A stretch of DNA of 32,341 bases from a virus, in the IMG/VR virus record IMGVR_UViG_3300030943_000112, positions 1 through 32,341 of that record. One strand, written 5' to 3'. Of the stretch, positions 1 through 32,341 are shown one piece after another; the stretch's first letter is position 1; each line of letters starts with the position of its first letter. The position numbers and the translations under genes were made by a program. The notes under the pieces are model-generated. The model made no database searches and was not told the origin of the DNA. It was given only the letters and a program-made list of their open reading frames with translations.

Positions 1-120
1 TTAGAAAATAAATATGAAGATGGAACTTGTGAAGCAGAGGAAGACCATCTTAGTGCTATGGTATTTAATATCTTTGGTATTTTACACGAGCAAGAAAGAA
101 AAATTAAAAATGAAAAATAA
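1..120 (+). CDS. 3' end of a DUF5664-like dATP/dGTP diphosphohydrolase (partial)
   Basis: Reading frame 1 is open from the window edge and stops with TAA at 118-120, giving the last 39 residues of a protein whose start lies outside the window. The visible tail has an acidic stretch, then EEDHLSAMVFNIFGILHEQE and a basic end. Phage DUF5664/MazG-like nucleotide hydrolases usually end in a helix of the pattern DHL-A---N---L-H-E, which is why I suggest that family; the catalytic part is not visible. The next gene starts inside this one at 110, an 11-base overlap, so the two are probably co-transcribed and translationally coupled. A nucleotide-pool enzyme next to a DnaQ-like exonuclease and RusA would fit a DNA-metabolism block. 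The family call rests on a short tail only. Confidence 0.5.
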   Translation, partial: LENKYEDGTCEAEEDHLSAMVFNIFGILHEQERKIKNEK

Positions 121-883
121 ACCAGTTATACTTACAGCAGACATAGAAACATACCCTGCTGAGGTATTAATGTATGGTAATACTTGGGAACCTGTAATAG
201 TAAAAATAGTCAGATTCCAAAGTATACTATCATTTGCATATAAGTTAGGTGATGGTAAAACTAAATATATAGGACTTAACACTATTAAAGGATATAAGCC
301 AGGTGATTTAGATGACAAGAAACTAATCATAGAAATATCTAAAATAATTAATGAATCTGATTCTTTTTGTGGGCAAAATTCTGATGACTTTGATATAAAG
401 ATTATCAAGGAAAGAATTATGTTCCATAATCTTCCACCTCTTAGACCAGATTTAATTTTACTTGATACAAAGAAACTTTATAAACAAGTTTCAAAATTGC
501 CAAATAATAAATTAAATACTCAAAGTCAATTCAATGGTATTGGAGAGAAAACAAAACACTCTGGTACTGACTTATTTATTGATTGTGGAGCTGGTGATAT
601 GAAGGCTTGGAGAATAAATGAGAAGTATAATAAACATGATGTTGATTTAACTTATGCTAACTTAATGAAGGTTCTACCTTATGTTAAACTAAGTAGACCA
701 CAATCTGCTTTCTCTGAAGATATACAATGTTCTAATCCATTATGTCTATCACATAATTTGATTAAAGCAAAGCGTAGGAGAGTAGTTAATGGTTGGAAGC
801 AACAATATCAATGTAAACTATGTGGTAGGTATACACAAGGTAAACAGTTAATAAAAGAACTTGACAAGCAATACAATAAGTGA
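110..883 (+). CDS. DnaQ/YprB-like 3'-5' exonuclease with C-terminal zinc ribbon
   Basis: 257-residue protein. The start at 110 is preferred over an in-frame ATG at 14 because the 32 extra residues overlap the upstream gene and do not resemble the domain. DIET near residue 11 supplies the ExoI D-x-E. GQNSDDFDIKII near residue 90 matches the ExoII N-x-x-x-FD pattern. YNKHDVDLTYAN near residue 180 matches the ExoIII Y-x-x-x-D motif. This is the RNase H-fold nuclease layout of the RNase_H_2/YprB family. The last 50 residues carry CSNPLC and CKLC, a zinc ribbon that could bind nucleic acid or a partner. It probably trims or proofreads DNA during replication or recombination with RusA downstream; that role is inference. 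Its last codons contain a promoter for the next RNA. Confidence 0.75.
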   Translation: MKNKPVILTADIETYPAEVLMYGNTWEPVIVKIVRFQSILSFAYKLGDGKTKYIGLNTIKGYKPGDLDDKKLIIEISKIINESDSFCGQNSDDFDIKIIKERIMFHNLPPLRPDLILLDTKKLYKQVSKLPNNKLNTQSQFNGIGEKTKHSGTDLFIDCGAGDMKAWRINEKYNKHDVDLTYANLMKVLPYVKLSRPQSAFSEDIQCSNPLCLSHNLIKAKRRRVVNGWKQQYQCKLCGRYTQGKQLIKELDKQYNK

Positions 884-889
884 TATAAT
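861..889 (+). promoter_or_regulatory. Consensus sigma70-type promoter for the tRNA-like RNA
   Basis: TTGACA at 861-866, a 17-base spacer and TATAAT at 884-889. The -35 box and spacer lie in the last codons of the exonuclease gene. By the rule seen elsewhere in the window (six bases, then A), transcription should start near 896, giving a short leader with the hairpin TGTAC-ATTC-GTACA (905-918) and then the tRNA-like fold. Confidence 0.8.
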
Positions 890-927
890 GATATTAGTTC
901 TTTATGTACATTCGTACAGAATCACAA

Positions 928-1008
928 ATCCAATTAGTTTAGCAGTAAAATATTCTCTTACGCTTTATGGGTAAGAAATAGACGAAGGTGCAACTCCTTC
1001 ATTGGATT
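928..1008 (+). ncRNA. tRNA-like RNA with atypical anticodon arm
   Basis: Bases 928-934 (ATCCAAT) pair with 1001-1007, extendable by two A-T pairs outward, forming an acceptor-like stem. A T-arm directly precedes the 3' strand: GAAGG (984-988), 7-base loop TGCAACT, CCTTC (996-1000). A weak D-arm is possible (937-940 GTTT with 948-951 AAAT, loop AGCAGTA). The central arm is CTTAC/GTAAG (957-961/971-975) with a 9-base loop rather than 7, and five unpaired bases instead of one before it. If a G-G mismatch closed the loop to seven bases, the anticodon would read UUA, opposite the UAA stop codon. CCA is not encoded. It could be a true but aberrant tRNA, a degenerate tRNA or a mimic. It has its own promoter at 861-889. 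Confidence 0.5.
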
Positions 1009-1044
1009 TAAGTAAATAGTTATTTAACATTTAAATAGTTTATT

Positions 1045-1239
1045 ATGGAAACGAGCAATGAAACCCTTATCTCTTTGCTCGCTGCAAAGGATTTGGAATT
1101 AAAACAAATGGTGCTGTATATTCAGCAACTGGAATCTTCCTACAATGACCTAGCGGTTAAGTACAACAAATTAATGCAAAAGCATTATACTAAAGCTAAA
1201 CGAACACAAATCGGTTACAAACAAAAAAGCCAACAATGA
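1045..1239 (+). CDS. Small coiled-coil hypothetical protein
   Basis: 64 residues. The first 45 are predicted helix with spaced leucines (ETLISLLAAKDLEL, IQQLESSYNDLAVKYNKL), and the tail is lysine-rich. This looks like a short coiled-coil dimer with a basic, possibly nucleic-acid-binding, tail. No family recognised. The stop overlaps the next start as ATGA at 1236-1239, so it is translated together with the HNH-like gene. It lies just after the tRNA-like RNA and may share its promoter at 861-889. Confidence 0.6.
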   Translation: METSNETLISLLAAKDLELKQMVLYIQQLESSYNDLAVKYNKLMQKHYTKAKRTQIGYKQKSQQ

Positions 1240-1553
1240 GTAAGACTAACCACCACGAGAGAAAGCAGGAGCAAACTGCTAGGCTTTCAAAAAGGAGAGT
1301 TCGTAGGATGAAACTTGAAGAAGAAAATCCAAGAATGAAGAAAAGGAAATCTTCCAGGAAAATGAACAGACACCATTTAGTGAACAAATGTAATGGAGGA
1401 ACTATGTCAATCAACAACATCTTGTGGATTTACATAAATCGCCATCATGTTTGGCACGAACTATTTAAGAATCTTGACTTAGAACAAGTAATTGAATTAC
1501 TAATCAGAGTTAAGAGAGCTAAAGACAACCAGGAGTTTGACCACTCCAGATAA
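1236..1553 (+). CDS. HNH-like small protein (RHH...GG...RHxxWHxLF motif)
   Basis: 105 residues. The N-terminal 45 residues are extremely basic (repeated KR, RR and KK). The C-terminal half carries NRHHLVNKCNGG, then NNILWIYINRHHVWHELF and a final amphipathic helix. The HH...GG...N...H...H spacing resembles a compact HNH fold, and I recall similar small proteins with an RHxxWHxLF ending in phages and uncultured bacteria. I cannot assign an activity: it could be a nicking HNH nuclease or a DNA-binding relative without catalysis. It follows the coiled-coil gene by an ATGA overlap and is closed by the terminator at 1566-1596. Confidence 0.6.
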   Translation: MSKTNHHERKQEQTARLSKRRVRRMKLEEENPRMKKRKSSRKMNRHHLVNKCNGGTMSINNILWIYINRHHVWHELFKNLDLEQVIELLIRVKRAKDNQEFDHSR

Positions 1554-1565
1554 TCTAATTTAGAT

Positions 1566-1596
1566 AAAGCCCACCTAATCGTGGACTTTTCTTTTT
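1566..1596 (+). terminator. Rho-independent terminator after the HNH-like gene
   Basis: AAAG-C-CCAC (1566-1574), loop CTAATC, GTGG-A-CTTT (1581-1589), then TCTTTTT. An eight-pair stem with one internal mismatch followed by a U-tract. It ends the transcript starting near 896, and a new promoter begins six bases further on. Confidence 0.75.
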
Positions 1597-1601
1597 ACCT
1601 A

Positions 1602-1630
1602 TTGACAAATGTAACACAATATGCTATACT
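1602..1630 (+). promoter_or_regulatory. Consensus promoter for the 1637-2272 operon (leaderless)
   Basis: TTGACA at 1602-1607, a 17-base spacer, TATACT at 1625-1630. Only six bases (AAGGTA) separate the -10 from the ATG at 1637, so the predicted start of transcription is the A of the start codon. Confidence 0.8.
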
Positions 1631-1636
1631 AAGGTA

Positions 1637-1786
1637 ATGAAAAAAGATAAAGAGAATTTAAGTTGTTTTGTGATTCTACGAGTTACACCAACTGTGAAGA
1701 AATTATTAAGAGATAAGAAGATAAGTAAGAATGTATCTGTGCAGGTTCGTCATTTCATTAATAAGTTTTTGGGATTAAATGATTAA
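1637..1786 (+). CDS. Small basic protein, ribbon-helix-helix-like
   Basis: 49 residues. A short strand-like stretch (SCFVILRVTPTVKKLL) is followed by a helix (NVSVQVRHFINKFLG). Order and size fit a minimal ribbon-helix-helix or similar DNA-binding dimer, but no signature is strong enough to name it. Its ATG sits exactly seven bases past the end of a consensus -10, so its mRNA is predicted to be leaderless. It overlaps the RusA-like gene by eight bases (1779-1786). As first gene of a three-gene operon with its own promoter it may be an autoregulator, which is inference. Confidence 0.6.
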   Translation: MKKDKENLSCFVILRVTPTVKKLLRDKKISKNVSVQVRHFINKFLGLND

Positions 1787-2162
1787 ACTTACATTTCCAA
1801 TTTACTATACACAAGAGTTTAAAACAAAGAAACCTAAAACTTTCTTACTTGGACTTAACTGGTATAGAAATAGTAATCACTTCCTATCAAATAAAATTAA
1901 GGCACATTATCATGAACTTGTTAAACAACAAATAGGAGATAATAAGTTTACCAAGATTAGAATAATTTATAAAGTTTATGCAGGAAGAAATGGAACAGAT
2001 GGTCATAACATTAGAGCAGTAATGGAGAAATTTATTTGTGATGGTTTAGTTGAGTGTGGAGCATTACCAGATGACTCAATAGAGTATCTACGAGGTGATG
2101 AAAGTTATTATTTTATTAGTAAAGAAAATCCTCGTATTGAGGTTGAAATAGAACAACTATGA
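1779..2162 (+). CDS. rusA: RusA-family Holliday junction resolvase
   Basis: 127 residues, the normal RusA length. The N-terminus gives the expected strand LTFPIYYT and a segment with LNWYRNSNHF. The core has NGTDGHN near residue 74, then a helix to CDGLVECG with D88, then LPDDS with D98/D99. These match the acidic residues by which RusA dimers bind Mg2+ and cleave four-way junctions. The likely role is resolving branched replication intermediates before packaging. It is co-transcribed with the 49-residue gene upstream and overlaps the small gene downstream as ATGA. Confidence 0.85.
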   Translation: MIKLTFPIYYTQEFKTKKPKTFLLGLNWYRNSNHFLSNKIKAHYHELVKQQIGDNKFTKIRIIYKVYAGRNGTDGHNIRAVMEKFICDGLVECGALPDDSIEYLRGDESYYFISKENPRIEVEIEQL

Positions 2163-2272
2163 ATTACATCATTTATGGAGCAATTCCTGAAAGTTTAATA
2201 AGTCTAGGAAAAATTGAAGTTTCAAAGCCTAAAAATACGTTGAAAACAAAGGCTAGAAAAAGACGAAAATAA
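2159..2272 (+). CDS. Tiny basic hypothetical protein
   Basis: 37 residues starting MNYIIYGAIPESLISLGKIE and ending in a lysine/arginine-rich tail (KARKRRK). Its ATG overlaps the RusA stop (ATGA at 2159-2162), which is the main reason to believe it is translated. No family recognised. A terminator follows at once. Confidence 0.5.
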   Translation: MNYIIYGAIPESLISLGKIEVSKPKNTLKTKARKRRK

Positions 2273-2280
2273 GCAAAAAT

Positions 2281-2313
2281 ACCCTTTTGGGGCAAATTTG
2301 CGTTTTAAGGGGT
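2281..2313. terminator. Probable bidirectional terminator between converging operons
   Basis: ACCCTTT (2281-2287) can pair with AAGGGGT (2307-2313), enclosing the palindrome GCAAATTTGC (2292-2301). Rightward it is followed by CTTTAATTT. Read leftward it is followed by ATTTTTGC. It sits in the 48 bases between the rightward operon (ending 2272) and the leftward late operon (ending 2321). Confidence 0.55.
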
Positions 2314-2320
2314 CTTTAAT

Positions 2321-3205
2321 TTAATAGAGCCATATAACACCCTGTGGAAGTGTTTTGTTAAGGTCAAGATGCACAAAAGTAGGAGCAAGACCTACTCTTT
2401 TTATTCCATTTAAGAAAGCTGAACTAATTATCTTCATTCTTTGTGTAGAATCAGTAATAGAAATATCTACAGCTTCACCTGTAAGATGTGCTGAATCAGT
2501 AACTGCATCTTTAAGTTTATTATTCTGTTCTTTTGTTCTAAAACCACTATTTATTTTAAAAGGAAAACCACACTCACCTCTCATCTTATCAAGAATAACT
2601 ACAAGTTCTGGTTTAAGTCCTACTATTTCTTTGTCTTTAAAGTATTTATATGTTGGCATATTATTTTTATTTATAAAGTCTTGTAATAAATTCCATTGTT
2701 CTGCAAAGTTTCCAGTAGGACTATCGGGATTTGTATTATATCTGTAAGTGTCCATAACGTCTTTACATTTTGCTAGTTCAACTAATGCGTGCATTATTTC
2801 ATGAGCTATCTGAATCCAGGCTTCATCAACTATTGGGTTATCTTTATATATTCCAATATTAATGAATGGTTTGTTTAAGTATGGAAAACAATTACCTGTT
2901 GGAGTGTTTGGTAATAGTGGAAACTTTGAACCTTTAGGAGTAGCCCATTCTTCTTGATTAAACACAAACATATTCATATCAGCCTTACAGTCTAGTATTG
3001 ATACTAAGTGTGAGCCAGTTACAATATATTGTTTAAATCCATTATGTAAAGTTATTTCAGTTGATTTATAATCAGTAACATTTATATTTGTAAACTTAAA
3101 AGTAATATCAATATTATGTTTTAAATGATAAAGTCTAGCCTTTTCAAAGTAATCTTGATATGGAAAAGTTATTTTATTAAGATTTACATTGATGGTTATT
3201 TTCAT
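2321..3205 (-). CDS. Endolysin: peptidase M15-like with an N-terminal HExxH domain
   Basis: 294 residues. The C-terminal 90 form a peptidase M15A-type domain: NSGFRT at 219-224, H240-LTGEAV-D247, and H279 in FVHLDL, the three usual zinc ligands of D,D-/L,D-carboxypeptidase-like endolysins. The N-terminal 180 residues include AHEIMHAL with H135-E136-x-x-H139, the signature of zincin metalloproteases, so the protein probably combines two zinc-hydrolase domains. It overlaps the holin gene by four bases (3202-3205). As last gene of the late operon beside a holin, its job is most likely peptidoglycan cleavage at lysis. The N-terminal domain could instead act on peptide cross-links or protein. No signal peptide is visible, consistent with holin-dependent export. 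Confidence 0.8.
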   Translation of the reverse strand: MKITINVNLNKITFPYQDYFEKARLYHLKHNIDITFKFTNINVTDYKSTEITLHNGFKQYIVTGSHLVSILDCKADMNMFVFNQEEWATPKGSKFPLLPNTPTGNCFPYLNKPFINIGIYKDNPIVDEAWIQIAHEIMHALVELAKCKDVMDTYRYNTNPDSPTGNFAEQWNLLQDFINKNNMPTYKYFKDKEIVGLKPELVVILDKMRGECGFPFKINSGFRTKEQNNKLKDAVTDSAHLTGEAVDISITDSTQRMKIISSAFLNGIKRVGLAPTFVHLDLNKTLPQGVIWLY

Positions 3206-3501
3206 AGTTTATATTTTATAATTGTATACATTATTGCACTTACAATAAATCCACCAACTGTGTAAAGCAACCAACTAAATGCTTTTTCTACCCAGATTCC
3301 AGCTTTTTGTTCAAGTGCTTTATCAAGTTTATCTTGGATTTCTTTTATTGAAGCATTTGTTTTATTGTGGAATCCCTCTAAACTTTTTACTATATCTTGA
3401 TGTTCTTCTTTGTTGTCAGCTTGAAATTCCTCTAATTTATCCATTAGTGTTTTTGATGTTAGTTCTAATAATGCGATTCTTGTTTCGTCAGAGTTACTCA
3501 T
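3202..3501 (-). CDS. XhlA-like holin/haemolysin
   Basis: 99 residues. Residues 1-70 are charged coiled coil (LLELTSKTLMDKLEEFQADN, KEIQDKLDKALEQ). Residues 75-96 form one hydrophobic span (FSWLLYTVGGFIVSAIMYTI), followed by KYKL. A soluble coiled coil followed by one C-terminal transmembrane helix is the layout of XhlA-type phage haemolysin/holin proteins. The stop overlaps the endolysin start, so holin and endolysin are coupled. Confidence 0.7.
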   Translation of the reverse strand: MSNSDETRIALLELTSKTLMDKLEEFQADNKEEHQDIVKSLEGFHNKTNASIKEIQDKLDKALEQKAGIWVEKAFSWLLYTVGGFIVSAIMYTIIKYKL

Positions 3502-3503
3502 AC

Positions 3504-4259
3504 TTATACGTTAGTATTTAACGACTTTACATTAGCTATTAAGTTGGTATTTATACTCTTTATGTTTGCTTTAAGATTTGTATTGTAGGATTTTAGGTTG
3601 GCTGGACCTGCAGCTGCTGCTGGTGCTATTGCTGTTATAACACCAACACCATTACAATTTGAAACCATATCACATCCCCAGTTTCCACAAGAAGTAGTCT
3701 GTACTCTAGTTGCCGAAGCTGTTGTAAATTCATCAGAACCATTTCTTCCACTATCATACTGTTGAGTCCAAGTTGGATTAGATGTTGTTATATAATAACC
3801 ACTAGGAGTTCCACCAGAGTTTGCGTAATAGATAGATTCTAATAATAAACAACTTGCTACTGATGGAGTAATTGTCGCAGTAAATATAAGTGGGTGTGCT
3901 GTTCTTATGTCTTTTATTCCATTATCAGTATTTATTGGAGTAGTTGCATCGTGTCCTGTAATTCTATACATCATTCCTGTATGTTTAATAGATGAATTAG
4001 TAAAACTAAAATCTGTTGCACCTGCATCTCCACTTGTTGCTATTTTCCAATATGTTGAAACTCTCCAACCTGTAGTAGTAGAATCATAATATGCAAATCC
4101 AGCTGTCCAACCTGCTGGAGGAGTCCAAGCTGTATTATTATTATGCGTAATAGTAACAAACATTAAATTACCAGTAGATAATCCAGTTGGTTTAGTAAAA
4201 ACTGCTGTTGTAGCTGTTTGCCAAGATTGTGTTGATGTTGATTGTATTGCTACTGCCAT
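3504..4259 (-). CDS. Virion surface protein with C-terminal 11-residue repeats
   Basis: 251 residues, Thr/Ser/Asn-rich. Residues 1-200 look like one beta-sandwich domain. The stretch PTGLSTGNLMFVTITHNNN followed by TPPAGWT is a pattern I recall from phage tail or decoration proteins. The last 32 residues are about three 11-residue units: LKSYNTNLKAN, IKSINTNLIAN, VKSLNTNV. Such K-S-x-N repeats recur in phage and bacterial surface proteins and may form a short beta-solenoid or stalk. It lies between the long fibre and the holin, so a receptor-binding or fibre-tip accessory role is likely but unproven. Confidence 0.6.
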   Translation of the reverse strand: MAVAIQSTSTQSWQTATTAVFTKPTGLSTGNLMFVTITHNNNTAWTPPAGWTAGFAYYDSTTTGWRVSTYWKIATSGDAGATDFSFTNSSIKHTGMMYRITGHDATTPINTDNGIKDIRTAHPLIFTATITPSVASCLLLESIYYANSGGTPSGYYITTSNPTWTQQYDSGRNGSDEFTTASATRVQTTSCGNWGCDMVSNCNGVGVITAIAPAAAAGPANLKSYNTNLKANIKSINTNLIANVKSLNTNV

Positions 4260-4289
4260 ATATTTATTTGTTTACTGGATAATGTCATA

Positions 4290-7200
4290 TTAAGCTACGA
4301 CTGTACTGTTATCGCTACTTGGATTGAAGTAGATTGTATCTGCGTCTACTGCAAATCCTACGACCCTTATAACTCCATCTGCACCTGTTGGTATTGTTGT
4401 TTGTAAACCTCCTGCTGTTTCACCTGCGTAAATAGTAACTCCTGGAGTCCAATTCCAAGCATCAAATCTTACAAAAGAACCAGGGAGTGCTACTTTCATC
4501 GCCTGTGTATCATTTTTAGCTTCCATAGCAAGACCAATCAACCCTCCTGAAGTTGCAATAGCATCTGCATCTACAATTAACCACTTAGAAGATGAGCCCA
4601 TATAAACTAGATTAGCTGCGGCAACAGTAGCACCTGATTGGAAACTATCTGTATAATTACCAGTACAATATGCATCTGTTGCTGGAAGTTTCAAACATAT
4701 TCCACTACCTGAAGGCATTATAATTCCATCTCCTACTTTTGTAGTCATAGCTCCTGTCATTGTTCCACCTGCTTTTGGAAGAGCATTGTCAGCTGTTGTT
4801 CCCTGTGTAGAAGTAGCATAAGCTGTTGAAGCCGTATAAGCGGCAGTTCCAAGTGTCCCACCTGTTCCTATTGCGAGAGTAGAGCCATCTGTAGCTGTAA
4901 GTGTCATACTATTTGAAACTGAAAGCTTTTTACCACTTGTAATCGCTACACCTTCATACCAGTAATTCCAGTTAGCCGCTGTTGTTGGTGTTGCTACTAG
5001 AGCCATAAATGTAGCAAATGTTCCTGCTGCTAATATAACAATAGCGTTAGCACCTGAAGATTGAACTGTAACTGCGAGGGTTGAATTGTTTATTATTTGA
5101 TACGCTTGGCCTGCTACTATCCCTGTTGTTGGGAGAAGAACTGTTTGAACTGATGAACCTGTAAACTCTTGTTGAAAAGCGTCACCGACTACTAGAGTTG
5201 TAGTTGCCCCTGCTGTTGCTTGTGTTCTAAACCCCTCTATGTGATTAGCAGCTGAAAGATTTTTGTTTGCGTCCCAGCCTGCAAGTGTAGAAGCTGTTGG
5301 TGCTGTCGTTACTACTTTAGCTGTCCAGTTAGTTCCATCAGAAGATAAATAGTTACCTGAAGTTCCTGGAACTGCGTAAGTTTCTGTTGAAGTTACCCAG
5401 TTTGTTCCGTCACTTACTATTATCTTACGAGTAGTTGCGGAAGCATTCGGAAATGTTGGAGTAGATGCGATATAGTTAGTTCCGTCTGATACCATCACTT
5501 TACCAGCAGTTACCGAAGCATCAGGATAAGTTACTGTACTTACTATCCAATTAGTTCCATCTGAACGAATATGTTTTAGAGCTGTTGCACTTGCACTTGT
5601 TGGGAATGTTGGTATTGAATATACTGGTGCTGCACCTACTCCTCCTGAAGCTAGTATCTTACCTGCTGCTGGAGCTGCTAATCTACCATAAGCTGTTGTT
5701 GAAGTAGCATAAGCTATATCTCCTATTGCTTGTGAAGCAAAAGTCCAGTTAGAACCTGTTTTTGTAGCTGCTGCTATAAGTTGTGTTTGTGCTGATGAAG
5801 TAAGACCTTTTACATAAGATAGTTCTGTTAAGCTAGGATAGGTTGCTACTGCTAAAGATTTTACACTTCCAGTTGTATCAAAATATGCTATTTCATTTAT
5901 AGTTCCACTTATTCTTGTTGTAGCGGAATTATCTCCAGAGTTAGTTCCACTTGTGTTTGCAAGTCTTGTGTCTATTGTTGTTGTATATGAAGCTGTTGTG
6001 TTTGTTAGGACAGTTGATAGAGGTTGATAACTTCCAGCTACTTGATAACTTGCTGTATCAGCATAAGCCATTGTTCCTACATAATCTGTTCTGATAACAT
6101 CTAAAATTCCAACTGTTGCACTTTGATATGATACAGTTGCTATTGCTTGGTCATAATTAGGTGTTGTAGGTCTTGTTGAAGTTAAAGCACCTGCTGTTGT
6201 TGCTGAAACATAAAGTCTAGTTCCTGCACTCCAAGTATTAGTATTTACTCCTGTTAGTATTCCTTCTACTCTCATTGAAACAACTGTGCCATCTGCTCCT
6301 GCACTTTCTAACACACCTGCACAAGGAAGTGTTGATGTAGAATTTGCTCTTGCAAGAGATACTTCAGAACAACCATTAGCTACATTCCAAGCACCTACAT
6401 AAACTGCATCTCCAATAACTCCTGCTCTACCTAGATTAAGAAATACTTTCTGGTGTGTAGCATCTGCATCTATGTAGTTAGTATTACTGTTTAATGTTTT
6501 ATTTGTTCCTGTATTTGTAGATGAATCTGTCCAAGTCCCTACATTTGAAGTATATCCACTTGGGTTTGTTGCTAGATAGAAATCACTTGCTTTGCTTCCA
6601 CTATCTTTTATTAGTTTACCTGTTGTTGTATCAAAAGCAGCGAAGTTAGAATTTACTGCACTTGCTGGACCAACCACATTTCCTGTTCCACCTGCTGTTG
6701 CAGAAAGAACACCAGCACCATCTATTGAAAGATTAGCACCTACTTTGATACCTCCTAAAACACTAGCTCCTGCTATTGGGAGAGTGTAAGGAGTTGGATT
6801 AGGGTTTGTATAGTCAAGAACTCCTGCAACGATTCCAAGTGTAGAACCTACTTTTATTCCTCCTAAAACAGAATTAGTTGCTGTTGGTAATGAGTAAGTT
6901 CCTGCTTGAACATCTGCACTTATAACTCCACCTGCATCTATGGTTATTCTACTTCCTTGTTTTACTCCTCCTAGAACTGATGCAGTTGCTATTGGTAAGG
7001 TATAAGTTCCTGGTTGAGTTGCTGCATTAACTGTAAAGTTAGGGTAAGTTCCTGTTACTGAAGTTATGTTTGTTCCTGCTGTTATTGATACTGTTTGGTC
7101 GGGTGCTGAGTTAGTAATAACAAGTTTGTTTTCATTAGCTCCTGTTCCTTCGGCTACACTTATACCTGTTCCTGCAATTATCTTATCTGCGATATACCCT

Positions 7201-7967
7201 GCTGTTGGGTCTGAAGCATCATATTTTACTTTTTCATCTGTTCCACTAATAGTAGAAAATACTAGACCATCTTCTGTTCCATTGACTACTGCTGCTTTAC
7301 CTGATTGTCCTGTGTAAGTGTTTGGTGTATCAGTTAGGTCTATAAAAGTATCTACTCCACCTCCTATAACACTTAATGGGTCTGCATCTGTTCCACTTCC
7401 AGAAAGAGTGGAATCGTGTTTAACTGATTTATTAACTAAAAATTTAGTTCTACTATCAAGTATACCTATTGCTCTATCTGTAATTCCTTTCTCTAAAGTA
7501 TCAAGACCTTTAATAGCAGAACTATCAAGTCTTTCTTCTCCTTTAAGTGTTTCAAGTTTATCTTTTATGTCTTTAGGTGTAACATTTTCTGCATCTTTAC
7601 CTGGTTCTCCATCAAAGTAATCAACTCCTTTAACTGGTGTATAACCATCAACAACACTAATAGACCTTATTTCTTTAAGAGCAGATTCTGCTTTATTAAG
7701 TATATCAAGAGATTTCTTTTCTGTTTTAGATAGACGAGTTTCTGTATCACTAGCAACCTTTTCTAATAATTTAGAATGTTCCTTATCAAGATAATTAACC
7801 ACACTAGTAAGTGTATCTTTTGTTTCTTGTGAAACTACTTCTAACTTAGCTTTACTATCTTTAACTACGACAACAAGACTATCCACAATGTCTTTTAATA
7901 CTTGTGGTTTTACTGTATCTTCTTGTAGTAGTTGTAGAACTGCTTTAAATTTTTCTGATTTATCCAT
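4290..7967 (-). CDS. Long tail fibre (1225 residues)
   Basis: Residues 1-100 are charged coiled coil (KLEVVSQETKDTL, SKTEKKSLDILNKAESALKE). A short Gly-X-Y stretch (FDGEPGKDAE) and a second helical segment follow. From about residue 200 the protein is beta-rich and repetitive: PIATASVLGG, PTATNSVLGG and PIAGASVLGG recur, and SDGTNW/SDGTNY recurs several times in the later middle part. A beta module around 505-630 (with WSAGTRLYVSATTAGALTST) resembles the C-terminus (TPGVTIYAGETAGGLQTTIP), suggesting internal duplication. The size, N-terminal helix and repeat-built shaft indicate a trimeric fibre; the C-terminal module is the candidate receptor-binding part. The start at 7967 is supported by a consensus promoter whose -10 ends eight bases upstream. 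Confidence 0.85.
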   Translation of the reverse strand: MDKSEKFKAVLQLLQEDTVKPQVLKDIVDSLVVVVKDSKAKLEVVSQETKDTLTSVVNYLDKEHSKLLEKVASDTETRLSKTEKKSLDILNKAESALKEIRSISVVDGYTPVKGVDYFDGEPGKDAENVTPKDIKDKLETLKGEERLDSSAIKGLDTLEKGITDRAIGILDSRTKFLVNKSVKHDSTLSGSGTDADPLSVIGGGVDTFIDLTDTPNTYTGQSGKAAVVNGTEDGLVFSTISGTDEKVKYDASDPTAGYIADKIIAGTGISVAEGTGANENKLVITNSAPDQTVSITAGTNITSVTGTYPNFTVNAATQPGTYTLPIATASVLGGVKQGSRITIDAGGVISADVQAGTYSLPTATNSVLGGIKVGSTLGIVAGVLDYTNPNPTPYTLPIAGASVLGGIKVGANLSIDGAGVLSATAGGTGNVVGPASAVNSNFAAFDTTTGKLIKDSGSKASDFYLATNPSGYTSNVGTWTDSSTNTGTNKTLNSNTNYIDADATHQKVFLNLGRAGVIGDAVYVGAWNVANGCSEVSLARANSTSTLPCAGVLESAGADGTVVSMRVEGILTGVNTNTWSAGTRLYVSATTAGALTSTRPTTPNYDQAIATVSYQSATVGILDVIRTDYVGTMAYADTASYQVAGSYQPLSTVLTNTTASYTTTIDTRLANTSGTNSGDNSATTRISGTINEIAYFDTTGSVKSLAVATYPSLTELSYVKGLTSSAQTQLIAAATKTGSNWTFASQAIGDIAYATSTTAYGRLAAPAAGKILASGGVGAAPVYSIPTFPTSASATALKHIRSDGTNWIVSTVTYPDASVTAGKVMVSDGTNYIASTPTFPNASATTRKIIVSDGTNWVTSTETYAVPGTSGNYLSSDGTNWTAKVVTTAPTASTLAGWDANKNLSAANHIEGFRTQATAGATTTLVVGDAFQQEFTGSSVQTVLLPTTGIVAGQAYQIINNSTLAVTVQSSGANAIVILAAGTFATFMALVATPTTAANWNYWYEGVAITSGKKLSVSNSMTLTATDGSTLAIGTGGTLGTAAYTASTAYATSTQGTTADNALPKAGGTMTGAMTTKVGDGIIMPSGSGICLKLPATDAYCTGNYTDSFQSGATVAAANLVYMGSSSKWLIVDADAIATSGGLIGLAMEAKNDTQAMKVALPGSFVRFDAWNWTPGVTIYAGETAGGLQTTIPTGADGVIRVVGFAVDADTIYFNPSSDNSTVVA

Positions 7968-7975
7968 GTTTGTTT

Positions 7976-8004
7976 ATTATAACAGATTAATGATAGTTTG
8001 TCAA
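7976..8004 (-). promoter_or_regulatory. Leftward promoter for the fibre-holin-endolysin genes
   Basis: On the minus strand, TTGACA (8004-7999), a 17-base spacer, TATAAT (7981-7976), then eight bases to the fibre ATG at 7967. The predicted leader is about two bases. Its -35 lies two bases from the -35 of an opposite promoter at 8007-8035. Confidence 0.8.
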
Positions 8005-8006
8005 GA

Positions 8007-8035
8007 TTGACTTTTATGTTAGATAAGAGTACACT
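8007..8035 (+). promoter_or_regulatory. Rightward promoter for a 19-residue membrane peptide
   Basis: TTGACT (8007-8012), a 17-base spacer, TACACT (8030-8035), six bases (TATTAG), then ATG at 8042. It has the same geometry as the other leaderless promoters here but points against the late operon. Its -35 is back-to-back with the leftward fibre promoter, separated by two bases. Confidence 0.6.
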
Positions 8036-8041
8036 TATTAG

Positions 8042-8101
8042 ATGATATATGGAATTTTCATAGGTATAGTTATTGGAATAATTGCTATAATTATTGATTA
8101 A
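8042..8101 (+). CDS. 19-residue hydrophobic peptide on the opposite strand
   Basis: Encodes MIYGIFIGIVIGIIAIIID, then TAA. It is almost wholly Ile/Gly/Val, one transmembrane helix long, with an acidic end. It is shorter than most gene callers accept. The case for it is positional: its ATG lies exactly six bases beyond a TTGACT-17-TACACT promoter, the spacing seen at other genes in this window. Its 3' end overlaps the last 11 bases of the leftward gene 8091-9437. It could be a small membrane toxin, lysis regulator or superinfection-exclusion peptide, or a chance reading frame in AT-rich DNA. Function unknown. Confidence 0.45.
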   Translation: MIYGIFIGIVIGIIAIIID

Positions 8102-9437
8102 CTTGTGCTGCACCTTTTAACACTAATCTCTTAGTTGCTTCTACAACCTTAGGTATAGCTTTTGATTTACCTATTGTATCAACTGCTTTAGCAACACTTA
8201 ATTGTGTTCCAGGAGAATTTAATGTTTTCTCTGTAACTAATCCAGGTAAACCTCCTGCAAAGTAACCAGCTATATCATATAAACCAAGTCCAGCTTTTGA
8301 TTGAGCTTTTTTACTTGTTCCAATAAGTGCATTACGAAGATTAATTTCTTTTGAAAGTTCTTCCCAGATAGGTTTAGTTTCATCTATTGTATTTTTTAAT
8401 TTATCAGCTATTGTTGTAGCAAATATTGCTCCTATCTCTTTTCTTGCTGGTGGAGTTACCGCATTTTCAAATACTTTACTTGTCTTACTATATATTTCTT
8501 TTTTAAGACTATTTGCTTCAAGAGGTGTAGCTGTTCCATTAACTATTTTATCAATTATTTTTCCCTTTGATGGAACTAAATCTTTAACCTCTCTTACTAT
8601 ATGTTCTGTTGTATAATTTGAATCGGGAAAAGCTGAAAGAGTTGAATCAATAATATCAGCTCCAATTACCTTTGAAGCATTTTCAGGTTTACTTAAAATA
8701 GTATCTATGTTAGTTCCCATTTTAACAACTTTATCTGCTGATTGTTTTAAGTTTTTATCTACTGAACCATAACTAAGTTTATTTAATGTTTCATCAATAC
8801 CTATTTTATTTGTATCTAATTTAGGCATTTGCTTTTGAACAAACCATTTTGGAAGATTATCTTTTGTGTATGATACTGCTGCACCTACTAATGGTAATGC
8901 AGTTCCTAGTGCAGTTCCTAATCCTGGTGTTAATGCTTGTCCTAATGTTTTGTTTTCATTTTGTAAATTTTGTGCAACATCATTAGCATAACCTGTTGCT
9001 GCTCCTACTCCAACTTTTGCTGCTAATGAAGCACCCTTACTAACTCCTGGTGCAAACATAGCACCTGTTTCTAGGACTTGTCCAGCAACATCTCTTGCTG
9101 TAACATTATTCAATCCTTTTACTTCTGTTCCTATTCCTGGAACTTGTGATGGATTATTTAAAACATTCTGTAATCTTTGTTCTGTAATTGCCTTATGTTC
9201 AGGAGATTGAAATTGCTCTACTCCTCTTACTATCCCCTTACCAACTAAATTACCTGATTCTGTAGCAAGTTTAGTTAAAGGGTCAAGAACAAATCCTGCA
9301 GTTTTCTGTAAGATATTTCTTTCTTTTGAAGGTACTGGTTTATTCCTATCTAATTGTGAATACCAATCATTAGAAGCATTAGAAATTTTAATTCCTTTTT
9401 GTGCTAATATTTCGTCTAGTTTATTTTCATCAATCAT
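8091..9437 (-). CDS. Putative internal virion/DNA-ejection protein
   Basis: 448 residues. An N-terminal helical, charged part is followed at about 130-200 by Gly/Ala-rich hydrophobic stretches (GASLAAKVGVGAATGYANDV, TPGLGTALGTALPLVGAAVS) that could insert in or cross a membrane. The second half is helical, with a further Gly-rich stretch (GLYDIAGYFAGGLPGLV). Podovirus ejection proteins often combine soluble helices with such segments. It lies directly after the large LysM protein, two bases apart, and before the fibre gene. It has one of the few Shine-Dalgarno-like leaders (AAAAGGAT before the ATG). Assignment rests on composition and position, not a recognised motif. Confidence 0.5.
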   Translation of the reverse strand: MIDENKLDEILAQKGIKISNASNDWYSQLDRNKPVPSKERNILQKTAGFVLDPLTKLATESGNLVGKGIVRGVEQFQSPEHKAITEQRLQNVLNNPSQVPGIGTEVKGLNNVTARDVAGQVLETGAMFAPGVSKGASLAAKVGVGAATGYANDVAQNLQNENKTLGQALTPGLGTALGTALPLVGAAVSYTKDNLPKWFVQKQMPKLDTNKIGIDETLNKLSYGSVDKNLKQSADKVVKMGTNIDTILSKPENASKVIGADIIDSTLSAFPDSNYTTEHIVREVKDLVPSKGKIIDKIVNGTATPLEANSLKKEIYSKTSKVFENAVTPPARKEIGAIFATTIADKLKNTIDETKPIWEELSKEINLRNALIGTSKKAQSKAGLGLYDIAGYFAGGLPGLVTEKTLNSPGTQLSVAKAVDTIGKSKAIPKVVEATKRLVLKGAAQVNQ

Positions 9438-9439
9438 AA

Positions 9440-11608
9440 TTAATATCCTTTTTTAGTTAAGTAATTTGCAATTTCTTCTACTGTCGCAGTTGGCATAGCG
9501 GCACGAATTTGGTCTATTAATTCAGGATTCTTTTTATCAACATTATTTATTATAACCATAGGGTCTTGTTTTACTTGTGGTGATTGGTACTTATCTCCTA
9601 CTCCAAATATATTCCACACAGCTTTATTTTGTGCATCAACAGAATTTTTTAAAACACTCCCCATTTTACTTGTAGAATTTTTTAGAGCTGTTTCAAATCC
9701 TGCTAGTGAGCCTGAAGCAAAACCTTGTTGTATTATATCATCAGCTTTTTTCTTATCACTATCATCAATCTGTCTAATATTACCATTAGCATCAATCTGT
9801 CCTGCAACTGCAGCATTATACATAGCAAATTCATTTCTTAATTGTTCTAGGTGGAATTTAAAAGTAGCAGATTGTTCATTATTTAATTGTGAACCTGCCC
9901 ATATTTTTGCTACATTTAATCCTTTTAGAGAACTTAAATTTGCTGCTTTTGCTGCATCTGAAAGATTACTTAATGTACCAGATAATTCATTTTCAGCAAC
10001 AACAGCTTGGTTGTTACGCAGAGTGTTAGCTTCTACTGTTTTACCAATAGCAGCATATTGTTGTCTAAATGTAGCTTCATCAATTCCCATTGAGGTTGTA
10101 AAATTTCTTGCTTCATTTTTGACTTGTGTTCTTTTAGAATCTGGCATTCTAGTCAATGCAGTATTTCCTATAATTAGATACTGGAAAGCGTCATTTGATA
10201 ATCCAGTAGTTGCAAGTAAACTTCCATTCATAGTTTTATTTGGTATATTAATCACAGCACCAACTGGAAGATTATTCCAATCTGTAATTTTTGGATTTAA
10301 TGCTTTTAATCCTACCATATCTGTTCCATTTTTTTGAGCAATAAAATATGGGTCATCACCAGCAGATAATGTATATCCATCTACTGCTTGGGTTTTACCA
10401 TCAGATGTTATAACTGTTCTTATTAATGGAGTATCACTTTCAGTAGTTGTTCCACCACCTAGATTTTTTACTATTTTACCTGTTATTTTATTTACAAGAA
10501 CTGTATCTCCATTAGAAAGTTTCTGGAAATCATTAACAGTTATACTTGTTAATTTAGATTGTAGATTAGCTAAATCAGTTTTAAATGTAGGACTCTTATA
10601 ATCAAGTTTAGATATTTGTGCACCTAAAGAAGATTGTCCATTATCGTAAGCCATTTTAGCGTATGTATTTTGTTGAGATAATTGATTTTGTAAATCTTCA
10701 TGTTCATACTGTTGTTGTGTTTTAATATCAGCAAGTTTTGATTGTGATTGTTTATCTGCAAAGTCATAAAAAGTATCTACTAATTTTGTTTTATAATTGT
10801 ATTCTTTTGTTGCATCATCAGAACGAATTTTAAATAGAGTGTTTAGATTTTCAGTAGCCATTTCAAGATTACCCTGTGCAGCACTAAGTTGAGCAGATAC
10901 AGGAAGTGATTGAATTGCTGTTTCTCTAGCAAATTGTGCTTGCTGTCCTCCTATAATAGCTTCAGGTATTCCTCTGCCTTGTCCTACTACATTCATCTGG
11001 TTAGCCTGTCCTTGTGCAACTATTTGATTTAGTTGAGATGTTAAATCATTAACTTTTTGTTGAGCTTGGACTTTGCCTGATTCATTTAATGCCTTTTGAT
11101 AAATAGACTCACTTGTAGGAGCATTATCAAACATATTTTTAATATCTTGAAGTTTTTGATTATTTAAATCTTGTGCCTTCTGTTCTTCTGCTAATTTTTG
11201 CTGGTCAAGAGTTAGTTTTTGAATTGTAGCATTTGCTCCATTAATTACCCCATTCGATGTTTCTAAATCTGGAACTGGTTTAGTAGGAAATGTTACATTT
11301 CCTTTTGAATCTAAAATATTTGTATTTATATTAGCATTTGGTAAACTAGGTGCTTTTATGTTATTGACACTATTAACTCCTGTAGGTGAAGAAGAACCAG
11401 CTGCTACATAAGTATTTGTTGGACTAGAATTATACGCACTCATAACAGACGAAGAAGTTGAACCTGGTTGTGAAGCAGCAATAGAAGCAGCTTGTAAAGC
11501 TGGATTAGTTGAACCTACTAACTTTTGACCTGTCATTGTATTATATACATTACCAGCAGCTATTTGCTCTGAAACTGTACCTATTGGATTTGCTTTTGTT
11601 GTTGCCAT
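9440..11608 (-). CDS. Large virion protein with LysM domain, putative ejection protein
   Basis: 722 residues. Residues 1-110 are Ser/Asn/Thr/Pro-rich and probably flexible. Residues 120-350 are Gln-rich helical or coiled coil (KLTLDQQKLAEEQKAQDLNN, QQQYEHEDLQNQLSQQ). A LysM-type module sits at about 411-457: GYTLSAGDDPYFIAQKNGTD, LKALNPKI, LPVGAVINIPNK. The remainder is helical. LysM binds peptidoglycan sugars, so the protein may anchor or guide an injection complex through the wall. No catalytic muralytic motif is evident. It could also be a tail-tip component. It lies between the 80-residue protein and the 448-residue protein in the late operon. Confidence 0.6.
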   Translation of the reverse strand: MATTKANPIGTVSEQIAAGNVYNTMTGQKLVGSTNPALQAASIAASQPGSTSSSVMSAYNSSPTNTYVAAGSSSPTGVNSVNNIKAPSLPNANINTNILDSKGNVTFPTKPVPDLETSNGVINGANATIQKLTLDQQKLAEEQKAQDLNNQKLQDIKNMFDNAPTSESIYQKALNESGKVQAQQKVNDLTSQLNQIVAQGQANQMNVVGQGRGIPEAIIGGQQAQFARETAIQSLPVSAQLSAAQGNLEMATENLNTLFKIRSDDATKEYNYKTKLVDTFYDFADKQSQSKLADIKTQQQYEHEDLQNQLSQQNTYAKMAYDNGQSSLGAQISKLDYKSPTFKTDLANLQSKLTSITVNDFQKLSNGDTVLVNKITGKIVKNLGGGTTTESDTPLIRTVITSDGKTQAVDGYTLSAGDDPYFIAQKNGTDMVGLKALNPKITDWNNLPVGAVINIPNKTMNGSLLATTGLSNDAFQYLIIGNTALTRMPDSKRTQVKNEARNFTTSMGIDEATFRQQYAAIGKTVEANTLRNNQAVVAENELSGTLSNLSDAAKAANLSSLKGLNVAKIWAGSQLNNEQSATFKFHLEQLRNEFAMYNAAVAGQIDANGNIRQIDDSDKKKADDIIQQGFASGSLAGFETALKNSTSKMGSVLKNSVDAQNKAVWNIFGVGDKYQSPQVKQDPMVIINNVDKKNPELIDQIRAAMPTATVEEIANYLTKKGY

Positions 11609-11618
11609 ATTTTTATTA

Positions 11619-11861
11619 TTATACTAATGTAAATTTGTTGGCAGAGCTACATATATATAATGCTCCTCCAACCTCTATTATTTCACCTACTTCTCCGACT
11701 ATAGGAAGTAAATCATAATGTGGAATTTTTAACTTTGTTGTAAAATTTGATGCCTTAGTAAAATCTTGGTGTGAATTAAAATTATTTCTATAAACTTCTT
11801 GTGTTAAAGAATCTAGTTGGTCTTTTAGTATTTGTAATTGTTCTTCGGTTGTTTTGTCCAT
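11619..11861 (-). CDS. Small virion-module protein with C-terminal VGEIIEVGG motif
   Basis: 80 residues. The N-terminal 30 form a coiled coil (EEQLQILKDQLDSLTQEVYR). The C-terminal half is beta-like and ends LPIVGEVGEIIEVGGALYIC. I recall such endings, with a 'GE-EVGG-LYIC' strand pair, in short phage proteins and at the C-termini of fibre subunits. It may be a small trimeric tail component or chaperone. It lies four bases from the upstream gene and ten bases from the downstream one, so it belongs to the late transcript. Confidence 0.55.
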   Translation of the reverse strand: MDKTTEEQLQILKDQLDSLTQEVYRNNFNSHQDFTKASNFTTKLKIPHYDLLPIVGEVGEIIEVGGALYICSSANKFTLV

Positions 11862-11865
11862 AATT

Positions 11866-13614
11866 TTAAATGTTTGATAATATTGTTGCTTCTAATAAAT
11901 AACTTGTAATTTCTAAACCTCCTGTACTTTCAAATCTAAATTTATATTCTTTACCTGATTTAAAATTACCATTAGAGTCTGCAAGGAAAGTATAAGAGAT
12001 AGCATTCGCAGTTGAGTAAGTTCCAATAGTAGTCCAAGTTGTTTCATCATCTACCTTATATTTTACAGTAAGACTTTCTGGTGAAGTAAGTTTTCTAAAT
12101 GACACTTTAACCTTCTCTAGTTTCTTATCAGAATCAACATCCCCAAAATTATATATTTGAGTTTCAGCTATAGAAGTAAAAGTGTAAGAAGCTGAATCAT
12201 CTAGTTTATCAATAGACCCATCTGCACTATGAGAAATAAAGAAAAAATTAGCAGCACTTCCAAATGATTGAATACCACTTGTAGAAATATTTTCATCTAT
12301 ATAGTCAAGAGATAAAGCATAAGGGTAACTTGCATTCTTTCTTCCAAAAGACCAAATACCTTCATTATACTCTGTACCTGAAGTATTAGTAATTATTTTA
12401 GTTGAGAAAAATAAACGATTATTCTTAACTGCTTTTGATTGTGGAATTACTATTCCATTTAGTTTAGTTGTGAATACTTCTTTTAGAACTTGTGGATAAC
12501 CACCTGAATATCCCTGTATTATCATTGAACCCTTACCTGCACCAGCACTATTATTTAAATATCTATCTGTAATTCCTATGAGCATCCCTTCAATATTTTC
12601 TAAGATACGAAGTTCACCTTCACCCCAATCTATTACCTCTTGAATATCAGGAGAAGTTAAATTCCAAAGGAATACTTTTGATACACCATTAAATGTTGAA
12701 ATAGGAGAACAACCTATTGCTAAATAGTTTCCAAAGTTTGTTAATGACGTAATTTTTAAATTTGTAGGAAGTTTTAATGCTTGGTCTTGAACTGTTCCTG
12801 ATGGGTATACTCTAACTAATACATTATTGTATGGAAGATATAAGTTATCATCCTTTGCAATTAGACCTTGTGCGATAGATGATATACTTGTTGTTGTATT
12901 TGCTACTGTAGTAACATCTATTGTACACCCTGTTCCAGTTGAAGAAGATGTTGTTGTATTTTTTGTTCCAGTTGAGTAATTATAACCAGGTTCTAGTAAT
13001 GTAACAGTAGCAACTACTCCACCTGCTGTAACTGTAGCAACGATAGCAGTTCCCTTACTTCCACCATCTATATATAGAATATCATTAACATTATAAAGTG
13101 TACCACCAGCTACTACTGATATTGCTGTTATAGTATTATATGTTGTTCCAATAGTTCCTTGTGAGTTTGTTATTGATGGAGTTCCTGAAAGTAATCCCCA
13201 TTTAAATACTTTATTTGTTCCTTGAAAACCCCATAGATAATCTTTGTACTCAACTAGACAGCCATTTTTTACAGCACTATCTCCTTCAGAACTATCTGGT
13301 AGTGTCCAGTTCCCTGTTGTCGCATCTGCTTTATAAAATATCTTAGTAAGTCCTCCTGCTGTTTGTCCAAGACCATAAAGTTTAGAACTAGCTGAAGCGT
13401 AAAGAAAATCTTTAACTGCATATTGTTTCATTCCAGTAGAAGTAGAACCATCATTTGTGTCTGCTTCAAAACTACGATAAGGTGTTAAACGATTTGGGTT
13501 AGTGAATATGTCAAAATGCTTGGATATTATAAATCCATTCTGTGAATTAGCACGAACATCATCTGATATACCTGAACTCCAATTATTCTGTTTTATTTGG
13601 ACTTGTTTTGCCAT
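11866..13614 (-). CDS. Tail/stabilisation protein (beta-propeller-like)
   Basis: 582 residues. The start MAKQVQIKQNNWSSGISDDV, followed by an NPNRLTPYRSF region, is typical of podovirus tail proteins that plug or stabilise the portal-tail joint. Repeated short strands with YGLGQT, YKDYLWGFQG, LAIGCSP and WSFGRK suggest a beta-propeller. Residues 165-240 hold a separate Thr/Gly-rich insert (TAISVVAGGTLYNVNDILYI) resembling beta modules found as inserts in virion proteins. The position between the glycine-rich fibre and the injection-type proteins fits a P22 gp10-like or tail-nozzle role, but I cannot separate these from sequence alone. Confidence 0.6.
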   Translation of the reverse strand: MAKQVQIKQNNWSSGISDDVRANSQNGFIISKHFDIFTNPNRLTPYRSFEADTNDGSTSTGMKQYAVKDFLYASASSKLYGLGQTAGGLTKIFYKADATTGNWTLPDSSEGDSAVKNGCLVEYKDYLWGFQGTNKVFKWGLLSGTPSITNSQGTIGTTYNTITAISVVAGGTLYNVNDILYIDGGSKGTAIVATVTAGGVVATVTLLEPGYNYSTGTKNTTTSSSTGTGCTIDVTTVANTTTSISSIAQGLIAKDDNLYLPYNNVLVRVYPSGTVQDQALKLPTNLKITSLTNFGNYLAIGCSPISTFNGVSKVFLWNLTSPDIQEVIDWGEGELRILENIEGMLIGITDRYLNNSAGAGKGSMIIQGYSGGYPQVLKEVFTTKLNGIVIPQSKAVKNNRLFFSTKIITNTSGTEYNEGIWSFGRKNASYPYALSLDYIDENISTSGIQSFGSAANFFFISHSADGSIDKLDDSASYTFTSIAETQIYNFGDVDSDKKLEKVKVSFRKLTSPESLTVKYKVDDETTWTTIGTYSTANAISYTFLADSNGNFKSGKEYKFRFESTGGLEITSYLLEATILSNI

Positions 13615-13615
13615 A

Positions 13616-15115
13616 TTAGAAATAAGTTATTACTATTACTTCACCTCTTGCTCCATTACCAGTAACACCAGTAGTTCCAGTTCCATACCAACTTCCTGCT
13701 CCTCCACCACCACCTCCTGGAACACCACCATGACCACCATTACCTGTTGTTATTTGATTTCCATTTCCTCCTCCACCTCCTCCATCTCCTCCAAATCCTG
13801 TTCCTGAACGAGAAGTTCCATTCCCTCCATGTCCTCCTACTCCATTACCGAGTCCTGCTGTACCACCATTTCCTATAACATAAGAACCACTTCTTCCTCC
13901 ACTAAATCCTGGACTATTATGAACTGTATTATATTGTTGATAACCTCCTGAACCACCTGCTCCACCTGCATACATTGAACTTCCACCAATTCCTGTATAA
14001 CCACCTGCAGAAGCACCACCAAATTCAGCACATAACCCATTAGAACCACCTGCACCTGCACCTGCATTTCCAATTCCTATAATTCCTGCTGTAGTAGCAG
14101 GTAAACCACCAAGAGTAGATGTTGCAGATGAATTACCTATTTTACCAGAACTTATTGTTCCTGCTCCACTTCCACCAACGTTAGATGTATTTCCAAATGA
14201 ACCTGCTCCACCTCCATAAGCATTAAGATAAGTACCAAAAGAAGAATCAAAACCCATAGTTGAATTACCTGAATTAGCAATAGCTGTAGGTGCTACTAAA
14301 ACTTTTTCAGTACTAGATAAAGCTGAAGCAGATAAAATTATTCTATTCCTAGAACTACCACCACCACCAGAAGAAACTGCTACTCCTCCTGGTGTATATG
14401 AAGCATAACCACCACTTCCTCCTCCACCAAAAGCTATAACTTCTACTATTTTAGCATTAGTTGGTTTAGTCCAAGTAGAATTAGATACAGCAAATCTACC
14501 ATATCCAATAGTATTTGTATTTGATTGACCAGAATAATTTAAAACTTCAAAATAATTAGTTCCACTATTAGTTATTTTAAATATACCTTGATTTGTTACT
14601 CCAATTTGTTCACCAGTTATATTAACTATATTTCCAACTGGAAAATTTGTAGAATTTATATTTGGATTAGTTCCACTGTTATAAGTATATCTCCAAGTAT
14701 TTCCCGAAGTATTACTTACTGTTATATTAGTTGTATTATCACCTCTAATAGTCGCTTCAGTTGTAAAAACTTGTACATCACATTTACTTACTAATCCTAA
14801 TTGACCAGGAGTTAGTGTTAAACTAGCACCTGTTCCACCAGTATTTGTTCCTGCAATTACTTCTGCATCTGTAGCAATCTCTACACTACCTTTTGTTGTT
14901 GTTGTAGCAGGAGAAACAGCACCTACAATATCAATATAAGTTTTAACTGCTTTCTGTGTAGCAATTTTGGAGTCGCTATTAGCTGTAAGAGATGTATCTG
15001 TGTCCAAATAACTAATCTCAATTTTATCTGAATTAAGATTAGCGAAGTTTGTATTTATTGTAGTTCTTGATGTTGATATAACATCAGTTCCTTGTATTGT
15101 AGTTATTGCACTCAT
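13616..15115 (-). CDS. Tail fibre with glycine-rich adhesin domain
   Basis: 499 residues. The N-terminus (TTIQGTDVISTSRTTINTNF) and the segment SDSKIATQKAVKTYID are standard features of phage fibre N-terminal regions. Residues 110-220 form a beta-rich domain. From about 225 (WTKPTNAKIVEVIAFGGGGS) to the end the sequence is dominated by GGxG runs, an arrangement found in glycine-rich adhesins that fold as polyglycine-II bundles with variable receptor loops, as in the S16 gp38 type. It therefore probably carries host-recognition specificity distinct from the 1225-residue fibre. It overlaps the upstream 60-residue gene by four bases. Confidence 0.75.
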   Translation of the reverse strand: MSAITTIQGTDVISTSRTTINTNFANLNSDKIEISYLDTDTSLTANSDSKIATQKAVKTYIDIVGAVSPATTTTKGSVEIATDAEVIAGTNTGGTGASLTLTPGQLGLVSKCDVQVFTTEATIRGDNTTNITVSNTSGNTWRYTYNSGTNPNINSTNFPVGNIVNITGEQIGVTNQGIFKITNSGTNYFEVLNYSGQSNTNTIGYGRFAVSNSTWTKPTNAKIVEVIAFGGGGSGGYASYTPGGVAVSSGGGGSSRNRIILSASALSSTEKVLVAPTAIANSGNSTMGFDSSFGTYLNAYGGGAGSFGNTSNVGGSGAGTISSGKIGNSSATSTLGGLPATTAGIIGIGNAGAGAGGSNGLCAEFGGASAGGYTGIGGSSMYAGGAGGSGGYQQYNTVHNSPGFSGGRSGSYVIGNGGTAGLGNGVGGHGGNGTSRSGTGFGGDGGGGGGNGNQITTGNGGHGGVPGGGGGGAGSWYGTGTTGVTGNGARGEVIVITYF

Positions 15116-15294
15116 GGTCTTGATTGATTTGTCATTGATGACGAAATCTTTGTGTTATTAGTTATAATACTTATCATATCATCCCAAGTTCTACTTTCTG
15201 TTGCCCAAGTAAAACTATCAGTATCCCAAATTTCCCCAATATTTACTTTTGAGGAATTAGATATACTTGATGAAATTTTATCTTGGTTTATCAT
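15112..15294 (-). CDS. Small late-operon hypothetical protein
   Basis: 60 residues, Ser/Thr/Ile-rich, with a central IWDTDSFTWATESRTWDDMI. Repeated W-D/T-W motifs of this kind occur in short virion proteins and fibre linkers; no function can be given. Its start overlaps the upstream stop by one base (TAATG type) and its stop overlaps the fibre start by four bases. This translational coupling supports it being real. Confidence 0.5.
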   Translation of the reverse strand: MINQDKISSSISNSSKVNIGEIWDTDSFTWATESRTWDDMISIITNNTKISSSMTNQSRP

Positions 15295-16013
15295 TATCTA
15301 CTTGACCTCCACTTAGGAATAATTATGTTTGGTTCATCTGTTTCTCTTATTGTAAAGTAGTCCTGCATTTTTTTATCTTCTAATTGTTTCTCAACACTTA
15401 ATGGTTGTAGGTTATTAAGTCCTAATGTAAAAGCACAATCATAAGCAGAACTAATTACAAAACCTCTATGAAGTAAAGGAGATACACCTGGATTTTTAGT
15501 AGTATCAGTTGCTACGAAGTAACTAGGAGTTCTTTGAAAATAAAACTTAAGTCCATTAGTAACACTTGATACTGGTTTAGGATATAACCTAACAACATTG
15601 TCTGCAATTTTATCATAGTATAAAGGATAACCTGCTGTTTTCATAAACTCATCAAGAGCAATACCAGTTAAATTTGATTGGTCAATAGGTATAAGTTGTC
15701 TATAGAGTCCAGTAGAATCCATTATGTCAATACGAGTTAAATTAAGAATTGAATTACCTTGCTCATCTATAAGGAAAGAATAATCTGTCTGGTTAGAAAT
15801 TAAGTTTGTTGTTCCAATAGGAAGTTTTGTGTGGTTTGTATCATCCCATTGGAAACGTCTATCAGCACCAATAGCATAGCCTGCTACTGTGTCTAAATAA
15901 TTATTACAAGAATTAACAATCTTTTGTGTAGACCATTGTGTAGAATCAACGCGAGCAATATCTCGCACTTGTTCTACTATACCATTTTTATCTGTAGTAT
16001 TACTAAAGTTCAT
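15294..16013 (-). CDS. Putative head-tail adaptor (P22 gp4-like by size and position)
   Basis: 239 residues. An N-terminal helical part (VEQVRDIARVDSTQWSTQKI, SCNNYLDTVAGYAIGA) leads to a beta-rich middle with FYFQRTP. A helical C-terminus (LLHRGFVISSAYDCAFTLGL, KQLEDKKMQDYF) ends in a basic tail. This pattern, including a 'LHRGFVISSAYDCA' helix, is common in phage adaptor and DUF-type connector proteins that ring the portal. It lies after the capsid genes and before the fibre genes. Homology to P22 gp4 is inferred from layout, not a specific motif. Confidence 0.55.
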   Translation of the reverse strand: MNFSNTTDKNGIVEQVRDIARVDSTQWSTQKIVNSCNNYLDTVAGYAIGADRRFQWDDTNHTKLPIGTTNLISNQTDYSFLIDEQGNSILNLTRIDIMDSTGLYRQLIPIDQSNLTGIALDEFMKTAGYPLYYDKIADNVVRLYPKPVSSVTNGLKFYFQRTPSYFVATDTTKNPGVSPLLHRGFVISSAYDCAFTLGLNNLQPLSVEKQLEDKKMQDYFTIRETDEPNIIIPKWRSSR

Positions 16014-16537
16014 TACTTTTTAAAGTTAGTTTTAAATTCATCCAAATGATTAAAGATAGTAGCGACTATTTCACCACCTTCAACATTTATTGTTTCATAA
16101 TCATCATACATATCTTCAAGGAATGGTGTCATAAGTTTACGAGTAAGAGGAATTATCTTATCGTTATATTTCTGTGCTTTAATAGCAATCTTATTTCTTT
16201 CTTCTTCTGCATCTTCCTTATTCTTCTTTAGATTCTCATACTTCTCATGTAGTGTATGGTCTACTTTTTCAGACATACGCTTATAGATTTCTTCTTTGAT
16301 AGCATTCATATCATCAATACATTTCTGAACTATATCAGAAATAGCCTTCTCTTTATCAGTAAGGTCATTAATATCAACTTTCTTTTCTTCTGCTTGGACA
16401 AGTTTATCAACTTCTTCCATTTCTTTCTCAATTTCTTCTATCTTAGTTGATATTTCTCTACCAACACTTATTAAATCACCTTTTTCAGTAAGGAGTTTAA
16501 GTAATTTTTTATCTTCTAATTTTATAGTTTTTGTCAT
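16013..16537 (-). CDS. Charged coiled-coil virion-module protein
   Basis: 174 residues, rich in Lys and Glu throughout, nearly all helix (ISTKIEEIEKEMEEVDKLVQ, EKYENLKKNKEDAEEERNKI). No family recognised. It has its own leftward promoter (16580-16552) with the -10 ending 14 bases before the ATG, so it may be made at a different level from the capsid genes. The stop overlaps the adaptor start. A scaffold-like, chaperone or assembly-factor role is possible but not shown. Confidence 0.6.
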   Translation of the reverse strand: MTKTIKLEDKKLLKLLTEKGDLISVGREISTKIEEIEKEMEEVDKLVQAEEKKVDINDLTDKEKAISDIVQKCIDDMNAIKEEIYKRMSEKVDHTLHEKYENLKKNKEDAEEERNKIAIKAQKYNDKIIPLTRKLMTPFLEDMYDDYETINVEGGEIVATIFNHLDEFKTNFKK

Positions 16538-16551
16538 AGATTATGTTATTT

Positions 16552-16580
16552 ATTATAGCACAGTTATTATTTATTGTCAA
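16552..16580 (-). promoter_or_regulatory. Internal leftward promoter for the tail-gene block
   Basis: On the minus strand, TTGACA (16580-16575), a 17-base spacer, TATAAT (16557-16552), then 14 bases to the ATG at 16537. The -35 lies inside the end of the glycosyltransferase gene. The expected leader is about seven bases, the longest of the late promoters here. Confidence 0.8.
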
Positions 16581-17643
16581 GTAATTGATGATATGTATCT
16601 TTCCACTTATAACCATGACTATTTATATCATAGTTATTCTCTACATATTCATGAGCTTTAGCACCTAATTCACGTCTATAGTTCTTATCTTCTATTAATT
16701 TATCAATAGCAGTAATAAACTCATCAAATCCATCAGCAAGAATACAATACTCACTATCTTCAGTATTAACTTGATATGGGCTATCTCCTGTTCTAAAAGA
16801 TTGACATACACAAGGTATTTCAAGTATACTATCCTCTAAGAATTTTAAGTTAGACTTACAACGATTAAAGTAATTATCTACTCTTGGAATTATTGCTAAA
16901 TCAAGTTTAAGATTATTAAGAGTTTCATAGTAATCTTCTGCTGGAACAAATGGTTGCCATTCAACATCCATACTTTCCCAGAACTTATAATCTTCTCCAT
17001 AAAGTTTCTTATAAGTTTCATTATCTTTATCAGGTGGAAGTGAAAGAAGGACAAATCTAATCTTAGGATTATCTTTGTAGTGTTCCATAATAGGTTTAAT
17101 AAGGTCTGTATCAGTAGTCAATGCTAGTGAACCAGTAATACCTATTCTAACAGTATCTGTTTCATTTCTAAGTGGTTCTGGAAAGTAAAAAGGGTCTATA
17201 TAGTTAGGTAATACTACTACATTAGGATTTATCTTACGATATTCTTCTGCAAGGAACTCTGTAGAACAAGTAACTAAATCTGCTTCTTTAAGGCACTCAT
17301 CAATAGAAACATTAAGTTCTTTAAGTCCTGCATTAACCCTTTCTTCATTAAAGTATTCAGTAAATTTAACACCCCCATTATCTTTATAAGTATCATCATT
17401 ATCAAATACAACTTTCTTACCAATTCTCTTTAGTAATTTCATTAATTCTAATTTACCTTCTCTTTCTGGTCTATGGAATACAACAACATCTGCATCTTGT
17501 GCTGCCTTTGCTTTATTTTCAGGTGTCATTCTATTAGCAAGAAATGTTGTTCTATCTCCATCCCAACCATTAGCCTGAAGTGGAAATAGACATCTTACAT
17601 TATAGCACCCCTGAATTTCTGAACCTACAAAAAATACTTTCAT
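16567..17643 (-). CDS. GT-B (group 1/GT4-like) glycosyltransferase
   Basis: 358 residues, full length for a GT-B enzyme. The N-terminal domain begins MKVFFVGSEIQGCYNVRCLF, contains DVVVFHRP and ends near LVTCSTEFLAEEYRKIN and VVLPNYID. The C-terminal nucleotide-sugar domain begins IGITGSLA and carries LDLAIIPRVDNYFNRCKSNLKFLE, where the acidic/KxLE region normally contacts the donor. This is the pattern of a soluble glycosyltransferase using a nucleotide-sugar. It lies within the morphogenesis genes just after the capsid gene, so glycosylation of capsid or tail protein is a reasonable guess. Changing host surface sugar or DNA bases are alternatives. Confidence 0.8.
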   Translation of the reverse strand: MKVFFVGSEIQGCYNVRCLFPLQANGWDGDRTTFLANRMTPENKAKAAQDADVVVFHRPEREGKLELMKLLKRIGKKVVFDNDDTYKDNGGVKFTEYFNEERVNAGLKELNVSIDECLKEADLVTCSTEFLAEEYRKINPNVVVLPNYIDPFYFPEPLRNETDTVRIGITGSLALTTDTDLIKPIMEHYKDNPKIRFVLLSLPPDKDNETYKKLYGEDYKFWESMDVEWQPFVPAEDYYETLNNLKLDLAIIPRVDNYFNRCKSNLKFLEDSILEIPCVCQSFRTGDSPYQVNTEDSEYCILADGFDEFITAIDKLIEDKNYRRELGAKAHEYVENNYDINSHGYKWKDTYHQLLDNK

Positions 17644-17644
17644 A

Positions 17645-17905
17645 TTATAATTTACCTAGAGCTTCCTCTATTTTCTTATTTATAATTTCCTCTATCTTTT
17701 TAGAAATCATTTCATCTATTTTAGAAGTAGATTTAACTTCAGGTATTGTTTCTTGTGAAACTACTTTAGGAATCATATCTTCAGGATTTATTACTTCTAC
17801 TACATTAGGAATAACCACCTGTTTTGTTCTTGGGTCTATTACATTACCAGAAGTGTCTATTCTTTCACTTACTTTTTTGATATTTGGACTTATTATTGTT
17901 GTCAT
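17645..17905 (-). CDS. Small head-region protein with helical C-terminus
   Basis: 86 residues. The first 55 are extended and Val/Pro/Ile-rich (KQVVIPNVVEVINPEDMIPK). The last 30 form an amphipathic coiled coil (KIDEMISKKIEEIINKKIEE). It comes directly after the capsid gene and an intervening RNA pseudoknot, and one base before the glycosyltransferase. It could be a head decoration, head-completion or trimerising protein. No family recognised. Confidence 0.55.
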   Translation of the reverse strand: MTTIISPNIKKVSERIDTSGNVIDPRTKQVVIPNVVEVINPEDMIPKVVSQETIPEVKSTSKIDEMISKKIEEIINKKIEEALGKL

Positions 17906-17910
17906 ATTTT

Positions 17911-17967
17911 AATTGCTTCCTGACTTGCTTACATCTCTCGGTCAGGAGTGAGTGCAAGCAAGCAATT
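17911..17967 (-). ncRNA. RNA pseudoknot in the gap after the major capsid gene
   Basis: Three helices are visible: outer stem 17911-17918 with 17960-17967 (AATTGCTT/AAGCAATT), CCTGA(C) 17919-17924 with 17941-17946, and CTTGC 17924-17928 with 17954-17958. The last two interleave, giving an H-type pseudoknot inside an eight-pair stem. In the leftward transcript it lies between the capsid stop (17993) and the next start (17905), about six bases before that ATG. It could be a processing or stability element protecting the capsid message, a translational control for the next gene, or an attenuator. No U-tract follows, so it is not a standard terminator. Confidence 0.6.
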
Positions 17968-17992
17968 ATTATTTTATAATTGAACTATCGTG

Positions 17993-18919
17993 TTAGGCAG
18001 CTGTTATGATACAGATTCCTGCATTATCACGATTCTCTATTGTACCATATAGCAAGTCAGCAGTTGTAACTGTTGAAAGATATTCTGGTATATAGTTTGA
18101 TTGAATACGAACTCCATACTTACCTGTCATGTGTGAACCTCTTGAATCACTCATTGAACCTCCTGTTCCTACAGGACTTGTTGCCCAATGTAAAGCATCC
18201 TTGTGTGCTAGAGCATTGTATCTACCAGTTGTTCCTGAAACATACTGAATGTTGTTAGAAATATAAACTGGAATACCATACAATGTTGCACGAGGAAGTT
18301 TTGCTGTTGGGTCATTAACTGGTGAGTTTACTGCAAGACTAAACTTATCAAGGTTTTGAACTTGTTTCCAGAATACTCCTGGCGAAAGGAAGAATGCTGT
18401 ATCTGTTTGTGTATCAATACCTACTGCTTCAAGACCTGCGATTGATGCACGAATTTCACTATCTGCAAGAGATGTTGTAGATGCACCAACTGTTGTTGAG
18501 AATCCTGAAAACAAACTTGCGAGAGCTACTTCTAGTTTCTTAGCTACAGAGTAACCTGCGTTCATAGCATATTTCTCCTGTACATAGTAAGAATGCTTTA
18601 GCTGTGCTGCTTCTCTGTCTTCGATTGCGAATGAACATTCATACCATTGGTCTACTGCAAGAGTGATTTTACCATCTGTTGCGTTGTTTAATGTTACTGC
18701 TGTTGCATTTGACTTAACTGCTGCTGCCATTTCTGACATGATTGGTGTATAAAGTGTTGAACCTCCATCTACCAATTCACTTGAACGGTCTACGAAAAAT
18801 TCTGCTAACATCAACTTTAGTTTAAAAAACTCGTTGATTTTGTTTCCCCATAATAGAGGAATGCTTCCTGCTAGTGTTGTTGAACTAGTAGTTGCGGTTG
18901 GAAAAGTTCCAGTTGCCAT
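17993..18919 (-). CDS. Major capsid protein (HK97-fold-like)
   Basis: 308 residues. It is called by position directly after the scaffold gene and by typical features: a flexible N-terminus, FFKLKLMLAEFFVDRSSELV, a spine-like helix (AMNAGYSVAKKLEVALASLF), a KLPRATLYGIPVYISNNI region and a C-terminal beta domain (ADLLYGTIENRDNAGICIIT). The motif 'LYGIPVYISNN' with a preceding 'FFLSPGVFWKQV' is common in podovirus-type coat proteins of about 300-350 residues. It has a 75-base leader with an inverted repeat and is followed by an RNA pseudoknot. Confidence 0.8.
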   Translation of the reverse strand: MATGTFPTATTSSTTLAGSIPLLWGNKINEFFKLKLMLAEFFVDRSSELVDGGSTLYTPIMSEMAAAVKSNATAVTLNNATDGKITLAVDQWYECSFAIEDREAAQLKHSYYVQEKYAMNAGYSVAKKLEVALASLFSGFSTTVGASTTSLADSEIRASIAGLEAVGIDTQTDTAFFLSPGVFWKQVQNLDKFSLAVNSPVNDPTAKLPRATLYGIPVYISNNIQYVSGTTGRYNALAHKDALHWATSPVGTGGSMSDSRGSHMTGKYGVRIQSNYIPEYLSTVTTADLLYGTIENRDNAGICIITAA

Positions 18920-18930
18920 ACTATCTTTTG

Positions 18931-18993
18931 AGTAAAGGAACTATCTAGGGTTAAATTAGTTGTAATGTTAATAAACTAAATAAAACCTTTACT
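18931..18993 (-). promoter_or_regulatory. Inverted repeat in the capsid gene leader
   Basis: AGTAAAGG at 18931-18938 and CCTTTACT at 18986-18993 are perfect complements 47 bases apart, spanning nearly the whole gap between scaffold stop and capsid start. In the leftward RNA the helix would close 11 bases before the capsid ATG. It may set capsid-to-scaffold ratio through translation or RNA stability. No promoter consensus is visible here. Confidence 0.4.
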
Positions 18994-18994
18994 G

Positions 18995-19501
18995 TTACCC
19001 ATTTACCTTCTTAAAAGCTGCCATATGCTCCTCTCTTGTCATATCAGGTTTAATAAGTGTATCTTCTTCAGATTCACTTGAACCTTTTGAACCACCTAAT
19101 CTTGCTTGCTCCCTTCTTTCCTTTTCTTTAATGTCCTTTTGGGCAGTTAGAAACATTGGGTCTTTTATTGCTTCTGTAAGGACTATGCCTTTACCTTTTG
19201 CAATAACTTTAGCTTGATTAATTTCTTCATCTGACAAACCACGAGCAATTAGTTTCAACTCCTCAGAAATATCTGGGTTGTTATTATTAATTGTTTGTGA
19301 AGGAGTAGGAGTAGATTTAAATTTCTTTAATTCTTCCTCTGCCCTTTTAGCTCTAGCATTATTTTGAGCAAGTGCTTTACGCAAATTCTCATTTTCTACT
19401 GCTAAATCTGTGGTTTCTTCAGCACCACTTTCGGAACTATTGGTAGTTTCCTCAACCTCTGTATTTGTGTCTACAGCGACATCTTCTGGATTTTGCTCCA
19501 T
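18995..19501 (-). CDS. Capsid scaffolding protein
   Basis: 168 residues, strongly acidic at the N-terminus (EQNPEDVAVDTNTEVEETTN), then a coiled coil (LAVENENLRKALAQNNARAK), a Pro/Thr/Asn linker, a middle helix region and a basic/acidic helical tail (KDIKEKERREQARL, TREEHMAAFKKVNG). Acidic, helical, low-complexity proteins of this length directly upstream of the capsid gene are typical scaffolds. No protease triad is seen, so cleavage would need another enzyme. Confidence 0.75.
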   Translation of the reverse strand: MEQNPEDVAVDTNTEVEETTNSSESGAEETTDLAVENENLRKALAQNNARAKRAEEELKKFKSTPTPSQTINNNNPDISEELKLIARGLSDEEINQAKVIAKGKGIVLTEAIKDPMFLTAQKDIKEKERREQARLGGSKGSSESEEDTLIKPDMTREEHMAAFKKVNG

Positions 19502-19654
19502 AGATTTTTGATAGGTTATGCTTTACTATCATGCGTTAGTTGGTTTATGCAGAGCCAATATGCGAGATGAGTTAATTCTCATCATCCTGCTAACCCCTAT
19601 TGATTAGCAGATGATAAGCACTAGCACTTCTTACCTCCTTTCTTTTTCTTCATA
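19502..19654 (-). promoter_or_regulatory. Structured leader of the scaffold gene
   Basis: 153 bases without a substantial gene. Hairpin A pairs 19581-19586 plus 19588-19593 with 19604-19615 (12 pairs, one bulged C at 19587, 10-base loop). Hairpin B pairs GATGAG (19566-19571) with CTCATC (19578-19583). The two share 19581-19583 and cannot fully form together, which is the layout of a switch or attenuator. A 10-codon frame starting MKKKKGGKKC lies just upstream of hairpin A in the leftward RNA and could act as a leader peptide. No U-tract follows either hairpin, so translational control is likelier than termination. Confidence 0.4.
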
Positions 19655-19882
19655 TTATCTTGCTTCGTTTATAATTTTTTTCTCCTTGACTATAGGAGGA
19701 AATAAAATATCTAAATTTTCAAATGCTAAATCAATTACTTCTTTTGCTTCTGCGATAGATGAAACATCTTCTTTATTAAATACTTTTTCAACTGCTATCT
19801 TTTTTAAGAAGTCTATTAGATATGATTGAACATTATTCTGCATATCTATATTTGTATGAAATTCTTGAAGTGATTTTGACAT
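19655..19882 (-). CDS. Small portal-scaffold interval protein
   Basis: 75 residues, helical (QNNVQSYLIDFLKKIAVEKV, IAEAKEVIDLAFENLDILFP). No family recognised. It lies two bases after the portal gene and before the scaffold leader, so it is part of the head-assembly transcript. A portal- or scaffold-associated assembly role would fit the position; nothing in the sequence proves it. Confidence 0.55.
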   Translation of the reverse strand: MSKSLQEFHTNIDMQNNVQSYLIDFLKKIAVEKVFNKEDVSSIAEAKEVIDLAFENLDILFPPIVKEKKIINEAR

Positions 19883-19884
19883 AA

Positions 19885-21714
19885 TTATTGTGGCATATTA
19901 GGATTATTACCCATATCCATTTTAGTTGGTTGTGATGGATTTGGTTTTACTTGCTGTAACTGTGCTTGCATAGCTTCAGCTTGTTTATTTTTACTTGACA
20001 TAGCTGCACTAATACTTACTGGTGATATTCCTGCTCCTGATAGTTCTACTATTTTACTTAGAAGTTGTGAAGCAACTGGGTCTGATGATAAGTTTGGATT
20101 ACTTGCGTATGTTATCAATAGATTATTTAGAGATTCAAGTGTTACTGCTTTATTTCTTTGTTCACCTGTTACATTTACAGTTACTTTTGCTTTTAAGTCT
20201 TTATAGAAATCTTTTGGAATTTCAATAAATCTCTTTCCTTTGGTTTGTTTTATGAAATCATCATAATTATCTATAAATGCTTGATAATCTTCTGCATTTA
20301 TATCCTTTCCATCTATTAATGCTTGAATGACAACTTGATTAGCGTTGTAAGTTGCAAATTTTAAGTCTATTTCTTTTAATTCTTCTGGTGAGAAGTCATA
20401 AGAAAGTATATGTTCTACTGAAAGTTTTTTAGCAAGGAATGGAAGTACCCAATCTTCTATAATTTCTGTAATAAAAATACCAAATTCTTCCTGTAGAGAT
20501 TTAAATACACTTGAAGATTGCTGAATAACTGTTGCTTGTAGTCTAAATGCTGTTCCGCTATTAGGAGATTCACCTCTTTGTGCACCATAAGCTGAAGTTG
20601 TCTTTTCTAATTGTGAATACCATTGGTCAATAAGAGCATTGTATTGCTGTAGACCACCACTTGGAAGTAAATTAACACCAGAGATAGGTTTTCCATCTTC
20701 AATTTCAAGAATTGTTCCATCATCTGTTTCTGTTAATAGATTTCTACCTTTTAGTTTTTTAGAAGCTGTCTGTCCAATTACTTTTGTAGTATATTCCATA
20801 GCACGATACTGTTTTAATACAGCATCATTAGTCCATACTTGTGCTTCCTCTCCTTCTTCCATAACACCTACTCCAAATCCTCTACCTGCTCTTGGTTTTC
20901 TTGCAAGATATTTATAAACTTTTTCTGTATCATCTTCCCAATACAAAGGAACTAGTGCTGTAAAAGCATCTTCTTTACCATTTTCTGTTGGTGTTCCTGC
21001 TATGTAGTATAATTGATAAGAAAAGTCTGTACTATTTTCTTTTACTACTTCACCATTTAATTCTTTTATATAACTACTAGGAAAAAATCCACGAACTTCA
21101 TATACTGGTATTCTTTTCCCCGAACCTCCTAATGATAGTATTTTAAGAACTTCATTAACTGGTTTTTTTTCCCAAACATATTTCTTTTCATAAATTTCTG
21201 AAGCATTCATATAATGAGTTTCTATAATTGCTCCATCTATAATATCAACTTGGTCTGTTATGACATTCTTCCATTCAGGTAAATCAATTTCAAGTTTCTT
21301 TTCTCCATCTTCTTCCTTTTCAATACATTTTTTAATTAACAAAGAACCATAACGAGTATGAACATCTCTCATATCATTAAGAGTCTTTGCAAAGTTAGAT
21401 TCTTTCATCCAAACATATAAATCTTTTGTAAGTAAGAATGATTGTAAATAGTGATTACTATCATCAGATGTAATTTGTATATCTCCTGTATCTAAATCCT
21501 TTGCAGTATTTTCAACATCACAGATAGCATTAAGAATATTATAGAAAGGTTTATCTCTTTGTAATTCATCTTTCTGTCCATTTAAATATTTACTATTATT
21601 ATAAAATTCTATTGTTCTAATTAAATTCTTTTGTGAAAAAGGCAAACCACTAACTAAATCAATAGTCTTATCATAGTTTGTTTTTATTGTATTTAATTCT
21701 TTTGTTATATTCAT
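19885..21714 (-). CDS. Portal protein
   Basis: 609 residues, within the size range of podovirus/SPP1-like portals. The N-terminal wing region is helical and charged. The middle has beta strands around LDLPEWKNV..., YEVRGFF and ALVPLYW. The segment YGAQRGESPNSGTAFRLQAT followed by a long helix (QSSSVFKSLQEEFGIFITEI) resembles the conserved portal stem/crown region that begins with a 'G-ES-SGTA-R' motif. A C-terminal Gln/Pro/Asn-rich tail follows (SSKNKQAEAMQAQLQQVKPN). It lies after TerL and before the scaffold. Its start overlaps the small upstream gene by four bases. Confidence 0.8.
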   Translation of the reverse strand: MNITKELNTIKTNYDKTIDLVSGLPFSQKNLIRTIEFYNNSKYLNGQKDELQRDKPFYNILNAICDVENTAKDLDTGDIQITSDDSNHYLQSFLLTKDLYVWMKESNFAKTLNDMRDVHTRYGSLLIKKCIEKEEDGEKKLEIDLPEWKNVITDQVDIIDGAIIETHYMNASEIYEKKYVWEKKPVNEVLKILSLGGSGKRIPVYEVRGFFPSSYIKELNGEVVKENSTDFSYQLYYIAGTPTENGKEDAFTALVPLYWEDDTEKVYKYLARKPRAGRGFGVGVMEEGEEAQVWTNDAVLKQYRAMEYTTKVIGQTASKKLKGRNLLTETDDGTILEIEDGKPISGVNLLPSGGLQQYNALIDQWYSQLEKTTSAYGAQRGESPNSGTAFRLQATVIQQSSSVFKSLQEEFGIFITEIIEDWVLPFLAKKLSVEHILSYDFSPEELKEIDLKFATYNANQVVIQALIDGKDINAEDYQAFIDNYDDFIKQTKGKRFIEIPKDFYKDLKAKVTVNVTGEQRNKAVTLESLNNLLITYASNPNLSSDPVASQLLSKIVELSGAGISPVSISAAMSSKNKQAEAMQAQLQQVKPNPSQPTKMDMGNNPNMPQ

Positions 21715-21878
21715 CTTGATGATATGTTATTATTTCTAATGCGACTTTCTAATCTATCTAATTCTTCTAATGGGTCTTGATTTTCTTTGGATAGTGGACT
21801 ATTGTTATCAAAATACATACCTCTAATTAAAGCCCATTCCTCTGGGTCTGAAAGTTTTGGGCGAGAGTTTTCCTGCAT
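21711..21878 (-). CDS. Small protein between TerL and portal, leaderless start
   Basis: 55 residues, beginning MQENSRPKLSDPEEWALIRG and ending with acidic and Arg/Asn-rich stretches. The start at 21878 is chosen over an ATG at 21884 because the latter touches the -10 box, while 21878 lies exactly six bases past it, where transcription should begin. The stop overlaps the portal start (ATGA, 21711-21714), so it probably couples translation into the portal gene. No family recognised. Confidence 0.7.
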   Translation of the reverse strand: MQENSRPKLSDPEEWALIRGMYFDNNSPLSKENQDPLEELDRLESRIRNNNISSR

Positions 21879-21884
21879 TTGCAT

Positions 21885-21913
21885 ATTATAACATAGTTTA
21901 AATTTCTTGTCAA
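21885..21913 (-). promoter_or_regulatory. Leftward promoter for portal-capsid genes (leaderless)
   Basis: On the minus strand, TTGACA (21913-21908), a 17-base spacer and TATAAT (21890-21885), then six bases to the ATG at 21878. It lies in the 38 bases between the TerL stop and the next gene, and would raise head-gene expression above the terminase genes. Confidence 0.85.
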
Positions 21914-21916
21914 TAC

Positions 21917-23119
21917 CTATCTAGTTTTTGAGGGTAAATTCTTTAACCTTGATAGTAATCTATCTGCTCTTTCCTGTTCTGTATCTCCTGTATCATTCAT
22001 AATTATGTTAGTCATAGCATATCTAATAGCATCCATAGAGTGGTCAAAACCTCCTTCAGGAATATTAAGAACCTTTCCATCTCTATCAGTAGCCCATAGG
22101 TAGTTACGATACTCTTTAATAATATCAACACTTCTTTTAGTTACAGATATTCTTTGACTTTGAACAAGGTTAATACCATTTACGATACTATCTCTGCCCT
22201 TTACAGCTCCTATTATCTCTACTCCATAACCATGTATTTCATCAATAGATTTAGGCTCTGAGCTATCAGCAATAACTAATACATTTTCTTCTTGTGAAAG
22301 AATAATATCAGCAATCTGTTTATTAAGTAATCCTTTCTTAAATGTTATCTGGTCAAGTATATAACCTCCCATGTAACTATAAATATAAACTATTGCAGTA
22401 GGGTCATTAGAATAACCAAAGTCTAATCCACAACGAATAAGTTTAGCTTCGTGTGGTATTGATTCTATTATCTGCCAATCTCTATAAATCTTACCTTCAA
22501 TTTCCCCTAGTAATCCAAGACCATAAACTTGCCACCATCCTTTTCTATTCTTACGTTGTTCTAGCGATTGAACGATTGATTCAGAGAGTGCTTCGTTATC
22601 CTTATAAGTAATTATTATAAAATCCCAATCTGTTCTATTTGCTTTTATTTCAGTATTAACCCAAAACTCATTAGATGGGTTATAGTCAAGATAACAGAAC
22701 TCATTTGTACGCATCTCTAACTGTTCAAAGGCTTCCAATGATACATTGTTACACTCATTAATGAATAACCTATCACGTCTAGCTCCTCTTAGTTTATCTC
22801 CATTATCTGTTGAGAAGAACTCTATCTGACTACCTGTTTCAAATGTATACATACTATCAGTAGTATTCCAGTTCTCATCTTTCCAGTAATTATGTTCTGT
22901 CATTATGTTCTTAAAATCACGAATAGCACCTCTCTTTAAGTGAGGAATACTCTCTGAACAAATAGATGTTAGAGTTCGTTTCTTATCTTGTTGAGCAAGT
23001 GCAATTAAATAAAGAAGAATAGAAATAGTCTTAGAAGCAGAAGAACCACCCTGAACGATTCTTATTCTTTTTTTCATAGCCATTATTTTCTTAGTGGCAG
23101 TTGTTCTTATGTATGGCAT
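21917..23119 (-). CDS. terL: Terminase large subunit (PBSX/Terminase_3-type)
   Basis: 400 residues, the usual length. The ATPase half has QGGSSASKT (residues 23-31) as Walker A-like motif and RLFINE (117-122) as Walker B with catalytic E122; the coupling region includes CYLDYNPSNEFWV. The nuclease half has D233 in GLDFGYSND, D285 in VIADSSEPKS and D359/D363 in FDHSMDAIRYAM, the acidic triad of the RNase H-like headful nuclease. It translocates DNA into the prohead through the portal and cuts the concatemer. Its start overlaps the TerS stop (TAATG type). Confidence 0.92.
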   Translation of the reverse strand: MPYIRTTATKKIMAMKKRIRIVQGGSSASKTISILLYLIALAQQDKKRTLTSICSESIPHLKRGAIRDFKNIMTEHNYWKDENWNTTDSMYTFETGSQIEFFSTDNGDKLRGARRDRLFINECNNVSLEAFEQLEMRTNEFCYLDYNPSNEFWVNTEIKANRTDWDFIIITYKDNEALSESIVQSLEQRKNRKGWWQVYGLGLLGEIEGKIYRDWQIIESIPHEAKLIRCGLDFGYSNDPTAIVYIYSYMGGYILDQITFKKGLLNKQIADIILSQEENVLVIADSSEPKSIDEIHGYGVEIIGAVKGRDSIVNGINLVQSQRISVTKRSVDIIKEYRNYLWATDRDGKVLNIPEGGFDHSMDAIRYAMTNIIMNDTGDTEQERADRLLSRLKNLPSKTR

Positions 23120-23733
23120 TATTCTGTTACTTCATTAGCTTCTTCTAATTGTGGATTTACTATTGCTGCATCTATAACTTCTAATTCCATAATAGGAGTA
23201 GGAAGTGTAGTAACTTTAAATTCTGTCTTGGTACTCCAACCTTCGTCTTTTCCGAGAGTAGTAACAATCAACTTAGACATATCAGCAACTATACGAGCCT
23301 TCTCTGCATCAAATACTTCCTCTGTAGTTCCATCTTCTAACTTCTTTAAACGAGTCATTCCTAAGTTCATAATACGAGCAATATTTCTTTCTGCGTTAGT
23401 AAACATCTTACTTCGTCTTAACTTATCATTCCTATCTTTAAACCATCTCATCTTACGAATATTGATAGCTGTATTATCAGAAAATCCTGCCCTACGAGCT
23501 GATTCAGCAGCATTAGGATTTCCATCTCTTACTGTCTGTAAGTAATAATTCCAACAGTTCTCCCTACGATTATTATCTTTATTCTGATTCCTAATCTTAG
23601 GATTCATTACAATATTTCCTGTCTTAGGGTTACGATAAACCTCCTCAAAAGTTCCATCATCATTGGCTTTTAATTCCTCTACCTCATCTACATCTTCTAT
23701 TAATTCAACTTCACTTTCAATAGTATTTTCCAT
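23119..23733 (-). CDS. terS: Terminase small subunit
   Basis: 204 residues from the ATG at 23733. Upstream in-frame sequence reaches 23814, but that extension contains the promoter (-35 at 23769, -10 at 23741), so it cannot be translated from this transcript. The N-terminus is acidic. Residues 75-115 carry the helix-turn-helix-like segment NPNAAESARRAGFSDNTAIN, matching the 'N-x-AA-x-x-AG-S-x-x-TA' signature of terminase small subunits that bind the packaging site. A helical oligomerisation part and an acidic tail follow. It is first gene of the late operon, with a predicted leader of zero to one base. Confidence 0.85.
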   Translation of the reverse strand: MENTIESEVELIEDVDEVEELKANDDGTFEEVYRNPKTGNIVMNPKIRNQNKDNNRRENCWNYYLQTVRDGNPNAAESARRAGFSDNTAINIRKMRWFKDRNDKLRRSKMFTNAERNIARIMNLGMTRLKKLEDGTTEEVFDAEKARIVADMSKLIVTTLGKDEGWSTKTEFKVTTLPTPIMELEVIDAAIVNPQLEEANEVTE

Positions 23734-23740
23734 AAGATAT

Positions 23741-23769
23741 ATTATATCATACATTAGTAACTTTGTCAA
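23741..23769 (-). promoter_or_regulatory. Leftward late promoter for the terminase genes (leaderless)
   Basis: On the minus strand, TTGACA (23769-23764), a 17-base spacer, TATAAT (23746-23741), then seven bases to the TerS ATG at 23733. It is the first promoter of the leftward structural module. Confidence 0.85.
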
Positions 23770-23807
23770 GTATTTTACTGGAATTTTAGAAATCGCACAC
23801 TTACCCC

Positions 23808-23836
23808 TTGACAAGAATTTAATTATGTGCTATACT
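23808..23836 (+). promoter_or_regulatory. Rightward promoter of structured RNA 1
   Basis: TTGACA (23808-23813), a 17-base spacer and TATACT (23831-23836). Six bases later, at 23843, the ACCT arm of the first hairpin begins. No start codon lies near, so the product is probably a non-coding RNA. The promoter diverges from the terminase promoter 39 bases away. Confidence 0.8.
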
Positions 23837-23842
23837 AAGTGT

Positions 23843-24045
23843 ACCTGAATAAGGTGAGCAATAGTTTGGACATAAAAGGCATTGAATAACTTTTATCTTA
23901 GTCCAGGATAAAGGTTGCTCAATGCCTTTCAATGTATAAATAGTTAAATAGCATTACTTTAAATTGGATGGCTCTAAATTGGGTAACAAACTTAACGTAC
24001 AAGAAAAGCGAATTTATTTCGGCTCACTCTTATGTTAAGGGAGAT
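23843..24045 (+). ncRNA. Pseudoknotted structured RNA 1 (same family as 30760-31040)
   Basis: Helices read from the sequence: P0 ACCT/AGGT (23843-23846/23852-23855); P1 GAGCAA/TTGCTC (23856-23861/23915-23920); P3 CTTTTATC/GATAAAGG (23890-23897/23907-23914); and a pseudoknot of AAAGGCATT (23875-23883) with AATGCCTTT (23921-23929), extendable by overlap with P1. A second long-range pairing GGAC/GTCC (23868-23871/23901-23904) is possible. Downstream are ACTTTAAATTGGA (23956-23968) and GAATTTATTTC (24010-24020), the latter within a stem CTTAAC/GTTAAG (23991-23996/24034-24039). All have counterparts in the same order in RNA 2. The 3' end is unknown; a pyrimidine-rich tract follows from about 24048. 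Function unknown. Confidence 0.7.
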
Positions 24046-24162
24046 AATCTTTTTCTTAGGGTCTTTTTCTTTTTCTCTTTCTTCGCTGGCTTGGTTTCTC
24101 TAGTTTCGTTTTAAGAAGGACTAAGTTACATGAGCGAGGTGTAATCACCGAGCGATACTCTT

Positions 24163-24586
24163 GTATACCATAGTTATGATTAACTATTATAGTTCTAGTG
24201 TCTAGTAATTGTGATACATATTATAGATAAACTACTAAGATAAAAGTATCAATAGCCAATCAATAATAAACCTACCCCACCCCTTGCCTATACCCCCCTT
24301 GTCTATGGTTGGCATAGCTGTGGGAAACAATACAAAGGCAAGCGTGTTGATAGTTATAACAGCTACCCAATAGACATGCATTGCATTGATAATCAACACT
24401 ATATCAATACATATCTACTTTACTCAACTAAAGTAAACAAATGTATACTAAATATATCATAACTGTGTATAACTATGTTGACAAAGTGTGTATTATGTGT
24501 TGTATTATAAGTCAAGTCTTGCTTTCTTATTCCATTATGATATAGTAAGGTATTTTGCCACTATTTACAAGTATACCATAGTTGTG
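24163..24586. repeat. AT-rich repeat region, candidate origin or operator array
   Basis: The 16-base GTATACCATAGTTATG at 24163-24178 recurs at 24571-24586 with one change. Related CATAGTTATG-like sites occur at 24350-24361 (GATAGTTATAAC), 24458-24467 and 24469-24478 (inverted), and in the palindrome ATAGTTA-TGAT-TAACTAT (24170-24187). Between 24046 and 24680 I see no convincing gene. A polypyrimidine tract (24048-24085), a hairpin GGTG-TAAT-CACC (about 24138-24149) and a C-rich block are also present. Repeats in both orientations beside an AT-rich stretch, between early and late modules, would suit a replication origin or repressor array. No initiator gene is visible in the window. Confidence 0.45.
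24271..24342. other. C-rich block and nested inverted repeats
   Basis: 24271-24298 contains CCCC, CCCC and CCCCCC runs, so the opposite strand has three long G-tracts plus GG pairs and may form a G-quadruplex, surprising in such AT-rich DNA. CTTGCCT (24283-24289) pairs with AGGCAAG (24336-24342), enclosing CTATG-GTTGG-CATAG (24303-24317). It may belong to the origin-like region or to the tail of structured RNA 1. Confidence 0.4.
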
Positions 24587-24680
24587 TTGTAATGTAAAAT
24601 AGTGTTGTATAATGTTTAGATAGTAGTATACTTATATTGTAGGTAAATACATTATCAATAAAAAGCCTATCAATAGAAAT

Positions 24681-24800
24681 ATGAAACTAAGCAAAGCACG
24701 TCAATTATATGTAAGAAGTTATAAGGGAAAGCAGTATACAAGTTATAACAGAGTTATGTTAAATGACTTGATTATTAGTTTAAAGTTACAAAATAAATAA
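24681..24800 (+). CDS. Tiny basic hypothetical protein
   Basis: 39 residues (starts MKLSKARQLYVRSYKGKQYT), Lys/Arg/Tyr-rich, with a helical second half. No family recognised. It follows the repeat region, is one base from the next small gene, and has an A-rich leader (AATAGAAAT before ATG) like other genes here. A poor promoter (TTGACA at 24478-24483 with a weak -10 near 24503) lies 170 bases upstream. Confidence 0.45.
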   Translation: MKLSKARQLYVRSYKGKQYTSYNRVMLNDLIISLKLQNK

Positions 24801-24801
24801 T

Positions 24802-24975
24802 ATGAAAATAAATAAAAGTACAATTACCGTATCTATTCCAAATTATAAGTATAATAGATATGACAATAAACCAAGTGAAGTTTATGCGGAATCGTTACAA
24901 ATATTATTAGATGGTTATAATCAATATGGTCGTAACATTCCACAAGATGAAGAATATCAAAAGTATCAGAAATAA
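24802..24975 (+). CDS. Small hypothetical protein
   Basis: 57 residues. A strand-like start (STITVSIPNY) leads to a tyrosine/asparagine-rich segment and a helix (SEVYAESLQILLDGYNQYG). No family recognised. It follows the 39-residue gene by one base with an AATAAT leader. Between 24976 and 25110, where it converges with the leftward cassette, I see no clear terminator. Confidence 0.5.
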   Translation: MKINKSTITVSIPNYKYNRYDNKPSEVYAESLQILLDGYNQYGRNIPQDEEYQKYQK

Positions 24976-25110
24976 AATGCTTTTACATTTTGAAAATCTA
25001 TATCTAAAACCAATTAATCCAGATTTTGAAATGACCAAAAATCAACACCCCCATCTACAACTCTCAAAACAATGTATTTAGTGTCGGAAATTTTGGTTTG
25101 AGATTATTTT

Positions 25111-25191
25111 TTATCCCCCACTATTAACAATAGCAATATAAATTACACTAGGTATAACTATAATAGCTAGTGCAACTAAGAAGTTATGCAT
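25111..25191 (-). CDS. 26-residue single-span membrane peptide
   Basis: Begins MHNFLVALAIIVIPSVIYIA and ends in a short polar tail. One hydrophobic helix covers almost the whole peptide. Its ATG directly adjoins the stop of the methyltransferase gene (25191/25192), which argues for translational coupling as last gene of the leftward cassette. It could anchor or regulate a membrane-associated glycosylation step, or be a small holin-like peptide; neither is shown. Confidence 0.45.
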   Translation of the reverse strand: MHNFLVALAIIVIPSVIYIAIVNSGG

Positions 25192-25755
25192 TTATACTAT
25201 GAATGTTAAGTTTGTACCTGAAGTTGTAACCCATTCCATCTTTGGAAACATAGACTCTATATCATTAGTATCATAAGTAGCATAATGATAGTGGACATCT
25301 TCAAGTTTAGTTTTTAAATATGCCATATCATTATCCATTATTATTTTAGAAAGTTCACCATTAGGAATTATAACTATCACTTTATCAGCGATGGTTTTTA
25401 TTTTGTCTATATACTCTTTTGGATTCTCTAAATGTTCCATTACTTGCGATAGTAGGGCAAAGTCATAGTGTTTCTTTATTTCTGGTATATCACCAACTAA
25501 AAACTCTTTATTCCACCTAGTCTTACATCTATTAATAGCTACTTCAGACCAATCTATACCAGTATAATTATCAAAGAATTGACTTGCTTCACCCTCTCCA
25601 CAACCTATATCAATAATAGTCTTATCTCCTACAAATGGAACTATATGTCTAAATGTATTTAATTCTTCTTCATTATTCTTATGCCCAAATTCTGTGTAGA
25701 ACTTCTCCCACCAATTTTTATCATAGCGACTTATATCATCTGTAATTATTTTCAT
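25192..25755 (-). CDS. Class I SAM-dependent methyltransferase
   Basis: 187 residues. Motif I IIDIGCGEGEAS at about 47-57 binds SAM; a second acidic strand end (NYTGIDWSEVAINRC) and GDIPEIKKHYDFALLSQVME follow, the standard order of class I (Methyltransf_11/25-like) enzymes. The acceptor-binding region is short, so the substrate may be a small molecule or sugar. It overlaps the GT2 gene by four bases. Joint action on one glycan, such as methylating a transferred sugar to cap it, is inference from this coupling. Confidence 0.8.
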   Translation of the reverse strand: MKIITDDISRYDKNWWEKFYTEFGHKNNEEELNTFRHIVPFVGDKTIIDIGCGEGEASQFFDNYTGIDWSEVAINRCKTRWNKEFLVGDIPEIKKHYDFALLSQVMEHLENPKEYIDKIKTIADKVIVIIPNGELSKIIMDNDMAYLKTKLEDVHYHYATYDTNDIESMFPKMEWVTTSGTNLTFIV

Positions 25756-26312
25756 TTTGTTTGTATTATTTCCATTAATGTTTTTAAATTTCTTGTTGCT
25801 TCTTTATTTCTTGAATTAGGTCTATCTGATATGTAAACTAATATCTCATTTACTATACCGACCTTATAGCCATTTCTTATTGCTTGTAAATTCCAATCAT
25901 AGTCTTCTAATCCTCCAAGTGTTTCGTCAAACTTATATTTATTCCAAATCTCTTTCTTAAATAGAAAACAATTTAACATCTGATTACCTATTTCAAATCC
26001 AGATGTATGTGGGGTAAAAGTAACTCCATTTATATCTCCCATTGTTGCCACCATATCATAGTCTTTCATTAATGGTAATGTCTTTTCTAAAAAGTCAGGG
26101 TAGAGTATATCATCTGCATCAAGACATAAACAATACTCACCTCTTGCTCTTTCTAATCCTTTATTCCTTCCTTCCGAAACATCATTATCATACTGTTGAA
26201 TTATTAATTCATAATCTTTATAAGTTTGTCTTAACACACTCTTAATAGCACCAGGAAGTAAATCCCAGTATTCATTTTCTTGTAACTTGATAGGAATAAT
26301 TATACTAATCAT
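25752..26312 (-). CDS. GT2 (GT-A fold) glycosyltransferase
   Basis: 186 residues, short for the family. It starts MISIIIPIKLQENEYW, then PGAIKSVLRQTYKDYELIIQ, SEGRNKGLERARGEY and CLCLDADD with the DxD-type metal/nucleotide-sugar site at about 65-67. GLEDYDWNLQAIRNG supplies the later acidic/catalytic region. No transmembrane segment is seen. It is second gene of the leftward cassette, 38 bases after the zinc-ribbon gene with a strong hairpin in that gap. The target is unknown: virion protein, host envelope glycan and DNA base are all possible. Confidence 0.8.
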   Translation of the reverse strand: MISIIIPIKLQENEYWDLLPGAIKSVLRQTYKDYELIIQQYDNDVSEGRNKGLERARGEYCLCLDADDILYPDFLEKTLPLMKDYDMVATMGDINGVTFTPHTSGFEIGNQMLNCFLFKKEIWNKYKFDETLGGLEDYDWNLQAIRNGYKVGIVNEILVYISDRPNSRNKEATRNLKTLMEIIQTK

Positions 26313-26319
26313 TTTGTTT

Positions 26320-26349
26320 ATAAGGGAGGTGTTTTATTTCCTCCCTTAT
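26320..26349. promoter_or_regulatory. Perfect 10-bp hairpin between zinc-ribbon and GT2 genes
   Basis: ATAAGGGAGG (26320-26329), 10-base loop, CCTCCCTTAT (26340-26349). In the leftward RNA it ends seven bases before the GT2 ATG and directly follows the zinc-ribbon stop, with no U-tract. Read rightward it is followed by GTTAATATTTTTTT and would act as an intrinsic terminator, protecting the early promoter downstream from read-through. Both uses are possible. Confidence 0.6.
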
Positions 26350-26350
26350 G

Positions 26351-26503
26351 TTAATATTTTTTTGTGAATTTATGTCCACAAATACATACGAGTTTGAATG
26401 TTATTTTCTTAACAGGAAACTCATAAAATTTTCTCCAAATAACAAGACATTTTTCTTCATGACATTTAGGACAATTTTCCCTTATATTATATACCTTTTT
26501 CAT
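26351..26503 (-). CDS. Small zinc-ribbon protein
   Basis: 50 residues (begins MKKVYNIRENCPKCHEEKCL) with CPKC near residue 11, another Cys at 19 and CICGH near 40-44. Two knuckles about 30 residues apart make one treble-clef or zinc-ribbon fold. No family recognised; small proteins like this bind nucleic acids or proteins such as RNA polymerase. It is first gene of the leftward GT2/methyltransferase cassette and has a consensus promoter with a leader of about 20 bases. Confidence 0.65.
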   Translation of the reverse strand: MKKVYNIRENCPKCHEEKCLVIWRKFYEFPVKKITFKLVCICGHKFTKKY

Positions 26504-26530
26504 AATAAATATGTTTAATAATTCTAATAC

Positions 26531-26559
26531 AGTATAGCATATTTGTAATACTTTGTCAA
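26531..26559 (-). promoter_or_regulatory. Leftward promoter for the GT2/methyltransferase cassette
   Basis: On the minus strand, TTGACA (26559-26554), a 17-base spacer, TATACT (26536-26531), 27 bases from the zinc-ribbon ATG. Its -35 lies two bases from the -35 of the rightward early promoter. Confidence 0.8.
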
Positions 26560-26561
26560 GC

Positions 26562-26590
26562 TTGACAATTTAATTTTAATAGAATACACT
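26562..26590 (+). promoter_or_regulatory. Rightward early promoter (leaderless)
   Basis: TTGACA (26562-26567), a 17-base spacer, TACACT (26585-26590), then six bases to ATG at 26597. Together with the leftward promoter it forms the palindrome TGTCAA-GC-TTGACA (26554-26567), so one bound polymerase or repressor should block both. Confidence 0.8.
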
Positions 26591-26596
26591 TTAACT

Positions 26597-26812
26597 ATGA
26601 TACAAGATAACGAGGTATTCAATCGTATTATTAGAACAGAGCCAATGACATACTTGCAAGCATTACAATTATGTTATAGACTTTTAAAAGAAAAAGTAGT
26701 GGAGTTAGATAAGATTGATATTCATGGACAAGGTCTATCTATGGATTATCAACAAGCAATATTATTACTAACTAATTTATATCTGGTAAAACCAGAAGAT
26801 ATAATAAGATGA
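26597..26812 (+). CDS. Early-operon hypothetical protein
   Basis: 71 residues, helical, starting MIQDNEVFNRIIRTEPMTYL and containing YRLLKEKVVELDKID and YQQAILLLTNLYLV. No family recognised. Its ATG is exactly six bases past a -10 box, so its mRNA should be leaderless, and as first gene of a long operon of small proteins it probably sets the operon's expression. Its stop overlaps the next start by four bases. Confidence 0.6.
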   Translation: MIQDNEVFNRIIRTEPMTYLQALQLCYRLLKEKVVELDKIDIHGQGLSMDYQQAILLLTNLYLVKPEDIIR

Positions 26813-27063
26813 AGAAAGAGATTAAAAAAAAGTTTCCTAAAAAAGCAAAATTAATTACGGATGGAGGTTTCTATAGAATAATTAAAATAGATGGATTTGT
26901 ACCAAAGTATACATATCCATTACTAAAGAAAATTAGTTTATGTACTCCTGAAACAAATGTAACAGATATGATGATTAGTTTTACTTGTGAGTTTAGTTTT
27001 AGTAGAGTCTTTGGGGGTTATGCTGAATATAGACAGTATAATGTAACCAGTATAGTAAAATAA
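26809..27063 (+). CDS. Early-operon hypothetical protein
   Basis: 84 residues: a basic N-terminus (MKKEIKKKFPKKAKLI), then an alternating beta-like pattern (GGFYRIIKIDGFVPKYTYPL, MMISFTCEFSFSRVFGGYAE). It looks like a small beta-rich basic protein, which would suit nucleic-acid or protein binding. No family recognised. It is coupled upstream by an ATGA overlap and one base separates it from the next gene. Confidence 0.55.
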   Translation: MKKEIKKKFPKKAKLITDGGFYRIIKIDGFVPKYTYPLLKKISLCTPETNVTDMMISFTCEFSFSRVFGGYAEYRQYNVTSIVK

Positions 27064-27064
27064 T

Positions 27065-27268
27065 ATGAAAAAAGAAAAATGTTGTGAATCATATAATGGA
27101 ACATTAGATATAACAAACAGTTGTATCTTCTGTAAGAGTTATATTCCAAATGAAGAAGATAAAAGAGAAGCATATTGTGAATGGTTAGAAGAACTACAAT
27201 TAGATAATGCAAATAGAGATGAAGAAAATTATCAATCATTTATAGATGGTGGTCCAGCCCACTTTTAA
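27065..27268 (+). CDS. Small Cys-containing acidic protein
   Basis: 67 residues with CC near the start, then SCIFCKSYIP, a possible single zinc knuckle with CC..CxxC spacing of about 15, followed by an acidic helical tail (NEEDKREAYCEWLEELQLDN). No family recognised. It lies in the early operon between a basic beta-rich protein and an acidic one. Confidence 0.55.
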   Translation: MKKEKCCESYNGTLDITNSCIFCKSYIPNEEDKREAYCEWLEELQLDNANRDEENYQSFIDGGPAHF

Positions 27269-27277
27269 AATAAAAAT

Positions 27278-27523
27278 ATGATTCAAGGAAAAGAAGAAAT
27301 GGATTTAATAGAATTATTGAATAAACAAATACTAGAAGAAGATATGAGAATAGGTTTCGCAAATTTAGATTTACAAGGAATAAAGAATTGGGCAGAAGAT
27401 ATCAGTGGTGAATGGAATGGTGATAATCCTGGAAGTGCCGAAGATAGAAGTCACCAAGCAACAGATATAATGGAGAAGGTTGATGAGTTGATATTATTAA
27501 TTAATGGAATGGAAAATTTATGA
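27278..27523 (+). CDS. Early-operon acidic hypothetical protein
   Basis: 81 residues, acidic and helical (MDLIELLNKQILEEDMRIGF, VDELILLINGMENL) with a central WAEDISGEWNGDNPGSAEDR loop. I do not recognise a family. A second in-frame ATG seven codons in is an alternative start. The stop overlaps the next start as ATGA. Small acidic early proteins often bind host factors, but no specific evidence exists here. Confidence 0.55.
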   Translation: MIQGKEEMDLIELLNKQILEEDMRIGFANLDLQGIKNWAEDISGEWNGDNPGSAEDRSHQATDIMEKVDELILLINGMENL

Positions 27524-27696
27524 AAACAACAAGGACACCTCTTAAAGAGGTTGAAGCTAGGTTATGGAGAAATGGTTATCATAAACGTGAATGGGGTTGC
27601 GAAATAAGTTTAGGTAGTGTAGTATTAGGATATGGGGTTGCAATCTTTCTAGTCAAGGGATTGCACCAATTAACAATTTATAAGATAATAAAATGA
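27520..27696 (+). CDS. Small protein with one membrane-like segment
   Basis: 58 residues. A basic N-terminal half (EARLWRNGYHKREWG) precedes a hydrophobic stretch of about 16 residues (LGSVVLGYGVAIFLVKGL), then LTIYKIIK. Start and stop both overlap neighbours as ATGA (27520-27523, 27693-27696), strong support for translation although it is short. A single-pass or amphipathic membrane peptide is likely; function unknown. Confidence 0.55.
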   Translation: MKTTRTPLKEVEARLWRNGYHKREWGCEISLGSVVLGYGVAIFLVKGLHQLTIYKIIK

Positions 27697-27935
27697 GTAA
27701 AATGTCAGAATTAGATATAGAAAAACAAAATGAAGTAGTAGACCTTTACAAAGAGCATGATACACACCAAGATGAGTGGCTCAAAAACTGCTCACTATGT
27801 TATGAGGATAAGATTGCCACATTAGCAAAGTATAAGAAGATGAATGGTTATAACATTAAGAAAGAGTTTGGAGAGATATTAGAACATGAGGATGAAATGT
27901 CGGCTCATCCTGAACCAGATTATTGGGGTAATTAA
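27693..27935 (+). CDS. Small acidic CxxC protein
   Basis: 80 residues. After an acidic helix (SELDIEKQNEVVDLYKEHDT) there is WLKNCSLCYEDK, one CxxC, and the end is rich in E/D/H (FGEILEHEDEMSAHPEPDYW). Cys and His together could bind one zinc. No family recognised. It is joined to the previous gene by an ATGA overlap. Confidence 0.55.
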   Translation: MSKMSELDIEKQNEVVDLYKEHDTHQDEWLKNCSLCYEDKIATLAKYKKMNGYNIKKEFGEILEHEDEMSAHPEPDYWGN

Positions 27936-27940
27936 ATAAA

Positions 27941-28087
27941 ATGAATAAAACAATAGAATTAAATGAACAGCAAGTTGAAATGATTAAGGCGTTTATGCAA
28001 GATGTAATAGAGGAAAGTGGTGGTTTAGAGTGGTCTATGACAAGCAAGTCGATTGCAAGTCAAATTATTAATAAATTAGAAGAATAA
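27941..28087 (+). CDS. 48-residue helical hypothetical protein
   Basis: Starts MNKTIELNEQQVEMIKAFMQ, then a Ser/Thr-rich turn and a final helix (SIASQIINKLEE). Two-helix layout with acidic bias; no family recognised. It fills the gap between 27935 and 28090 with five and two bases to spare, and its leader TAAATAAA is like those of neighbours. Confidence 0.5.
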   Translation: MNKTIELNEQQVEMIKAFMQDVIEESGGLEWSMTSKSIASQIINKLEE

Positions 28088-28089
28088 TT

Positions 28090-28590
28090 ATGAAAAGAAT
28101 TAAAGTGTATCATATTGTGTTGTTTGTGTTAGCATTACTAGCAGTTGCTTACTTTGTAGGAGGTAAATATGGCTCTACAATCCAATATAAGCAGGTAGAG
28201 AAGGAAATAATACTAGATAACCTAGTTAGTAAGGTAAATGAGCTTAAAGGTGGCTTAATGAGTGAATTAAAGGCATGTGAGAGTGGAGGTGTAAGTGAAG
28301 ATAAGGCATTAATCACATTTGACCCACATCCAACAAATAAGAAAGTTCAAATTCCATCTTTGGGAAATTATCAATTTAAAGTATCAACAGTTCAGTTTTA
28401 TTATAAGAAGTTTTATGGTAAAGAAATAACAAATAAGGAAGCTGTATTGATTGCATTAAGTGATGAGAAAGCAGGAGAATTAGCAAGTGATGTAATCTTT
28501 AGAGATGGGTCTTTAAATAATTGGTACAACTGTACAAAAGCACATGGGTTGCAAAATAAACTTGATATTATAAATTTACTAATTAAATAA
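28090..28590 (+). CDS. Membrane-anchored lysozyme/transglycosylase-like protein
   Basis: 166 residues. Residues 1-27 are a signal anchor (KR, then YHIVLFVLALLAVAYFVGG). Residues 58-70 read MSELKACESGGVSE, with E64 where SLT-type transglycosylases carry the catalytic Glu before S-G-G. GNYQFKVSTVQFYYKKFYGK follows, matching the 'G-YQF---T' core, then a helical segment and NNWYNCTKAHG, the usual 'W--C' ending. It is therefore probably an exported, wall-active lysozyme-like protein. In an early-type operon rather than the late module it may serve entry, wall remodelling or exclusion rather than lysis. An inactive wall-binding relative is possible. Confidence 0.65.
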   Translation: MKRIKVYHIVLFVLALLAVAYFVGGKYGSTIQYKQVEKEIILDNLVSKVNELKGGLMSELKACESGGVSEDKALITFDPHPTNKKVQIPSLGNYQFKVSTVQFYYKKFYGKEITNKEAVLIALSDEKAGELASDVIFRDGSLNNWYNCTKAHGLQNKLDIINLLIK

Positions 28591-28594
28591 TTAT

Positions 28595-28921
28595 ATGAAA
28601 AAAATACAATGTTTTCGTCATGGTGAAATTTGCTTAAAGAAAATAAGTAAATTGCCTAAGGGTTTAAAGGTTAGTGGTAGTAAATGTATCATGCAAGGTT
28701 CACACAGTAATTCACACACAATAGATAATGGAAAATTATACTTTATTAAAAGTGGTTCAGAAGGAACTTATGTATTTGGTTATTTGGTCGCCCAAAATAC
28801 ATCATTGTTACACCCCGAACATTCTCCAAAAGTAGGACAAGCAAAACTACCTAATGGAATTTATCAATTATTGAAACAACAGGAATACACACCATCTGGT
28901 TTGATACCTGTTCAAGACTAA
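28595..28921 (+). CDS. Conserved phage hypothetical (HTIDNG...HPEHSPKVG...YTPSGL)
   Basis: 108 residues, beta-rich: CFRHGEICLKKISKLPKGLK, GSHSNSHTIDNGKLYFI, YVFGYLVAQNTSLLHPEH and PNGIYQLLKQQEYTPSG. I recall a widespread phage family with this order (HGE-LL...PKGLK...SH-H...LLHPEHG...LP-G-Y-L--Q-EYTP-G). The conserved His and Glu suggest a small cupin-like beta barrel, but its function is unknown to me. It lies four bases after the lysozyme-like gene, in the same operon. Confidence 0.6.
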   Translation: MKKIQCFRHGEICLKKISKLPKGLKVSGSKCIMQGSHSNSHTIDNGKLYFIKSGSEGTYVFGYLVAQNTSLLHPEHSPKVGQAKLPNGIYQLLKQQEYTPSGLIPVQD

Positions 28922-28954
28922 AACAAAACAAATTATTAATTAATTTTAAACTTT

Positions 28955-30088
28955 ATGATAGATAAAAAACTTGGTTATGATAAAAAGACACAAGCACTTA
29001 TAGATAGGATGTGTCATTATGTAGAGAGAGAAGATTATGTATTAAATAAGAAGGTTGCGGAGGAAAAAATATTACAAACTTATGATATTTTTGGATTAGT
29101 TAGACCTAAAAAGATAGTATGGTGTAAAGACCCATTTAATAAAAGATTTATGGAGTCAGCATGGTCAGCAGGGTCAGCAAGGTCAGCAAGGTCAGCATGG
29201 TCAGCATGGTCAGCAGGGTCAGCAGGGTCAGCAAGGTCAGCAGGGTCAGCAAGGTCAGCAAGGTCAGCATGGTCAGCAGGGTCAGCAGGGTCAGCATGGT
29301 CAGCAGGGTCAGCAAGGTCAGCAAGGTCAGCAGGGTCAGCATGGTCAGCAGGGTCAGCAAGGTCAGCAAGGTCAGCAGGGTCAGCAAGGTCAGCATGGTC
29401 AGCAGGGTCAGCAAGGTCAGCATGGTCAGTAGATAATTTTTATTGGGCAGGATTAGATTATGATTTTGATTATTTTGTAATGGAATACGAATATTGTTTA
29501 AATCCAAGTAATAATAAACCAACTAAAAATGATAGAATCTATTTACAATATTCTACTCTACTTTTAGAAGCATTAGAAGCTGGTTTGGGATTAAGAGTTG
29601 AATGGGAAGATACTCTGTATTTAGTTCCTATTGCATTAGTTAAAATAGATGAACTTAATAGATTTCATTCTACTAAAGAATCAGCAATTAAGTGGAAGGG
29701 TGGTAAGGAATTTTATTATCTACATGGAGGTAATATTGAAAAGAAGTGGTGGAATAAAATAGTTAATGATAAATTTAAGGCAAGTGAAATATTTGCTATA
29801 GATAATCATGAACATAGAAGAATCGCCTATGAGATGATGGATAAGACAAAGATGAAATCATTAAAAGATTATAAAGTTATTGATGAAGTTAGTGATGATG
29901 GTTATGGCAATAAAATGAAAATAATATCTTTCACAGTTAAAAATATTGAAGAACCATTAAAATATCTTAATTGTTTTTGTCCAACCACTAAGAGAGAATA
30001 TTTTATTGGAACTGATAAAGATATTTGTTGGGAAGCAAAGAAATCATCCTTTGGTCTAAGAGATGAAGAATTTATTAAAGAATGGTAA
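28955..30088 (+). CDS. DUF6745-like protein with SA(W/G/R) tandem repeats
   Basis: 377 residues. Residues 1-65 are helical (YDKKTQALIDRMCHYVERED). Residues 68-157 are 30 triplets S-A-W/G/R, encoded by a 9-base tandem repeat. The remainder carries LLLEALEAGLGLRVEWEDTL, SAIKWKGGKEFYYLHGG, KASEIFAIDNHEHRRIAYEM and a beta C-terminus, matching the DUF6745 pattern of a W-G-----Y-L-G--V strand pair then 'N-E-RR---E'. DUF6745 function is not known to me. The repeat may form a glycine/alanine-rich helical or extended spacer; phage relatives often carry similar SA-rich repeats. Length change by recombination would keep the frame. Confidence 0.65.
   Translation: MIDKKLGYDKKTQALIDRMCHYVEREDYVLNKKVAEEKILQTYDIFGLVRPKKIVWCKDPFNKRFMESAWSAGSARSARSAWSAWSAGSAGSARSAGSARSARSAWSAGSAGSAWSAGSARSARSAGSAWSAGSARSARSAGSARSAWSAGSARSAWSVDNFYWAGLDYDFDYFVMEYEYCLNPSNNKPTKNDRIYLQYSTLLLEALEAGLGLRVEWEDTLYLVPIALVKIDELNRFHSTKESAIKWKGGKEFYYLHGGNIEKKWWNKIVNDKFKASEIFAIDNHEHRRIAYEMMDKTKMKSLKDYKVIDEVSDDGYGNKMKIISFTVKNIEEPLKYLNCFCPTTKREYFIGTDKDICWEAKKSSFGLRDEEFIKEW
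29156..29425 (+). repeat. 30-unit 9-bp tandem repeat TCAGCANGG
   Basis: Thirty uninterrupted copies of TCAGCA-N-GG, where N is T, G or A and never C. The changing base is the first codon position, so the third residue of each unit is Trp, Gly or Arg while Ser-Ala is constant. By my count W, G and R occur 9, 10 and 11 times, in no simple order. GC content is far above the flanks. Because 9 is a multiple of 3 and no frame creates a stop, other frames are also open as a side effect. Confidence 0.95.
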
Positions 30089-30097
30089 TTAAAATTT

Positions 30098-30298
30098 ATG
30101 AGAAATAATTTACAGAAAGGGCTTTGCCCAAAGTGTGAAGGATTCCTTGCACAAGATAAACTTCATCATTTAGTATTTTGTAAGGATTGTGATTTTAGAA
30201 TCGATGCCGATGATTATCAGGAAGAATTAGATAATGCAAAAGATGATTATAGATTTAGAGATTACAATGACAACTTAAAAGATTTAAATTCCTTATAA
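30098..30298 (+). CDS. Small zinc-ribbon protein
   Basis: 66 residues. CPKCEGFLAQDKLHHLVFCK then CKDC give a CxxC-x17-CxxC zinc ribbon in the first half; the second half is acidic and helical (DADDYQEELDNAKDDYRFRD). Such ribbons with acidic tails can bind polymerase or nucleic acid. No specific family recognised. It lies in the early operon before another Cys-rich protein. Confidence 0.6.
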   Translation: MRNNLQKGLCPKCEGFLAQDKLHHLVFCKDCDFRIDADDYQEELDNAKDDYRFRDYNDNLKDLNSL

Positions 30299-30300
30299 CT

Positions 30301-30675
30301 ATGAAAAAAAACCCAATTAAAAAAGAAATTTATTGGGGATTAGAAGAACTACCAATTCCAAAGCGATGCGATAACGAACAATGTAGATTACTTATTCCCA
30401 ATACAGGTAGTTTTGTACAGAGAGTATTAGATGGTAAAAAATTAGTATTCTGTGATGAATGGTGTGCAGACCAACAATGTTACAAAAAAAGAAAAGTCCA
30501 TGATAGAGTTTGTAAAAGTTGTGGTGGTCAAACAGAGGAATATATGAGATACACAACAAAAGGACAATTATATGGTCATGGAAGTTTTAGAAAATATTGC
30601 TCCACTTGTAGACCATATCGTAGAGGTAAAATTTTAGAAAATTTAATTGAACTTAAAAAAAGTATTGATAAATAA
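30301..30675 (+). CDS. Cys-rich multi-zinc protein
   Basis: 124 residues with CDNEQC, FCDEWCADQQC, VCKSCGG and YCSTCRPYRRG, so two or three treble-clef or ribbon zinc sites. The pattern of a strand, C----C, GK-LVFCD--CA and a CKSCG---...YCS-C ending resembles FCS/HNH-adjacent zinc modules, but I see no catalytic His-Asn-His. It is the last gene of the early operon; 49 bases without a clear terminator separate it from the promoter of structured RNA 2. Confidence 0.6.
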   Translation: MKKNPIKKEIYWGLEELPIPKRCDNEQCRLLIPNTGSFVQRVLDGKKLVFCDEWCADQQCYKKRKVHDRVCKSCGGQTEEYMRYTTKGQLYGHGSFRKYCSTCRPYRRGKILENLIELKKSIDK

Positions 30676-30724
30676 GGGTGAAAAAGGAAATGTTTTATCA
30701 AAGTGAAAGAATCGTGTTTGCCTA

Positions 30725-30753
30725 TTGACAAATAAATATGAATATGCTAAGAT
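30725..30753 (+). promoter_or_regulatory. Promoter of structured RNA 2
   Basis: TTGACA (30725-30730), a 17-base spacer and TAAGAT (30748-30753). Six bases later, at 30760, the ACCTA arm of the first hairpin starts, the same spacing as in RNA 1. Confidence 0.8.
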
Positions 30754-30759
30754 AGAAGT

Positions 30760-31040
30760 ACCTAGTAATAGGTGGCGAATCAAATAACTACTTCAATACA
30801 TTTTGAGTAGTTCACCAGAGAAATCTGGTGGATTCGTCAAAGTGTATTTTTGTTTTATAGTCTGGGGTTAAAACTAGAAGACTTTAAATGGACTAGTTCT
30901 CGTAAACCTTATGGCATGGAAAAATAGCCATCATAACTCAGGAAGGTAAAATAGATTTTCGGAATTTATTTCTTAGTTATGGGTTTATGTTCTCTTACTT
31001 TCTACAATTAAAACTGTGGGGGTAAGGGGGCGTATCTCCA
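30760..31040 (+). ncRNA. Pseudoknotted structured RNA 2 (same family as 23843-24045)
   Basis: P0 ACCTA-GTAA-TAGGT (30760-30773). P1 30774-30781 with 30831-30838, eight pairs including one G-U. P2 30786-30792 with 30806-30812, 13-base loop. P3 CACCAG/CTGGTG (30813-30818/30825-30830). The P2 loop (30795-30805) pairs with 30838-30848, up to 11 pairs, forming a pseudoknot. Downstream stems: AACTAG/CTAGTT (30872-30877/30893-30898), ATGGC/GCCAT (30911-30915/30927-30931), CATAACT/AGTTATG (30932-30938/30975-30981) enclosing a nine-pair AT hairpin with loop TTCGG. Blocks ACTTTAAATGGA (30881-30892) and GAATTTATTTC (30962-30972) recur in RNA 1. The transcript may continue into the next gene as its leader. 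It differs from a simple terminator or tRNA; I do not recognise a known class. Confidence 0.75.
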
Positions 31041-31084
31041 TAATCTAGGAAGGTCTTAATTAATACAATGATTAATACAACTAT

Positions 31085-31399
31085 ATGGAAGAACAATATT
31101 TAAAACAAACATTAGTGATGGATACAGAAGTATTTTCTAAGTTAGTAAACAAATATCTCCCAAAGATAGAAGAAGTGCAAAATAAAATTCCAGCCAAACC
31201 TAAATATCAATTCCAAGAACTCACTAAGAAACTATTTCCTATTTATGGAGCAGATATTTTAAAACTCCCCTACCGCACATTCTATACAGATTATAAGTTA
31301 GAAAAAGCACACGAAGCTACAGAGAAGTTTTGTAAAGACCCAATCAAAGAAAATAGATTTAAGTATTTGTGTTCGTGTATGAGGAAGATGCCTTATTAG
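31085..31399 (+). CDS. Hypothetical protein downstream of structured RNA 2
   Basis: 104 residues, helical and basic: VMDTEVFSKLVNKYLPKIEE, PKYQFQELTKKLFPIYGADI, KLEKAHEATEKFCKDPIKEN and a C-terminal YLCSCMRKMPY. No family recognised. The only promoter upstream is that of structured RNA 2, so the RNA may double as its 5' leader and this protein could be its partner; that is inference from position. Two TTAATACAA direct repeats lie just before the ATG. Another promoter starts two bases after the stop. Confidence 0.55.
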   Translation: MEEQYLKQTLVMDTEVFSKLVNKYLPKIEEVQNKIPAKPKYQFQELTKKLFPIYGADILKLPYRTFYTDYKLEKAHEATEKFCKDPIKENRFKYLCSCMRKMPY

Positions 31400-31400
31400 C

Positions 31401-31429
31401 TTGACAAATAAATTAGAAAGGTATATAAT
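31401..31429 (+). promoter_or_regulatory. Promoter for helical RNA, tRNA-Pro and rtcB
   Basis: TTGACA (31401-31406), a 17-base spacer, TATAAT (31424-31429), a full consensus match. The predicted start is near 31436. No terminator is evident between it and rtcB, so one transcript probably carries all three. Confidence 0.85.
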
Positions 31430-31441
31430 AGGAATAGAAGT

Positions 31442-31537
31442 ATGGTGTGTTTCAGGAGGAGTATATCGTAGAGAGTAATTATCTTTATGTAATTGGCGAA
31501 CTGACGAGTTCTGGGTACTCCACCTAAAGCACATCAT
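31442..31537 (+). ncRNA. Long imperfect hairpin RNA abutting tRNA-Pro
   Basis: 31442-31450 pairs with 31529-31537 (nine pairs including two G-U). An internal loop (TTC/AAA) leads to 31454-31463 with 31516-31525 (nine pairs plus one A-A mismatch). The apical region holds GAACT-GACG-AGTTC (31498-31511) and a weaker AATTA/TAATT hairpin (around 31478-31494). The 3' strand ends exactly one base before the tRNA, so RNase P maturation of the tRNA would also release this RNA with a blunt helical end. It shows no T-loop or cloverleaf and is not a second tRNA. Function unknown: processing guide, decoy or regulator of the tRNA/rtcB message. Confidence 0.6.
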
Positions 31538-31608
31538 CAGGATAAAATGTTGTGGTGGCATCTGCTGTTTGGAACAGTAAAGGCTTAGTTCGATTCTAAG
31601 TATCCTGA
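31538..31608 (+). tRNA. tRNA-Pro (anticodon UGG)
   Basis: 71 bases. Acceptor CAGGATA/TATCCTG (31538-31544/31601-31607) with discriminator A31608. A short D-arm ATG/CAT (31547-31549/31559-31561) with a GG-containing loop. Anticodon stem TGCTG/CAGTA (31563-31567/31575-31579, one G-U) with loop TTTGGAA, anticodon TGG at 31570-31572. A four-base variable loop. T-arm CTTAG-TTCGATT-CTAAG (31584-31600) with consensus T-loop. C1-G72 and A73 fit a proline tRNA. CCA is not encoded and must be added. It lies between a helical RNA and rtcB on one predicted transcript. Confidence 0.85.
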
Positions 31609-31657
31609 CAATTTATAACTATTATAAAAATAAGTTTTATTAATTAATGTAATACAT

Positions 31658-32341
31658 ATGAAAACAATAAACACAGAAAAATTAGAAGTAAAAATGTGGT
31701 TAGAAGAAATAGAAGATGGTGCAATGGAACAAATAAAACACCTTGCAAATCTTCCTTTTGCTTTTAAACATATTGCGATAATGCCAGATAGTCATAAAGG
31801 ATATGGTATGCCTATTGGTGGAGTGTTAGCTACTAAAGATGTAATAATACCTAATGCAGTAGGAGTTGATATAGGTTGTGGAATGTGTGCCATAAAAACA
31901 TCACTTACAGAATTAGATACTGAAACTCTTAAAAAGATAATGGGCGAAATTAGAAAAGCTGTTCCAGTTGGATTTAATAAGCATAAAGAAGAACAAGATG
32001 AAAGCTTAATGCCAACTTGTGTAAAAAATGTATTCCATAGAACTGAAAACTATGACGATTTACCAATAGTTGAACAGGAATATAATAATGCAAGATTATC
32101 ATTAGGAACTCTTGGTGGTGGTAATCACTTCATAGAAATACAAAAAGGTTCAGATGGACATATTTGGATTATGATACATAGTGGAAGTAGAAACTTCGGA
32201 TTAAAAATTGCCGAACACTATAATAAATTAGCTATTGAATTAAATAAACTTTGGTATTCAGATAGTGGAGTTCCAGCAGAATGGGAACTTGCATTTCTTC
32301 CACTAGAAAGTGAAGAAGGAAAATCTTATATCAGAGAAATG
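31658..32341 (+). CDS. rtcB: RNA-splicing ligase RtcB (5' part, runs off the window)
   Basis: 228 residues visible; the full family is roughly 380-480 long, so the C-terminus is missing because of the window edge. MPDSHKGYGMPIGGVLAT (from residue 42), NAVGVDIGCGMCA with metal ligands D71 and C74, GTLGGGNHFIE with H157 and WIMIHSGSR with H174 are hallmark RtcB motifs. The later catalytic His that carries GMP lies beyond the edge. RtcB joins 2',3'-cyclic-phosphate or 3'-phosphate ends to 5'-OH ends using GTP and Mn2+. Placed after a phage tRNA on the same predicted transcript, it may repair tRNAs cut by host anticodon nucleases, or process structured phage RNAs; both are inference. Confidence 0.93.
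   Translation, partial: MKTINTEKLEVKMWLEEIEDGAMEQIKHLANLPFAFKHIAIMPDSHKGYGMPIGGVLATKDVIIPNAVGVDIGCGMCAIKTSLTELDTETLKKIMGEIRKAVPVGFNKHKEEQDESLMPTCVKNVFHRTENYDDLPIVEQEYNNARLSLGTLGGGNHFIEIQKGSDGHIWIMIHSGSRNFGLKIAEHYNKLAIELNKLWYSDSGVPAEWELAFLPLESEEGKSYIREM

Follow-up and report, generated by a model that had tools for sequence, protein, structure and literature searches.

Two RNAs, A and B, encoded in a 32,341-nt stretch of virus DNA (IMG/VR record IMGVR_UViG_3300030943_000112; hereafter the window), appear to possess the 5' domain typical of a class of leaders on phage mRNAs, which may act as kinetically ordered two-state translation switches, a model to which we give an even chance. The class is apparently widespread in uncultured phages and undescribed. 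Searches of the window and 11 family loci against Rfam release 15 yielded no match at the gathering score, the weak matches of A and B lying far below the cut-offs, and no description of such leaders was found in the open-access literature. The original prediction of an undescribed phage RNA class is upheld as to the existence of such a class, to which, judged by layout, A belongs as a strong member and B as a looser one, through a subtype that it shares with the phage locus L206.

Leaders of this class are built from two helices, S1 and S2, whose strands follow one another in the order S1a-S2a-loop(S1b)-S2b with almost no linkers, so that the two stems cross. Where the leaders are clearest, 12-30 bp make up the S2 hairpin and 7-14 nt its loop, and S1b forms the 3' part of this loop, ending 0-1 nt before S2b. 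In compact members S1 comprises 6-10 bp and the linkers measure 0-3 nt; the gap from S1a to S2a is mostly 0-3 nt and at most about 11 nt, and in most leaders 2-4 loop nucleotides, often ACT, stand ahead of S1b. The best -10 element is found 6-44 nt upstream of S1a, which places the predicted promoter before the whole element, and several members, as A and B, have a hairpin at +1, 6-7 nt past the -10. The sequences of S1 and S2 diverge fast between phages and can barely be aligned; the architecture is kept.

The promoter, hairpin, P1, adjoining strand and 3' words originally attributed to A and B were all found at or adjoining the stated positions, and in both RNAs 6 nt separate the -10 from the P0 hairpin. 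The parts are as follows.

23808-23836, + strand: promoter of RNA A, TTGACA-17-TATACT, read from the sequence (TTGACA 23808-23813, TATACT 23831-23836)
23843-23855, + strand: P0 hairpin of A, ACCT/AGGT, ACCTGAATAAGGT, at the predicted +1
23856-23862, + strand: P1 5' strand of A, GAGCAAT (partner GTTGCTC, 23914-23920)
23866-23871, + strand: S1a of A, TTGGAC, inner early helix
23875-23897, + strand: S2a of A, 5' arm of a 23-bp hairpin
23901-23906, + strand: S1b of A, GTCCAG, 3' end of the S2 loop
23907-23929, + strand: S2b of A, 3' arm, including the P1 3' strand and the strand earlier taken for part of a pseudoknot
23956-24039, + strand: 3' blocks of A common to B (ACTTTAAATTGGA; GAATTTATTTC in CTTAAC/GTTAAG)
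30725-30753, + strand: promoter of RNA B, TTGACA-17-TAAGAT, read from the sequence (TTGACA 30725-30730, TAAGAT 30748-30753)
30760-30773, + strand: P0 hairpin of B, ACCT/AGGT, ACCTAGTAATAGGT, at the predicted +1
30774-30781, + strand: S1a (P1 5' strand) of B
30787-30811, + strand: P2 of B, ACTACT/AGTAGT, with S2a AATACATTTTGA (30795-30806) in its loop
30813-30830, + strand: P3 hairpin of B, CACCAGA/TCTGGTG
30831-30837, + strand: S1b (P1 3' strand) of B
30837-30848, + strand: S2b of B, directly after S1b
30881-30981, + strand: 3' blocks of B common to A

In A, AATGCCTTT after P1 pairs back into P1, an extra helix that, like S1, competes with S2. P1 of B starts at the base after P0 (GGCGAATC/GATTCGTC, one G-U pair), and TCAAAGTGTATT after it pairs with AATACATTTTGA in the P2 loop. 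Among promoter-hairpin-P1-strand matches in the window or in the 880 kb of DNA from related phages scanned with it, A and B had the top scores, the P1-plus-strand score having p values of about 0.012 and 0.013, respectively, against Markov shuffles. Read as a long hairpin, A scored 57.5 versus a shuffled maximum of 44; for B, whose loop is longer, the presence of S1 given S2 had p=0.05. Elsewhere in the window, a perfect TTGACA-17-TATAAT promoter at 16580 (- strand), upstream of the ORF at 16013-16537, has a short hairpin 6 nt past its -10, and a TTGACA/TATAAT promoter at about 31401-31430 stands ahead of a tRNA-Pro(TGG) gene (31538-31609). Genes of the window include those for a terminase, a major head protein, an endolysin, RusA and a polymerase-exonuclease; methyltransferase-like and glycosyltransferase-like genes at 25192-26312 (- strand) may serve host takeover or modification.

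Beyond the common 5' domain, A and B share ACTTTAAAT(T)GGA (at 23956 and 30881) and GAATTTATTTC (at 24010 and 30962), the latter lying inside CTTAAC/GTTAAG and CATAACT/AGTTATG, respectively, and followed by GTTAxGGG. The two collinear words have p=0.008 and the longest common word p=0.034; the enclosing stems, with p=0.09 and 0.11, are at chance level. The view of A and B as paralogues of one family could accordingly be kept for the layout of the 5' domain, but the 3' domain is weakly above chance (p about 0.01-0.03, stems about 0.1), so full-length paralogy is not established, and, since what members have in common is architecture more than sequence, a single ancestral copy of A and B is not demonstrated. 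It is improbable that the two are free-standing small RNAs, forming a family of their own with an essential 3' domain. Such RNAs would fit the shared words in the same order and the lack of a sizeable ORF directly 3' of A, where there is just MYK-stop or a 48-aa ORF at +38, and of B, where a search for relatives of the following ORF found none, but would be hard to reconcile with chance-level 3' stems and with a 3' domain that occurs in no relative, the only other contigs containing it being L003 and L004 from two other metagenomes. Across the 1080-nt RNA A region these two show 100 percent identity with the window, which indicates the same phage in different samples; their terminase proteins are likewise 100 percent identical to that of the window. 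Contrary to the original reading, the element is elsewhere a leader placed directly ahead of genes and not an RNA standing by itself. As for the surroundings of the two RNAs, about 750 nt from A to the next gene (24045-24800) hold no convincing ORF and are AT-rich, with a C-rich tract near 24270-24300, and the region ahead of B includes a 377-aa ORF (28955-30088) with a long tandem SAWSAGSARSA-type repeat and no PHROG match, in repetitive DNA whose other frames are open too.

Nucleotide similarity of cultured phages to the window was at chance level, and relatives of the window terminase (59-74 percent identity) had nothing similar in sequence to A or B. A pattern consisting of the promoter and the ACCT/AGGT hairpin gave mostly chance matches and one useful locus, L189 (the same as L206), which has a B-like layout with the hairpin, an adjoining P1, a P3 hairpin and a P2 hairpin whose loop pairs with the strand that follows P1, all 22 nt before a DnaD-like helicase-loader gene. 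The match has p=0.0013 alone but, with 119 trials allowed for, p is about 0.15, and it gains its weight from orthologous leaders that were discovered later: in other uncultured phages, relatives of this loader gene have leaders in the same place, with the same order of pairing strands and unrelated sequence. Firmicute prophage relatives are without such a leader, and none was found in six regions with HNH and helicase-loader genes of cultured phages. A generic scan for a promoter, P0 and a loose H-type descriptor was not specific (127 real versus 81 shuffled matches) and was rejected. The cleanest independent test was the last viral scan, which used the S1 motif alone (TTAGYCTTG...ACTNNCAAGRC) and left S2 unspecified. 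Of its 26 matches, 16 are without S2; automatic scoring detected S2 in nine, and inspection by eye added a tenth (L406). Each of these ten stands 5' of an ORF, and six of them are new loci (L405, L406, L410, the near-identical L415/L421, L419 and L420). In 295 genomes from the phylum to which a Bacilli MAG (locus L277) belongs, the same motif had one chance match, without S2. Relatives with the same layout were found, and the lack of relatives that had been named as telling against the original prediction did not come true.

With thresholds set after the first leaders were seen, and first-order Markov or mononucleotide shuffles as controls, about 45 matches in 20 phage records, the window and four loci exceeded a score of 45, the shuffled maximum being 44. 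An S1 score of at least 15 occurred in 20 of 156 strong hairpins, versus a mean of 1.55 (maximum 4) when upstream sequences were permuted, and S1 given S2 had p values of 0.0005-0.014 in most compact leaders taken singly. S2 pairs include 54 G-U versus 15 A-C under a detection that treats both alike, a sense-strand bias that points to an element acting as RNA and not as DNA. Compensatory changes were noted by eye in two HNH leaders of phage record G008, which align without gaps and differ in both S1 (C-G to G-C) and S2, and likewise in the DnaD leaders of G009 and G010.

Genes downstream of the leaders encode DnaD-like loaders, HNH endonucleases (HNH_3, NUMOD4), a YopX-like protein (by eye) and others. 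The distance from S2b to the start codon is 2-20 nt in most members, and HNH_3/NUMOD4 genes begin about 4-20 nt from S2b in several of them. An ORF starts within 35 nt in 24 of 34 matches scoring at least 50, versus 25 of 133 at scores of 33-44. A and B are exceptions, with no sizeable gene directly 3' of S2, and the window yielded no homologue of a helicase loader or HNH endonuclease. Shine-Dalgarno motifs are rare in these phages, preceding 0-24 percent of genes per record (G001-G029; GC 0.32-0.57) and 1 of 20 in the window, which implies that structure at the start codon should matter; a consensus Shine-Dalgarno sequence lies within the hairpin in 1 of 29 elements.

In an H-type pseudoknot both stems coexist, joined by linkers long enough for groove crossing. 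By the established geometry of pseudoknots, this structure was ruled out for compact members, in which linkers of 0-3 nt face an S1 of 6-10 bp and an S2 of 12-30 bp, so that no single molecule can contain S1 together with the full S2, and the element is a switch between two states, not a stable pseudoknot. What had been read as a pseudoknot in A and B is thus replaced by two exclusive folds, the partner strands belonging, as its two arms, to a long hairpin with which P1 is incompatible. Predicted folds follow the same order: for RNA ending after S1b, S1 has a probability of at least 0.88 in all 29 elements, and for full-length RNA S2 reaches 0.68-0.99 with S1 at about 0 in 28 of them, L068, in which S1 is preferred even at full length, being the exception; since the descriptor favours a strong S1 and S2, this switch is partly built in and is a matter of consistency, not proof. 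For A the predicted values are 0.98 for P1 and then 0.96 for S2, for L206 0.98 for S1 and then 0.85 for S2, and for B 0.98 for S1 and then 0.52 for S2 with S1 at 0.46, a balanced full-length fold.

We infer that transcription starts from the predicted promoter, that S1 is the ON and S2 the OFF state, and that no trans factor is needed. RNA polymerase would begin at P0 and make S1a, S2a and S1b in turn. S1 would form first, holding S2a in its loop, and S2b would come directly after, S2 forming only once S1 opens, given linkers of 0-3 nt. As long as S1 is held, the region 5' of the start codon would be single-stranded and ribosomes could load; once the more stable S2 has formed, it would sit within a ribosome's reach of the start codon and shut initiation. 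New transcripts, for example of HNH endonuclease or helicase-loader genes, would thus be translated in a short burst.

The same crossing helices could also serve a transcription attenuator, in which S2 is an intrinsic terminator and the early S1 keeps RNA polymerase going unless S2a is freed. At least five T in eight at the end of S2b in 9-10 of 26 members (e.g., G010 and G018), and T tracts after S2b in B and L206, would fit a terminator, but most compact members have no U tract (e.g., G008, G012, the G016 helicase-loader leader and G019 +4049), and far more members have S2b close to the start codon than have a U tract. We regard attenuation as rather unlikely; the predicted folds, the position of S2b near the start codon and the scarcity of Shine-Dalgarno sequences together favour the translation timer. 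Control in trans, with the S2 hairpin of one transcript pairing through its S1b loop with S1a of another and setting its fold, recalls the immunity of phage P4, where the CI RNA acts in a replication-operon leader with alternative pairings. The complementarity of S1a to an exposed loop, as well as the fast divergence of S1 and S2 within a kept architecture, would suit such control. However, whole-record scans revealed 2-3 copies in several phages, with S1 differing between copies in G019, G016, G003, G013 and G009, so these copies would not address each other, which suggests cis action and makes control in trans highly improbable. The leaders resemble that of P4 in their alternative pairings and in preceding replication genes, but for them a trans-acting RNA, or dependence on Rho or a terminator, would be conjecture.

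Other known systems correspond to the proposed translation switch in part. In T-even phages, the homing endonuclease genes I-TevI, I-TevII, I-TevIII, segB and mobE have RBS-sequestering hairpins that block read-through transcripts, late transcripts starting inside the hairpin (PMC2988022). Many of the leaders found here likewise place a stable hairpin before an HNH endonuclease start; however, the promoter predicted for them precedes the complete element, an earlier second helix, which the T-even hairpins do not have, excludes the S2 hairpin, the genes extend beyond endonucleases, and Shine-Dalgarno sequences are almost lacking. The maturation-gene leader of MS2, in which a transient fold allows translation before the final cloverleaf (PMC6733600), parallels the change proposed here from ON, while the RNA is nascent, to OFF, once it has refolded, but it is a single cloverleaf leader of an RNA phage, whereas the present element is a modular one of DNA phages, found in many phages and before many genes, with exclusion of S1 and S2 via near-zero linkers. 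Type I toxin mRNAs such as aapA3 and hok have metastable structures whose transient hairpins block translation (PMC6733600); sequential folds during transcription govern ribosome access there as proposed here, but S1, the transient helix of the phage leaders, is predicted to leave the start region accessible.

In a broader reading, which we place a little below an even chance, these leaders would be sequence-independent RNA timers: portable elements in which an early helix topologically delays a hairpin that occludes the start codon, giving one translation window per transcript, and which would have spread among unrelated genes, notably those of mobile HNH endonucleases and helicase loaders, in phages of bacteria that hardly use Shine-Dalgarno sequences. 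If true, a common regulatory RNA of uncultured phages has been missed by sequence-based family searches because only its architecture is conserved. It would also provide a natural case of translation timed by co-transcriptional folding alone, and would account for gene regulation in phages and hosts without Shine-Dalgarno sequences.
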